A stretch of DNA of 64,000 nucleotides from Proales similis (lineage: Eukaryota > Rotifera > Eurotatoria > Ploima > Proalidae), in the NCBI GenBank assembly GCA_019059635.1, contig JAGVRJ010000011.1, forward strand, positions 992,001-1,056,000, written 5' to 3'. Below are positions 1 to 64,000 of the stretch, piece after piece. The position numbers and the translations under genes were made by a program. Below the pieces are notes generated by a model, which saw nothing but the letters and a program-made list of their open reading frames with translations, made no database searches and was not told the DNA's origin. How positions within the stretch are numbered: the first letter of the stretch is position 1; the number at the start of each line of letters is the position of its first letter.

Positions 1-3000
1 GCTCGATCAGGTGTTCGAGCTCTGTTTGGGGGTCAGATTTCGCCCATGCATCCAGTCGAGTCGGTCATCTAATCGTCCTTTTTCAAGGTACTTTGCCACA
101 GCGACATCATGAGTCGCAAGCATCTCGCTCTCGAGGTCATTGTTACTTTGGCCGAGAACGCGAGCGGAATGGTGCGCAAGAACGCCGGAAAATATTTCCA
201 AGTGATTGGTGAATAATCCCCTCAGTTTTAAACTGGTCAAGGCTGTTTTGGTTTTATTTTTTTTTGCTCAATTCAAGTGCCGCAAATCCTCAACATGATG
301 GTCGATCTTGACGACGATCCCGAATGGTCGACTCAGGACGAGATCGAAGACGAGGACGAGGAGAGCAATCCGATCACTGGCGAGAGTGCAATGGATCGAT
401 TGGCCTGTGCTCTGGGCGGCAAGACCATGCTGCCGCACATATTGACAAACGTGAACAACATGCTCAACAACAGTAAGGCCCAATCATGCACTTCATAGGT
501 TAAACGAAACGAATAAGATTTGATGTTGATTAGGCGAAGATTGGCGATACCGCTATGCCGGTCTCATGACCCTCTCTTCGACTGCCGAGGGCTCGCACAA
601 ACAAATGGAGGCCTATCTCGATCAAATCATTGATGGAGTCGTTGGATTCCTGCGAGATCCGGTATGAGTGACCGCCATCTTTGGTTGGATGGCTTCGATC
701 AATTGAGCCTTTTTTTTTTCAATTTCAAGCACCCAAGAGTTAGATACGCGGCTTGCAACTGCATCGGACAGATGGCCACTGACTTTGCTCCCAACTTTCA
801 AAAGAAGTACCAAGCCAAGGTGAGCTCGACTTGCCAGAATGAGGCCGGCCTATAGGCTCTGATGCTGTGCAAAGGTCATTCCGGGCCTGTTGATGATTCT
901 CGACGACGAGATGAACCCGCGCGTTCAGGCACACGGTGGCGCCGCGCTAGTCAACTTTGCCGAGGACTCGCCCAAGAACATATTGATAAACTATTTGGAC
1001 GCAATCTTGAACAAGCTGCTCGACGTGTTGGTGAAGAAGATCTACGAGTTGGCCAACCACAAACGCAAGCTCGTGCTCGAGCAGATAGTGACCACAATTG
1101 CTGCCGTGGCCGATACAGTCGAAGAGAAATTCGAGCCCTTCTACGACAAGTGAGTTGTTGTTTGCAAACAGACCAGACGAGTCAGAGATGGCTCTCAATT
1201 GGCACAATTTTCAAGGTTCATGCCAAAGCTCAAATATTTGTTTGTTCATGCGACCACTCCCGAGTTGCGTTTGCTGCGCGGCAAGACCATCGAGTGCATC
1301 AGCTTGATCGGCTTGGCGGTCGGAAAAGACAAGTTCCTGATCGATTGCCAGGACGTAATGGAAACCCTGCTCAAAACACAAGCCAACTTTGAGCAGCTGG
1401 AAGACGACGATCCTCAGGTTGGTCTCATCAATCTCAGCTCTAGAGCAGTTCGAAATTCTCAACTGCCGCTCTCAACCATTCTAGATCGCCTACATGATTA
1501 GCTCATGGGCGCGAATGTGTAAAATTCTGGGCAAAGATTTCGAGAAGTATTTGCCGGTCGTGATGGGACCAGTGCTGAAGACTGCATCGTTTCGGCCCGA
1601 GATCGCCGTGGTCGATGGTACAAGCCGTTTGATTTCTTTCTTGCCCAATTGACTTGGCCAATCATTCTGGTGCGTTTCAGACGAGGAGGCGAAAGGAATT
1701 TCAGACGACGAGGACTGGCAGTTTGTTAACATTGGCGATCAGGTGAGTGTCAGTCCACTGCATAGGCAGAGTAGTTTAGTATTGTAACGGAACGCAGCAA
1801 AGTTTCGGAATTAAAACCACCGGCCTGGAAGAGAAGGCCACCGCATGCTCGATGCTGGTCTGCTACGCCAAGGAGCTCAAAGAAGGCTTCGCTCCCTACA
1901 CTGAGGAGGTCACCAGACTCATGGTGCCGCTGTTCAAATTCTACTTCCACGACGGAGTGCGCAGTGCTGCCGCTGAATGCATGCCGCACTTGCTTGAGTG
2001 CGCGCTGATCGGCGGCGAGCAATACGTCTACAACATCTGGGCATTCATCTGCTCCGACATGATCAAAGCGATCGACACCGAGCCGGAGCCCGAGGTGCTC
2101 GCCGAACTCATGAAATCGTTCGCTCGTGTAAGCCTGAACTGTGCCTGTCTTCACAGCTGCTGTTCACAAACTCAATTCTTTTCGACTGGCAAGTGTGTGG
2201 AAATCGTCGGAACGAGCGCATTGAACGACGAATCGCTGAAATCGGTTCTCGAATTCCTCGACAAGTACTTGAACGAGCATTTCAGCAAGCAAGAAGAGCG
2301 ACGTCAACTGAGACAAGACGAAGACTACGACGAAGAAACTGAAGACCAACTGTTGGACGAGGTGGGCCACTGGGAGACACTGAAGCGAATGCGCAGACGA
2401 TTTCTCACCACCTATTGAAGGATGACTTTGACGCGTTGATCTTGAGCAAGATCGGCGACATTGTTCACTCGTTGTTCAAAGTCTACAAGACAGGTTTCAT
2501 GCAGCCATTCGACCAGTTGGTCAACTACTTTGTCAGATTGTTGGTAAGCTGGAACGCCACGAGTCTCTTATCAGGCCGAATCGAACAGCTTTAACACGTC
2601 AATTGAAGGGAGCCGACCGGCCTTACACCGACCGGCAATGGGCGCTGTGCGTATGGGACGATGTGATCGAGTTCTGCGGTCCAGAATCGATCAAGTACCA
2701 GGGTGCGTTTTTGAATCGACTTCTCGAGCAGATTGTGGACGAAATGGCCGAAGTGAGACAGGCGGCCAGCTACGGCGCCGGCATGATGGGAATGAACGGC
2801 GGCGCGCAGTACGCCCAGGCTTGTGCTCAGAGCATTCCCCTTCTAGCCCAAGTTATAAACAGCCCGGAGAGTCGTGCGGTCGAGAACCTGCAAGCGACCG
2901 AGAACGCCATCAGCGCGGTGAGCAAGATCCTCAAATTCAACAGCTCGGCGATCAGTGTCGATCAAATTCTGCCTACCTGGTTCTCTTGGTTCCCTGTTTA

Positions 3001-3420
3001 CGACGACGTTGAAGAGACGCCCTACACTTACGGCTATCTGTGCGATCTGGTCGAAAAGTAACCTTGACTTTCTTTCTCTCTGTCCGTCGTTTGCTAATCT
3101 CGTTGATCGCTGCAATTTAGCAACAATGAAATCATCCTCGGCCCGAACCACAGCAACATTCCGCGAATCGTGCAGGTCATTGTCGAGTGTGTGCTCAAGG
3201 AAGGCATCGACATGGACAACCTGGTCGCCAAGCGAATGGTTAATATTTGTAAACACGTTCAGGTGAGTAGAAATCGTGCGCCAATAGTCATCAAATTTCA
3301 CGCATCAAACATCAAACGCTCCCGTTCTAGACCAATCAGGCGATGATCGAAGCGTGCCTCAGTGTACTCAACAACCAGCAGAAAGAGTGCTTGCAACAGC
3401 TCTTGACCATGAACACATAG
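1..3420 (+). CDS. IPO5: Importin-5 / karyopherin beta-3 (RanBP5), 3' part
   Basis: Nuclear import receptor of the importin-beta family, built of HEAT repeats, carrying ribosomal proteins and histones through the nuclear pore and releasing them on binding RanGTP. The 5' end lies outside the window. I trace exons 1-31, 88-208, 278-472, 534-661, 730-819, 875-1149, 1216-1417, 1485-1617, 1681-1742, 1798-2127, 2194-2361, 2421-2543, 2609-3057, 3121-3262 and 3331-3420. The joined translation follows animal importin-5 almost without gaps: [108 protein letters not shown]. The stop is at 3418-3420 and AATAAA follows at 3473. All introns are 50-70 bp GT-AG. The first junction (31/88) is the least certain. 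Family assignment is secure. Confidence 0.95.
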
Positions 3421-3478
3421 GAAGCGAAAGGCCTCTCATCTCATTCTCCTTATCTGGTCTATTTATCAGCCAAATAAA

Positions 3479-4167
3479 AGCCGAATTGAGAAGTTATCGA
3501 TTGCCGTCTCTCTCTTCTAAATGAGGATGCCCTCCAAATCCTGCTCACCTCCTCTTGCTGGCTTATTTCTGGTGCGCAGGATCTAACGATTAGACCGCTT
3601 GCCAACTGCTAGTTATGTTCTTTTGAGTTTTGAGCGAATATTGCTTGTCGGCGTTCACATAATAAAAAGTAAACAAGACCAAATGGGGGACAGAAATAAT
3701 GCGAAACGAAGCGACAAGTCCAAGGACGAAACGAGCCAAACGAAAGAGTATTTTGAATTAAAACCGGCCATCGACAATTGATTGATTGACTGATTAATCC
3801 AAGGTGGGCGACAGCAATCGAGCTGTGTGTGCTTCAAACAGCCAGCTCAAGTAGCAAACAGATTACGACGAACGAAAATCACAAACGGGGGTTAAGAGAG
3901 AGAGAGCAAATGAGTTTGCGGTATCCAAGTTACTATTTTGAACAACGAGTTTTCTCTCTTTTTTTTTTCTTTCATTCTTCTCTGAATAAAAGCACTTTAA
4001 CAAATCAAGTTTGCGTTCGTCGACCAGATTTCTCTCTGTTCGAGAGTGTGTGTGTGTGTGTGCGCGGTGTGTGTCTCTTGCTTAGTCGTTGCGTATTCAC
4101 TCGTTCAAGCTCTTTATGAACACCCGATGTTCAGGCTCATTTGAATTAGATTACAACGGCGATAACC
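3479..4167. other. Intergenic, no gene seen
   Basis: Between importin-5 and the NHL-like gene. Short open frames here have no coding look. It holds a T-rich run near 3958-3970 and a GT-rich stretch (4046-4074) about 100 bp before the next start codon. No clear TATA box. Confidence 0.5.
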
Positions 4168-5127
4168 ATGGACTTTTTGCGCGATTGTCGTCGCTTGCGT
4201 AACCTCAACCTGCTGGGCGATAGGAACGAGTTCGGTGATATATCAGCACTAAGCTCGTTTGCCGTGAGCAAGAAGAAGACATTTCAGCCTGGCAGTTATT
4301 TAGTGGTCGCCGACAACCAGAAGCGCCGCCTCCTCGTTTTGGCCGAGTCGGACGGCCAAGTGGTGAAAAAGACCGGCGAGCAGGACTTCCTGATCTACGG
4401 ACTCTGCGCCTATTCGGACGCTGCGGGCAATCTCAGCATATTTGCCAGCGATCACAGCAACAATCTGATTCGAAAGTACAACAGTGAGTTGAAAGAGACC
4501 GGCCAGCTGACTGTGGAGGACAGGCCATTGAACGGACCGTGCAGTCTGGCGATCAATCACGAAAGCAAGCAGCTGGTCTGCGTCGACCAGCACAACTGCC
4601 GAGCGGTGTTCTTCGATCTTGGCAACGATCAGTTCGCTGGCGAGTTTCAACTGTTCGAAGAGGATTTAGAGAATGCCACTCGCTTTGTGCGTCTCATTCA
4701 ACATGATCTGTCAGCTCATTCGTCCCTCAGTCTTCATCGAGCTCACATCAAATCTCGGCTAAAGCTTGACTTTAAGCCGTTCGGTTTGCTTGTAAAAAAC
4801 GAGCGGCTCTATGTGACCGACTGGGCTCGCGGCCTGCTCTATGTTTACAAAAATCAACAGCTCGAGAGGAAAATCGGCGCCCAAAAGCGTTTGTTCAAGA
4901 GACCTCGAGACGTGCTCGTGGACAATTTAGACAGCATCCTGGTGACCGATTTCGACCGCAGCTGTGCGTGTGTGCTGGACCACAAGGGCGCCTTTCAATT
5001 TGAGACTCCGCTTCCCGACGAGCTCAAAACGGGCGTCAAAGGCTGCGTCCTGCTGAACAACAATCGACTTGTGATGGCCTCACGAAACGCTCTGGTCGTT
5101 TTCGATTTAACTGTAAAAATAGACTGA
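4168..5127 (+). CDS. NHL-repeat-like beta-propeller protein, single exon
   Basis: A 319-residue intronless frame from the ATG at 4168 (context aaccATGG) to the stop at 5125-5127, followed by AATAAA near 5151. I do not recognise an orthologue. It shows recurring short blocks of the NHL/YWTD kind: SYLVVADNQKRRLLVL (about 43-58), SIFASDHSNNLIRKYN, KQLVCVDQHNCRAVFFD, ERLYVTDWARGLLYVYKN and DSILVTDFDRSCACVLDHKG, each with a hydrophobic strand, an Asp, then a strand about 40 residues apart. That is the pattern of a beta-propeller blade, as in TRIM-NHL proteins. No RING, B-box or signal peptide is visible, so it would be a stand-alone, probably cytosolic propeller. Function unknown. Confidence 0.6.
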   Translation: MDFLRDCRRLRNLNLLGDRNEFGDISALSSFAVSKKKTFQPGSYLVVADNQKRRLLVLAESDGQVVKKTGEQDFLIYGLCAYSDAAGNLSIFASDHSNNLIRKYNSELKETGQLTVEDRPLNGPCSLAINHESKQLVCVDQHNCRAVFFDLGNDQFAGEFQLFEEDLENATRFVRLIQHDLSAHSSLSLHRAHIKSRLKLDFKPFGLLVKNERLYVTDWARGLLYVYKNQQLERKIGAQKRLFKRPRDVLVDNLDSILVTDFDRSCACVLDHKGAFQFETPLPDELKTGVKGCVLLNNNRLVMASRNALVVFDLTVKID

Positions 5128-5737
5128 AGAGATAAAAACAGACGAAACAGACAATAAAAAGCCAACGGCAAAAATAAAGGCCAAAACTGATGATAGATGA
5201 TGATGAGGGTCTTTTCCTCGCGAATTGGCCGGCGGCATCAGAATTTTAGAATTGAAATGAAATGGGGCACAAAAGCTGAGCTTAGGTGGCAGGCGAGCGC
5301 AGCTCATTGGCTCGGCTCGAGGCGCGATTAAGTCGGCGAATATTTGCAACGCCCCGACCTCAATTATGACGGCAATGCACTTGCAAGGATACTAGGCGCA
5401 GCTCTTATGATCGATGTGGCTGCCTGAGTAAAGCAGAATTGAAGCGGCCGGCCATCTAAGCCCCAAACGGCAAGCAAAGAGAGCCGACCGAGAGGAGAGT
5501 GGGGCTGTTTCAGAAGCACTGTTCAACACTCCCGGCTCAATCTATGTTTTCTTAAAATTGCTGCCTGTCCTATCTGCACACAGCGGCCATTTTTGTAACT
5601 AAGTGCGCAAATGCCGAATTCATTAGTCATACGATGATCTTGGCTTGAGCCCGGGCGATAAAAAGGCCCGTCGGCTTTCGTTCGGATAAGATTTAAAACT
5701 TTTTACGAATAAGCTCTAGACTCGGAACAGTCACAAA
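5128..5737. other. Intergenic with likely promoter of the NBR1-like gene
   Basis: No coding frame seen. It includes the poly(A) signal of the upstream gene (about 5151) and, at the far end, an A/T-rich TATA-like element 80 bp before the next start. Confidence 0.5.
5657..5665 (+). promoter_or_regulatory. TATA-like element before the NBR1-like gene
   Basis: The sequence gataaaaag sits 80 bp upstream of the ATG at 5738 inside a GC-rich flank. Position and composition fit a core promoter; it is not a perfect TATA box. Confidence 0.35.
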
Positions 5738-7799
5738 ATGAATAAGACTGTCAATGAACTGCGGATTGACTTTGTCCAGGCAGAATGGAGCGCACAAATC
5801 GCCAGAGTGAGCAGCATCTCTGCCTTCCCAGTTTTCTTGAATTTTTTTCCAAGCGAAATTTTTAAAGTTCCGCGAGCTCTACAACGAGCGTGACATTCGG
5901 GTGTTTTTCATCGACGAAGAAAACGACGAGGTGCGCGTAAACGAGAAAAGCGACATCGACTACGCCATTCAGGTGAGAGGCAAATGCGCTCACGAGTTCA
6001 ATAATCGTCATCGTCTCAACGGCTGGCCTTACTTAGATTGCTCGGAGAAACGGCTTCAGCCGACTCAAACTGGTGATTCGAAACGTGCTAGGACTGCTTG
6101 TCGGTCGACCGGAGATAGTTCTTGACGAGCCCTCGAGCAGCGAGAACACCTCGTTTGAGCAAGTCGCCGAAGTGAACCACACCCAAGCAGAGGAGACGAG
6201 CGAGTTCAGACCGGACGAATACTCCTTGCTTGAAGAGAACCCAGCTGAAGCGGAAGTAGAACCGATGCCGCCGGCCTTCACTCAAGAGCAAATCAAGTGG
6301 CTCGACTCCTACCTAGTCCAGGTTGGTCTGAAATCTATTTAAAACCACTTTGATTTGCTGAAATGTTTCCTCGTTAAGTTCAAATCGAAACTGATGAGTG
6401 AGTTCGAAGAGAAGCTGGCAGCCGTTGGTTCGTTGGGCAGTATTGGCTCAAGAGATGATTCAACGTTCAGCCACTTGAATTGGCTTGATGAGAGTCAAGA
6501 GTCGCTGAAGATTAAGTGCGACCGACTCTTCAAGCAGCTGATTGAGGCACGGGCCCAAAATCGAGTGCTCAAGACGGCCTATTTGGAAGAGGAGCTCTAC
6601 TCGCTCGGTGCGTTCTCGGCCGAATTCATCAAGGACAATAACATGCCGGACGGATCTCAGTGCGAGCCGGGCGCTCGTTTCAAAAAGAGCTGGATACTGC
6701 GCAACGCCGGCCCGCTCGAGTGGAGCCAAAGTCAATTTCCCATTCGACTCGTACCAGTGTCTGGTAATATAACGGCGGCAAGCACCGAGCCACTCCGAGT
6801 CTCGGACACGATGGTCGGCCAAACGTGCTGTGTTGGCGTGGAGCTGATCGCTCCCACCAGATCGGGAACCTATTTCAGCGAGTGGGCGCTCAGCTGCCAC
6901 GGAATCCGATTCGGCCCGCGCATTTGGTGCAGCATCAAAGTGGACACCAACGAGAGAGGCAAAGAGCCGATCGAAATAATTGACATGAGCCGTGAGACGG
7001 ACGAAGAGATGGAGAGGGTGTTGACGAACAAATTTCGCTTTCTCAAGATGAACGAGAGCACCAGGCGCAATTCGCCGGCGAGCAGTCGACCTCGTTCGAC
7101 CATAAGCACAGCGGATGACATTGAAGACGAATTCGTGGTGGTGCCCGACTGCTTTGATCTGAGCAAAAAGTGGCGACCCGTCGCAGAGCGCAGAGCGAGT
7201 CAATCGACAAAATCGATCCACAGCGATTGGGCGTCGACTTCGTCTGGAGGAGGCACCATCTACGCCCGGGTCGATCTCGACTCCACAATCGACTCGGAGT
7301 GCCCACCGTCCACGAGCTGCTCGTCGCGTCATTCACTCTTGAGCCAGCAAGCGGAACCAGACAGACAAACAATTGACATTCCGCTTTATTCATCCACGCG
7401 CTCTTCTTCTGTCTCTGACCGAGCGCCGACACTGGTCAACACACTCAACACAATGAAACAGGCCCTGTCGAACATGGGCGCTCCCTCCTACGTAAGTTGG
7501 CTCTCACTGCTTCTCGTTATGAACCTGCTAAACTATGAACAAAACAGGTCGGTGGCTTTCAGTTGATCGACGAGCAGACCAGAGAGGATGAGAGACCGGC
7601 TCGTTCGGGCCCAAACAGCCGCAACAGCAGTAGCCGGCCAGGGTCATTAAACGGCGAAGCGTTTGAGAAGATAGAAACGCCCATGGAGCAGCTGATATCG
7701 ATGGGCTTCGCCAACAGACCATTGAATGAGCGGCTGCTCATCAAGCACAAGGGCGATATCCAATTTGTGATTAAAGATCTACTCGAACGCATGGCTTGA
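5738..7799 (+). CDS. NBR1-like selective autophagy receptor (PB1-FW-UBA), no ZZ finger
   Basis: Five exons (5738-5806, 5868-5972, 6037-6321, 6379-7491, 7548-7799) join to 607 residues. Residues about 5-85 form a PB1 domain with an acidic OPCA-like stretch (FFIDEENDEVRVNE). Around residues 235-350 is an NBR1-type FW (four-tryptophan) domain: FIKDNNMPDGSQCEPGARF, KSWILRNAGPLEW, GTYFSEWALSCHG. A UBA domain (MEQLISMGFANRPLNE) closes the protein. Between FW and UBA, DEFVVV after acidic residues fits a LIR (Atg8-binding) core. In NBR1 the FW domain binds cargo or partners, PB1 oligomerises, UBA binds ubiquitin and LIR tethers to the autophagosome. The ZZ zinc finger normally between PB1 and FW is not seen: no paired CxxC motifs occur there. 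ILRUN also has an FW domain, but its UBA-like part is N-terminal, so NBR1-like fits better. Confidence 0.85.
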
Positions 7800-8970
7800 T
7801 CGCCTTCTTTATCCTACTGCTGGACAAACGAGCCTGATTTGCTTAAAGTGCATTTCAAGCCCTTTTTGTTAATATTTATCATTTTAATAAGAAATATGAA
7901 TATAAACATATTTATACCTGCGGCCATCTGCTCAGGGGCCATTTAATAGTGACCGTCGAATAAACGATCTACAATTGTGTCAGTCCGAGTCGAGATTGAG
8001 TCGGAAAGAAAAGTCAGACCAGTTGCTAGGGCTGGTGCTGATCGAATTGTGAGCAAATGGGATTGGATGATGAGCCAACCAGGCCACGAACGTCGATGGC
8101 GGCCTATTTTTGATTTGGAAAGGTGGCGAATGACCCATTTGCTTCGTCAACATTTCGAAAGCTCATTTGAAATTATTTGTTGAGTTCTCCCGCATGCATG
8201 AGCGCTCCAATCTAAAATTTCGCTTTCTCGCACTTGGCGTCTATTATTATTCAATCGCAAACAGGCCGGTTTTATTTTTTGTTTATCGATTTGCTTGAAG
8301 GGTTCGTGCATTTGTGTGCGTCGTTAAATCTTTTGTTTTCAAACGCGAGAAAGTAAGCTGCTTAGGAAAAGAAAATCGATCGAACGCATGACGCCGTAGT
8401 CGTCGTCGAACACCTTCGAAACCGAAAGCAGAGTGAAATTTGTATTTTGTTTTGCTGTGACTAGACTTGCGCCTCGTAGAAGGCAAGGCCGCAGTCGAAT
8501 TATGTGCGCTTCTATCCTTCTCGCCGAGCGAATTGTGGAACGGATTTGTTTGCCGACGTGAAACACGATCCTTGCCTCTATTTCAACTCGTCTAGTTGGC
8601 CGTTCTACTCGTTTTTTGCTTCAGTGTGTGGCGATAATACATCCATCAGCGCACAAGCCCAGTCCAGATCGCAGCGATCATCGTGACTCATCGTGATTGG
8701 CCTTTTTATTATTTTCGCCTTGTTTTTTTTTATCAAATCTGCCCAATTTGCAACGGTTTTCATTTTTTCTCTCTCTCTCTCAAATTTAGATAAGAGTCAG
8801 AGCAGTTTGCTCTCGCTGCGTCACTCATTCTCAAGCCTGCTCTTGATCACTCGGTTGGCTCACACAATCTATGAACGCTCGTCGACCAACGCCGGCCTCT
8901 TGTATTTAACAACAACAACGTCCGTACAACTATTGTTCAAGATCATTTTATTGCGTTTTATGAGTTGGCA
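7800..8970. other. Intergenic and probable 5' leader of the ZIP gene
   Basis: Carries AATAAA at about 7956 for the upstream gene. The remainder has no convincing coding frame. The T-rich and CT-rich part at 8700-8800 resembles an intron 3' tract, so a non-coding first exon of the ZIP gene may lie here; I cannot place it. Confidence 0.4.
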
Positions 8971-8974
8971 ATGA
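8960..8974 (+). promoter_or_regulatory. Four-codon uORF overlapping the ZIP start codon
   Basis: ATG AGT TGG CAA TGA ends inside the main start codon, giving an ATGA overlap at 8971-8974 in the -1 frame. Such a stop-start overlap could limit translation or allow reinitiation; effect is inference. Confidence 0.4.
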
Positions 8975-10982
8975 TCAATCCAGTGTCAGGGACAAGCAGA
9001 CATACTCTGGTCTTGATCGGTCTCCTGATGGCCTCGAGCCTGATCTCGGCCTTGGAGCTGCCCGACGATTACAAGCATGCAGTGGCCAACAGACTCAAGC
9101 AGGCGTTTTTCAAGAGCTCGCTTGTCTTTTCAAACCGGTCGATAAGCAACCACAAGATATTTGACTCGAGTCTTGAAATGTTTCAAGCAAACTTGTTGAA
9201 GAACAGAAACGCAATCTGCCTTCACGAGTCCCAGGGCTTCTTTGACTGGTCGAAAATTGTGCATAGAAACTACTCGATTGCCAACGAAAACCAGCTCGAT
9301 GTGAGCCTGTCACAGCTAAATAACAGTAGAAAGCAACAGTTTGTGGACGATTTTGTCAACGATTTTAACAATATGGTGAGCGCTCGACTGTTCAGCATTT
9401 TTGAGGGCATTTTTTTGAATTTCTGGACAATCTAGTGCTTGCAAGTGTCCACACTAATCGAGATGTTCAAGCCGAAAAGTGAAGAAGAGCATATGGAGCT
9501 GTTTGAAATAGTCATGACACAGTACGGCAATCAGGGCTGCGACATGTGTGCCCACGATCCGGTCAAATCTAGCAAAATAAGCCAATTGGAAAGTAAGTTG
9601 AATTGAAATCGACCCGGTTTGAGCATTTAAGCAGAGTGAATGTGGCGATTTAAAGCTTGGGGCTACGGAGTTCTTCTGGTGACCTTGATCAGCGTTTGCA
9701 GTCTGTGCGGTGCCGTGGTCATTCCATTCAGCAAGAAGAAAATCTACAAGAAAATTCTCATGTTTTTGATTGCGCTGGCGGTTGGCAGCTTGGCTGGCAG
9801 CGGTCTTTTACACTTGATACCTCAGGTAAGACTGAGAAGCCGCTAATTGGCCTCCTTGTCTCGCAACGAATTGCAAAAGGCGTACGGTCTCAGCGAAGAT
9901 CCACAATACACAGTGAATCATGAATACGTCTGGAAAGGAGTGGTGATGATGGGCGGCGTCTATTTGTTCTACATGGTGGAGCGCATCATGAAAATAATGA
10001 TCCAAAGGAAGAAGCTGATGAAAAAAAAGGCGCAGCATGGCTTCGACAAGGACATATTCGAGTCGATCGGCTACCTGAAAACGCACGAGCAAGAGGTGGA
10101 TCCAAACGTAGAGCTGAGAGTGAAGCTCAACGACGTAAGTGAACTAGAATGCCTCAGCTGGCAGGACAGACCAGTAAAAGCTTAATTTCACGCTTGTCAG
10201 GACGTTCCAACTCGCTCGGTTGAGAATGAAAGAAGGCATGCACATCACGACCACTCGGTGGCGCCAGTTGCCTGGATGATCATATTTGGCGATGGGCTTC
10301 ACAATTTCATTGACGGACTGAGCATCGGCGCCGCTTTCACTGACTCGGTTCTCAAGGGAGTAAGCATAAGTCTGGCGGTGATCTGCGAAGAGTTTCCACA
10401 CGAGCTCGGTAAGTGCGCAGACTGCTTCGCAACCAGCTAAGGCTTGATTTGGTCTACTTTGCACAAATAGGCGACTTTGCCATCCTCATCAATTCGGGCA
10501 TGTCATTTCCGGCTGCTTTGCTGTTCAACTTTTTGAGCGCCTGCTGCTGCTACGCTGGCCTGGCCGTCGGAATCACGTTGGGAGAGAATTTCAGAGCTAA
10601 TCAGTGGATTTACGCTCTGGCCGGTGGCATGTTTCTCTACATCGCTCTGTGCGACATGGTAAGACCAGACATTGGCCGCACTTTGATCGCTGCCATGCTC
10701 ATCTCACATGGCGACTAGATACCAGAGCTGACTGAGCTCGGCGAGGAAATCGAGAAAAGCATGTTGGACGAAAAGTTCGCCGCTCGTTCCCGTCCAGTCA
10801 GTGGTGAGCAGGACGAAGACGCGATCGACCTTGCGCACACGTCCAGCACTCCGATAAGAGCGAGCGACTATTTCGACCTTGGCACCAAGTTAAAAGTGCT
10901 CTTTCTTCAGAATTTCGGAATTCTTCTCGGCTTTGCCAGCATGCTGGCTATGGCCCTCTTTTCCGATTTCATTCAACTTTAG
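8971..10982 (+). CDS. ZIP metal transporter, SLC39A8/A14 (LZT) type
   Basis: Seven exons (8971-9375, 9436-9592, 9656-9825, 9880-10134, 10201-10408, 10471-10658, 10719-10982) give 548 residues. An N-terminal hydrophobic segment ([17 protein letters not shown]) looks like a signal peptide, followed by an extracellular domain with several NxS/T sites and a CDMC pair. The membrane part holds the diagnostic motifs: [19 protein letters not shown]-like [26 protein letters not shown] (TM4) and [10 protein letters not shown] (TM5). The EExPHELGD form, with Glu replacing the first His, marks the ZIP8/ZIP14 group, which moves Zn, Mn and Fe with bicarbonate into cells. A His/Asp-rich intracellular stretch (RRHAHHDHS) precedes TM4. 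AATAAA follows at about 11,142. The exon sum keeps one frame, so I trust the model. Confidence 0.93.
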
Positions 10983-11449
10983 ATGAGAATTTATAGGACC
11001 CAACTTGTGTCCTTATTGGATCAAGCGTTTGTTCTTCGTCTGTTCCCTTTTCAACTCTTTGTGGAGTCTGTTGCATTGTATTTTCCTGTGTTGTTTCCCT
11101 TTTTAAATCAGCCTCTAAGCGCTCGCCGATTGAGTCTGCCAATAAAATCTCAACGAGAAGAAACAGACTGTTGGCCTTGATTTTCCTTTCATTAATCGAG
11201 TCTCAGGCCAGGCTGGACAAATCGGCATCTATTGGATGATTCGAATTTAATTCCAATTCGATTCTGGCAATCGAAATTGAGTCTGAGCCGACAGATGCGC
11301 AGAAAGGGATTCGGATCAAAAGCAAGAGACAGAGGGAGAGCGAGCAAGAGCAAGTAAGAGGCGAGAAATGCTTGGGCGGATGCTAATTGCGACCGAGACA
11401 AATGAACGCGGGCGCTTTTTTTTCGATTAATTTCGAATAAGCGTTTTTT

Positions 11450-11457
11450 TGACGTCA
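11450..11457. promoter_or_regulatory. Perfect CRE octamer
   Basis: TGACGTCA, the palindromic CREB/ATF site, in the gene-free region. A second copy lies 550 bp downstream. Confidence 0.35.
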
Positions 11458-11999
11458 ATTGGGAAAGGAGCGTTTACATGCGTAAGGCCGATATTGGCTT
11501 GGGAGCGAGCCGCCGCTGCTGCTGTTGCTGCTGTGGTAATTTAGACGAGCGACTACACTCAACAGAGCGAAGGGATTTAAATATCCTTCGTCTTTGTTTT
11601 GCGTTCAACGGCTCAAAGAGGAGAGGATGGATACTGTTTTATGCATAAGAATCAATTTCGTCCTTGACACATCCACCTGCGAATTGCGTATTTTGGCACC
11701 GAGCAGAAAAGAAAAACAACAAGAAAATGGAGAAGAGATGGATGCTGCTCGACCGTAGGGGTTTGGGATCCGCCACCACAACAGATGCATTAACGCAACA
11801 CGGCCTGCATCAGACAGGTCTAATAAAAGGAGCTGTAAAATTGGCGCATTTATTACGAGTGGCACGTCGCATCGCTTTTTTCGTTTTTATTTCTTGTTTC
11901 ACAACAGCCGACCTTGATTTTTCTTCAGCATGAACAAATCCATTTCTACTTTGGTTCAATTTTTTCCAATTTGGATTGTGTGCCCTTGTTAGCGTCGAT

Positions 12000-12007
12000 T
12001 GACGTCA
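12000..12007. promoter_or_regulatory. Second perfect CRE octamer
   Basis: TGACGTCA immediately before the inverted repeat at 12,015-12,093, so several potential factor sites are clustered here. Confidence 0.35.
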
Positions 12008-12014
12008 TATCGGC

Positions 12015-12093
12015 AATATATGGCCGACAACATGCAAGAGTAATTAACACGCATTAGCAGCGCTCAAAGAAGCGAACTATATCGCCATATATT
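12015..12093. repeat. 10-bp perfect inverted repeat, CArG-like arms
   Basis: AATATATGGC (12,015-12,024) and GCCATATATT (12,084-12,093) are exact reverse complements separated by 59 bp. With one flanking base each arm is one mismatch from, or close to, a CArG box (CCW6GG). Confidence 0.5.
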
Positions 12094-12363
12094 AATAATC
12101 AGCAGCGGCATCGGCAGAATGGTTCGGCGAGGCGCCTGCGAAATGTTGACGCAAAACTTGCCACAACCACGTTTCTATTTCATGTGAACACAATATCTAC
12201 ATTAAACTGAATAGAAGATATGGGACCTGGCTCACGAACAGTGACTTAAGCCTCGAGTGTGCCGAGACGTGCACTCGCACGCCCAAGAACACACAAAGAA
12301 GACTCGCTTTTTTATTTATCGTGAACACTCGATTAATTCAAGTTTTATTTTTGGCGAAGAGAG

Positions 12364-12391
12364 CGCCACCGCCGCCGCCGCCGCCGCCGCC
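12364..12391. repeat. (CCG)n microsatellite
   Basis: About eight GCC/CCG units in a row within non-coding DNA. Confidence 0.8.
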
Positions 12392-12690
12392 ACCACTACC
12401 AATGCAACCACCATGATTGCTTCGGAATAATGCAATGAATGAATGCATGCATCGGAATACTCTTGCTCTGGGCGTGGGAGTGCACTATGAATCATGTATG
12501 GGGTGCGCAACTTAATGTTATCTCGTCTAATCACATTATACTCTCTCTCTTTTCATATTCTCATCGTGCGGCGGCTGTCGAGCTGCCGCCACTTGGAGAA
12601 AAAAGAGCGCCGTCTCGAGCGCTTTCATAATTTATTCTCAATGCTTTCAGGGCAACGGAACAGGCAAATGCGGTAATCTTGACGGTGAAG

Positions 12691-12716
12691 ACGACGACGA
12701 CGACGGCGGCGGCGGC
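12691..12716. repeat. (GAC)n-(GGC)n compound microsatellite
   Basis: A run of GAC units passing into GGC units; non-coding. Confidence 0.8.
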
Positions 12717-14230
12717 AGCATCGGTGGTGTTGGGGGTTAGGATGGCTGCAGTGGTGGTAACAGCGGCAACCGAAAAACCCAATGAGGCAAAGAGTAAATA
12801 ATTAAATAGAATGTGGATGTGGGTGCCTTCTTATTCAACACGATCTCGCAGCCAGCCAAATCAGCCAGCAAATTATCGACCAGACAGAGAAGAATGTTTG
12901 CATAAACAGTGAGCATGCAAATGAACGAATGCTTCTGGATGGGAGGGGGGATCAATGCAATGCGTGTTTTGTTTCCGATAAAGCGTTCGTCAATCTTAAT
13001 CGCATCATTAAATTGCGGCCTCCGCAATCCAACCCCCACCCTCTCCCTCGTTTTTTTTTTTTATTCTAAACCTCTACATTAAATATTTTAATGCTCATTT
13101 GCCAATGCCACCGAGCAACCGACAAGGCCTGCAAGCATCGATTGGCAGACCGACGTGCCGCCACTGGGTAATTGCAACGGCGCGTGGAGAATTCTCTCCT
13201 CTCAATTTCACTCTTGCGTTTGAAATATTTTCTCTCCCTCTCTCTCTCTCCCTTTCTGTTTTTCTCCCTCTTATTCTCTTTATTTCTCTTTTTTTTTTTC
13301 GCTTTCCATTTTCTGTTTTTTTTTTCGAGCCAACTGTTTACCTTGAATTATGATGCCCGCATCAAACCGACGCTTCTGCCTGCACTCGATTTTCATTTTG
13401 CGAGCACACCCTGGCAATGTGTACACAATCACGAACATCCTTCTTGGAGCAGCTTGCCGTCTCAAATTATAAAGCCAGTTCAGAGTAAATGGGTCCCATG
13501 CTTGAGAGGCATCCTTCAAGGACAATCTCGCCGCAAGAGCGCACCCGCATCCTAGTGACAGGCGCCAAAGACGAAATTAATAGACGCCGACCAGGAAGCA
13601 AGTGAACCTTTCCGCTCTCCTTCTCTCTCTCTCTTTCATTATTTCTTTCTGTTTGCCTCATTCATTTGAGTCAGCATGAGCGAGAGCAGACGAATAATTG
13701 AGACTTGCCACGGCATGTGCACTGGCGAACGCTGAACGGCTGAATGCTTGAAATCTTACTGTGAGTGTAGCCACCCCCTACTTCAACTCGTTTTTTTTTA
13801 AAGAGAGAAAAGGCCCCAATTGTCGATAAGCTCTCATCACCTCGACAATCAGCATGCACTTGAGCCCATTTGGCCCCGGGCAGTGCGATGTTCGGTGCGC
13901 GTGAGCTCTCCCGTTCAAATATTCGGCACATTGGCCCTATTTTGATTGCTCAATCGCTTCTCTTTCTCTCTCTTCCTTTCTCTCGCTCTTTTCTCTTCCT
14001 TTTGAAGAGGAGGAAATTTTCAATTAGCGACAGTCGATCGGTGGATAATGCTTAATGCGAACGCGTGGGCTCATTGTTCTCTAGATGAAAAGCTGCTCAT
14101 TCTGAAGAAATGTGGATGTGGAGATTTAACTCGTCCTGAGAGTCAGAAGCAGATCTCGCTTGTTCATTTGGAAGAAAGTCGAAGCAATCAGTTCTAAGCA
14201 ACAGTGTACAAGAAACCCGGTGCGACAAAA

Positions 14231-16852
14231 ATGGAGAGTGGAGACGTCAACAGCACGCGCGCCTCTTTCGCTCTCATCGAGGCGAGAGATTTAGACGAGC
14301 TAAATAAAGCGTTGAATGAGCTGAGGCTGAAATTTCCCACGCTGCTTATTCATACGGACGTGAAAACGCCCGGGCCATCATGCGGTGCAAATGGCGCAGC
14401 TTTGGGAAAACTGGACGTGAAAATGCCACCTCCAGATCGACTCGGTATTGCAAATGTCAATCAACACCGCAACTCGCTCACAGTGCATACGCACGAGAAT
14501 GAACGTGCCAACAGCGTTGACAGCCCGTGGCTCTCAAACGACATAGTTGCGAGGCAAGAGTCGAAAGACAGCGGTTTTTGGAGTATGAAGAGCCTGTCAG
14601 TGGGCGAAGCGTATGGCACCGACCACGAGTCTGATCGTGCAGACGTCGGCCGTCCACGCCTTATTGATCGACCGTACAACTGGAAAAAGTGGAAGAACGG
14701 TCAACTTTGGCGTTACCGCTACAGCCACGGCGAGAATAAGACCACAGAGGGCGACGCAGAGATAAGCGAAGAAAAGGAGACGTCCGAGTCCAAACTGGGC
14801 GAGCACCTGAGCGCCAACTTTTCAAATTATCGTCTGATGGCGGCCAGCAACAGTTTTGACTCGACGCACAGCTGTGATCGAGGAAGTCCAAGTCCGTGGG
14901 CATCGTCTGTTGAGCTCGATGATTACGACCGCAGGACGGGCGGCCAGGACACGCCCAAAGGCCAGAAGAGACGAGGCAAACTGATCAGAGAGCAGACTAT
15001 TGACAACTGTGATGAGAGCTCGTCCTGCTTCTCAAACGTTCGTCCTCAAAGTGACAGGGACACCCAGGACTACCTTGGTGTTACCAAAGACAATCAATCA
15101 AAGCCGACCGGCCGAGTCTCGCCACCTGAAAAACGCGCCTCGTTAAGCTTCGAAATCGACAGTCCCGAATCAAATTCGGGCAACTACAACAGTTACAAAC
15201 AAGAAATGAACAGAAACAAAATGCGTCTGGGCAATGGATCGACAAGCTTCGGCTCGACCAGCGACAACTACAAGTCACCGGATTCGCCTGCTCGCTCATC
15301 GGCGTCCAGCTCGCCGGCTCCCTCAACGTTCTCGCCCAACTCGCCCAAGTCTGCTTGCCTGTCGCCATCAGCGCTCGCTTCTTCTTCTTCACCAATGGCG
15401 GCCCTAGTCGGCTCTAATCGGCCCCAAGTCAATGCAAGTGCTTTCGGTGGAGCAGACGTGGTCAACACTCAGAGTGAATTCTATCGCGACTTGCAATCAA
15501 AGCTGAAAATCGGTGGCGGCAGCGAGTCGGACAAACTGGACACAGACGAATGCAAACATCGAGAACGAAGCGATCCGACAGACATTGAGCATAACCAGCG
15601 GCGACTGGCGCCTGGCTCTCAACTCAAACACACAAGCTGGTCTTCAATAGACTCTCGGCACCTGGCTGAGCCGTTCGGCAATAAACCGATCGCCCGTTCG
15701 AACTCTTCGCCTTCGCATCAATCGCTGCTGTTCAATCAGTTCATGCCGCAATTCTACAACTCGGCTTCCACGTCGACCCTTCCGTTCGGAAGTCAGACTC
15801 AGCTCGGACAAGCGGGCTTGTCGTTTCCGGCCGCAAGCTTCTTACCTCATTCGGGCTTTAAGTCGACCTCGTTCTCGGGCCTTGCCAATCCCTTCATTGG
15901 CTTTGTTGATCAAAATGTGCTGCGCAGCTATGAGAAGCTCGCTTACTCGGCCGGCCTTGATTACTCGACTCATCGATTCAGTCGCGCGGAGAATTTCAAC
16001 AAAAAGGCCGACCCGAGCCAGATGAGCAGCAACAAGCCGCAGATTCTCAAGCCGCCCGAGATCGTAATCACCGAGAGTAGAGGCGACAGCGAGCCGGCCG
16101 ACGATTCGCAGCATTCGACAAGCAAATTTGACTTTGAGAAAAGTGTAACAGAGGAGCACAGCTTCCTATCTGTCCGCCACAAAGACTCTGGCCTTGCCAA
16201 CTCGGATCAGCAGCGAAACCTAAACCACCATCGATTCAACGAGGGTGACAAGGAAAAGGGCGGCAAGAACATGCGGCCGCACATTTGCCCGCATTGCCAC
16301 AAACGCTTCGCAAGGTAAGCCTCGTCCCGTCGAGCCAGAATTGAAAAAAAAAAAAAGAAACGTTCTAATCGAGCCGCCTAGGAGTGACATGTTGATTCGA
16401 CACTCCAGACTTCACTCTGGCATCCGTCCGTACAAATGCAACAGATGCGGACAGGAGTTTACGAGAAGCGATCACTTGAACACACATTTGCGAACACACA
16501 CCGGTGAGTAGAACATTACAAGGCGGCATTTAACTCTAAACGCTCATCATCGTGCAAAGGAGAAAAGCCGTACACATGTCCACATCCGAACTGCAACTAC
16601 GCAGCATGTCGCAAGGACATGATCACGCGGCATTTAAAGGTGCATTCAAAGAGCAGACTTTCGCTCTCGTTTGACGCCGACAACGGCTCTAACGTGGCCA
16701 ATGGCACCGACTATGAGAGTCCGTTCTTTAGAAATTTCTATGACTCGATTGTGAACGGCAACGGCGACTTGTTGAACAGCCATCGACCGTCGCCGCGGCA
16801 CTCTAAATCGCTGGACGTTAGCAATGAATGCTTAACAGACTTGAAACAATAA
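14231..16852 (+). CDS. Klumpfuss-like C2H2 zinc-finger transcription factor (EGR/WT1 superfamily)
   Basis: Three exons (14231-16314, 16382-16503, 16560-16852) encode 832 residues. The start is the first ATG (14231); the long first exon is Ser/Pro/Asn-rich and low-complexity (for example [16 protein letters not shown]), as in activation or repression regions. Three C2H2 fingers span about residues 675-770: [42 protein letters not shown], then [19 protein letters not shown]. The RSDxL/RSDHL helices are EGR/WT1-like, and the [12 protein letters not shown] finger recalls Drosophila Klumpfuss. Introns fall inside finger 1 and in the linker after finger 2. Klumpfuss as I remember it has four fingers, so this copy may lack the first; only three are seen. 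Nuclear DNA-binding regulator, target unknown; a large non-coding region precedes it. Confidence 0.8.
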
Positions 16853-17484
16853 CTTCTCTTATCTCGCATTCAATATTATTCAATCAAATTTATTCGATGG
16901 GTGACAGCAGCAGCCAATCATGAGACAAAGCAATTTGTTTGTTCTTGTTGCGATAAAGTAAATCTAGAAATTCATTTTTAAACAGAACAGTCAATCCCTG
17001 TGAATAGCACACCAAGCCACTCGGGCCGTAGTGGCCCGCAAGTTCCTTCAACTTTTAACGCATTCTCATTTGATTGCATGTGTAATTCTGGTGATCATCA
17101 CTTTCAATCCACTCGAGTAGTGACAGTGATTAAATGTTTTTATTTTTGTAAATAAACATCCGATTTAACTCTCTTGAGCTTAAATTTCGGCCCCAGTCGC
17201 GAGATGGACCTGCAGTCTGGCACAGTCCGAACCAGGCGTCATAATGATTCACTTTAGCGGCCTCTGCCAATACGTTGCCAATACACTCATACATACAGAC
17301 TGGGAGGGGGGTTTGATCGAGCCTATGCGCGCGCACACACACACAGAGAGGCGGATAGATATAGATGCAAAGGAATAATCCCAGAACGCTTAACCTACTT
17401 TGGAGGGCTGCTCTCATTTCTGGGCCTCGATGTTTTATGCAGCAGCCCTCATAATCGAACAAATCTTATCTACTCGTCTGAAAA
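16853..17484. other. Intergenic / 3' UTR
   Basis: Contains AATAAA-type signals near 17,150, and a GC hairpin candidate at 17,022-17,038. No coding frame supported. Confidence 0.5.
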
Positions 17485-18368
17485 ATGGACTCGCTTGACT
17501 TTTCTAAGCCGACTGTTATGTGCGATGTGATCCTGCTTGTTGAAGGACGCAAGCTCTACTGCAATAGGGCCATGCTGAGCATATGGAGCCCCGTGTTCGA
17601 GACCATGTTCAAGTCGAATTTCAAGGAGAAAGAATCGTCCGAGATTAGCCTTCCAGGTAGCAGACGCATAAAGTGTTTGTCGCTAATTTGAACGTCCGTT
17701 GATTGCTTGCAGACAAGAGCTACGACGACATTTTCGAGCTGCTTCAGGTGATCTACCCGCCCAACAAGTCGGTGAGCAGCCAGAATGTGGAGAAGCTGCT
17801 CGAGCTAGCCGATGAGTACCAAATGATTGAGCTCACGCGCAGATGTCGCGCTTTTCTCGTCCAGCAGCGAGGTACCTAAATTGTTCATTGGTTCGCTCGT
17901 TTGCTCACGGTTCTGCACGACATGTTGACACAGGAACCATCGAGAACCTACTTCTGGCCCAACGCTACCAGTTCGACGAAGTAGTCAAACGCTGCGCTGA
18001 GCATCTAAAGCACACGCTCAACACGAATGTGCTGAGTAGCGACTCCAAAGTAAAAGAGATCAACGTGGACACGCTCAACATGGTGCTGATCGCTCGAGTG
18101 CGCCACCTCGAGACCTTGGTCGACACGTTCAAGAAAAAAGTCGTCGGCGCCTGCGACAAATTCAGGGAAATAAAAGGCTTGCCAGGTAGGCTTCATTCGC
18201 CCGGGTTTTCGTTCCATATTTGAGACCGCACGCGGCACAGGATTCAACGACAGTCTGACGAGCTGCTCGCGGCACACTGAAAACGTTGAAAGCTGCCAGG
18301 ATTGCATCAGAAACGTTCGCTTCATCATAAACCGCCTATGCGACGAAGGCAGCGATCTGACCGAATGA
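17485..18368 (+). CDS. BTB/POZ-domain protein
   Basis: Four exons (17485-17656, 17713-17871, 17934-18185, 18241-18368) make 236 residues. Residues about 8-110 are a BTB/POZ fold: VMCDVILLVEGRKLYCNRAMLSIWSPVFETMF, then KSYDDIFELLQVIYPP and VEKLLELADEYQMIELTRRC. After it comes a short helical BACK-like region (ENLLLAQRYQFDEVVKRCAEHL). The C-terminal tail carries several Cys (SCSRHTENVESCQDC). No MATH, Kelch or zinc finger is visible. BTB proteins of this size often act as Cullin-3 adaptors or dimerisation modules; which one is not shown. AATAAA at 18,441. Similar to many nematode and arthropod BTB proteins; orthology not assigned. Confidence 0.85.
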
Positions 18369-18753
18369 ACGATAAAACGCACATTTGCCAGTTGGCTCTC
18401 AATTTCGTTTGATAAACTTTTCTAAACGCCAGTCTTGGCGAATAAAATCACTTCAAGTGGCTGTTTGAACCGAGGTGTCGAGCGTTTAGTTTTACTACAA
18501 GAAACAAGGGCAAACTAGTTGAGAATGAGCTGCAGTCGATGAGTAACTGGATGAATTTTATTTGCCTCTCAAATCGTCTTAATAGAATAAATGAAACGAG
18601 CGACAGAGAGAGAGAGAGAGGGACTGAAGAGTCGAGCGAGTTTTTCTTTGAATAAATAGAATTGAACGATAAAATCAAGTCGGCGCGGCGACAGCGGGCG
18701 TGGTGGTGGTGGTGATGATTTTCGATACGAAGCAAGTCAACATGGCTGTTGTG
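18369..18753. other. Intergenic between convergent genes
   Basis: Holds AATAAA (18,441) for the BTB gene, a minus-strand AATAAA (TTTATT at about 18,555) for the receptor gene and a (GA)n run at 18,605-18,621. Confidence 0.6.
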
Positions 18754-20794
18754 TTAAATGTAAGAGTCTGGCGCAGTGATCAGCGAAGTTTGAAACAAGA
18801 CTATCAACGCCAGAGTGAAAATGATCACAACGCTCGAGATGACCGACGGCCGAAGCGGCACGCCCATCAGTTTGGCCTTGAAGCGAGCTTTTTGAGGAGA
18901 AAGAGAAAAGGGGAGAAAGCGAGGCAGCTTACTCTCAGCTTGGCGTTGGAGATGAAAAGCAGAAACGAGTCGAGCTCGTCTCGTCTGCTCGTGTGATAGC
19001 CGTAGACTCGGGCTGCCAGAGCGATTTGCTTGAATTTGCAGCATTTGCTGTTTAGTCTGGCCACCTACGAGCAAGTGGCAGTTAGCGAGTGTTTGAGAAA
19101 ATCGGAGAATAGTGGACGCCGAGCGTCGGTTACTTGAGTGAACGAGAAGGCAAGAATCAGAAACCAGGAGAGCAGGAAAGAGACGCGGTAGATCCAGGCA
19201 AGCGGAGTAAAGACCCGATTCATGATCAGGATTATGAGGCCGATTATGAACTTGCTCATGAATGCGAGTGAAACGAGAGTGGTCATTTTGGTAATTGTCG
19301 AGTTCAAGTTGCTGATGGCCGTGCGAATGTCAAGAATTTGCTTTTGGAGGCGGCGATCGGTGAGTTTGAGCAGCGTGAACTTGAATCGCATCTTACCTGC
19401 ATTGCTTCTTTCAAGGGAACCGATTTCTCTTCGAGGCGGATTCTCAGCTCGTTCACGTAGAATATGATCATCTCGCATTGAGTGGCGTGGTTTATGATTA
19501 CTGCCACGTAGACCGAGTTCATGATGATCAGCGCAGTGCCTTCGATGAGAATGGCCGCCCACTGTGGATGAAACAGCGCCTTCTCTAGTCCGAATGCCGC
19601 TCGGGACAAGACGTGCATGGACATGGCCAGCACTATCCATAGAACGCCCATCAAGATGAATGTCCTGCCACAGTGCCGAGTAGAAAATTGGAACCTCGCT
19701 TTATGGTTGGTCAGCTTACTTGAGACGAGAGATGACTTTGTCCTGCGAGCCGAGTTTGAACGTCTGGTTCACGGCCAGAAAGACTTTTTCCATCAGCGCG
19801 TACAGCTGTTCGCTTTCATTCACTCGAAAGTAGAAAAAGCCGATTATATAGGCGAGCAGATGCAAGAAGCTCGGAAATATGTAGGTGGTGACAATGTGGC
19901 CACACTGCTCCTCTGGCTCCATATTCTCCATCTTCGCCTGGCCGGTAACCTTGTCCGAACTGGACAGAGCGAGCACATCCGACGAGTAGAAATAGGCAGG
20001 CGAGCTGGTCTCGTTTACTTTTCGAGTTAGTGCCGGCTCGATTTTCGATGGTGTAACGAACTGCTTGAACGGGTGAGTCGGACCTGCTGGCTGTAGGGGC
20101 TGTAGCGATGACGCCTACCTGCGTGTCGTAGGTGATGTTCAACTTGCCCTGGCAAGTCAGAATGTCGTAGGCGTACGAGTAGATCAACATGGAAAGAATG
20201 AAAAGAGGGTAAAAGAAGTTTAATATGCGGATAGAGCAAGGAATGCGGTAGTAGCTCTCCTTGTAAAACGAACGCCAGCCGATCTACGACGCCCACAGGT
20301 GAGTGCGTTGGCAAGAAAAAGTGTCGGCAGTTGCGAACTTACAAAACACAGCAATGTGTAGTAGTAGCGCAACACTTGGGATTTGCATCGTTTCAGCGAT
20401 TGGGTTGTGATGTTGGACATGCTTGTGTTGTCGATGTCTTCGATCTAGAACAAGTTGCTTTGATTTTAAGTGTCCGACCGGACTCAACAGTCTAGTTGGG
20501 TGATTACGTCAATTTTGACACCGTCGAATATGTAGCCGTTCTCGTCGAAATTGCTGTTCATGAAGAGGCTTGACGGCTCGACAGAAGCGACCCGCTCGTC
20601 AGCCAGACGCTTGTCGGACATGGTCGAGTTGACCGCGTTGTCGTCGCCTTGGAACAGGCTCTTTTTGTTCACTTGCTTTAGAACGTCGCCTCGACTCGTC
20701 ACAGATGGCCACTTACATTTTCGAACGCAAACACGTCATTAACTTCGTGTATGAGACTGTTTCGCTTCGAAGAGCCGCTCGTTGAGTCCATCAT
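18754..20794 (-). CDS. Seven-transmembrane receptor of the gustatory-receptor-like (GRL) type
   Basis: Nine exons (20717-20794, 20508-20675, 20343-20444, 20119-20283, 19720-20060, 19397-19664, 19134-19340, 18933-19064, 18754-18876) join in one frame to 527 residues. Residues 1-130 are polar; then seven hydrophobic segments follow: ILNFFYPLFILSMLIYSYAY, HIVTTYIFPSFLHLLAYIIGF, ILMGVLWIVLAMSMHVL, WAAILIEGTALIIMNSVYVAV, TLVSLAFMSKFIIGLIILIM, WIYRVSFLLSWFLILAFSF and SVISSVVIIFTLALIVLFQ. An intracellular N-terminus, a long loop before TM7, and a C-terminal TM7 with a T-x7-Q pattern recall the insect Gr / nematode LITE-1-GUR family (ligand- or light-gated channels). The match is by architecture only. 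The first intron is just 41 bp. It could be another polytopic family; a profile search would settle it. Confidence 0.6.
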
Positions 20795-21432
20795 TATTGT
20801 GGTCAATTCTATTGCTTACACGCTGCTCTTCGTGCAGCTTTTCTCCGATTCTTGTCTCGTTTCTCAGCCGAGCTTGTTCTAAAAATTCGCAAATCTTCTC
20901 GTTTATTATGTCATTGCATTCAAAACGGCCATTTCTTTCTTCATGTAAACATTTCATCTGCTCTCTCTCCCTCTCTTTTCGCTCCTCTTTTCTTATCGAA
21001 CGATCACGTGCTGTTTGGCTTGCTGCTAATATCTGTTCATTTGCTTCTCACTATCTCTCTCGTCTTCCAATTGAAACGAACATAATAGCGGCGCAAAATG
21101 TGAAATCCCTGACCAGGCCAAACTCTCCGCTCGGCCAGTCGCTATATTGGGCAATTTCAGAAATCTCGAATCTTTTGAACGAAATAGCTCGAATACGGTG
21201 TCAACTAAATTTTTATTCGGTCTTCTATCTGTTTGATTAAGTTTCATTACTATTGGGCAGGGCTTTGGGACAATTTAGTGCTTTTTAGTTGGAATTTAGT
21301 TTGGCAACAGGAAAAAGTCGAAAGACAGTTTAGAACGTCATCTAGCAAGCAAGAGGACGTCGAATAAATAAGCCAAGATCTAGAGAGGAGGGAGACAAGA
21401 GGGGAAACGACATGGTTAATGTTTGGTTGATT
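20795..21432. other. Intergenic, no gene seen
   Basis: Between two minus-strand genes: the promoter side of the receptor gene and the 3' UTR of V-ATPase subunit a (TTTATT, minus-strand AATAAA, near 21,208). CT-rich tract at 20,960-21,060. The plus-strand frames here are antisense noise. Confidence 0.5.
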
Positions 21433-24400
21433 CTAATCGCTCTTGTCCATCTCGGTCAAGATTTCATTGAACGAGAACGGCATGAACATGTAGCCTTCTC
21501 CTTTGTAGAATTTGCTTTGGAATTCGACCCTTGAACGAGGAGAGGCTCAGATTAGATTGAGTTGGAGCGAGATTAAAAACAAGAACTTACCAGTGAAGTC
21601 GAAGGGCGTGCAGGAAAGCGGAGAGTCCTTCCATGAGAAGGAGGACGCCAACAGTGAACACTGCCCAGACGGTAAACACAGCCGCCAAGAGCACAAAGCC
21701 GTACGGGGCGACGCTCTTTATGCCCATTTGAAGTACCATGCTCCAGAGCACTTCAGACAGCTCTAGATTGGCGTCAAATTTAATAATTGAGCTTTGAACC
21801 ACGTTGAATGAATCCAGTTACCGGCATGAGCCAAACTGAGCGCCCACAGACGAAGGTAGGAGGCAGTGTGCGAAATGCAGCCCAGAAAGTATTCGATCGT
21901 GTGGATGCACTGCTCAACGGCCACTTCTCCCATTTCAAACTAAATTGAACGAGATTAGAAAGTTGTCGATGACTGACAACGCTTTAGATGGTCGGCAACG
22001 ACAAAAACAACAAACACAGGACAAACGAAAATCATAAAGCCAACTGAAAAGAGTCAAAAAAGGCGAAAAGCAAAGGCCAAAAAAAGAATATCGGCCGTCA
22101 AGAGACCGGCAAACAATACAGAACAACGCAAAGCAATCAGAATGGCTGAATGGCACCTTTTCGAGCTCGACATCGCCCTCACTCAGCAGATGAGTCTCGC
22201 TATGGGTCACAAAATTGCCGTCGCCAGCGTTCGTGCTAAACGGGTTCTCTTCCTCCCTATCCGAATTCAACGCATCTCTCACATCCTCTTCGAGTCTGAC
22301 GCCGGCCTTGGCAATTTGAAAATAAGATTAGAAAACGGTTACGTGTTCTTCATGATGCTCGTCAGCAGGTTGGGCCGTCGATTTCACTCCTCGCTCCTCG
22401 TGGCTGCCGTGCTCATCGTTGAGCTTTATCTCCACTACTAGATCATCCTCATTTTGCTCTTTGATCGTTTCGAGAGCGATCGCGTTCTCGTGGCCGGCAG
22501 ATTGTGATTTGTGCTCACTCTACGAGTCCGTTCGAGTTTTAAGCATTAGACACCGCTTTTGCAATAACTGGCATTCTTAAACTCGAGCATCGGGCAAATC
22601 GACGTGGGTGGAGCAGTTAACACAGGCGATTAGAGGGGCTTAGAGAGGTTAGCTGGGAGCTGATCGACGGCTTGATTTGTTCGGAGAGCTTCGTGAGCAG
22701 CATTCAAGGCCACTTACTTGCGACTTCTTTTTGTGCCGTCTGTAGAGTACAATCGGCTTGCCGAACAGCATCACCGGAATGCAGATGACAGCCAGAATGA
22801 CGAGAACTTTTTGAAGGCCAGCCTGTGATGATCGATTCAGTTTAGCTGGGAAATGGTGCCCAAACGCGGGTCAAACGGGCAGCTTACTTGGCCCGGATAC
22901 AGAGTCTTGCACATGGGGTCGTCTTCGTCGGCCGATGTCTTGAGAAAGAACATGTTGATGAGTTCGATGAGAAGATTGGGCGCACACTGTGGTCCGTAGT
23001 ATTTGGATGCAGTGCCCGAGCCCGAGTACTTGATCCACTTGATGAATATCATAAAGACCAAGTAGACGAATATGAACGAGAGGAACACTATCTGCGGTAT
23101 GAACTCAAACACCACGCTGATTTTGTTGCCGAAGAACAAATGGTTGAGAAGCGAGAGCACCACGCCGAAGAACATTTGCATGATGCCGATGGTCACTGAG
23201 AATTTCATCTTCAGCGAATTGGTGAACGAGATTTTGTTGTTTGACAATTGCCACACCTTTGAGCAAAGCAGTTAGCAGACAATCTAAATCATTTCATTCT
23301 TCTACTCACAGGATCGAGACCGAACGGATAGGGGTTGCCGTGGTACATGCGGTCCTGGCTGACGTTAAAGTCCGGGTTGAGTTGGAGCGAGGCGTGCTTC
23401 TCGAAATCAAAATCAGAGCCGACGCCCACTCGCCAGCTCGAGCCGAACAAGTTGACCGACTTTGAGAATGTGTCGTTATAGATGAAGCCGGTGTAGATGC
23501 TGAACAAGGCCATCAGCAAGATGATGTATCGACCGCCGAAGAATATCTGCCACACTTCGTTGCTCTTGCCCATGTTCTTGAGTCTGTTCTCAAACACGAC
23601 CATGAAGAGGGCGAATAGAGCCATGATCACGCCGTGGCCGCTGTCGCCGAACATCACCGCGAACAAGAACGGGAACGTGATCACTGTGAACGGTGCCGGA
23701 TTGAACTCGCGATAGCTGGCGATTCCGTACGCGTCCACAATGTTCTGAAAGCCTTGCGTGAATTTGTTGGTCACGTGATGAGTTGGCGGCTGCTCTCTGG
23801 TCTCCATTCGATTCAGAATTGATTGAATGTTACTTCCGCTCAGCTCCTAGCATTATCAAACAGGCGATCAGCCCTGAGTCATCTCGCGTCCGCGCATTCT
23901 ACTTACGGTTCCTTTATCAAGCGCCAGCTTGATGCGAGTCAGCTCGTTGACCGGAGCCCAGCATTCGGCAATCAGACACTTTTGGTTCACCTCAATGTTG
24001 AACAGGTTCATTGTGTGGTAGATTGCTTTCATCTTTCGCACACGGCACGACCAGGTCTTGATGTTCTGGGCCGCGTTCTGCAGCAGACTCTTGCGCAGAT
24101 TCAGCGACTGGTCCAACACGGTCTTGAGCTCGTCGATTCGCGTCATCACTCCGACAGCCATCTCTCTACGCTCGCTGGCCGTCTCCGGGCACGGGTAGAT
24201 GGTCGCCTTGAATCTGACGATCGCATTCGATGACGTTCAACTGCCTTTTGGTGTTTAGGCTCGGCGGCCTCTTACCCTTCGCAGATTTTCTTCACTTTGC
24301 TCTTGAGCTGCTCTCCTTGGAAGAAGAGGATGAATACTGTCTTGCTCACTTCGGTGTTCTAGAGCCAATCAAATTTACGAAAGAGAGCTAGGCCAAGCGA

Positions 24401-25370
24401 GAGGAAAAGACTCACGGTTTTGGGATCTTCGAGCACTTCATCGATCTCGGCCGTGCGCAAGAACACGTTGCCGCGGCAAATACGCCACAGCATCAGCTCG
24501 AACGTGGGGACCTTGTTTCTCTCGATCACTCCGGCCAAGAAGCTGACAGGCCAAAGTTTCAACCGAGCATTGAGACGAGCTCAACAACAAGCAAATGCGT
24601 ACCCGAGGCGAAGAGGCTGCGATCGGTCGCCTTCCAAGTTGATGACAGCGTTTCCGCTAGGATCAGTCGCTTGAATTCGGTCTTGCTTCAAATTCGAATG
24701 AAATTTAATTAAAGCTAGAAATGCGCCCGGCGACTGACTGGTTACTTCTTCAAAGAACTGAGTCGCCTTGGTCAGGATGTGTCTGAGCTCCTGCAGTTCG
24801 AGATAGTTCTTTTTCAGCGCGTCCTTGTTCGAGTTTACTTCTTGCAAGTCGTGTTCAAGCTGCTCGAGCGCCGACTATTCACACGCACACACAAAAGTGG
24901 AATTTGTTGTTTAAAATTGACCAAGCAGAGAAAATCTAAGAATGGATTGCCTCGAGTTCAAACATCTCTTTGGGCTTAGGGGCCTCGCAGAACTCCAGTG
25001 GCTCGATGAGCACGACGTCTGGATCGAGAGAAATTTCACTTTCGAAGTAGCCTGGGCATTCGTAACAGAGATTGACAGCTTAGCCAAGGTCAGTGATGCG
25101 CCAGCTAGAGACTTACGCAGCTTGCGCTCCATTTCTTCGCAGCGTCTGACCTCGTTGACGAACTTGCGTTGGAAAGCGTTCACATTTGGATTGAGCTTTG
25201 CACAAAGCATTGAGGCGGTGGCCTTGCAAGCTCCAAAAGATGATGGCACTTACGTCTCTGAACTGAACGATGCCAAGCTCGCCCAACTGGGACACGCACG
25301 AGTAGACTGCTTCCGACTGAAAGTAGATCTGACACAAGGTCATGTCCTCTCCACGGAACAGAGAGCTCAT
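21433..25370 (-). CDS. ATP6V0A: V-type H+-ATPase 116-kDa subunit a
   Basis: Membrane subunit of the V0 sector that carries protons past the c-ring in endosomes, lysosomes or plasma membrane. Sixteen exons, from the N-terminus: 25254-25370, 25117-25195, 24951-25051, 24746-24874, 24603-24685, 24416-24542, 24276-24358, 23907-24213, 23310-23846, 22888-23256, 22718-22822, one about 22,420-22,520, one about 22,157-22,310, 21832-21939, 21601-21762, 21433-21529. The frame follows animal subunit a: [103 protein letters not shown] contains the Arg essential for proton transfer. The junction in the acidic cytosolic loop (22,290-22,420) could not be fixed. The intron after MFELE begins GC, not GT. No isoform is assigned. 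Confidence 0.95.
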
Positions 25371-26552
25371 TTTGCTGGTCTATTGAGATTCTAGAAACAA
25401 AACGATGAAGAGTGTCAACTAGACGAGAGAGGTGAACGAGTTGGTTGGGAAAATAGAGGCATTGAATGAAAGCGTCGTTTGAAATAGAGAAGCGTTCGGC
25501 GAACTGGTTAGATAACTTGAAACCAGCGGCCAGTACTTGTTCCTCGGCTGGTATCAGTTGAAGCGCTCACTCAATCAAGTATTTGTGCGCTTGCTTGAGC
25601 ACAATAATGTAAACACACACACACACGCATTGACGCGCTGACACCAAAAATGAATGAACGAGCGAATGAAAAGAAAAATGGCTCGCTCGTCTTGGTCTTG
25701 TTGTTTGTTAGAACTGATTCGTCCACTAGATCGACTGCTGCTCAAATGAAACTTGGCTTCCTTTTCAAATGGCTGTTGACCAAAATGGGCCAACGATTGT
25801 TGCACACTCGTCTACTTTTTCTTAGCTTTGGATGCTTGCCTCGTCCCTCTTCTCTCCGTTTCAGCCCCCTCCCCTCCTCCCTCTTGTTCACTTCATTTTT
25901 TCAATGCAAATTGCTTGCCTGCCTGCATGCTTGCAACAAGAAGAGTGACACAAACGTTTCATAATTCAATCGATTCTGTTATTTTTATTATGCCGCTGAT
26001 GTTTGCCTCGCTGGATTATGTCTGACGCAGGACAAAGTGACAAGACATTGCCATCAAAAGTTTGAGAGCTCAAACCGAAAGAAGGAACAAACTCGACCAG
26101 AGAGAGAGAGAGAGACAAGTACACCTTGAGGGCGATTGAATATATCAAGGTTGGACTGGTTCGAGTCGCTGCGTTTGATAAAGACGGTTGATGTGTTGAA
26201 CAAGAGTACTTATCGCGCTAATGTTTTGCATATCTCCTCTCAGTTGGTGTCTGATCCGCCATTTGACTCGAGCGAACAAATCAGAGCGAAATTGTGAATG
26301 GCGCGAATGAAAAATAAAACAAAAGAAAAAACTGGAGATTGAGTGGCCAAGAGCTAAAAGATACGAGCATAATTGAGATGCTCAGAGCGCACATGCAACA
26401 TTGGGTTTAGTTAGAAGAGACAAACATTAGCACACGCTCGTCATACATAGACGCACATACGAGTGCAGCGATATACTCCTCTAACTGATACTACACGAGT
26501 TGAATTGGTAGATCAGCGCTACCTGACTCTGCGTTTGAAGCGAATAGTTGCA
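25371..26552. other. Divergent promoter region (V-ATPase a / DGAT1)
   Basis: About 1.2 kb between two genes transcribed away from each other. It contains a (CA)n run (25,612-25,628), a (GA)n run (26,099-26,114) and no supported exon. Confidence 0.5.
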
Positions 26553-28518
26553 ATGCCGGCTCGAAGCCTCAGGTCGCGTTCGAAAGGCGAAAAGAAACGC
26601 GCCAAGACTAGTGAAGCTCAAGAACCCCAGTCGCTCAAAGGTGAACGAGGCCGCAATGCTCACAAGGCGGGCACCTCTTACCCGCTCGTCGAAGTCCATC
26701 ATGAGTAATTTTTTTGCTCGTCCACTCTACAAAGTCAATACCGGCCAGCTAATCTCCTGAAGATTTCACAAAGTCAGAGAGTCGCTGCTCAGCTCGGCGA
26801 GCGGCTACACCAACTACCGGGGCGTGTTGAATTTGTGCGTCGTGCTGCTCATCATGTCCACAGGGCGCCTCGTTCTCGAGAACTTGATCAAGTACGGAAT
26901 TCTGGTTCGATTCGATATTCCGATTCAGTTTGTGCAGGATCCAACCGCCTGGCCCTCCCTGCTCACCATCGTTTGTAAGATCCAAATTTATCACCGAATT
27001 GTGTCGCCGCTTCTAATCGCTTCTTTCTCCTGCTCCTCCTAATCCTTCTTTTTCTTCTTCTAAAAGGCTCCAACTTGTTCATTTTGGCCGCTTTAAAAGT
27101 TGAGAAAATGCTCGAGAAGGTAAACGAACGAGACCAAGAGCTTGCACTTGCACAAGGGCAAAACCGACTGATTGATTGGCTGCTTTTTAGAAAGAACTGA
27201 GTGAGAAGGCCGGCAATATCGGCTGCTTTCTGATTGTGTTCCTCGCTCTATCGTTGCCAGCCGTCTATCTCTGGTACAGAAAAGCCAACCCGGGTAGGCA
27301 GAGAAGATGTCTCCAATGAGCCAGTAAATCGACTGATAACATTTGAAAACATTCAAGTTTCTTCGTTTTTCGCGCTGTCAATTTACACTTGTGTCTCGAT
27401 GAAGTTGATTTCCTACTTTCAAGTGAACAAAGTGCTCAGACTGAATCGAGGCCTGAGCGAAGAGCAAACAGACGAAATGCTCAACACGTTGGACACGAGC
27501 GATTTCGTGGAAGAGTCGAGCAGATACCAGAACCAGAGCAGCGACTCTGAGAACGAAGAGCTCAATCTTTGGCTTCGGCCCAAAGTGCACTACCCGGACA
27601 ACTTGAACCTCAAGGACATCTACTACTTTATCGCTGCGCCCACTCTCTGCTATGAGATAAACTTTCCGCGTTCGAAGCGAATTAGGAAGCGCTTTCTGGC
27701 GCGTCGTCTAGCCGAGCTCGTAAATATCCTTTCTTCGACCGGAATGCTTGCAGCTGGCGCCAATCGAACATTTCCTAGATCTTTTTGGCTACACTCCAAT
27801 TCGTTCTGATCCAGCAGTGGATCGTTCCCATTCTACAGAACAGCACCAATCCGTTCAGAGAGACAAACTGGCTGCGAATTATTGAACGTCTGCTCAAGCT
27901 CTCGGTGCCCAATCATGTGGCCTGGCTCATTGGATTTTACGCCTTTTTCCATTCTTACCTGAACGCACTGGCCGAGGTGCTCAGATTCGGCGATCGTCAG
28001 TTCTACCGTGATTGGTGGTAGGTGCTCTCTTTGACTCGCATTCGACGATGGGCGACGATAATTAACGAGCGGCACAGGAACGCTCAGACTGTGGACAAAT
28101 TCTGGCGCGACTGGAACATTCCGGTTCACAACTTTTGTTTGCGACACATTTACAAGCCTCTGCTTTCGATGGGCGTTACAAAGTTGCAAGCATCGCTCTT
28201 TGTCTTCATCGTGTCGGCATTCTTCCACGAATACTTGGTCAGCATTCCTTTGCGCATATTCCGCCTCTGGGCCTTTCTGGGCATGTTGATGCAGGTCGGT
28301 AGACTCCGTGGCCAAATGGTCATTGAGGTTAATTCACACGAATGTTCTTGCAGATTCCGTTCTCGTTCCTGGTGACCAAGTTCTTACATGGAAACTACGG
28401 CAACATGGCCGTCTGGATGAGTTTGATCATTGGACAACCGGCGGCCATTCTGATGTACATTCACGACTATTACTACGATTACTTCATTAGCACCGAGGGA
28501 GTGGTTGCTTCGGACTAG
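26553..28518 (+). CDS. DGAT1: Diacylglycerol O-acyltransferase 1
   Basis: ER membrane-bound O-acyltransferase making triacylglycerol from diacylglycerol and acyl-CoA. Eight exons (26553-26704, 26763-26974, 27067-27119, 27191-27293, 27358-27720, 27780-28017, 28078-28294, 28354-28518) give 500 residues, the usual length. A basic N-terminus ([18 protein letters not shown]) is followed by the conserved [20 protein letters not shown] and [10 protein letters not shown]. The acyl-CoA/active-site motif FYRDWWN spans the exon 6/7 junction. HYPDNL-type [32 protein letters not shown] and the catalytic-His segment [14 protein letters not shown] are all present. Loop 27,450-27,560 is acidic and variable. 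AATAAA at 28,676. The match to DGAT1 rather than sterol acyltransferase is clear from NFPRS and YPDNL. Confidence 0.97.
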
Positions 28519-28952
28519 AGAGCAGCCAGGCTGCCAGCTTTACAATTCGCAATCGGCTTTATTTTAGTCAGGGCCTCGCAGCCACTACAAATCCATTCAC
28601 TTTTCTATTCATTTTTGTTGCTTATGCTCCGCTTTGTTTTGATTGCGATTAGAACTGTGTGAGAGAGAAATCGAAAATAAAGAAAATTCTTCAACCACCA
28701 GCTGTCAGAACTTGGGCTCTTTGGCTTTTATCCAAAAGCAGATTTAGCAAACTGAGAGTGGCTCAATCGAGCCGATTCGCCTAAAACTGCCGAATCCCCC
28801 GGTATCTCGACCCGTCTTGATCTGCTCAGCGTGTAACCAAGTGAACGTATTGTCTAAGACTTGGCTCATAATCGACTCGTTGCAAATAATTGATGCTCTC
28901 GGTCAATCGAGTCCTCAGTCAGCATCGATCGTAGGCTTTTTTGGCACTTGAA
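28519..28952. other. Intergenic
   Basis: DGAT1 3' UTR with AATAAA (28,676), then about 270 bp to the next start codon. No TATA box recognised. Confidence 0.6.
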
Positions 28953-30952
28953 ATGATTCTGTTGGCCTGGCGTTGCTTTCGTGGCTATTATTCGCTGCTG
29001 CTCACCGCTCTGAGCGCCTTGTGCCTGATCTCCTTGCTGTACATTTTGCATGCGTCCATAAACCTCAAGTCGAGCAGATTTATAATTCAGCAGGGCATTG
29101 TGGCCAAGCACGACCTGGTCGTCGATTTGGCAAGATGCCGCTTACCAGACGGCAGTTCGGTCCGGTGCATTCAAAGATCAAGCGAGATATTCCTTCCGTC
29201 AGAGCTCATCCTGTCCAAGGTGAATTTGACCAGCCATTTGCATTCTTCAAGGCCGGCCAGCTAAATTCAGATCTCTTCGGAATGAAGCTCTCGGCTGGAA
29301 AAAAGCGTCCGACAGAGCCAGTAGACCAAGCACTCGAACTCACTTACGATCCCACTGCGGCCTATCTTTGGTTCGATTCGGTCCATGTGGAGTCAAGGGA
29401 TCGAGTCAAGCACATAAGTTTGCAGCACAGTAAGCAAATCGACAGAATCTCCTAGTTGAATGATTAAATGCGATTTGCCTCCAACAAAGATGTGCCGGTC
29501 AGTTCTCAATGGCTCAAGTCCGGACACATCTATCCGATTCAAGTGGCTCAGTTTGGACTGGCGCATTACAGCCGATCAGTTCGAACCTCGCCACCGGTCA
29601 ATTTAACTGCACTAAAGCTGAGCAGATCGAACTTTTTAATCAACAAGCATCGAAAAGACGAAGAGCGCCCGGCTGTCCATTTTGTGAATCACGGGTTTCA
29701 TTTCAGCTTCGAAGGTTTGCTGAAACGGTCTCGTTCAAAATTCCAAAGTGCTCAAGCTGAAATTAAATTAGAAAATGTGAAAATCGTCGTCCCGGAGCTT
29801 GGCATGGCTCGATTCTTCAAGGCCGAATTGAACACCCAAAAGGAAGCTGAGTTGACGTTCTACTTAAGACTGGCGGTCGAAGAACTCGCGCCCTACAGGC
29901 ACATCGTCAAGTTGGTGTATTCGTTCAAAGTAGAAGCCAACTCGAAGCATCAAGCCGAAGAGAACGTGAGCGTCGAGCTGAACGATCACGAGGCAGTGGT
30001 AAAATACTCGTTCAAGTCAAATCTCTCCATCGGACTTGAGCTCGTCAGGGACTTGTGTGTGGATGCGAACAAACCGCTGAGTTTGCCGGCCAAAGTCTGT
30101 GTTCGATCAGCAAGCAGCCAAAGCAAGAGCCGACCGTTTTCTGTTCTTCAGTTCGAGCTGGCTGGCAATGGAAAACTAAAAAATCTGGGCCTGGGCGATC
30201 AGAGCCCTGATTTGGACTTTGCCCGAGTGGCTGCTCGCTACTTGATCAAAGCACAAGATGTGGGAACTGGCGCCTGGCTCATAAATGTCTCGCGAGGATT
30301 TCATTTTCCCGATCGATTCAAACTGGATAAACCGTGGAGCTCGGCAATGGCTCAAGGTCAAGCGATATCCTTAATGAGCCGACTGTTCAGTAGTAGCCAG
30401 GATGGCGTCTATCTGCAATCAGCCCTGCGAGCGTTGAAGCCATTCGAAACAGAGCTTGCGGACGGCGGGGTCAAGGACCACGTAATGAACAGCAGCTTCG
30501 TCTGGTACGAAGAGTATCCCACCCGACCGACCGGCTTGCATGTTCTCAACGGGTTTCTATTCTCGCTGTTCGGTCTGTACGATCTGGCCGCCAACTGCGA
30601 TTCTGTGCGACCTTCTTCGGACTTGCTTGGCGATTGCGTGACTCGAGCGAGCAGCTTGTACAAGCAAGGCCTCAAGTCACTGCTCATGTTCATAAACTTG
30701 TTCGACACCGGCGCCTGGACTGTCTACGACCTGAGCCATACACTTGACGCCAGCATCAACCCGAACGTGGTCAGACGCGACTATCACGAGGTGCATGTCA
30801 GACAACTCAAGTTCCTGCTCAGCATAATCGAACAAAATCGATTCAGCGAACTTGCCGATATTAAAATCGATTCGCTGCGCACGTTGACTTGGCGCTGGAG
30901 CGCCTACTTGAACGGAACCGTCTACCAGAACAGTCAGCTCAAGAGCGTTTGA
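28953..30952 (+). CDS. GLCE: D-glucuronyl C5-epimerase (heparan sulfate)
   Basis: Golgi type II membrane enzyme converting glucuronic to iduronic acid in heparan sulfate. Exons 28953-29219, 29261-29429 and 29490-30952 give 632 residues; the first intron would be only 41 bp and its acceptor is my best guess. A short cytosolic tail and signal anchor (YYSLLLTALSALCLISLLYI) lead to the catalytic region: HVESRDRVKHISL, PVSSQWLKSGHIYPIQVAQFGLAHYSR, then AARYLIKAQDVGTGAW, WSSAMAQGQAISLMSRLF, WYEEYPTRPTGLHVLNGFLF and VVRRDYHEVHVRQLKFLL. Tyrosines in the last two blocks correspond to catalytic positions of the family as I recall them. Most of the enzyme lies in one 1.46-kb exon. Human GLCE is close to this length. 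Confidence 0.93.
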
Positions 30953-31628
30953 ACCTCAATCTGGATCTCGAATTTCTTTTTTTACCAATTCGCCTCTTTC
31001 TCTCCTCTTTCCTTTCTAATTTAATCGCAAAATGCAAATGAACAAGTGAACGAAACGAGTTCAATTTGCACAAGGGGTATAATATCGAGAGAGAGAGAGA
31101 GGATTATCGAACGAGCACAATTCTTGTAGGCTTGTTTCAGGGGCTATAGTTCACCGAGAGACGAAAATAAGCGCAAAATAGAACGGGAGAGTGGTTCATG
31201 TGATCAAAAGGATCAGACACAAAGCATTTGCCTGTCCTCCGTATGTAAGTGTGTGTGTTTGTGTGTTTCTCCGGACGGTCTGTGTGCTCTGTGCGCTCTG
31301 TGTGCGTGTGTGTGCGAGTGATATCATCAAGGAGGCTGGCCAAGCCAAGTGTCATCTGCTCGCAGCTGGCTCAGATAAGACAATGGAATTCATAAAGAAA
31401 TTGAAAACAACTTGAAAGCGGCGCTCACATGACACGCTCGTGAGCGTAGCTGCGCTCTGGGCTGCACGACTGAAATGCGCGACGAATTATCCGTGCAAAT
31501 ATGAACAATCGCTCTGCATATATAAGTTGCAGTGATCGCTCGCATTCGCATATTGACATCTTTGCGAATATGTGATTAGTCGACGTTTGTTCCATAGATA
31601 CAGACAGTGAGTCAATTCTTTTTAGAAA
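30953..31628. other. Intergenic, with RME-8 promoter
   Basis: No coding frame supported. It has a (GA)n run at 31,088-31,102, a GT-rich stretch (31,247-31,320) and a TATA box near its end. No canonical AATAAA for the epimerase gene was noticed. Confidence 0.5.
31519..31525 (+). promoter_or_regulatory. TATA box of the RME-8 gene
   Basis: TATATAA, 104 bp upstream of the ATG at 31,629, leaving a 5' leader of about 75 nt if the start site is at the usual distance. Confidence 0.5.
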
Positions 31629-34600
31629 ATGGATAACAACAAAGACCTTTGCTGTTATTTCGTGACCAAACACTCGTGGAAAGGAAAGTGAGTAGCGTCT
31701 GTGTCTGGCGTCTCGGACTGTCATCTCTAACTCTTGCTCTCGTTCGCTTTGACTCTCCCTCTCTGACTTGGTCTCTTCCGGTGCTCGCTTCTCCTATCAG
31801 ATACAAGAGAATTTTCTCGGTCGGCACTTGTGGCATAACCACATACAATCCGAACAATTTGGAAAACACAAATCAGGTGAGCACGCAGCTCTCGACCTTT
31901 AGCAAACCAAAAGCCTCAAGGAGTTGAGTTCAGTGGAGCTATGACGAGTTTAGCAGCATTGTGCCCAATTTTAAATCGCAGGGCAACAACGAGTTTGTCA
32001 TCAACATCAAAAAAGGCAAAAAGGGCGACAGTATGCGCTTCTCCAGCGACCACCGTGCCGACATATTGACCGAGTCGCTGCGATTCTATGAGAAATTCGG
32101 CGACAAATTCGCGTCTGCCAAAGTAAGCAAGCAAGTTGGCAAGCTTGGGACTGGATTGAGTAAAATTTGATTTTTAAAAGAGGTACAGCGTGTTCAAGCA
32201 CCATTGGTCGGACTCGAAGCACCAGATTGTGCTCGAGCTCGCACCGGCCGGAGTGAATCAGAGAGACAAGAGCTCGAATCAAATCCTGTGCACCTACGAC
32301 TACAAGGACATTGACTTTGTGTCGACGATCTCGGACGTGCCGAACGCGTTCGTAATCGCCAACAACGGATTCAATCGCCTGCATTTGTTTCAAAGCGAAG
32401 AGCGAGAGTCGATCATCAAATCGCTGCTCGAGTTCGCTGCTGAGTTTGTCGGCGTCAACATCAGATACAAAAAAGAGCCGTTCGACTTTGACAAGTTCAG
32501 CATGGAGCGTTTCGGAAAGTTTAGCGACGACGAGTTCGTCACTTCGCTGGCCGAGTTCACCGTCTACAAAGTAACTCACAGACACAAGGAGCCGGTCAGA
32601 CGCCTCCTCTGCCTGAGCGAGGCTTGTCTCATTGAACGCGACCCGTCTACTTACTCGATTTGCACTTTGAAACCGCTGAGTGAGGTGAGCCGCTTGGTCT
32701 CAGTGTGTAGTCAACTCTAAATTGTCAATTTCTGCAGATATTTGCCATTATTCGCAGCGAGGACAATCCGCAACAGTTTTCCATCGAGTACATCAAAGGG
32801 GCGGTGAGAGTGTACACTTCAACAGATCGGTGAGAGATTCTTCCTCCTTTTGCTGGTCCTCATCAGCGGCCTTTAATTTTGAATTAAAGAGACTCGCTGC
32901 TGGCCTCGCTGTTCGACGGTGTTCGATCCTCGGGCAACAGAGACGTCTGCATCAAGATGAAGCCGACCAACCGCGGCTATCGACTCGGCCCATTCAGTGC
33001 AGTGATCGACGAGGAAGTCGAATCGTTGCACATGAAATTCTTGCACGAGCCGCCGTCTGGTATCGGCCTTGAAGAGTTGATCGCTCGTTTCAATGTGAAC
33101 GTTCCTTACAGCGGTCTCTTGAACGCAGTCACTCAAGACGTAACCAAGTGACAAGCTCCCATCCTGCCAGGCCTCCACTCACTTCTGCCTTGATTTCTAG
33201 CGACTGTTTGCTGAGAACAAGGAAAAGCTCATCATGAACACTTTGATCGCTCTGCGCGACTACGAAGACGGAGAGAACGGGTCAGTCGAGCTGTTCGAGC
33301 AGGAATTTCACGCCCTGCGTCGCCTGGTTGCTTCCAAGGCCGGCTTCAAGGCATTCACTTATCTTCCAAAGTAAGCCAATGCACACATTGCAACTCGTCG
33401 GCTCTCATTGACGCTCTCCAAGACTGAGAGAGACCATCGGACGCAAAGTGGTCAGGGCGCTTAAGAGAAACCAGGACTCGATCATCTACGCAGCAGTTGA
33501 GCTATTGAACGCCCTGATGCAGGTGAGCGGCCGATTTGCGTTCTCAAACTTACAAAGCCGTTGAGTGACGATTCAAAAAAAAAGCCAATGCATCCGGACT
33601 ACGATCTAAAGCAAGAGCAACTGAACAAGACCTCGCTTCTCTCTTCGAAACAGTTTCTCGAAGGCATCATGGACCTATTCAACTCAAAAGTGGTAGGTTA
33701 GGATACATGCCGAACAAGCGCCATTGATCCTACGCTCGACCACGTTAGCAAAGCGGAAGTGGAGCCTTGGTGATTGCGGCCCTACTCGACTTTTTGACTT
33801 ATTCTCTGTGTGCGCCGTTCTCGGAGACGACCGAAGGCCAAAACTTCGACAACCTGCTGGGTAAGCGCAAGAGCCTTGATTTCAATTCAAGTTGAATCGA
33901 ATCTGAGTAGAAATGGTCGCCGACAACGGGAAAATATTCTATCGCCTGTTTCAGCATCCGTCGATGGCGATTGTGAAAGGCGCCGGCATGGTCATGAAGG
34001 CAATTATCGAAGAGGGCACAAGTGAACTGGCCACCAAGATGCAAGAGCTGAGCTTGTCGCAAGGCGCGATGCCTCGTCACTTGCACACGGCCATGTTCAC
34101 ACAGAGCACCGAGGCGCGAATGCTGACCATGCGACAGCTGAGTAGAACTCTGGTCTCACTCTGGTGCGCGTCCAATCAGACGGCCGACGACCTGTTGAGT
34201 CGCTCTTTGCCTCGAGGCCTTCTATTCTACCTTGGCTCGAGCGAGAAGGCGCCCAAAGACTTGGATTTGCTCAAGATCAGGGACAACCTGTCGATGGCCA
34301 TCGAGCAAAATAACGACAAACAGATTGGAACCACCCAGCAGCTTCTGGTCAAGGGCAAGCGTCTGCAGCGTAAAATAGCCAACGCGCAGGGCTATCGCTT
34401 CGTAGAAGAGCAGGTCGGCAACATGATGAAGCACTGGAAGACGCGAATGGGAGACCCTCAGCCGAGCAAAGTCGATGTAAGCTCAATCCGTGTTCACTTG
34501 CCGCTGGCTCTCGGTTCATATTCGATTTCGACCGGCCAATAGGACAAAGTAATCGTTCTGCGTCGACGTCGCCAGCGAATCAAGAGCAGTGAGAACTGGG

Positions 34601-37600
34601 ACCTGTTCTATTACAAGTTCAACCAGGACATTGCTCTTCCCAATCTGATTTGGAACTTCAAGTGCAGAGAAGAGCTGCGCGAGGCGCTCGAGAACGAGAT
34701 TCGTGCGTTCAACATCGACAAAGAGCTCGGACAAGGTTACGAGATCGCCTGGAACTACACCGAATTCGAAGTGGCCTACAACTGTCTGACGGACGAGATA
34801 AAAATCGGCGACTACTATTTACGCCTGTTGCTTGAGTCCGGCAGCGGAGTGCTCGACAGAATAACCCAAGGCCTGACCAAAAGCGCAGGCAAAGAAGAGC
34901 CGAACGCCGGCGAGAAGGAGGCCAGCGAGGACACTCCAGACGATCAGTCGGCCAAGGAAGGCGGCCAAGAGAAAGCGATCGTGTCCGAGAATGCAGTCGA
35001 CGAGCTTGAGATTCACAACGCGGTCGAGTTCTTTAACGATTTGTACCATCGCTTTTTGCTCTCCACCAACATGAAGGGCATGTGCTTGCAGGCGATGACA
35101 ATTGTGTACACAAAGTGCCACGAGCAGATCGGACCCTTTCACGATACCAAATACATCGTCGGCATGCTGGACCGTACAACGGACAGAGAGGAGCGCGACC
35201 GCTTGCTCGTGTTCATCGACTCGCTGATCTTAAACAGGCAAAACGTCAAAGACATAATCGACAACAACGGCATCAAAGTTCTGGTCGATCTGCTCACTCT
35301 GGCCCATCTGCACACGAGCCGAGCCTATGTGCCCACGCAGACAAACGTGATTGAGGCGGCGCCCGACTCCGAGCGAGAAGAGGAGAAAGAGTGGTTCCAT
35401 GGCAATAAGCAAGGCCCGTACAGCTTCAAAGAGTTGCGCGAGCTCTACGAACAAGGCACGATAGATGGCAAGAGTCGATGTTGGGCGCAAGGCATGGACG
35501 GGTGGCGAGCACTGGAGAAGATCGCCCAGCTCAAGTGGTCGTTCATGGCCACCGGTCAGGCCGGAATGAACGAGACCTCCATGTCCATTCTGATATTGAA
35601 CATTCTCATCAAAATGTGCTCCTACTTCCCGAGCCGGGACGCGACCGGCGCCATCATTCGGCCCCTGCCCAAGATAAAGCGGATTCTTTCGGACGCCACG
35701 TTTCTGCCGCACATTGTTCAGCTCGTGCTCACATTCGATCCGATTATTGTCGAAAAGGTGGCCTCTCTCTTGTTCTTGGTCGTGCAAGACAATCCGATTG
35801 TCTCGCGTCTCTACATGACCGGCGTGTTCTTTTTCATTTCAATGTACACCGGCTCGAACATTCTGCCGATCGGCCGCTTCCTGCACTACACTCACATGAA
35901 GCAGGCGTTCCGCTCGGAGGAGTCAAACGAGCGCAAGATCATGTCCGACTTGGCGCAGCGCTCAATCCTGGGCCACATCTATCCAGAGGCGATGATCTGC
36001 TATTTGGAGAATCACGGCTACGAGCAGTTCGCCAAAATCTACCTGGGCGAGTTTGACACGCCCGAAGCAATCTGGAACAGTGAGATGAGACGGTTCATGA
36101 TTGAGAAAATCGCCGGCCACCTGGCCGACTTTACTCCACGCCTGAGGTCGAACACTCGCGCCCTCTATCAGTATTGTCCGATTCCGATCGTCGTTTACCC
36201 GCAGCTCGAGTCCGAGCTCTTCTGCAGCATTTACTATCTGCGTCATTTGTGCGACGAGCGGCGATTCGCCGACTGGCCGATTGCCGAGCCGGTCAAGCTG
36301 CTGAAGGAGTGCTTGCAAGCGTGGAAGAGCGAAGTGGAAAAGAAGCCGCCGAGCATGTCACGCTCGGACGCCTACGCCATCATGCAGCTGAACACCGAGA
36401 ACGGTGCGCCGGACGAGAACCAAATCAGAAAAGCCTACTACAAACTGGCGCAGAAATACCACCCGGACAAGAACCCGGAGGGCAGAGAGATCTTCGAACA
36501 AGTAAACAAGGCCTACGAGTTCTTGTGCAGCGCAGTGAAGATCAAAGACGGGCCCGATCCGGAGAACATCAACTTGCTGCTGCGGGGCCAGATAATTCTG
36601 TTCAAACGCTACTCGGACATTCTGATGCCGTACAAGTACGCTGGCTACTCGATGCTGATCAGCACGATCAGAATGGAGACAAGCGACGACCAGCTGTTTA
36701 GTAAAAAGAGCCAGCTGCTGAGTGCGGCCACCGAGCTCGCCTATCAGACGATCAGATGCTCGGCGCTGAACGCCGAGGAGCTGAGACGCGAGCAGGGCAT
36801 TGAAATACTAAACGAGGCGTTCGACCGTTGTGTGACCATGCTGAGTCAGTACAGCAAGCAGGAGAGCGACGACATGAGCGTGCAGGTTTGCATTCACGTG
36901 GCCAAATGTTTTGAAGCGGCCGCCCAGTTCGAGCAGTGCTGCGCCAAAATGCTCGAGATGGCCAACTTGGTCAAGAACTTGTGCAGATGCTTGCACTTTG
37001 ACAACCTGCCGCTTGTGTGTCAGAGCGCGACCGAGGCGGTGAGCGCGTTCGCGGTCAATCAGCAGCTACAGGCCACTCTTCACCAGTCGGGCGTTCTCGT
37101 TCACCTGCTGCATTACATGTTCAACTACGATTTCACTCTGGAGGAAGGCGGAGTCGAGCGGGCGAGCGAAACGAACCAGCAAGAGACCGCCAATCGGCTC
37201 GCTCGTGTCTGCTTGGAGGCATGCGCTCGTCTGGCTGGCTTCCTCGCCCCCGACAGCAAGATGGACAAAACCAACCGAGTGATGCAGTCGCTCATTTCGT
37301 TGATCACACCCTACTTGGCTCGGCGAGTGGGCGACCCAGATCGCGGCGAGATTCTCAAGCTGATGAACTCAAACAGCCGCAATCCGTATCTTGTCTGGGA
37401 CAACGCCACTCGAGCCGAGCTCAAGGCCTACATTCAAGGCGAACGCGACTGCTTGTACAGACGTGGCGAGTGCGACGACCAGTCACTTGGCGCCATGTTC
37501 AAGTACTCGGTGCTCGAAAAGGAGCTCACAGTCGGCGACATTTACGTTCGAATTTACAACGAGATGCCTAGCTTCCAGCTGGACGACTCGCGTCAGTTCT

Positions 37601-39411
37601 GCGCCCATTTGCTCGATTTCATCGGCTCCGACGCCCAATACCTCTACTCGGTGCTGATGAACCAGGCGCTGAAAAATACGCTGCAGGGCGAGCGTCTGCT
37701 CAAAATCGAGCAAGCACTCGAAGCGCTTCGAAATGTGATAAAATACAACGACGGAGTGGAGACGCAGTGTATCGGCCATTTCAAGCTGGTCTTTATGCTT
37801 CTTCGTCTGTCCTGGTCGAGCAGCATTCAACGCCTCACTCTGGAGATGCTGATCATGGCCACAGCGAACAAGGACTGCGTGGCTGACATCGCCAACTCGG
37901 ACGTGCTGGTCAATCTGCTGATCGCTCTTCACTCGTACGTGCCAGGCCAGCAGCTGGCCATCGAGTGCCTCTACTCGTTGTGCTCGAACGGCAAGATAGT
38001 CAAAGATATGATCACAACCGGCGGCCTCCTCTACTTGCTCAACATATTTGTCAACAGCTCAGTGCCTCAAGTGCGAGAGAAATGTGCCGAGCTGGTGGCC
38101 AAGCTGGTCAGCGACAAGCTGACCGGACCTAAAATTCGCCTAATTCTAAATCGATTCATTCCGCCGCTGTTCATGGACGCGATGAAAGACAGTCCGGAGG
38201 CGGCCGTCAACATGTTCGAGGGCACGCACGAGAATCCGGAGCTCATCTGGAATGACGACTCCCGCGAGCACGTGCGCAGTGCCATCAGACGCATGAGCGA
38301 CACTTTGTACGAGAAACAGACCGCGCCCAACGGAGCCGAGCACAAGTGGGCCATTCTGGAAGATTTGACCGCGGCCGGAGTGGCCGATGTGAAAAAGCCG
38401 ACGTCGACGCTCTACTCGTCGGTGGAGAACGAGCTTGTTGTGAGCGGCGTTTTCATTCGCCTGTTCATTGCAAATCCGGCCTGGGTGCTTCGAAAGCCCA
38501 AAGAGTTTATGGTCGATTTGTTCGAGTCGTGGCTCGACACGGCCAACCGAAAACAAAAGGAAGGCGAGGCGCTTGAGCAGCTCACTCAAGCTCTTGTTCA
38601 ATTGTTCAATGCTCAGCCGACGCTGTTGGAAAACGTGCCCAACATGGGCGTGCTGCCCCAGCTCATCCAAGCGCTCGAGTCGAATAAAGACTCGATTGTG
38701 GGCGCTGGTCTGCAAGTTCTTCACCAAGTGGTCAACAGTGACGCCTGTCTAAAATCGTTTGCCGGCCTTCAGCTGATCCCGGCACTAAAGAAAGCAATGA
38801 AGGAGCGGCAGGATTTGATCGCCGTCACTGCCGAGGCCTTGGCGGTTATATTCGCCTGTCAGGCAGTCGTTGACGAGTTTGTTGGCCAGGTAAGTGAACG
38901 AGAGTCGTTCGTCTCCGTTCAAACGACTCAATCTGTTGACCAAAAGGCACTCAAATGCAAAATCATCGAAGACATGCTTCAGGCACTTGAAGCACGACTC
39001 GAACGTGTCGAAAGACCGGCCTCGATCAAAGCTCAGATAGTGAACGCACTGAAATCGATGCTCAATTCAACCCAACATCTAGCCGAGGTGATTTGATGCC
39101 GCATTCCACCCTTATCTAACGCATTCATTTAACTCTGGTTCGTCTGCATGATCAGGTGGAGAGAATTCTGGCCGCGTCGACCATATGGAGAGATTACAAG
39201 GACCAAAAGCACGACCTGTTCATATCGAACTCGAGCGCCATCGGCTATTTGACCAACAGTGGCCCGTCGGTTGCAGGTAAATGAACAAAATTCACACCAG
39301 TGATTAGCCATACGCCATCTCAAATCTCGCCAAGGTTACCTGACTGCCGGATCGAGCATGAACTCGCAGGCGGAGAAGCTACCACCGCCGCCTGATTTGG
39401 TCGAGGACTAA
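31629..39411 (+). CDS. DNAJC13: DNAJC13 / RME-8, endosomal J-domain protein
   Basis: Very large early-endosome protein that recruits Hsc70 to SNX1/WASH membranes and controls clathrin and cargo recycling. Fifteen exons (31629-31687, 31801-31876, 31934-32122, 32181-32684, 32738-32829, 32890-33139, 33201-33370, 33423-33522, 33585-33692, 33749-33860, 33911-34476, 34543-38889, 38947-39087, 39156-39276, 39335-39411) give 2,303 residues. The N-terminal PH-like part reads [16 protein letters not shown] and [13 protein letters not shown] repeats occur as [33 protein letters not shown] and [15 protein letters not shown]-like segment ([15 protein letters not shown]) and the J domain with HPD ([17 protein letters not shown]) sit mid-protein; armadillo-like helices follow. 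The tail ends [11 protein letters not shown]. The last-but-two intron (38,890-38,946) is in frame and stop-free. One 4.3-kb exon holds over half the gene. AATAAA at 39,543. Confidence 0.97.
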
Positions 39412-40192
39412 ACCAGCCTAGGCCGGGCGCGCTTTTCTCTCGCTCTCTCTCTTTTCCTTCTGTTTTATTTAATCGTCCTCCTTGAAATGTGCTCTTTCTT
39501 TAATCAATTCAGTTTTATCTTTTCTCTCTAATTCTACTATTTAATAAACTATTTACAATTAGTCAGCATCTATTGGTTCATCAAATGAGCAGAGCATGAT
39601 TTAGCCACCTGTCTCGGACAAATTCAATTAAGGCTCGTCTATCAAATATTGATTGACACTGATGGCCAACAAGCGTCAGAGTACAGACCAGGTTTGTGAG
39701 AGAATGCCTCGTCTCTGGATAAAGTCGGGCTGGTGAAACGAGCAGGAAGTTGATGTCAATCGAACAGTGGAAGCAAGAAGGGGGAGACCGACAGAAAGGC
39801 GATCACACTGAGGCTTGAAAGTGATCGACCAGAGAGATCAGAGACCAAAGTGGTCAAGCTTCCGTTAGACGGCGGAATAAGTGAAAATCAATCGGCAATT
39901 AGACGAGGCGAGCAGAGTGCACCGCGAGCATATCGGGCTTTGCCTGCTAATTGGTTCGGGAATCACAACTCGCTCTCGCTGATTGATTAGCCGCTCATAG
40001 GTCGCCAATCTGACACGCCGCCAATTCGCAGCCAGAATCTCTGGTCTTCGCATGCAGCTACAAGGGCAAACCGAAGTGCACTGCTAGGCCTCTATAAATA
40101 ACTCACCACTCTCGAGGCGGTTGTGACACAATCTCTATCTGCTCGAACAGCACTCGCACGCTCCAATTGATAAAATCGCCAATCTAACCGAT
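39412..40192. other. Intergenic with TATA promoter of the RRM gene
   Basis: Begins with the RME-8 3' UTR (CT-rich, AATAAA 39,543). Nothing coding is seen to 40,192; a TATA box lies near the end. Confidence 0.5.
40093..40100 (+). promoter_or_regulatory. TATA box of the RRM gene
   Basis: TATAAATA, 100 bp before the ATG at 40,193. Confidence 0.55.
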
Positions 40193-40969
40193 ATGTACGC
40201 GTCTCCCAATCCGCAGAACCAACTCGCCTCGAGCTGGGCATCTTTAATCGACGCGCAAAGCCAAGATCCGGTCGGCAGCGGATCCTGCAACGACGGCAAG
40301 AAGCTGTTCGTCGGCAATTTACCGAGCGGCACCACTCTTGCCGAGCTACTGCCCGTTTTCAAGCGATACGGATCTGTGAACGAACGACTTAGCGTGGTCA
40401 AAGACCAGAACTACGCGTTTATTCATTACTACTCAAAAGATGAGGCCAGTGTTGCTTTGCGCGAGCTCAACGACAGTCTGTTCAAGGATCGCTACATTCG
40501 CGTTCAGTATTCGACGAGTCCCGGTTTCATGCCGCGAGTGCCGCGCCGCGTAGACACGCCTCTCTATCAGCGTCAGCAGTTCAGCTCGTGCGGCTCGTTA
40601 GCGAGCATCGGTAGCAGTGTTCAACCCATGCGATCAGCCATTTGTCGACCAATCACCAACACTCAGAGCGTGGCCCAGCCGACTAGCCAATTGCCCGCCG
40701 CCCTCTCCCAGTCTCAGTCTTCTTTGCTTATCGAGTCATTCCGTCTTAGCGAGGCCAATCGACAACGAGAGAGCGCCCTACGCGAACAACGTGAACGTCA
40801 ACTTTTGCAGTATTTATACTTGAAACAGCTCAAATTCGAGGCGCTGATGCTCCAGGAGAGACGACAGCAGCTTGCCAACACTCTTGCCCAGCAAATGCCC
40901 AAGTCTTTCACTGTCAACGACTTTAACTTTGGCCACTCGTCCTCCACAGCTTCCGATCACTCTAATTGA
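40193..40969 (+). CDS. Single-RRM RNA-binding protein (lark/RBM4-like RRM)
   Basis: An intronless 258-residue frame with a TATA box 100 bp upstream and AATAAA at 41,012. Residues about 36-110 are one RNA-recognition motif: RNP2 is KLFVGNLPSG, RNP1 is QNYAFIHYYS, and the domain ends FKDRYIRVQYSTS, most like RBM4/lark or RALY RRMs. The rest is basic then Gln/Ser-rich: RVPRRVDTPLYQRQQF, followed by a long Arg/Gln/Glu helix (ANRQRESALREQRERQLL) that could be a coiled coil or single alpha helix. No CCHC knuckle is seen. Likely binds mRNA in nucleus or cytoplasm; target unknown. The lack of introns and presence of a TATA box suggest a retrocopy-derived or tightly regulated gene; this is inference. 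Confidence 0.8.
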   Translation: MYASPNPQNQLASSWASLIDAQSQDPVGSGSCNDGKKLFVGNLPSGTTLAELLPVFKRYGSVNERLSVVKDQNYAFIHYYSKDEASVALRELNDSLFKDRYIRVQYSTSPGFMPRVPRRVDTPLYQRQQFSSCGSLASIGSSVQPMRSAICRPITNTQSVAQPTSQLPAALSQSQSSLLIESFRLSEANRQRESALREQRERQLLQYLYLKQLKFEALMLQERRQQLANTLAQQMPKSFTVNDFNFGHSSSTASDHSN

Positions 40970-41661
40970 ACAACTCGGCGCTGCTTTCTGCATTTTTATT
41001 TTGCATATTTAAATAAAACATTGACGAATTTAAAAGATCGAGCAAACTTTGAGAAAATAAAGAAACCAAATTTCAGTCAGGCGAGGGGCTTTGGGGGCTT
41101 AGTTAAGTGACCGGGAGTGTAATTCTAGCATGAAATCTCAATAGGTTTGATCCATTGTGCTCTGGGAGATAACACTGGGCTCAGTTCCCAAAGTCCAAGA
41201 GCATCTTTTTTTGATTCTCAGTGTCGGGGCTTGAAATTTTGGTTGCGACAGAAATTATAGGATGGCAATGGTTCGATTATGACAAGAAGGCTTTCATGGC
41301 CGCACGAGGGAAATTATAGCGAAATCCCGTACAAGTCCAGAATTGCAGTTTGTAAAGATGGAAAGCTACTCCACATCCGGCGGTGACGGCCAGCTGTTTT
41401 TCTTGATCCTCTTATTCCCGGGCTGGCCAAAAGAAAACTTCGCACTTCAAATCATTGTACACTATGTAATTCGGCGCTCTATTTATTTCTACTAGCAACT
41501 TTAGTCGTTAGTTGTTCACAAGTCCAGGTCGGGCAACAATCAAACCACGAGACATGCGGATTAAACAAATTTATCGAATGAGAAATGAAAAAATCAAAAG
41601 AGTAAATTGAGACCAAGTGTCTGAGTCTGAGGTTTACATTTCGTGGCTAAGATTGAGCGCT
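40970..41661. other. Intergenic between convergent genes
   Basis: Two plus-strand AATAAA (41,012; about 41,056) and a minus-strand AATAAA (TTTATT near 41,482) serve the RRM and first TBCEL gene. Nothing coding between. Confidence 0.6.
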
Positions 41662-43109
41662 TCATTTCAGACGGATCTCGAACTCGTCTCCGCTTTTAAT
41701 GTTCAGGCTGATCAGTGACTTGGTAGGGATGCGTAGTTCCTCAGGGCCGTAAACCTTAACAGCCTCCAAGTCAATGTAGTATAGTCTGAATTTGGCCGCC
41801 TTCGAGCCGGCGAATGGCTCGAGTTGACGTTTGAGATCGCCGACTGTGCCTCGGACATCTACACGAATCAACTTTTGCTTGTCGTTAAATTTCACAACAC
41901 AGTCGACAGTTTTGGCCACTTTCAGGTTCACATCGGCAAGTTTGTGAAGAGTGCCGTGTTTCTGCTCGAGCTCAAAGTAACGGCTCGGCTTGTGCTCTCG
42001 CTCCATGAAGTGGCGAATGAACTTTCTCTCGCATCGTTCGCGCTCTTCGTCCGACAGGCGGCTTCCGTTTATGCAGTTGATCGCATCGCCCAGATGGGAT
42101 ACCATCATGAAGAAACGCTCGTCTTCGTTGTGCTGCTCCAGAACCGGAATGTTCTGCACGCGGACTTTTCTCAATGCCTTGAATTGGCCCAGTTTCTCGA
42201 GGCATTGCCATTTGTCGATCGGCAAATCGCTGAGCACAATCGAGTCCAAATTGGCAAAATGCTCTGCCTCGCCAATGTCGCTCAGATGGTTTTCGCTGAG
42301 CGCCAGATGCTCGAGCGACGGAAAACTCTTTCCCGCGTTGGCCACATGCTGCCACTCTCTGATGCCGTTCTTTTTCAAGTAAAGCACCTTCACCGATGGC
42401 TTGGTGAAATTGTCGCTGAACTCAATTTCTGAGTAGTTGTTCTCAGAGAGATGAAGCTCGTTCAGGTTGGGCAAGTGCTGAATCAACGCCTCGAGTACGG
42501 GCAGTTCAATCAGGCAACGATTCAGCACCAAAGTGCCGAGACCACTGCTGTGCAATAGAGGCCATTCAACTCTGTCGAGCCATTCGCCGGCGGATCGAGG
42601 CAGTCGGACGTTGTCGGACAAGTTCAGAAACTGAAGACCGCTCAGAGTGGCCAGTAATCTAATCACCTGGTTCAAGTTTCGATTCATCAAAAAAGTTCGA
42701 TCAACATCTTTGAAGAGACAAAAATGGCTCACTTGGACCCAATCGTCCAACAGGTTCCCTGACAAGTCAAGTTCACGCACTCGAGAGCAGCTTTCACTCA
42801 GCTCGGTCTCATCACCGATGGACGCGATGCCTTTTTTGCTCAGACCCATGCTGATCACATTTGGCACTGCAGCAGACGATTGCATTCAAATAGATTCGCA
42901 GAGAGAACAAAGAGAGAGAGAGAGAGAGATGATGGAGACTTACGAGGCTTGCGAGGACTCAGCTCCACTTGAGACTCGCTTGCTTCCTTTTCCTCGATGT
43001 TGCGTAGTTTAGAATCTTTGAGAGAGAGGGCGAACGAGAATAGACGCTGTGGGTCGATCTCGTTGCCGTATCGTTCGTAGATCGCCTCGACTAAAGTCGC
43101 TGAATCCAT
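41662..43109 (-). CDS. TBCEL: Tubulin-specific chaperone E-like protein, copy 1
   Basis: Exons 42944-43109, 42733-42866 and 41662-42666 (minus) give 434 residues. The N-terminus starts MDSATLVEAIYERYG and has an acidic linker. LRRs follow (RVRELDLSGNLLDDW, LQFLNLSDN, LNELHLSENNYSEI, LEHLALSENHLSDI) and a C-terminal ubiquitin-like domain (VDVRGTVGDLKRQLE, FRLYYIDLEA, GDEFEIRLK). TBCEL (E-like, LRRC35) destabilises tubulin dimers; unlike TBCE it has no N-terminal CAP-Gly, and none is seen here. Both introns sit at the same protein positions and phases as in copy 2 at 48,763-50,595, so the two are paralogues. The second intron (42,667-42,732) is 66 bp, in frame and stop-free, so retention would add 22 residues. 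Confidence 0.9.
42910..42930. repeat. (GA)n tract in intron 1 of TBCEL copy 1
   Basis: Simple GA repeat close to the donor side of the first intron. Confidence 0.7.
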
Positions 43110-43618
43110 CTGAAATGAAATTTTTGACAGTTTCGCTTTTTGCAAGCTCAAGTCGAATAATGGCAGTGATTATGAATTTGAACGGGCTTGTGAGTGTCTG
43201 TGTATAAGCATGCGTCAATTTGAGACAGAGAGCCAAGAGGCGAGTAAGCCAGTCACAGTCGCTGGGACAACAGGCAGGCAACAGAACAGCTGCGGCTTGC
43301 ATTCTGACTCAACGGCTGAATCATATGGTCGAGACAGGCGAGGCTTTTTCCAGGCCATGAACATGAACGCGTTCAACTACTCTTATGCGCGGTCATTATT
43401 CAGCGCCAGCAGGCTAAAGACAGGGCCGATCGATAATGCGCGCCCGGTCGATTCTAACAGACAATTCGGCTGACCACCTTTGAATGCCACAAGGACTTGA
43501 GTTTCTTATCATTGGCTTGCAAACTTATTTTTATTGAATTCTAAAGATCTTTGTGATATCGAATCGACTACACATAAATTTGATCTGAACTGAAACAAGA
43601 TGAAAAAGTGGAAGAGAC
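43110..43618. other. Intergenic: TBCEL copy 1 upstream / ACR3 3' region
   Basis: Carries a minus-strand AATAAA (TTTATT at about 43,527) for the ACR3 gene and repeat copy A (43,424-43,483). No coding frame supported. Confidence 0.6.
43424..43483 (+). repeat. Direct repeat flanking ACR3, copy A
   Basis: Shares gccgatcgataatgcgc exactly with copy B at 45,450-45,520, then a diverged block: both read aacagaca, ctgacc and tttga in the same order, with an 11-bp gap in A. Weaker similarity (cagctg, gactcaa/gagtcg, tatgatc-like) may extend about 200 bp upstream of both. Confidence 0.7.
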
Positions 43619-44704
43619 TCAGAAGACGTCTTGTTGCTCTTCTTTGCTGGCCGCTCTCTTATCGAATAGACTCCGGGTGCGATTGTTAATCCAGACGAAA
43701 AAGAGCATCGTGGGCACTTCAATGAGAACGCCGACCACTGTGGCCAAGGCGGCGCCCGATGACGAGCCGTACAAAGAAATGGCGACGGCCACCGCCATTT
43801 CGAAGAAGTTCGAGCACGCGATCAGAGTGGCTGGTCCGGCAATTTTATACGGAAGCTTGAGCAGCCAGGCGCCCGCGTACGTTATTGCCCAGATGAAAGT
43901 CGTTTGAATTAGGAGCGGAATCGAGATGAGAAGAATGTCGAGCAGTTTTGAGCTGATCGTTGATGCTTGGCTGATGAAGAGCAAAATGACCATGAGGATT
44001 AGAAACACGGAGCAAAGGGCGTCCAGGCCCGGAATGACCTTTTCTTGAAGCCAGCGAGTCGAAGATTCGGTGCGCGTGAGCAGGGCTCGGATAACTACGC
44101 CGAGCAGGAGAGGTATGAGAACGAAAAAGCCAAGCGAATAGAGCAGAGTGAGCCAGGGCAAGTGAATCTCGCTCGATTGAGCCAGCAGCTTAATCGTTGG
44201 GCTGTAGGCCACCAAAAGGATTAGATCGTTGACCGCCACTTGCGTCAGAGTGTAGGCCGGATCGCCGTTCATGAGCTTGGACCAAACAAAGACCATTGCG
44301 GTGCAGGGCGCGCCTCCCAGAAGCAGACACCCGATAAGGTATTGGTTGGATCTTTCTCTGCCAAGGTAGTCGATGAACACGAATTTGAAAAACAGAATAG
44401 CCAGACCGAACATGGTGAACGGCTGAATGGCGTAGTTTACAAACGTGGTCAATATGATCGCCTTGGGCTGTTTGACCGCGTTTTTCAAACTCTTAAAGTC
44501 GATCTGAAGCATCATGGGCAGAATAATTCCCCAAAGAAGAACGGCGATCGGAATAGACACTTGAGCCAGAGTGGCCCGTTCCAGGACTGCTTGCACGCTG
44601 GGAATAAAGTAGCCGATGGCCACTCCGAGTCCCATTGCCAGTAGAACCCATATTGAGAGAAAGCGTTGAAAGAGATTCATGCTCGCTGGAGCCGGTTCGT
44701 GCAT
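43619..44704 (-). CDS. ACR3-family arsenite efflux transporter (intronless)
   Basis: One uninterrupted exon of 361 residues from ATG 44704 (a second ATG at 44680 is possible; the frame runs on upstream from a GTG). The protein is an ACR3 permease, of the BART/SLC10-like fold with about ten TM helices. It reads FQRFLSIWVLLAMGLGVAIG, PIAVLLWGIILPMMLQIDF, then LLLGGAPCTAMVFVWSKLM with the Cys of TM4 needed for As(III), DPAYTLTQVAVNDLILL, PLLIQTTFIWAITYAGAWLL, and SNFFEMAVAVAISLYGSS / ALATVVGVLIEVPTML with the TM9 Glu. In microbes it exports arsenite using the proton gradient. Family identity is firm; substrate here is inference. Vertebrate SLC10 bile-acid carriers lack these motifs. Poly(A) signal on the minus strand at about 43,527 and neighbours on both sides are animal genes. 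Confidence 0.93.
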   Translation of the reverse strand: MHEPAPASMNLFQRFLSIWVLLAMGLGVAIGYFIPSVQAVLERATLAQVSIPIAVLLWGIILPMMLQIDFKSLKNAVKQPKAIILTTFVNYAIQPFTMFGLAILFFKFVFIDYLGRERSNQYLIGCLLLGGAPCTAMVFVWSKLMNGDPAYTLTQVAVNDLILLVAYSPTIKLLAQSSEIHLPWLTLLYSLGFFVLIPLLLGVVIRALLTRTESSTRWLQEKVIPGLDALCSVFLILMVILLFISQASTISSKLLDILLISIPLLIQTTFIWAITYAGAWLLKLPYKIAGPATLIACSNFFEMAVAVAISLYGSSSGAALATVVGVLIEVPTMLFFVWINNRTRSLFDKRAASKEEQQDVF

Positions 44705-45449
44705 TCTTGTTGAGCAAGGTGAAAAATCGAGTTTTATGTGCGCATGTACAATAGATGATTCAAAGTCAAAGAGAAGAAATAGCACTACTACTGAAATCAA
44801 GACGAGCACATCTAGTTCCGGACCAGCTGATTCGAGATAAGTTTCAGCCGCCTACAGACAGGCCGCCGTCTCTATTTTATTCGGTCATTGGCATTAGAGC
44901 ACGTCTAGATTGGGTCAATCTTCAAAATGCTTTCTAATCTTTTTATTTTTATTTAAAGAGATACGAGCGCGTTTGAATTGAGCCAAAAAAGAGGCACATT
45001 TGATAAAGATGCTCTTCTCGTTTGTCCCAAGTCTTGAGAGGGAATTAAAAAAAAGGAAAGATTGTTGAATTGAAAAAGGAGCAGATTTATTGTTTCACAT
45101 TCAAGAGGAGGCAACGAATGAATTAACGCTGAATATAATCTCCGGCCACAAGGGATTATAAATGGGCTCAAACTGAAGTCGGGTGATGTGTGCGCAATAG
45201 AGGAATGTTGGCCATTGGCGGCCTCCAAGGAGCACTGATCTGAAAGCAGAGCAAAATGGTCGAATGGGCACTGTGGTTCGAGGGAGCGATGTTGCAAAAA
45301 GCAGCAAGTGGTCAGAGGGACATAAAGAGTGAACGACCAGGCCCAAACAGCTGTTGTCGAGCGGGTCACAGCTTGAGTCGTATGATCACAAAGATCTTCT
45401 TAAAGCGTCTGCTATTGAGAACGGCGCCGAATAATCGCCGCAAGAATCG

Positions 45450-45520
45450 AGCCGATCGATAATGCGCACGGGTCAGACAGCGAGTCGACTCGAACAGACA
45501 GCTAGTCTGACCGCTTTTGA
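45450..45520 (+). repeat. Direct repeat flanking ACR3, copy B
   Basis: Same orientation as copy A, about 2.03 kb away, so the ACR3 gene lies wholly between them. B contains an extra cagacagcgag-like insertion relative to A. Confidence 0.7.
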
Positions 45521-47906
45521 CGCTTCGATCGCTTCAAGACCTACTCATCGCATCGTTCGCACTAATTCCAATTTAATTTTCTATTAATCTAAGCAAATAG
45601 ACCGCCGGGCTGGCAGAACTGTCCGATTGATCGGCGCCTCATTTAGCGATTGTAAACAGACTTGAGCTCTAATAGACTCTAATAGGCAAGCTGGAAAAAT
45701 CGAATTGCAACCAGCTCGTCCAGTCTAGATATCCGATTTCTCTTGCTCTTGTTTCTTGCAAGTATCATGCAAATTTCGAGTGTTTGAGCTCGAGTCGAGT
45801 CGCCAACTTGGCCAAACACACACACACACACAAACAGAATGTGTTGTCGTCAGCAGGCCAACGGCCGGATTGATTTCGCTTCCGTCGACGAGCGTGCTCT
45901 TAGTGGCAAAGCGTCATCTTCCCTATCCTCATTCCTCCTCTCGTCCCTTCTCTCTCTCTCTCTCTCTTACTCTTCCACTCTCCCACTGGCTCTTTCTCTC
46001 TTTCTCTCTCTTAGACACTAACTCGGCCCTGCGACTATCGTGAGCGCTCACTTGCAGTCTATTTATAATTCATTTTGCTCCTTTTTGGTGTTGGCTCTCT
46101 AGACCTCTATAATGCGATCTTATGAATTAGTCGTCTAGCAGATGGGGACCCGCAGCCCATAGAACCCTGAGCGAGAGTGATCGTGCGCCCTCCCTTTTTC
46201 ATGCGACATTTCTTCATATTTTCCTTTTCATTTAATCCTAGGCCGAAGAGTAAATGTAGCGCCTAGTCGAGAGTTTATTACAATTTCTTCATTCGGGGTC
46301 TCGCGCTCGTCGCCGTCTCTTTGCTCTTCGTCTTAGCCACTCGTTTGAGGTTCTCTCTCTCTCTCTCTTACGTTTTTATTTTCCAACTTGCTGCTTAAGG
46401 GAAGAGGAGGCTGCCGCCGTTGAGAATTCAGAAAGGAGCGAGCGATTGTGTGGGAGAGAGAGAGAGAGGGGGGAGCACTGAGGGATGGCTCGCTAGAGGA
46501 GAGGCCAGTCTCTGGCCCATCAGCAAAGCCTGCTTTCATCGCTGATAAATTTCTAATTACAACAAGGCAGCCGTTCAGGCGAGCGGCAAGCAATCGATTC
46601 GCATATATTTGATTGCTCATCTTGCCACCATCATCATCATCGAGTGGTAAACTATTCCCAAGAGAGCCAAAGAAGAAGAGCGAGAGCGCAAGTGAGAGTA
46701 CGAGGGATTTTGACTTTTGTTGCGTGAAAATATTGTCACAATTAAGAGTTGAAGCGAGCGCTCAGACGTGCCAAATTGTTTTTTTTTTGCCTACTCGGCT
46801 CGTATAAATCACGATGCGCGTCCAAAAAGGTGCCCGCAAAGATAATGGCCTCCGATTATAATAATAAATGAAAATGTTGGCATCCGATTTGAGCATGTTA
46901 CGTAACTTTCATTATTTTAGTATTTTTTTAGGATATTTCATTCTATTTTATATCTTCTCGCGTTCAAAACACAGGCCGTACTCTGGTTGAAGCTTGAGAG
47001 CAGACTGCCAGAGCGAACGTGTTCTAGTGGAAGAGCCGAGATGAGAGATAGGAAAAAAGAGAGCGCCAGTGAGAAGCAACGAGTGTGCAAATGATGGATA
47101 TGGCATTGCTGCGAGGCAACAACAAACTAGCTGGGCATAGTCAGTACTTGCTTCAGTCCCTGACTGACTGACAGTACGCAAACAAAAGTGAAAGGCGCGC
47201 ACTGGCTCCTCGCTCTTATCCTCCTTTTTCTTCTCCTTGTTCCTCTTCGTGTTTTTCTTCTTGTTCGCTTATCTATTTGATTCGTGTTCACTTTCTCACT
47301 CGCGTCTATGAGCGAAATTAATCGATAAATTGCTATTTAACTAATTGTGAAATTATGAATCAATCTTTAACGAGCCATGTCGACTTGCCTCTGACCGTTA
47401 AATAGCGCAGAGCAGTTAGAGAGATTAGTACAAGCTACTTGCCTTGCAATAGTTATCACGCCCTCCTCGTGACGATGGCGATTAAAAATAAGAAGAAGGA
47501 GAAGCAGTGGAGCCACAAACACTAATCTTGGTTTGCATTCGCTTGAATAGCCATCAAAGGAATTGGGAGACTCAGCAGCAGCAGAAGCATCTGATATGAT
47601 GAGACAGCGCGCACGATTGTTGTCCACTTGATCATAAGAGAGAAGCCAGACGCACGCGGCTAACTTATCGGGCAGTGCAATCGACGACCATCGTATCTAG
47701 CACGCGGCGGCCAGTTCAGTCAGCATTCACTGGTCCCTCCCCCCACTCATCTGCTCTTCACTCTCTTCTATTTCTACCCGTTTAGTTGTTCATTTACTCA
47801 TTCGCAATTGCAGCTAGTCGCACTAGTTCGCTCAGGCTTGATCGCTCCGGACTGGCTGCTGTTGTTGTCGAGTGCGGCTTCAATAGAATGGCTTGTGGTC
47901 GACGAT

Positions 47907-47910
<4 letters not shown>

Positions 47911-47939
<29 letters not shown>

Positions 47940-47940
47940 G
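47911..47940. repeat. (ATC)10 microsatellite
   Basis: Ten uninterrupted ATC units in non-coding DNA upstream of TBCEL copy 2. Confidence 0.9.
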
Positions 47941-48762
47941 AGTCAGGGCATAATTTATTAATTTGAAACGAAATAGGCTTTGAGTGGGAACGCGAGACGA
48001 GTGGCCGATGAAGACGATTTCGTTCAAATAGAAAAAATGCGAGCCAAAATTATAATCGTATTTCGAAAGAAAATTCGAATCAGGCCAAAATTTTTTTAAA
48101 GAACGAACCAGGCGCTCATCAATTAGACTAGACAGAGCCATTTCTCTTCTATTATGTGTATTTGAATTATTTTCCAATTTTTATTTGGTTCTAGTTAACA
48201 GCCGACTTCCGACTTGTTCTTTTATATATTTCTTTAATTTGGACGCGAAATCGAGCAGATTTAGGACTGAGACAGACACCAAGAGAGAAGAAAGATTAAC
48301 TCGTGGAAGGAAAAAGGCAAAAGCGATTATAATGAGCCTTCACCGGCGCCACATCGCAATGCATTGTTGTTGTCTAACATTCGGCACGAACTTTGCGTTT
48401 CTATTCTCGTTGTGTATCTCGTTAGCGTTGCTTTAGCGCGCGCCATCACACACACACACACAGATTGAGAGGCCTAGTGCGATGGTGCAAACGGAGCGAG
48501 CGAACGAGTCTACCGATTTGCTCACGCCGTACAAGCCCACATCAGCATCCTATTGCGCATTGTATTGTAATTGCGTGCTATTTCTGCTCTCCTCAATTCC
48601 TATTTAATATCCTATTTAGACAAGCTGTTCAAAAGCCGTTTGTAGCTGAGCCTCTTGTAATAGGCAAACTGGCCGTAGGAATAATACAAAGCGAAAAATC
48701 GATATTGCTGCTGGTTGACCGTCAATGCGCACCCAGTCCAGGTGTAATTCATTTAAACTGCG

Positions 48763-50595
48763 ATGAGCGACCAATTGGATAGAACGGCAGGCCAGAGCTT
48801 GCTGGAGGCAATCTACGATCGATACAGCGAACTTGACTCGTCACTGCTCTCCTGCTCGCTGGGCTCCGACGCAGGCCAGTCGGACGGTGCCTGCTCTTGC
48901 TCCTCGTCTGTGTCCACGTCGCCCGTTGAGTCTGCGCATCATCCGGACGTTTCTTTCTTCATACCGACAGCCTGCACACCGATCCGAACCAGTAATTGTG
49001 CATTTCTGCTTTAAACCGCTTTCACAAGTCAAATTACTTCTGTCTTTCGTCTCCTGGGTGTCTCTTCGATTACTAAACTCGCTCACAAAAATAGACGAAG
49101 GCCTAGTCCTCTCTTCGGTCAGTCTCGTTTTGACCGAGCAGGGAATCTGTCAAGCCGGCGACGTCTCCCAGCTGGCCTCCTGCTGCAAGCGAGTGCTCGA
49201 GCTCGACTTGTCCAAGAATGCCATCACCGACTGGACCGAGGTAAATAGCCGCGAGCAGAATTGATCGATTGAGCCAATGTATGTGAACTGAAGGTTAAAA
49301 ACATTCTGAACGCCATGAGACGTCTGCGGCATTTGAACCTGAGCTGGAACGCACTGGGCAGCGGCGACGAGAGCGAGCAAGAGATCGCCTCGTTTATCGA
49401 ACGAATCGGAAACGAATTCAATTCATACGAATGCCTGTCGACATTGATATTGAACTCGTGCTACGTTGACCTGCGAGTGGTCGAACGTCTGCTCGAGCAT
49501 TTGCCAAATCTGAGCGAGCTGCACTTGTCGTGCAACAGCTACAGCAAGATCACGTTTGATAGTGAATTTCGCAAGGAGTCGATAAAAATAGTTTACCTGA
49601 ACAACAACGATTTCAGCGATTGGCAGGAGATATGTCGCTTGGGCAGATGCTTTCCGAACTTGGAGCAGTTGGCCATCAGCGACAATCAGCTCGTCGACCT
49701 TGAGTCCAGTGAGACGAGCGACGTTTGCTTTAAGAATCTTCAGGTTTTATTGCTGAACAAGTTGAAAATCGACGACTGGTCTGTGATCGAACGCCTGCGC
49801 CAGTTTCCGAATCTCAGACACGTGCGCATTCAAAACATACCGCTGCTGGACAACTACAACGAAGAGGAAAAGTATTACATGCTGGTGGCCTATCTGAACG
49901 ACTCGATCGACAGCCTGAACGGCAGCAAGATAACGAGCGAAGACAAGGAGAACTGCGAGCGCAAGTTCCTGCGCTACTACATCGACTGGACGGAGAAGCC
50001 CAAGCGCTACTTCGAGCTGGAGAGTAAACACGGCAAGTTGAACAAGCTGGCCGACGTGCGCCTCGACACTTGCAAGCGAGTGCAGGTGAAAATCAAATAC
50101 GGCGATCGGCACATTTACAACAAAGTGGACGTGCGCCAGACGGTCGGCGACTTCAAGAAGCAGCTCGAGAAGTTCGTCGGCCTGCACTCGTCCAAATTTC
50201 GCCTCTTCTACATCGACATTGAAGCGCTGAGTGTGCTCGGGCCCGAGGAGCTGAAGCATGTCAACCGCTGCTTGTACTCGTTCAACATCAGAGAAGGCGA
50301 CGAGTTCGAAATTGACCTGAAGCACTCGGCGCGATCGAGCTCCGAGTTGAACAACAACTACCACGTGCAGAACGTGCCCCATCTTCACTACCATCACTAT
50401 ACCAGCCACGTAAACAACAACAGCTTGCATCAAGTGCCCTTTTTCGGTGGCCATATGTCAAGCAAGGCCAGAGCCAGTCCCTCTTCAGACCAATCTAAGC
50501 CCGGTGCGATCCGCCCAATACCCAACAACGCTTCGAGACCAAAGCCGTGCACTCGAGCTTGCGAGTCAAAGAGAGGACTGTGCAACAGACGCTAG
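48763..50595 (+). CDS. TBCEL: Tubulin-specific chaperone E-like protein, copy 2, with His-rich tail
   Basis: Exons 48763-48991, 49095-49240 and 49294-50595 give 558 residues. N-terminus MSDQLDRTAGQSLLEAIYDRYSEL matches the start of copy 1, then a Ser/Cys-rich linker. LRRs follow (RVLELDLSKNAITDW, LRHLNLSWNALGSG, LSELHLSCNSYSKI, LEQLAISDNQLVDL), then a ubiquitin-like domain (VDVRQTVGDFKKQLE, FRLFYIDIEALSVLGPEEL, GDEFEIDLK). Copy 2 continues about 110 residues past this point with an Asn/His-rich stretch (NNYHVQNVPHLHYHHYTSH) and a Ser/Pro/Cys tail not found in copy 1. Both introns match copy 1 in place and phase. It acts on tubulin, by family. A plus-strand AATAAA lies at 50,972. Confidence 0.9.
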
Positions 50596-50998
50596 CCTCG
50601 CCGACCATCTCACCCACCACCGTCATCATCTCAATTCTCTTCTGTTTTACTTCTTTTTTTTTTGTTCTCTTTCCGTTTCAGTGGTGTCCTCTTCTGTCAC
50701 ATACCCCTCCTTCCCGTTGGTGTCTTTTTCAATTATTTGAACCTCTTCAATCTCTCTCTATTGTCCATCAATTCATCGTCGACTTGAGCAATTCTATTCA
50801 TTTCATGCTTATTCATTTCTAGAAATAACTTTTCTCGTTGTTTTGTTCAGAAAAAAGGTGAACGCCTGTCTGTCTGATCACCTGTGCAAGTGAGTGCTTG
50901 GCCCAAGCTGTGGCTCGTCACATTTCTGTCCCGCTCACCCACACAGTACATGAACATCTGCTTTTAGAGGCAATAAACAATTTATTCGACTCGACTGC
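50596..50998. other. Convergent 3' UTRs, pyrimidine-rich
   Basis: T/C-rich 3' UTR of TBCEL copy 2, ending in a back-to-back poly(A) signal pair shared with CHMP1. Confidence 0.6.
50972..50986. terminator. Bidirectional poly(A) signal AATAAA-CAA-TTTATT
   Basis: AATAAA on the plus strand (50,972-50,977) and on the minus strand (50,981-50,986) are 3 bp apart, serving TBCEL copy 2 and CHMP1. The minus signal lies 12 nt past the CHMP1 stop. Confidence 0.6.
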
Positions 50999-51788
50999 TC
51001 ATGTCTGACGCAATTTGGCCAGTCGTTGAGAGAGCTCATCTTGCTCTTGGGAAGCGGTCGACACGCCAATGGTGGCGGAGGCGGCCGAAGGCAGATTTTG
51101 ATTGAGCTCGATTCCGGCCTCGTCGGCGACCTCCTGCATCAAGTGATCAACTTCGCCCTGCGGAGTGGTCATTGTCGTTGTTGACTGCATCGCGTCGCCC
51201 ATCACACTGGTCTGCACGTCCAAATTCTCAAACTGTTGCTCAAAGCGGTCCATCAAGTTTGAAATCTTTTCGATGCGTTTAACATGAGGCCAGAGATCAA
51301 AGTGATTAAGAAGCGGCAAGAAAAATACCTTCTCCAAGTTCATGGTCCTCATGGCCGCCTCCATGCTGTTTACCACGCCAGCCATCGAGTTTGTGACGTT
51401 CTTTGTGGTTACTGCTGTCTGCACCCTTTGGGCGACCGCGTCGACTCGCGATGCCATTCGACGGAAGTTTAGCCTTGCGAGTTAAAGCTCACCGAGCCGT
51501 TCAAGTCACTTGAGCAAGGCATTGACTTACGCTTGGTTCTTGTTGCGGATCGAGTTCTCGGCGTAAATTTTAGCTCCTTCCATATTGCCTTGCTCAATCG
51601 CCTTTTTCACCTTCAGCTTTTCGGTGTTGGCATCTTTTTCGCACTTTTTTGCGCTGCGCTCCATCTCTTTGGCAGCGAACTTTAAATTGAAGAGGTTTCC
51701 TATTTGAAAGCGCTCGAATTAATCATTTGTCAGACTGGAATTGGACAAAAGCAAGCCTACTTTCCATGGCGCTCGAGTCGTTGCCCAT
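50999..51788 (-). CDS. CHMP1: ESCRT-III subunit CHMP1
   Basis: Four exons (51761-51788, 51531-51699, 51329-51473, 50999-51265) make 202 residues, close to human CHMP1A/B. The helical core reads NLFNLKFAAKEMERSAKKCEKD, EGAKIYAENSIRNKNQALNF, RMASRVDAVAQRVQTAVTTK and ISNLMDRFEQQFENLDVQTSVM. The C-terminal DELSQRLAKLRQ is a MIM1 motif, which binds the MIT domain of VPS4 and other partners. It polymerises on endosomes, the midbody and nuclear envelope during membrane scission. The last intron (51,266-51,328) is 63 bp, in frame and stop-free, so a retained form would still be open. Assignment between A and B types is not attempted. Confidence 0.95.
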
Positions 51789-52749
51789 TTTGGTCTATTT
51801 CGAATTAGATAAAGATTAATGTGAATTAGTCACTCTAGTAGCTCACTGCGTTCACTGTTCACATTCTAATTAATTCATAATATAATGAGAGAATGTTGAT
51901 GTTCTATACTTGACAGTTGCTGGAGTTTTGGGTGAATTATGCGCTTCTCTTGAATAGCCCTGTTTAAAGAGTAGACTGCAGTGATTTTTTAGTCTTGAAA
52001 CATTTCACGTCTGTCTTGGCCACAATGCTGAGCATGAATGGCCGAATAAACGAGTCCAGGCATCCAGAGCGTTGGAGAGGCGCTTTGTCGAATGCTTGTC
52101 ACTCGAAATTTGCACTAAATTCTCTTTTAAACGCCTGAGCCGTACGGGAGCGCCGTCTTGTCGCATCTGGTATCAAGTGGGGTCGAATGGAGAACCGGGC
52201 AGCAGACGCTCGTCTTGAATGTCGCCTGCCATTATGTCGTTTCTTTGTTCTCAAAAATTAGTGCTCTGCGTCATATTCCACCTTTTCGATGATGTCTGGT
52301 TCAATCTCTCTATTGTCCATCTGCCGAGTTATCTGCTCAGGAGAGCAGTGAGCCCTGAACTAATTTTAGGAACTGAAGAGAAGGCTTTAATTTATTCAAA
52401 TTCAATGGCCATAGACTGCAGAACAAAGTTGAAATGATTTCAGTTTGATAAAAGATCGGGCGAGAGAAAATAAATAAATAATAGAGAAGAGAATGCGCGC
52501 GATTGTGTTCATTACTTTCTTGTTGCGTTCTTCTCTCCTCAGTTTTCTATTTAAAAAATAAAAATTTCCTCGCTCGGTCGCTTAATTATTCGGATCTCGA
52601 GTTCGACGATTTAAAAAATCTAACAAAATATCCTGCATAACACACACACACACACACACACAGACAAGAGTTTAAAAAGCCAACTATTCGACTGCAATAG
52701 AAAGCTAAACGGTCTGCGACCGAGACGTCAAAAGCTCGATTTGTTCGCC
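51789..52749. other. Divergent promoter region (CHMP1 / TMEM120)
   Basis: About 960 bp without a supported exon. A (CA)n run sits at 52,640-52,662, some 90 bp before the TMEM120 start. A tail of A/T-rich DNA lies at 52,470-52,620. Confidence 0.5.
52640..52662. repeat. (CA)n microsatellite
   Basis: About eleven CA units directly upstream of TMEM120. Confidence 0.85.
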
Positions 52750-54353
52750 ATGGAGAGGATTCAACGAGATTGGACTGAGCTGTCTGGAGAGCTCAAGGAG
52801 TTTCAAGTAAGCGCGTCTTGTTGCTCGTTGCTTGCCTCGTTATCTACATGAGCCTGCTCTCGACAACAGGAAGCGCACAAGGACTATGTGAAGAAGCTGG
52901 AAGAGGTGGAGGCTATGAAGACCTCATATGCGCAGCGATACAGCAAGCTGAGCAAAAAGCTCGCCTCGATCAACTCGCAAGTTGCCAGGTATTTGCCTAA
53001 GGCGCCAATCCAAACATGCCCTCATAACCCATGCTGCCTGCCTGTTTCTGTCGGACAATTGTCTAGACTCCGTTCAGAGCAGGAAAGCGACCAACTCAAA
53101 GAGCTAAGCGAAAGTGTGAAGGAGAATCTCAGCTACATCAGCCAGATCAAAGACACGTTTCCGGTCAAAAACGGGTAGAAACAGTTTTGCGCTGACGCTC
53201 CGAATCGAATCTCATATTTGGCACGCTTTCGCTCAGACTCTATCTGCGCACCATCATCGGCAGCGTGAATGTGTCCATCCTGAACAAAGAGGAAAAGTAA
53301 GCAGATCGGCTAACTCTTGGTCGGAGCTCGCTCAGACAATTGCACTTTAGATGGAAGTACAAGGAAGAGTATGAGAAGTTCAAGTTCATTGTCACTCTGG
53401 TCTGCATGTGCTTCTCGTTCGTTCTGATATTTATCAGCCAATACCGGGCACTTGACGCCGCCTTCAACTTTCTTCTGGTCTGGTACTACTGCACCTTGAC
53501 CATTCGAGAGGCGATATTGGTCGTCAACGGCTCACAGTAAAGCGTTCATTAAACTTTAAACAACTCGACCAACAACTAACCAAAAGCAAAGAATAAAAGG
53601 CTGGTGGCAGGCACATCATTTTGTGTCCACAGTTTGCACGGCTATTCTCCTCATCTGGTAAGTCAAGAGTCGCTCTTTTTGCTCTTTTCATTTTGTCAAC
53701 TGCTTCGACGATCGGATTGTGCCAGGCCCGAGACAAAGAACTACCATTCGTTCAGGCAGCAGTTCATCTACTTTTCGTTTTACCTCAGTGAGCAGAGCCT
53801 GCCTTAGTTCAGACCCTTGGGCCTTAAATCTAAATTCAAACAGGTTTTGTCCAGATGCTTCAGTACTACTATCAGAAAGGCTGTTTGTACAGGCTGCGCG
53901 GTAAGCCCAATCAGTGAGCCAGCAGTTTGGTTGCAGTCGTCCTCAAACTGTTCGACTAAATAGCTCTGGGTCTTAAAAAGGACATGGACATCACCATCGA
54001 AGGGTTTCAGTCGTGGATGGTGCGCGGCCTCTCTTTTATCATTCCGTTCTTGCTCGTCGGCTATGTGAGTCGCTTGAGATCGTTGCATCGCTGTCCGCAT
54101 TAATCGTGCCATTTAGTTGTGGCAGCTTTTTAACTCGTACGTCTTGCTGCGCATCGCCTGGTCGAACCAAGCTGTCGAATGGCATGTCTACGTGCTGGGC
54201 CTCATATTCTTGATTCTGGCCGCGGGCAACATAACAACCATCCTGATTGTGATGAAGCGCAAGTTCAGGCCAGACAACTTTTCCTGGATCGTTTACAAAT
54301 ACAATCCTTGGTACAAGCCGTCCGAATCTGACGCGAGCAACAAAGACGAATAG
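52750..54353 (+). CDS. TMEM120: TMEM120 (TACAN) membrane protein
   Basis: Ten exons (52750-52806, 52870-52988, 53067-53174, 53237-53296, 53351-53536, 53592-53657, 53726-53787, 53844-53900, 53964-54064, 54117-54353) encode 350 residues. An N-terminal coiled coil (about 1-100, [20 protein letters not shown]) leads to a six-TM ELOVL-like bundle: [95 protein letters not shown]120 is an inner nuclear membrane/ER protein that binds coenzyme A; a mechanosensor role has been claimed and disputed. [10 protein letters not shown] and HHFVSTV are the best-kept family signatures. Orthology to A or B is not assigned. Confidence 0.96.
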
Positions 54354-54722
54354 ACGCCTGCGAGCTAGAGGCCAGAGGATCTATTCGCCAAGAGCAGCAT
54401 CTGTGCTCTCCATAGTAGATCTAGAAGCTAAATTCTTTCTCCCTCTCTCTGTCTGTCCCTCTCTCTCTCTCCCCCTCTCTCTGTCTGTCTCTCTCTCTCT
54501 TTCTCTCTGTCACTCTACCCACTTTTCACTTTCTGTTCTTGCCTTGGCATTCAAAACTTTTAAATCGAATAAACCAGAGGAAGCGAGTTTTGTTAAACAT
54601 CTTGGAGAATTTTTTATTTATGCTTGAGAAATATTGTGGCAGCGGGCCGCGTGCATTTTAAATAAGTCGAGCGGAACAGAGAATGAGTGAGATTTTCGCA
54701 GTGGGACTGAGAACGCGATGGT
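54354..54722. other. Convergent 3' UTRs with CT repeats
   Basis: CT-rich array at 54,441-54,520. Plus-strand AATAAA at 54,568 (TMEM120) and minus-strand AATAAA (TTTATT at 54,613) for lunapark are 40 bp apart, so the two 3' ends nearly meet. Confidence 0.6.
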
Positions 54723-56531
54723 CTATTCTTCTTTGGCGTGAGTGCTGCTGGCCTTGAGCGCAGCGTCATCCGACTTGCTTTTCTCTTCGATCGGCTCATT
54801 GCTCGCTGGCTCGCTGGGCCTCCTCCTGTTGACAAGATTGCTGGGCGTCGACGGCTCATCTTCCTTGTTCCATTCGTTGAGTATTGGCTCGCTCAGAGTG
54901 TCCACGTGCTCGGCCGACGACTCGTCGTTGCTCTCAATACTCTCATTGCTCTGCAGCTGTTGCTGATTTTCACTCGGCTTGGGCACACTCAGCTTGCTCT
55001 TGCGCGCCTCGTTCAAATAAAGACAGTAGGCGCATCTGAACGCCACGTATTCAAACTCTTCTTTCAAGGCCATTCCGTTGTGAAAGTGGCAGCTCTTGCA
55101 GATTAGTGCGTACCTAGAAGAATAGCTTGTTTAATAAAACTGCCCAATCGTAGCCAGGCCGCTCAAATGAAATAAAATTGGCGCGGCGAGCAAACAATAG
55201 AGAGCGCTCGTATGCGAGGCTGTCTAAGCAGATTGGCAAGAGAAAGCAGCGGCCTCTTGCCCATTACCTATTCAACAGGAGCCAGTTTGAGTGCAAAGCG
55301 TGGCTTCAAATGATTCAACAAGTCGGAGGTGAGCGAGTGATGGGTGGTGGAGAGAAAGCTTGGCCTTGACAGCAATGTCTGTTTACCTGTTGTTCGGGCC
55401 TTCGCCGATCACGTAATCGATCAGCTTGTCGAAAAGGGTTCGATTGGGCGATATGATGGGTCGGGGCAGGAGAGTTCGACTCTGCATCACGCTCGTGTTG
55501 TTGTTGGCCATCGCAAGTGAAGACGGTGGCTGCCGACCCAGCCCGGTCACGTTCATCATACTCTGACTGAGCGGCGAGTTGGGCGGCATCATTGAAGTGT
55601 TGATGGTTCTGTTGGCCGCTGCGGCCAGATTCGGCGAGCTCTTAGCGCCCGTTGTTGTTGCGTTCAACAAGTCCTTGCGCTGGACGCCTCCGTTGACTAG
55701 TTTTGTCTGATTTAGCTCGGGCTTGGGGCTGGCCATCGAGTTCTGGGCGCTGCTCGGCGACGAGAGCGGCGATATGCGCACATCTGTGTCGTTGGCGAAT
55801 CTTTCCAGAATTTCGCGCGCCTTCTTGTACGTTTCCTTTTCCTTTACTTCTTCGAGCTAAATTGAGAACAGTGTGAGCCAATTGCACTCAACCAAACGCC
55901 TCTCGATCTACTCACAATTGTCTTTTTCTCTTCTTTGAGCTCGCTGAGCATTTTCTCTGTCAAATTTGGTATTTATAGCGATTTCACACTCTATCGCTCA
56001 GTCGCTTACCGATGTGAGTTGTTCGTTTGACAAAGAACCATTTGAGGAAACGCCGCAGTCCGTACACACTTTGCATTTGGATGAGGAGTAAGGAAATGAA
56101 CGCAAGCAAACAAGAGCGGCCATCTTACAGAAGAGGAGAAACAAAGAAGGGCGCGAGGGTGAGAGCGCGCTCGTAGAAATTGCGCGGCTTGAAGTAGACG
56201 TAGTAGACGAGCGCTCCCACAACGTAGAGCAGAATCGAGTAGAGGAGGAGAGCTCCGATGTATTTGCGCTGCTTGAGCTCGTTCTGCGCCTTGTGCTTTT
56301 CGTATTCTTTGATTTTCTTTCAGAGAGTTTAGGAGTTAGAGAAGCGATCTGAAACGGGCCAACAGCGGCAGGTTACCTTGTCGATGAGCTCGAGCGACTC
56401 AATTGTGCTGCGTTTTTTCTTTTTAGAATCAAAATTCAAGCAGTGAGCTGACTAGAGGAGAAGAGACTGCGTACTTTGAAGCCGGGCACGAAGCTCACCA
56501 GCTTGAGGAACATGTCGAACAAGAGGACCAT
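54723..56531 (-). CDS. LNPK: Lunapark, ER tubule junction protein
   Basis: Seven exons (56475-56531, 56377-56418, 56129-56316, 56010-56068, 55916-55956, 55387-55856, 54723-55113) give 415 residues. Two hydrophobic hairpin segments follow a short start (KRSTIESLELIDK): YIGALLLYSILLYVVGALVYYVY and ALTLAPFFVSPLLVYGLRRFLKWFF. A coiled stretch (ERF-like LEEVKEKETYKKAREILERF) leads to a Ser/Asn/Pro-rich linker. The C-terminal zinc ribbon reads LICKSCHFHNGMALKEEFEY then FRCAYCLYLN, four Cys in CxxC pairs, preceded by LFDKLIDYVIGEGP. Lunapark stabilises three-way junctions of the ER network opposite atlastin. Upstream ATGs were not searched beyond 56,531; the usual N-terminal myristoylated MG start of vertebrate lunapark is absent. 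Confidence 0.95.
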
Positions 56532-57106
56532 GGCCTATGAACACACCAGACCCGTTAGAGATAAATCGAGTGAGTAGGACGAGGCAGAAATGCTCATGCA
56601 GATGAGAATAATAATGTATTGATGAACGGCTGGCAATGTTGACGAGATGATGCAAATTTCAATTGCGAATTGCGCTGCTCGCTCCCGCCCTGCTGCGTAA
56701 TTCATTCTGCACGCGCCTTTTGTCTTCTCTCACTCATCACTCTCTCCCTTTCTCTCTCTCTCTCTCTTTGTTTGTCTGTCTGTCTGTTTGAGTGTCTTTC
56801 TCAAGCAGACACGTAGAAAAGCCCTGGCACACAGCCTCGCACTGAGCATTGCTGCTCTCTGCCGCTCATTCGCTTGACAACTTGTGCAACACTTCATTCA
56901 ATTTGACGCCTTCAATTTCTGTTCTCTCTGTCTGTCTGGCTCCATTTCATGCCCACCCTTTCTCTATCTCTATTTGCCCGTTGCCTGCATTCTAATTGGC
57001 GAGCGCCGGCTCTGTGAGACAAGTTACCAGTTTATTCGTTTATCAAAACAACAAATGATTGAATACGCTAATCTGCTCAGTGAGAACGCAATCGGATCGG
57101 ACAGGT
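56532..57106. other. Intergenic
   Basis: Upstream of lunapark and downstream of DNAJB11. Pyrimidine-rich tract at 56,740-56,770. No supported gene. Confidence 0.5.
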
Positions 57107-58423
57107 TTAGAGGCCGTTGTAGACCTTGAAATTCGACTCCTGTTTAAGCAGTTGTCGCACCACTGCAGAAAAAATTGACTCGATGAGACACTGGTCACAC
57201 ATTGGAGGCGATTTGGCCCTTCAATTAACTTACATTCACGCTGCTCGTCGTTGAGCTCAGTCTTGGGAAAATCAATGTCGAATGTGACGAACAAGTCGCC
57301 GCGTTTGTTGTTGTTCTCGTAGTTGGGCAGACCTTCGCCCTTCTTTCGAATGGTCGCTCCGGGCCAAGTGACCTTCTCACGGGTGACCTTCACTTTGTGC
57401 TTGTCCAGATGCTCGATCTCGAACTCGAATCCGTTCAAGGCATCCTGAAGGCTGATGGTCACATTAGTGTACAGATCGTCTCCTCTCCTCTCAAATCGAG
57501 TGTGCCTATTCCACGCAGAGGGTTTCAGTTTGAGCCGTTCGACCTAAATCAGACGGTTTGGACTTACTTATTGATTCTGATTATGAACTTGAGATCGCCA
57601 GGGTCGCCATCAATATGCGGCTCGCCCTCAGATATGAACGGATACTCGTGTCCGTCACGCATTCCGGGCTCTATTTCAACCTCGAGCAGCTTCTCCTCGC
57701 TCACGAATCTTTACAATCATAGTCGCACATTAGACTCGACAGGAGGCGCCTTTAATCGTCAATTACTTTATATTCGGACATTCGTCGCAGACCTGCTCCT
57801 GCATCATTTGAAATCGTCCCGGGCCCATCTGTATGGTTCGCATTTCGAGGCGGCAGTTGCATTTCCTGGTGCCAGATGCCGGCTTGGCAACAGGCTTGTA
57901 TCGAACAATCTCGATGAAATTGCCCGTATAGATCTCCTCGAGCGTGACGTGAAGGTTCATGACCACATCGCCGCCTCGCGGCCGCTGGTTCCGCTCGTCT
58001 CGGCCCGAGTCGCCGCCGAACGAGAAAAAGTCGCCGAAAAAGCTGGCAAACGGATCCTGAGCATCGCCCATGCCGGCGCTCTTCTGCACGCCCTCCTCGC
58101 CGTGGCGGTCGTAGATTTTGCGCTTCTCCGGATCGTTGAGCACCTCGTAAGCGGCGGCCAGATCTTGAAACTTGGACTGCGCTTCGGGGTCCTCCTTGTT
58201 CTGGTCCGGATGAAGCTCCTTGGCCATTTTTCGATAGGCCTTCTTTATCTGATTGCTGTTGGCATTTCGAGGCACGCCGAGAATTTTGTAAAAGTCGCGT
58301 CTGCATACGTGGACTTAGATTAGCAAGCGAGAACGACAATTCTCAGGGCACAGTTTACCCGGCTACGATCAGTTCGATCAGAGCGGCCAGGACCAATAAG
58401 AGCCACAGAGCATTTGAACGCAT
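57107..58423 (-). CDS. DNAJB11: ER J-domain co-chaperone DNAJB11 / ERdj3
   Basis: Five exons (58359-58423, 57767-58300, 57568-57708, 57234-57505, 57107-57162) encode 355 residues. A signal peptide ([18 protein letters not shown]) ends at [10 protein letters not shown], where the J domain begins; HPD is in [10 protein letters not shown] Gly/Phe linker ([13 protein letters not shown]) follows, then the client domain with the ERdj3 cysteines ([28 protein letters not shown]). Later parts read [37 protein letters not shown] and [13 protein letters not shown], ending [15 protein letters not shown]. It works in the ER lumen, handing unfolded proteins to BiP. No KDEL is expected or present. The order and spacing match human DNAJB11 (358 residues). 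Confidence 0.97.
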
Positions 58424-59098
58424 TTTTTTCCCAACTTGTCCGGATCCAAGTCTGCTGCTGCTGCTGCTTTGCCGATTGAAACAAATCAGAGAAGGAAAGA
58501 GGAGAACGTCAAGTCGATCTGAGACGAGGAATTTCTTTTTTTGTCGATCGTTCGCCACCTAGTGGTGATGAGTGAATATGAAATTCAAAAAATCCAGCCA
58601 ATCAAATTAGAGCAAGTAAGCAGTGCTGCAGTTTGCCCGCGAACACAACCTAACATGTGAATGTACTGATTTATTATGTCCGATTCTGCCCGGTGCCGAT
58701 TCAAATAGCAGAGAGCACTTGTTGAGTAGCCTCTTTGGCACCGACTCGCCGTTGTCGAACGAAATGAACCGGCTGGTCACCAACCACAAGATCATACGAC
58801 GCAGCTTTGGTCATGGCTGGATAATCCGAGTTTTGAGGGGCAGATTTCCGTGTCGATTGAAAAGTTGCATGAGCTCGTTTCCAGATTGACTCCGATGGTT
58901 GTGGAAAGGAGAGCAAGCTTGAGAAGGAAGATGACCGAGTGGAAGGGATTTTGAATTTACTACTCAACTGACTGGTTGGATTGTTAGGCTAGTTTTGCCC
59001 ATCGAGGGGAAATTGGCCGGGCATTGGTTTGAAATCTTGGAGCTTTCGGCGAAATTTTTCAAATTCGAGAGGCAAATTGCGCAAAAAGGTGCAAAACG
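58424..59098. other. Divergent promoter region (DNAJB11 / CSTF1)
   Basis: 675 bp between head-to-head genes; one antisense-prone frame (58,623-58,889, 88 codons) has no recognisable family and is not called. Confidence 0.5.
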
Positions 59099-60719
59099 AT
59101 GGCAAATGAGAGCGAAACGGCCAATGGCGCCCAGGAGCCGATGAACACCGACGCTGAGATCACGGCAGGCGAGACGAAGGAAAATGGCAACGGAGATTTG
59201 GACTATCGAACAGAGCTCAAGTTTAGGGATAGTTTGTATCGAATGATTATCAGCCAGCTCTTTTACGACGGCTATCAGCACGTAGCAGTCGGTCTGTCCA
59301 GCATGATTCAAGTTCGAATTGAACTCGGCTTCTTGTCTGTGCTTGGTCTAATCTCTCGAAAACTTGAAGGCGAATCCTCCGTGTCCGCCGTCGAATCGAC
59401 TCTACAACATGGTGAAAACCGTTCTGCAAAACGAACAAGCGAGTGCCAAAGCAGCTGAGTCAAAAGAAGCGGCCAGCAAGCTGCCCAACATGCACGAGTC
59501 GGTGACGCGTGAAGTAAACCGTAAGATCCGTGCCCTCCTGTCAGTGAATCGAACTGAGCCTGGCACTCTTGAATTTTGACTGCAGTCGGACTCGATTTCG
59601 ATTATGTCGCCGAACAGGCAGCGTCCTCGCCAGACGCGGCCATGTACGAGACATGCTACGTCACATCGCACAAGGCGCCTTGTCGCGCAGCTTCATTCGA
59701 TCCTCAGGGCACAGTGATCGCCACCGGCTCGGTGGACGCTTCAATTAAAATTCTCGACGTAGACCGGTATGGGCGTTTGGCCAACAGCGAATGAAGCCAA
59801 AACTAAAAATGCAATTTTGCAACAAAGAATGCTGGCGAAGAGCTCTTTCGGACACGAGACGAGCGGAGGCGATCAGACATCACAGCAGACGGCCGAGAAC
59901 CATCCGGTCATACGCACACTGTACGACCACGCGGACGAGATCACCTCGCTCGCATTTCATCCGTACGAGCCGATCCTGATCTCGGGCAGCCGCGACTACA
60001 CGATCAAGTTCTTCGAATACGCCAAGCCTTCGACCAAGAAAGCGTTCAAGTGCATTCAAGAAGCGGAGCAAGTTCGCTGCCTGAGCGTGCATCCGAACGG
60101 CGACTGGCTGCTGGTCGGCACCCAGCATCCGACTCTCAGACTCTATCGCATCGAAACGAGCCAGTGCTTTGTGGGCAGCAATCCGCACGACCAGCACAAG
60201 ATGCCCATCACAAGTCTTGACTGGTCGCCGAACGCGCGAGTCTTCGCCACCGGCAGCAAAGACGGCAGCATCAAGCTGTGGGACAGCGTGAGCCACAAAT
60301 GCATAAACACGTTCGTTGATGCGCACTCGCACCAGGAGATCTGCTCGGTGGCGTTCACGCGCAACTCAAAATATCTGCTGACCAGCGGCAAGGACTCGGT
60401 CGTGCGTCTCTGGGAGTTGTCGACCGCTCGCTGTCTAATCGCCTACACCGGCGCTGGCTCGGCCGGTAAGCAGGAGAAGCGCACCCAGGCCATATTCAAT
60501 CACACCGAAGACTACATATTCTACCCGGACGAGAAGACCATCACACTGTGCTGCTGGGATGCGCGCAATGCCGAGCGCCAGAAGCTCCTTCCGCTCGGCC
60601 ATAACGGACCCGTCAAGAGCATCGTTCACTCGCCCATTGCGCCTCATTTCATCACTTGCAGCGACGATTATCGAGCTCGTTTCTGGTGTCGACGCTCATC
60701 CATTCTCGACCCCTACTAA
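59099..60719 (+). CDS. CSTF1: Cleavage stimulation factor subunit 1 (CstF-50)
   Basis: Nuclear subunit of the CstF complex, which binds the downstream GU-rich element in pre-mRNA 3' end processing with CstF-64 and CstF-77. Exons 59099-59311, 59370-59520, 59586-59766 and 59828-60719 give 478 residues, about 45 longer than human because of an acidic N-terminus ([19 protein letters not shown]). The N-terminal dimerisation helix is [22 protein letters not shown]. Seven WD repeats follow: [94 protein letters not shown] and [14 protein letters not shown]. The order and linkers match animal CstF-50. Introns lie only in the N-terminal part; the last exon covers most WD repeats. Confidence 0.97.
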
Positions 60720-60970
60720 CTTCTATTCTTCTTTTTATTTCTGAAATCATTCAATAGAATCACACTCCTTGTTCTTTTTTCTTTCCTCAAGAAAAAATTG
60801 GTGACACACACTCACACAATTCTCGGACGAACGAAGGACGAGCAATGAAAAATAATAAACAAATTCATTTGAACAGCAGCAGAGCAGATGAAATTTTAGA
60901 AATTTAGAAAAGCCAAGCTGGCCAAAGTAGGTGTACGAATTTCAAGACTTGGAAAAGTTGACTAGGCCTC

Positions 60971-62006
60971 TCAGGCGCTCAGTTTGTGTTTGTGATTGCG
61001 TCTGAGCACATAGATGCTGAAAAGGACGTTGACGATCAAAGTGAAATAGCAGGCTGCCACAGTGTAGATGTAGCTGCTCGGGTTCTTCGAGTCGTTCAGC
61101 AGCGTCTACGCCGAAATTCACTCGTCACTCGGCAGTTTTGAACAAGAGCAGATCGCAGAAGGAGCTTACCATTCCGGACGTGAACAAATGCGACAGGATC
61201 ACAATGGCGAGTGCGAGCCACAAGTGCGGTGAACGCTGCGAATGCATTGACAGCGACAAGTACATGGTAATGCTCCAGAACGTGTGCAGCAGAACAAAGC
61301 AGAGTGAGAGCAGAGCTGCAAGGCGGCCGTGACCAAGAGAGCTAGAGAACGGATGACGGAAACTTACACGAGACCAGATAAAAGTATTGGGAGTCTCCAC
61401 GGATGCCGACCGAGCCCGGGCCGGTCATGTCACTGAGCAGGTTGACCATTGAAAACGAGCCGCTTATCAGGCCGAAACCGAAGCCGGACACTTGAGATCA
61501 ACCGAGTGAGTATTGAGGAAGAATTGTGAGCATTTGCGCCAACACAAACCGTATGAGATGACCAAGCTGTCGAACTGCATCACTTGTCGGTGCGGCATGT
61601 TCTTCTGCATGTTTGACAGGCCTCTCTCTGCCTTTCTGTAAAAGAAGAAAATGCGGCAATCAGACGACCTACTGACCCAAGGGACCAACGCCTACCTGAT
61701 GAATAAATAGAACAAGAATCTGAACAGCTCTTGAAGAAGGACCGATACGAAGAGGGAGAGCGCAAGCTGCTCGCGAAGAGGCACCAGAGCGTACCAGACC
61801 AGGGCCGAGAAGAGAAGCGAAATGAGCCAGAAAAAGGCGCTAGACGGAATTTGACAGCGACCAAGTCTCAAGCGGACCTCTCGGCTCACTTACCTGGTGA
61901 TCATGACAATCACTCTGAGTGCGTCCTGTGCCACAGTGATCACAAACATGGCCAGTGGCGGCCCAAATGCGATCATCAGGCATCCGAAAAACTCCAACAT
62001 CGCCAT
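60971..62006 (-). CDS. APH1: APH-1, gamma-secretase subunit
   Basis: Seven-TM scaffold of gamma-secretase, which cleaves Notch and other type I membrane proteins with presenilin, nicastrin and PEN-2. Exons 61894-62006, 61696-61839, 61550-61635, 61368-61490, 61170-61315 and 60971-61105 give 248 residues, the usual size. It reads MAMLEFFGCLMIAFGPPLAM, AFFWLISLLFSALVWYALV, LLQELFRFLFYLF, KAERGLSNM, VSGFGFGLISGSFSMVNLL, a GxxxG-type packing motif, TGPGSVGIRGDS, then LLHTFWSITMY and VILSHLFTSGM, which hold the two conserved histidines. The C-terminus is short and basic (RRNHKHKLSA). The 3' gap to CSTF1 is only 251 bp and the two genes converge. Confidence 0.96.
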
Positions 62007-62317
62007 AGCTGCTGACCTTTTCTATTCTTGCATCAAATTAGACTCGATTTGATATTGAACCAGTCAGACGGACACACACACACACACACCGATCAATCAC
62101 ATACAGTCGAGCGCAATAGAGCTGTTCATTTGATGTACATCCCGTGTCGCAATCAAATTTGCTGAATAATTTATTACCGAATTAGTTTAGAATTGATAAA
62201 ACTAAGCCGTCGTTCAAGTGGCCACACACACACACAAGCTATACACAAACGCGGAGCAGTACGCGGACACGTGCAAAACTAGCGCTTGAATTTCGATCTC
62301 TCAGCAGCGATTCGAGC
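62007..62317. other. 311-bp bidirectional promoter region
   Basis: Between head-to-head APH1 and the next gene. Two (CA)n runs (62,071-62,089; 62,223-62,236). No TATA box noticed. Confidence 0.55.
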
Positions 62318-63382
62318 ATGAAACTTCCCACGCTGGCGTTGGTCAGTTTGAACTCCGAGTCGAGCATACACGACTGGCAAAAGGGCCAAACTCAATTCGA
62401 TTGCGGCGATGTGATCATATTCAGATTCGAGAGCGGTGCTCATCAGGTGCGCATCGTGGACCAGTTCGGAAAATTGGCCCAAGTGATCTCAATTGCGGGC
62501 GGTCTCAAGTCAATACCGACGAGCATCAGCAAGATCTTTGGAGAGAAATCGTCCGATTTGCTTCGCTTGTTCGCTCGTCTTCGAGAGGAGGCGATCGATC
62601 GGTATGCCATCGACCCGTTTCAGGCAATCGAGCTCGACTGGCTTGTGCATGCTCATCTAGTTCAGACGTACGCTCGTCATGTCGACTCAATGAGAGCTAG
62701 AAACGTGCGTCTCTTCTATTTGCTCAATAAAACCAAAGATCCCAACAACAACAGCGGCGACGCCGACGGCCAAGGCCAGGACCAAAGTGGCCGAGAACAA
62801 GACGACGACAACTTTTACGTTTGTCTGGACCAAGACTCGGCGTTGAACAGTCTGTGCGAGCAGCTGGAGCAAATGGAATCGGCTTCAGACGAGGACTTGA
62901 CCGACGAGTGGTCGGACAGTCTAACTGTTGAGCAGGTGCTTGCGTCCATGTCAAGCGAAGAGCGCGATCCAGAAGTCGAAGAGTTTGCGGCTCAATTCAA
63001 AGCGGTGTATGAGAATCAGTTTTTGGACTATTTGCGGCAGTTGCGTGTCAACGACACAATCGGCGCCAGCTCGCTGCCCAGCAAAAAGTACAACAAAGAA
63101 ACGTACGAGGCAGACTCGATGAACTCGACCACTCTGCTGTTTCACTTCAGCTCGCTGGAGACCGACCCGGACGGCAACATAAATGCAGTTGTGGTCAAAA
63201 CGTTCGATCGAAGTCAAATCTGCCACTTTACGCCGCAGATCTGCAAACATTACGGTCCCTACTTCAACACGATGCTGTTTACCAGTTTGTACAACACGGG
63301 CCGCAACCAGCAGCCGGAGGCCTTGAATTTCTTCCTCGACCTTCCTGTTCATTTGTACATGCTGCTCGAAGAGCAGGAATGA
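62318..63382 (+). CDS. Uncharacterised 354-residue protein, single exon
   Basis: Intact intronless frame, ATG 62318 to stop 63380-63382, with AATAAA at 63,495. I do not recognise it. It has no signal peptide or TM segment. The first 115 residues look folded (VIIFRFESGAHQVRIVDQF, LLRLFARLREEAIDRYAID, DWLVHAHLVQTYARHV), a central acidic, Asp/Gly/Gln-rich linker (residues about 140-220) is likely disordered, and the last 130 look folded again (LLFHFSSLETDPDGNINAVV, ICHFTPQICKHYGPYFNTML, LDLPVHLYMLLEEQE). Codon use resembles neighbours, and both ends keep hydrophobic patterning, so it is probably a real gene. It shares a short divergent promoter with APH1. Fast-evolving member of a known small family is possible. 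Confidence 0.8.
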   Translation: MKLPTLALVSLNSESSIHDWQKGQTQFDCGDVIIFRFESGAHQVRIVDQFGKLAQVISIAGGLKSIPTSISKIFGEKSSDLLRLFARLREEAIDRYAIDPFQAIELDWLVHAHLVQTYARHVDSMRARNVRLFYLLNKTKDPNNNSGDADGQGQDQSGREQDDDNFYVCLDQDSALNSLCEQLEQMESASDEDLTDEWSDSLTVEQVLASMSSEERDPEVEEFAAQFKAVYENQFLDYLRQLRVNDTIGASSLPSKKYNKETYEADSMNSTTLLFHFSSLETDPDGNINAVVVKTFDRSQICHFTPQICKHYGPYFNTMLFTSLYNTGRNQQPEALNFFLDLPVHLYMLLEEQE

Positions 63383-63548
63383 GCCAGCGAGCGAGCTTTT
63401 TTGTTCTTTTTTTTTTGCATTTCTTCGTTTATTCCAAATTGTTCCCTCATCCTGTTGCTTCTCGTTTCTTATTTGGTTTAAAGCGATTGACGGAAATAAA
63501 AGGCGAAACGAAGACGCTGGATTCGGTCTCCAAGTCGGCTGCCACACA

Positions 63549-64000
63549 CTACTCGAACTCGAGCAAGTCGACAAACTCGTCGATTTCGACCATGCCGTTG
63601 CGGTTTCGGTCCACTCGTTCAATCAGACGATCGACCTCTTCTTTAGTGTAGAATCTATACATTTTGGAGAGGACGATACGCAGTTCTTCGGCCGATATTG
63701 AGCCACTTCCGTTCAAATCGAAGCGTCTGAATGGGCAAAAGAGGTCGGAATGAGAATCTCGTTTAAAAAAAAAAGTACTTAAGCGCCTACTTGAACGCGT
63801 CCTTGAGATCTTCTCTTGTGTACTTTCTGTAATAGTTCTTGGCCATCACTCTGGCGAACTCTTCAAAGTCAATCTTGCCGTCGTCTGGTTGTCCAACTCG
63901 TTAGTCTTCTGAGCATTCAAATTCGCTTCAGCCACATACCGTTCGAGTCCATTTGATTGATAACGACGTCGATCTCGTCCTCGGACGCCCTGATGTCCAA
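63549..64000 (-). CDS. EF-hand calcium-binding protein (calmodulin/troponin C superfamily), 3' part
   Basis: Runs off the right edge. Visible exons: 63940-64000 (partial), 63791-63884 and 63549-63726. They encode the end of one EF-hand (MDSNGDDGKIDFEEF), then RFDLNGSGSISAEELRIVL and RVDRNRNGMVEIDEF, with helices DVVINQ, DLKDAF, VDRLIE between, spaced as in calmodulin or troponin C. So EF2-EF4 are seen and EF1 lies outside. The loops keep D-x-N/D-x-D/S-G and the -z Glu, so calcium binding is likely. The sequence between hands (MAKNYYRKYTREDLK) is more diverged than true calmodulin, so this is a calmodulin-like or troponin C-like protein. Stop at 63,549-63,551; a minus-strand AATAAA is at 63,428-63,433. 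Confidence 0.9.

Follow-up and report, generated by a model that had tools for sequence, protein, structure and literature searches.

An intact ACR3-family arsenite permease gene, probably of fungal origin, in the genome of the rotifer Proales similis

The ACR3 gene and its neighbours

The window analysed here is a 64,000-nucleotide stretch of DNA without N, corresponding to bases 992001 to 1056000 of contig C11 (1,596,375 bases) of Proales similis. This species is given in a published table as a marine monogonont rotifer with a PacBio assembly of 32,722,929 bases in 15 contigs and a GC content of 45.5% (PMC11954553); the genome searched in this study comprised 32,716,893 bases in 15 contigs. 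An ACR3 gene was located between two host LRR (TBCEL-like) genes (Table 1). Both neighbours had been called TBCEL genes in the initial annotation, and two flanking LRR genes were indeed present, but their Pfam matches were to LRR families only; we take these genes to be TBCEL-like and refer to them as TBCEL1 and TBCEL2. The first exon of TBCEL1 probably starts at 43109 and would be followed by an intron, as judged from its likeness to the start of TBCEL2. The latter is a paralogue of TBCEL1 in divergent orientation, with 48% identity over residues 94 to 407 of the TBCEL1 main exon. Two weak LRR matches were detected elsewhere in the genome beyond this pair. The closest named relatives of the RME-8 frame were from Brachionus calyciflorus (68%) and B. 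plicatilis (67%), and the former match marked the contig as rotifer DNA. A region of ∼3 kb (45600 to 48760) had CT/GA microsatellites and no recognised gene.

Table 1. Positions of genes and other features in the window
Feature	Position	Strand	Basis and remarks
Host gene RME-8/DNAJC13, 1441-codon frame	34771..39096	+	ORF, Pfam, protein search
Host gene TBCEL1 (LRR protein)	41662..43109	-	ORF, Pfam; main exon 41662-42885
Direct repeat copy 1, upstream of TBCEL1	43425..43483		17-mer and alignment
AATAAA, candidate polyadenylation signal	43530..43535	-	Starts 84 bases past the ACR3 stop
ACR3 arsenite permease, 361 codons and stop	43619..44704	-	ORF, translation, NCBIfam, Pfam
Direct repeat copy 2, upstream of ACR3	45451..45520		17-mer and alignment; 747 bases before the ATG
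Host gene TBCEL2 (LRR protein)	48763..50595	+	ORF, Pfam; start read by eye

Translation of the ACR3 frame produced an unbroken product of 361 residues, as had been stated in the initial annotation, and the family assignment was borne out by NCBIfam analysis, in which residues 9 to 339 were aligned to positions 1 to 326 of the 327 positions of TIGR00832 ('ACR3 family arsenite efflux transporter') with a score of 320.4 bits against an equivalog cut-off of 282.8. A Pfam SBF match of 117.8 bits was also obtained. The frame starts with an ATG at 44704, with a second possible start 8 codons further, and an in-frame stop is present upstream at 44854. The minus-strand AATAAA noted earlier downstream of the gene was found as well. 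A protein search of the genome with ACR3 detected one copy, which lay in the window and represents a lower bound on the copy number. Two other SBF matches in the genome were both from one place on contig C9, which we read as an SLC10-type gene; animal SLC10-type bile acid transporters share a fold superfamily with the rotifer ACR3 protein but belong to a different family.

The conserved Cys and Glu to which attention had been drawn were confirmed, with C134, E302 and E329 being invariant in all 22 aligned rows, and the rotifer protein retained 82 of the 83 columns that were invariant in 19 relatives. In the Acr3 protein of C. glutamicum, the conserved glutamate Glu305 is needed for transport; Glu302 or Glu329 of the rotifer protein may be its equivalent, Glu302 being the likelier candidate. 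Cys134 would be the counterpart of Cys129 of the C. glutamicum protein. This cysteine and Cys151 of yeast Acr3 are described as required for transport in excerpts of a 2012 review (PMC3317726). The predicted structure of the rotifer protein was helical (pLDDT, 84.5; pTM, 0.82), and its best solved folds were bacterial bile acid transporters, with a TMt of 0.83 and 20% identity. The helical model and the SBF/NTCP top folds placed the protein in the ten-span BART/SBF fold, an assignment made by fold and not by span count. Searching of solved structures by sequence detected the bile acid transporter family only, with weak E-values from 1e-4. The gene has presumably been maintained by purifying selection, and its product is predicted to be expressed in the plasma membrane or a storage vesicle, to transport arsenite and to be of benefit to the rotifer.

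A short direct repeat on either side of the gene

The 17-mer GCCGATCGATAATGCGC was found at 43425 and 45451, and these were the only two occurrences in the genome at one mismatch or fewer. Around this 17-mer, the two copies could be aligned over 59 and 70 bases. The ACR3 gene lies between them, and each copy is upstream of a minus-strand gene, TBCEL1 or ACR3. The repeat had a score of 42, compared to maxima of 33 in 500 dinucleotide shuffles and 31 in 146 window controls; with looser scoring, the values were 46 versus 41 for shuffles and 40 for controls. The score of the repeat core was reached by none of 1,000 shuffles. The repeat is best described as a short, diverged likeness built on a perfectly matching 17-mer together with an ungapped-plus-gapped core, and a duplicated upstream element is its simplest reading.

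Other readings of the repeat were not supported. A longer duplication (43143 to 43544 and 45169 to 45592) was obtained with a lenient alignment, but its flanks were insignificant, as the left and right flanks were matched by 755 and 327 of 1,000 shuffles, respectively. A genome-wide promoter element was disfavoured as the source of the repeat by the absence of any other copy of GCCGATCGATAATGCGC at zero or one mismatch; at exactly two mismatches, four places were detected, versus four for a reversed control pattern. Kinship with the region upstream of TBCEL2 was not apparent, with scores of 26 and 28 that were within the control range. A repeat finder set to a minimum length of 25 did not report the pair. 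When the DNA surrounding each copy was searched against the genome, in three runs of which the last allowed E-values up to 10, no second copy was detected.

Relatives and phylogenetic position

A protein search with ACR3 scored 7,998 candidates, of which the best 120 were considered; organism names were absent for most and truncated where given. The closest of these 120 was the protein of Catenaria anguillulae PL171, with 72% identity over 95% of the rotifer protein, followed by that of Allomyces arbusculus, with 67% identity over 98%. Further members of this set were unnamed environmental proteins, chytrids and Saprolegniales. C. anguillulae belongs to the Blastocladiomycota, a group to which we take A. 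arbusculus to belong as well. Both fungal proteins have the same conserved Cys and Glu and differ from the rotifer protein in their longer N-termini, with total lengths of 407 and 431 residues for Catenaria and Allomyces, respectively. Pairwise identities in the alignment were 72% for rotifer and Catenaria, 68% for rotifer and Allomyces and 74% for Catenaria and Allomyces, while Catenaria and three named chytrids had identities of 58, 65 and 64%.

The only named animal was Plectus sambesii, with one row among the best 120 of the 7,998 candidates and two rows among the 120 matches listed from a profile search. No rotifer names were present among these 120 and 120 matches, though two Brachionus species are in that database; further animal ACR3 copies may be present among weaker or unnamed matches. 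The two Plectus records had 51 and 49% identity to the rotifer protein and a separate place in the tree. These records (P0028 and P0242) branched apart from the rotifer gene and perhaps represent a separate acquisition.

In a quick tree of 121 rows, which gave long-branch warnings, the rotifer protein and the two Blastocladiomycota formed a group (SH-aLRT, 89). In a more careful tree, built from a selection of 38 rows, the rotifer, Catenaria and Allomyces were united with support of 99/99, and this trio was retained at 98/96 when five rows were removed. The rotifer protein was contained in a clade of 24 zoosporic fungus and oomycete rows (100/99), in which 11 of its 23 relatives were unnamed environmental sequences. 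Grouping of the rotifer with bacteria was rejected (AU p 0.000107), and nesting among non-animal sequences was supported by both trees and test. A single clade of rotifer and Plectus was disfavoured (AU p 0.0257). Two further placements were not rejected, namely the rotifer immediately outside the remaining 23 rows of the clade (AU p 0.235) and the rotifer inside the clade with the two Blastocladiomycota outside it (AU p 0.217). The four AU p values are raw, and the naming of two of the groups followed inspection of the tree. The exact branch in or beside the zoosporic fungi therefore had high bootstrap support but was not secured by the AU test. As these two topologies were not rejected, the identity of the donor is probable, and the same holds, in a strict sense, for the direction of transfer. 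Saprolegniales water moulds were located inside the zoosporic-fungus clade, which suggests further transfer between kingdoms.

The codon use of the gene was compared with that of ten other frames in the window; seven of these ten had been scanned, with Pfam matches in five of the seven, so that the set forms a rough yardstick. The GC3 of ACR3 was 0.65, versus 0.60 to 0.74 in these frames, and its fit to host codons was 0.098 per codon, versus 0.049 to 0.182. Since the codon use of ACR3 fits that of neighbouring host frames, a transfer would probably be old, although a host-like coding sequence is equally expected for a native gene. The absence of introns from ACR3 in an intron-rich neighbourhood had been put forward as agreeing with transfer. 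This argument proved weak, because host frames here are also long (up to 1441 codons, in RME-8), and the intronless state adds little.

Origin of the gene and comparison with known systems

Overall, we hold with good confidence that a single gene for an ACR3 arsenite/proton antiporter was acquired by an ancestor of P. similis from a zoosporic fungus, likeliest a member or relative of the Blastocladiomycota. The horizontal acquisition proposed in the initial annotation was supported by the trees and by the 72% identity to Catenaria, which is near the value between Catenaria and Allomyces; the donor, which had been left open, looks fungal and not bacterial. The adaptation proposed there to have followed is presumed. 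After its uptake, the gene would have settled between two host genes, taken on host codon usage and stayed intact. As in other ACR3 proteins, arsenite is predicted to be bound by the Cys134 thiol, located in the fourth span, and to be exported in exchange for protons.

An assembly artefact or contamination, with a fungal fragment joined into a rotifer contig, was considered highly improbable. The gene is a single one amid host genes on a 1.6-Mb contig, its GC3 and codon fit resemble those of host frames, and the assembly is listed as PacBio in a published table (PMC11954553); the direct repeat also indicates related local DNA on both sides, although it excludes the ACR3 frame itself. Linkage to host genes was hence observed in the contig, the neighbours and the codons, assuming a correct assembly. 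Vertical inheritance of the gene since an opisthokont ancestor, followed by its disappearance from almost every other animal lineage, was judged very unlikely. The unrejected position of the rotifer as sister to the whole fungal and oomycete set and the two records from Plectus, also an animal, are in its favour, but the unconstrained trees nested the rotifer protein with Blastocladiomycota, a clade with Plectus was disfavoured and very many losses would be required. A broad, vertically inherited animal clade had been named as evidence that would count against transfer; no such clade was seen among the matches listed and Plectus was placed elsewhere, but the outside position was compatible with the AU test.

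Transfer from another eukaryote with the same gene, such as an oomycete, a chytrid or an unsampled protist, was thought unlikely, though it deserves more weight than vertical descent. Fungi and oomycetes share the clade, the gene seems to cross kingdoms and many of the clade relatives are unnamed environmental sequences; the top identity among the best 120 of 7,998 candidates and the 99/99 support nevertheless both point to Blastocladiomycota. Little probability was given to the proposal, compatible with any origin, that the rotifer protein moves another SBF/BART solute and not arsenite. Weak NCBIfam matches to bile acid (30.1 bits) and pantoate (27.3 bits) transporters are consistent with it, but they are far below their cut-offs, while the ACR3 match tops the equivalog cut-off and Cys134, Glu302 and Glu329 are retained. 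The probabilities given to these alternatives overlap, as the question of the solute is independent of the origin and a chytrid donor would also be a zoosporic fungus.

For the preferred reading of acquisition from a zoosporic fungus, a parasite-to-host route is plausible because Blastocladiomycota include endoparasites of rotifers, which provides contact and not transfer itself. In excerpts of a single-cell study (PMC10470594), two endobiotic parasites of adult rotifers were assigned to this group, one in the C. anguillulae clade and the other as sister to two other Catenaria. A tentative extension, which we regard as possible but doubtful, is that a rotifer-parasitic blastocladiomycete gave the arsenite exporter and that it is expressed via the duplicated piece from upstream of TBCEL1 (43425 to 43483 and 45451 to 45520). 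No match to phytochelatin synthase was detected in the rotifer genome, but 14 control genomes were likewise without a match, so that this negative carries no weight.

Excerpts of the 2012 review describe ACR3 from bacteria, archaea, fungi and lower plants (PMC3317726). A literature search on ACR3, arsenic and gene transfer in rotifers, nematodes and chytrids found no title on the rotifer gene, with most subscription journals outside its scope. The rotifer gene adds a member to a known family, in an unusual host, and is not a new kind of system. The Acr3 proteins of S. cerevisiae and C. glutamicum share its family and mechanism as far as the same excerpts describe them (PMC3317726), the likeness being one of description and not of sequence; function was assayed in those organisms and is predicted for the rotifer protein. 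Excerpts of a study of bdelloid rotifers report horizontally acquired genes, some of which are deployed against a fungal pathogen (PMC11258130); those hosts are bdelloids, whereas the ACR3 host is a monogonont. The intact ACR3 gene in this rotifer genome, with its fungal and probably blastocladiomycete ancestry, is probably a sound case of horizontal transfer. Gene transfer from a fungus to an animal is unusual, and the function is directly testable. If the gene works, it would be a transferred animal gene with one clear and easily assayed function and would link the acquisition of foreign genes by a monogonont rotifer with a donor group in which rotifer parasites occur, and the parasite-to-host route becomes testable through parasite sequences.

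Among the related proteins, five (P0031, P0035, P0048, P0056 and P0059) had ACR3 fused to a PF01451 domain (low-molecular-weight phosphatase); such a chain may unite an arsenate reductase and an exporter, and P0031 was also present in MMETSP marine eukaryote transcripts.
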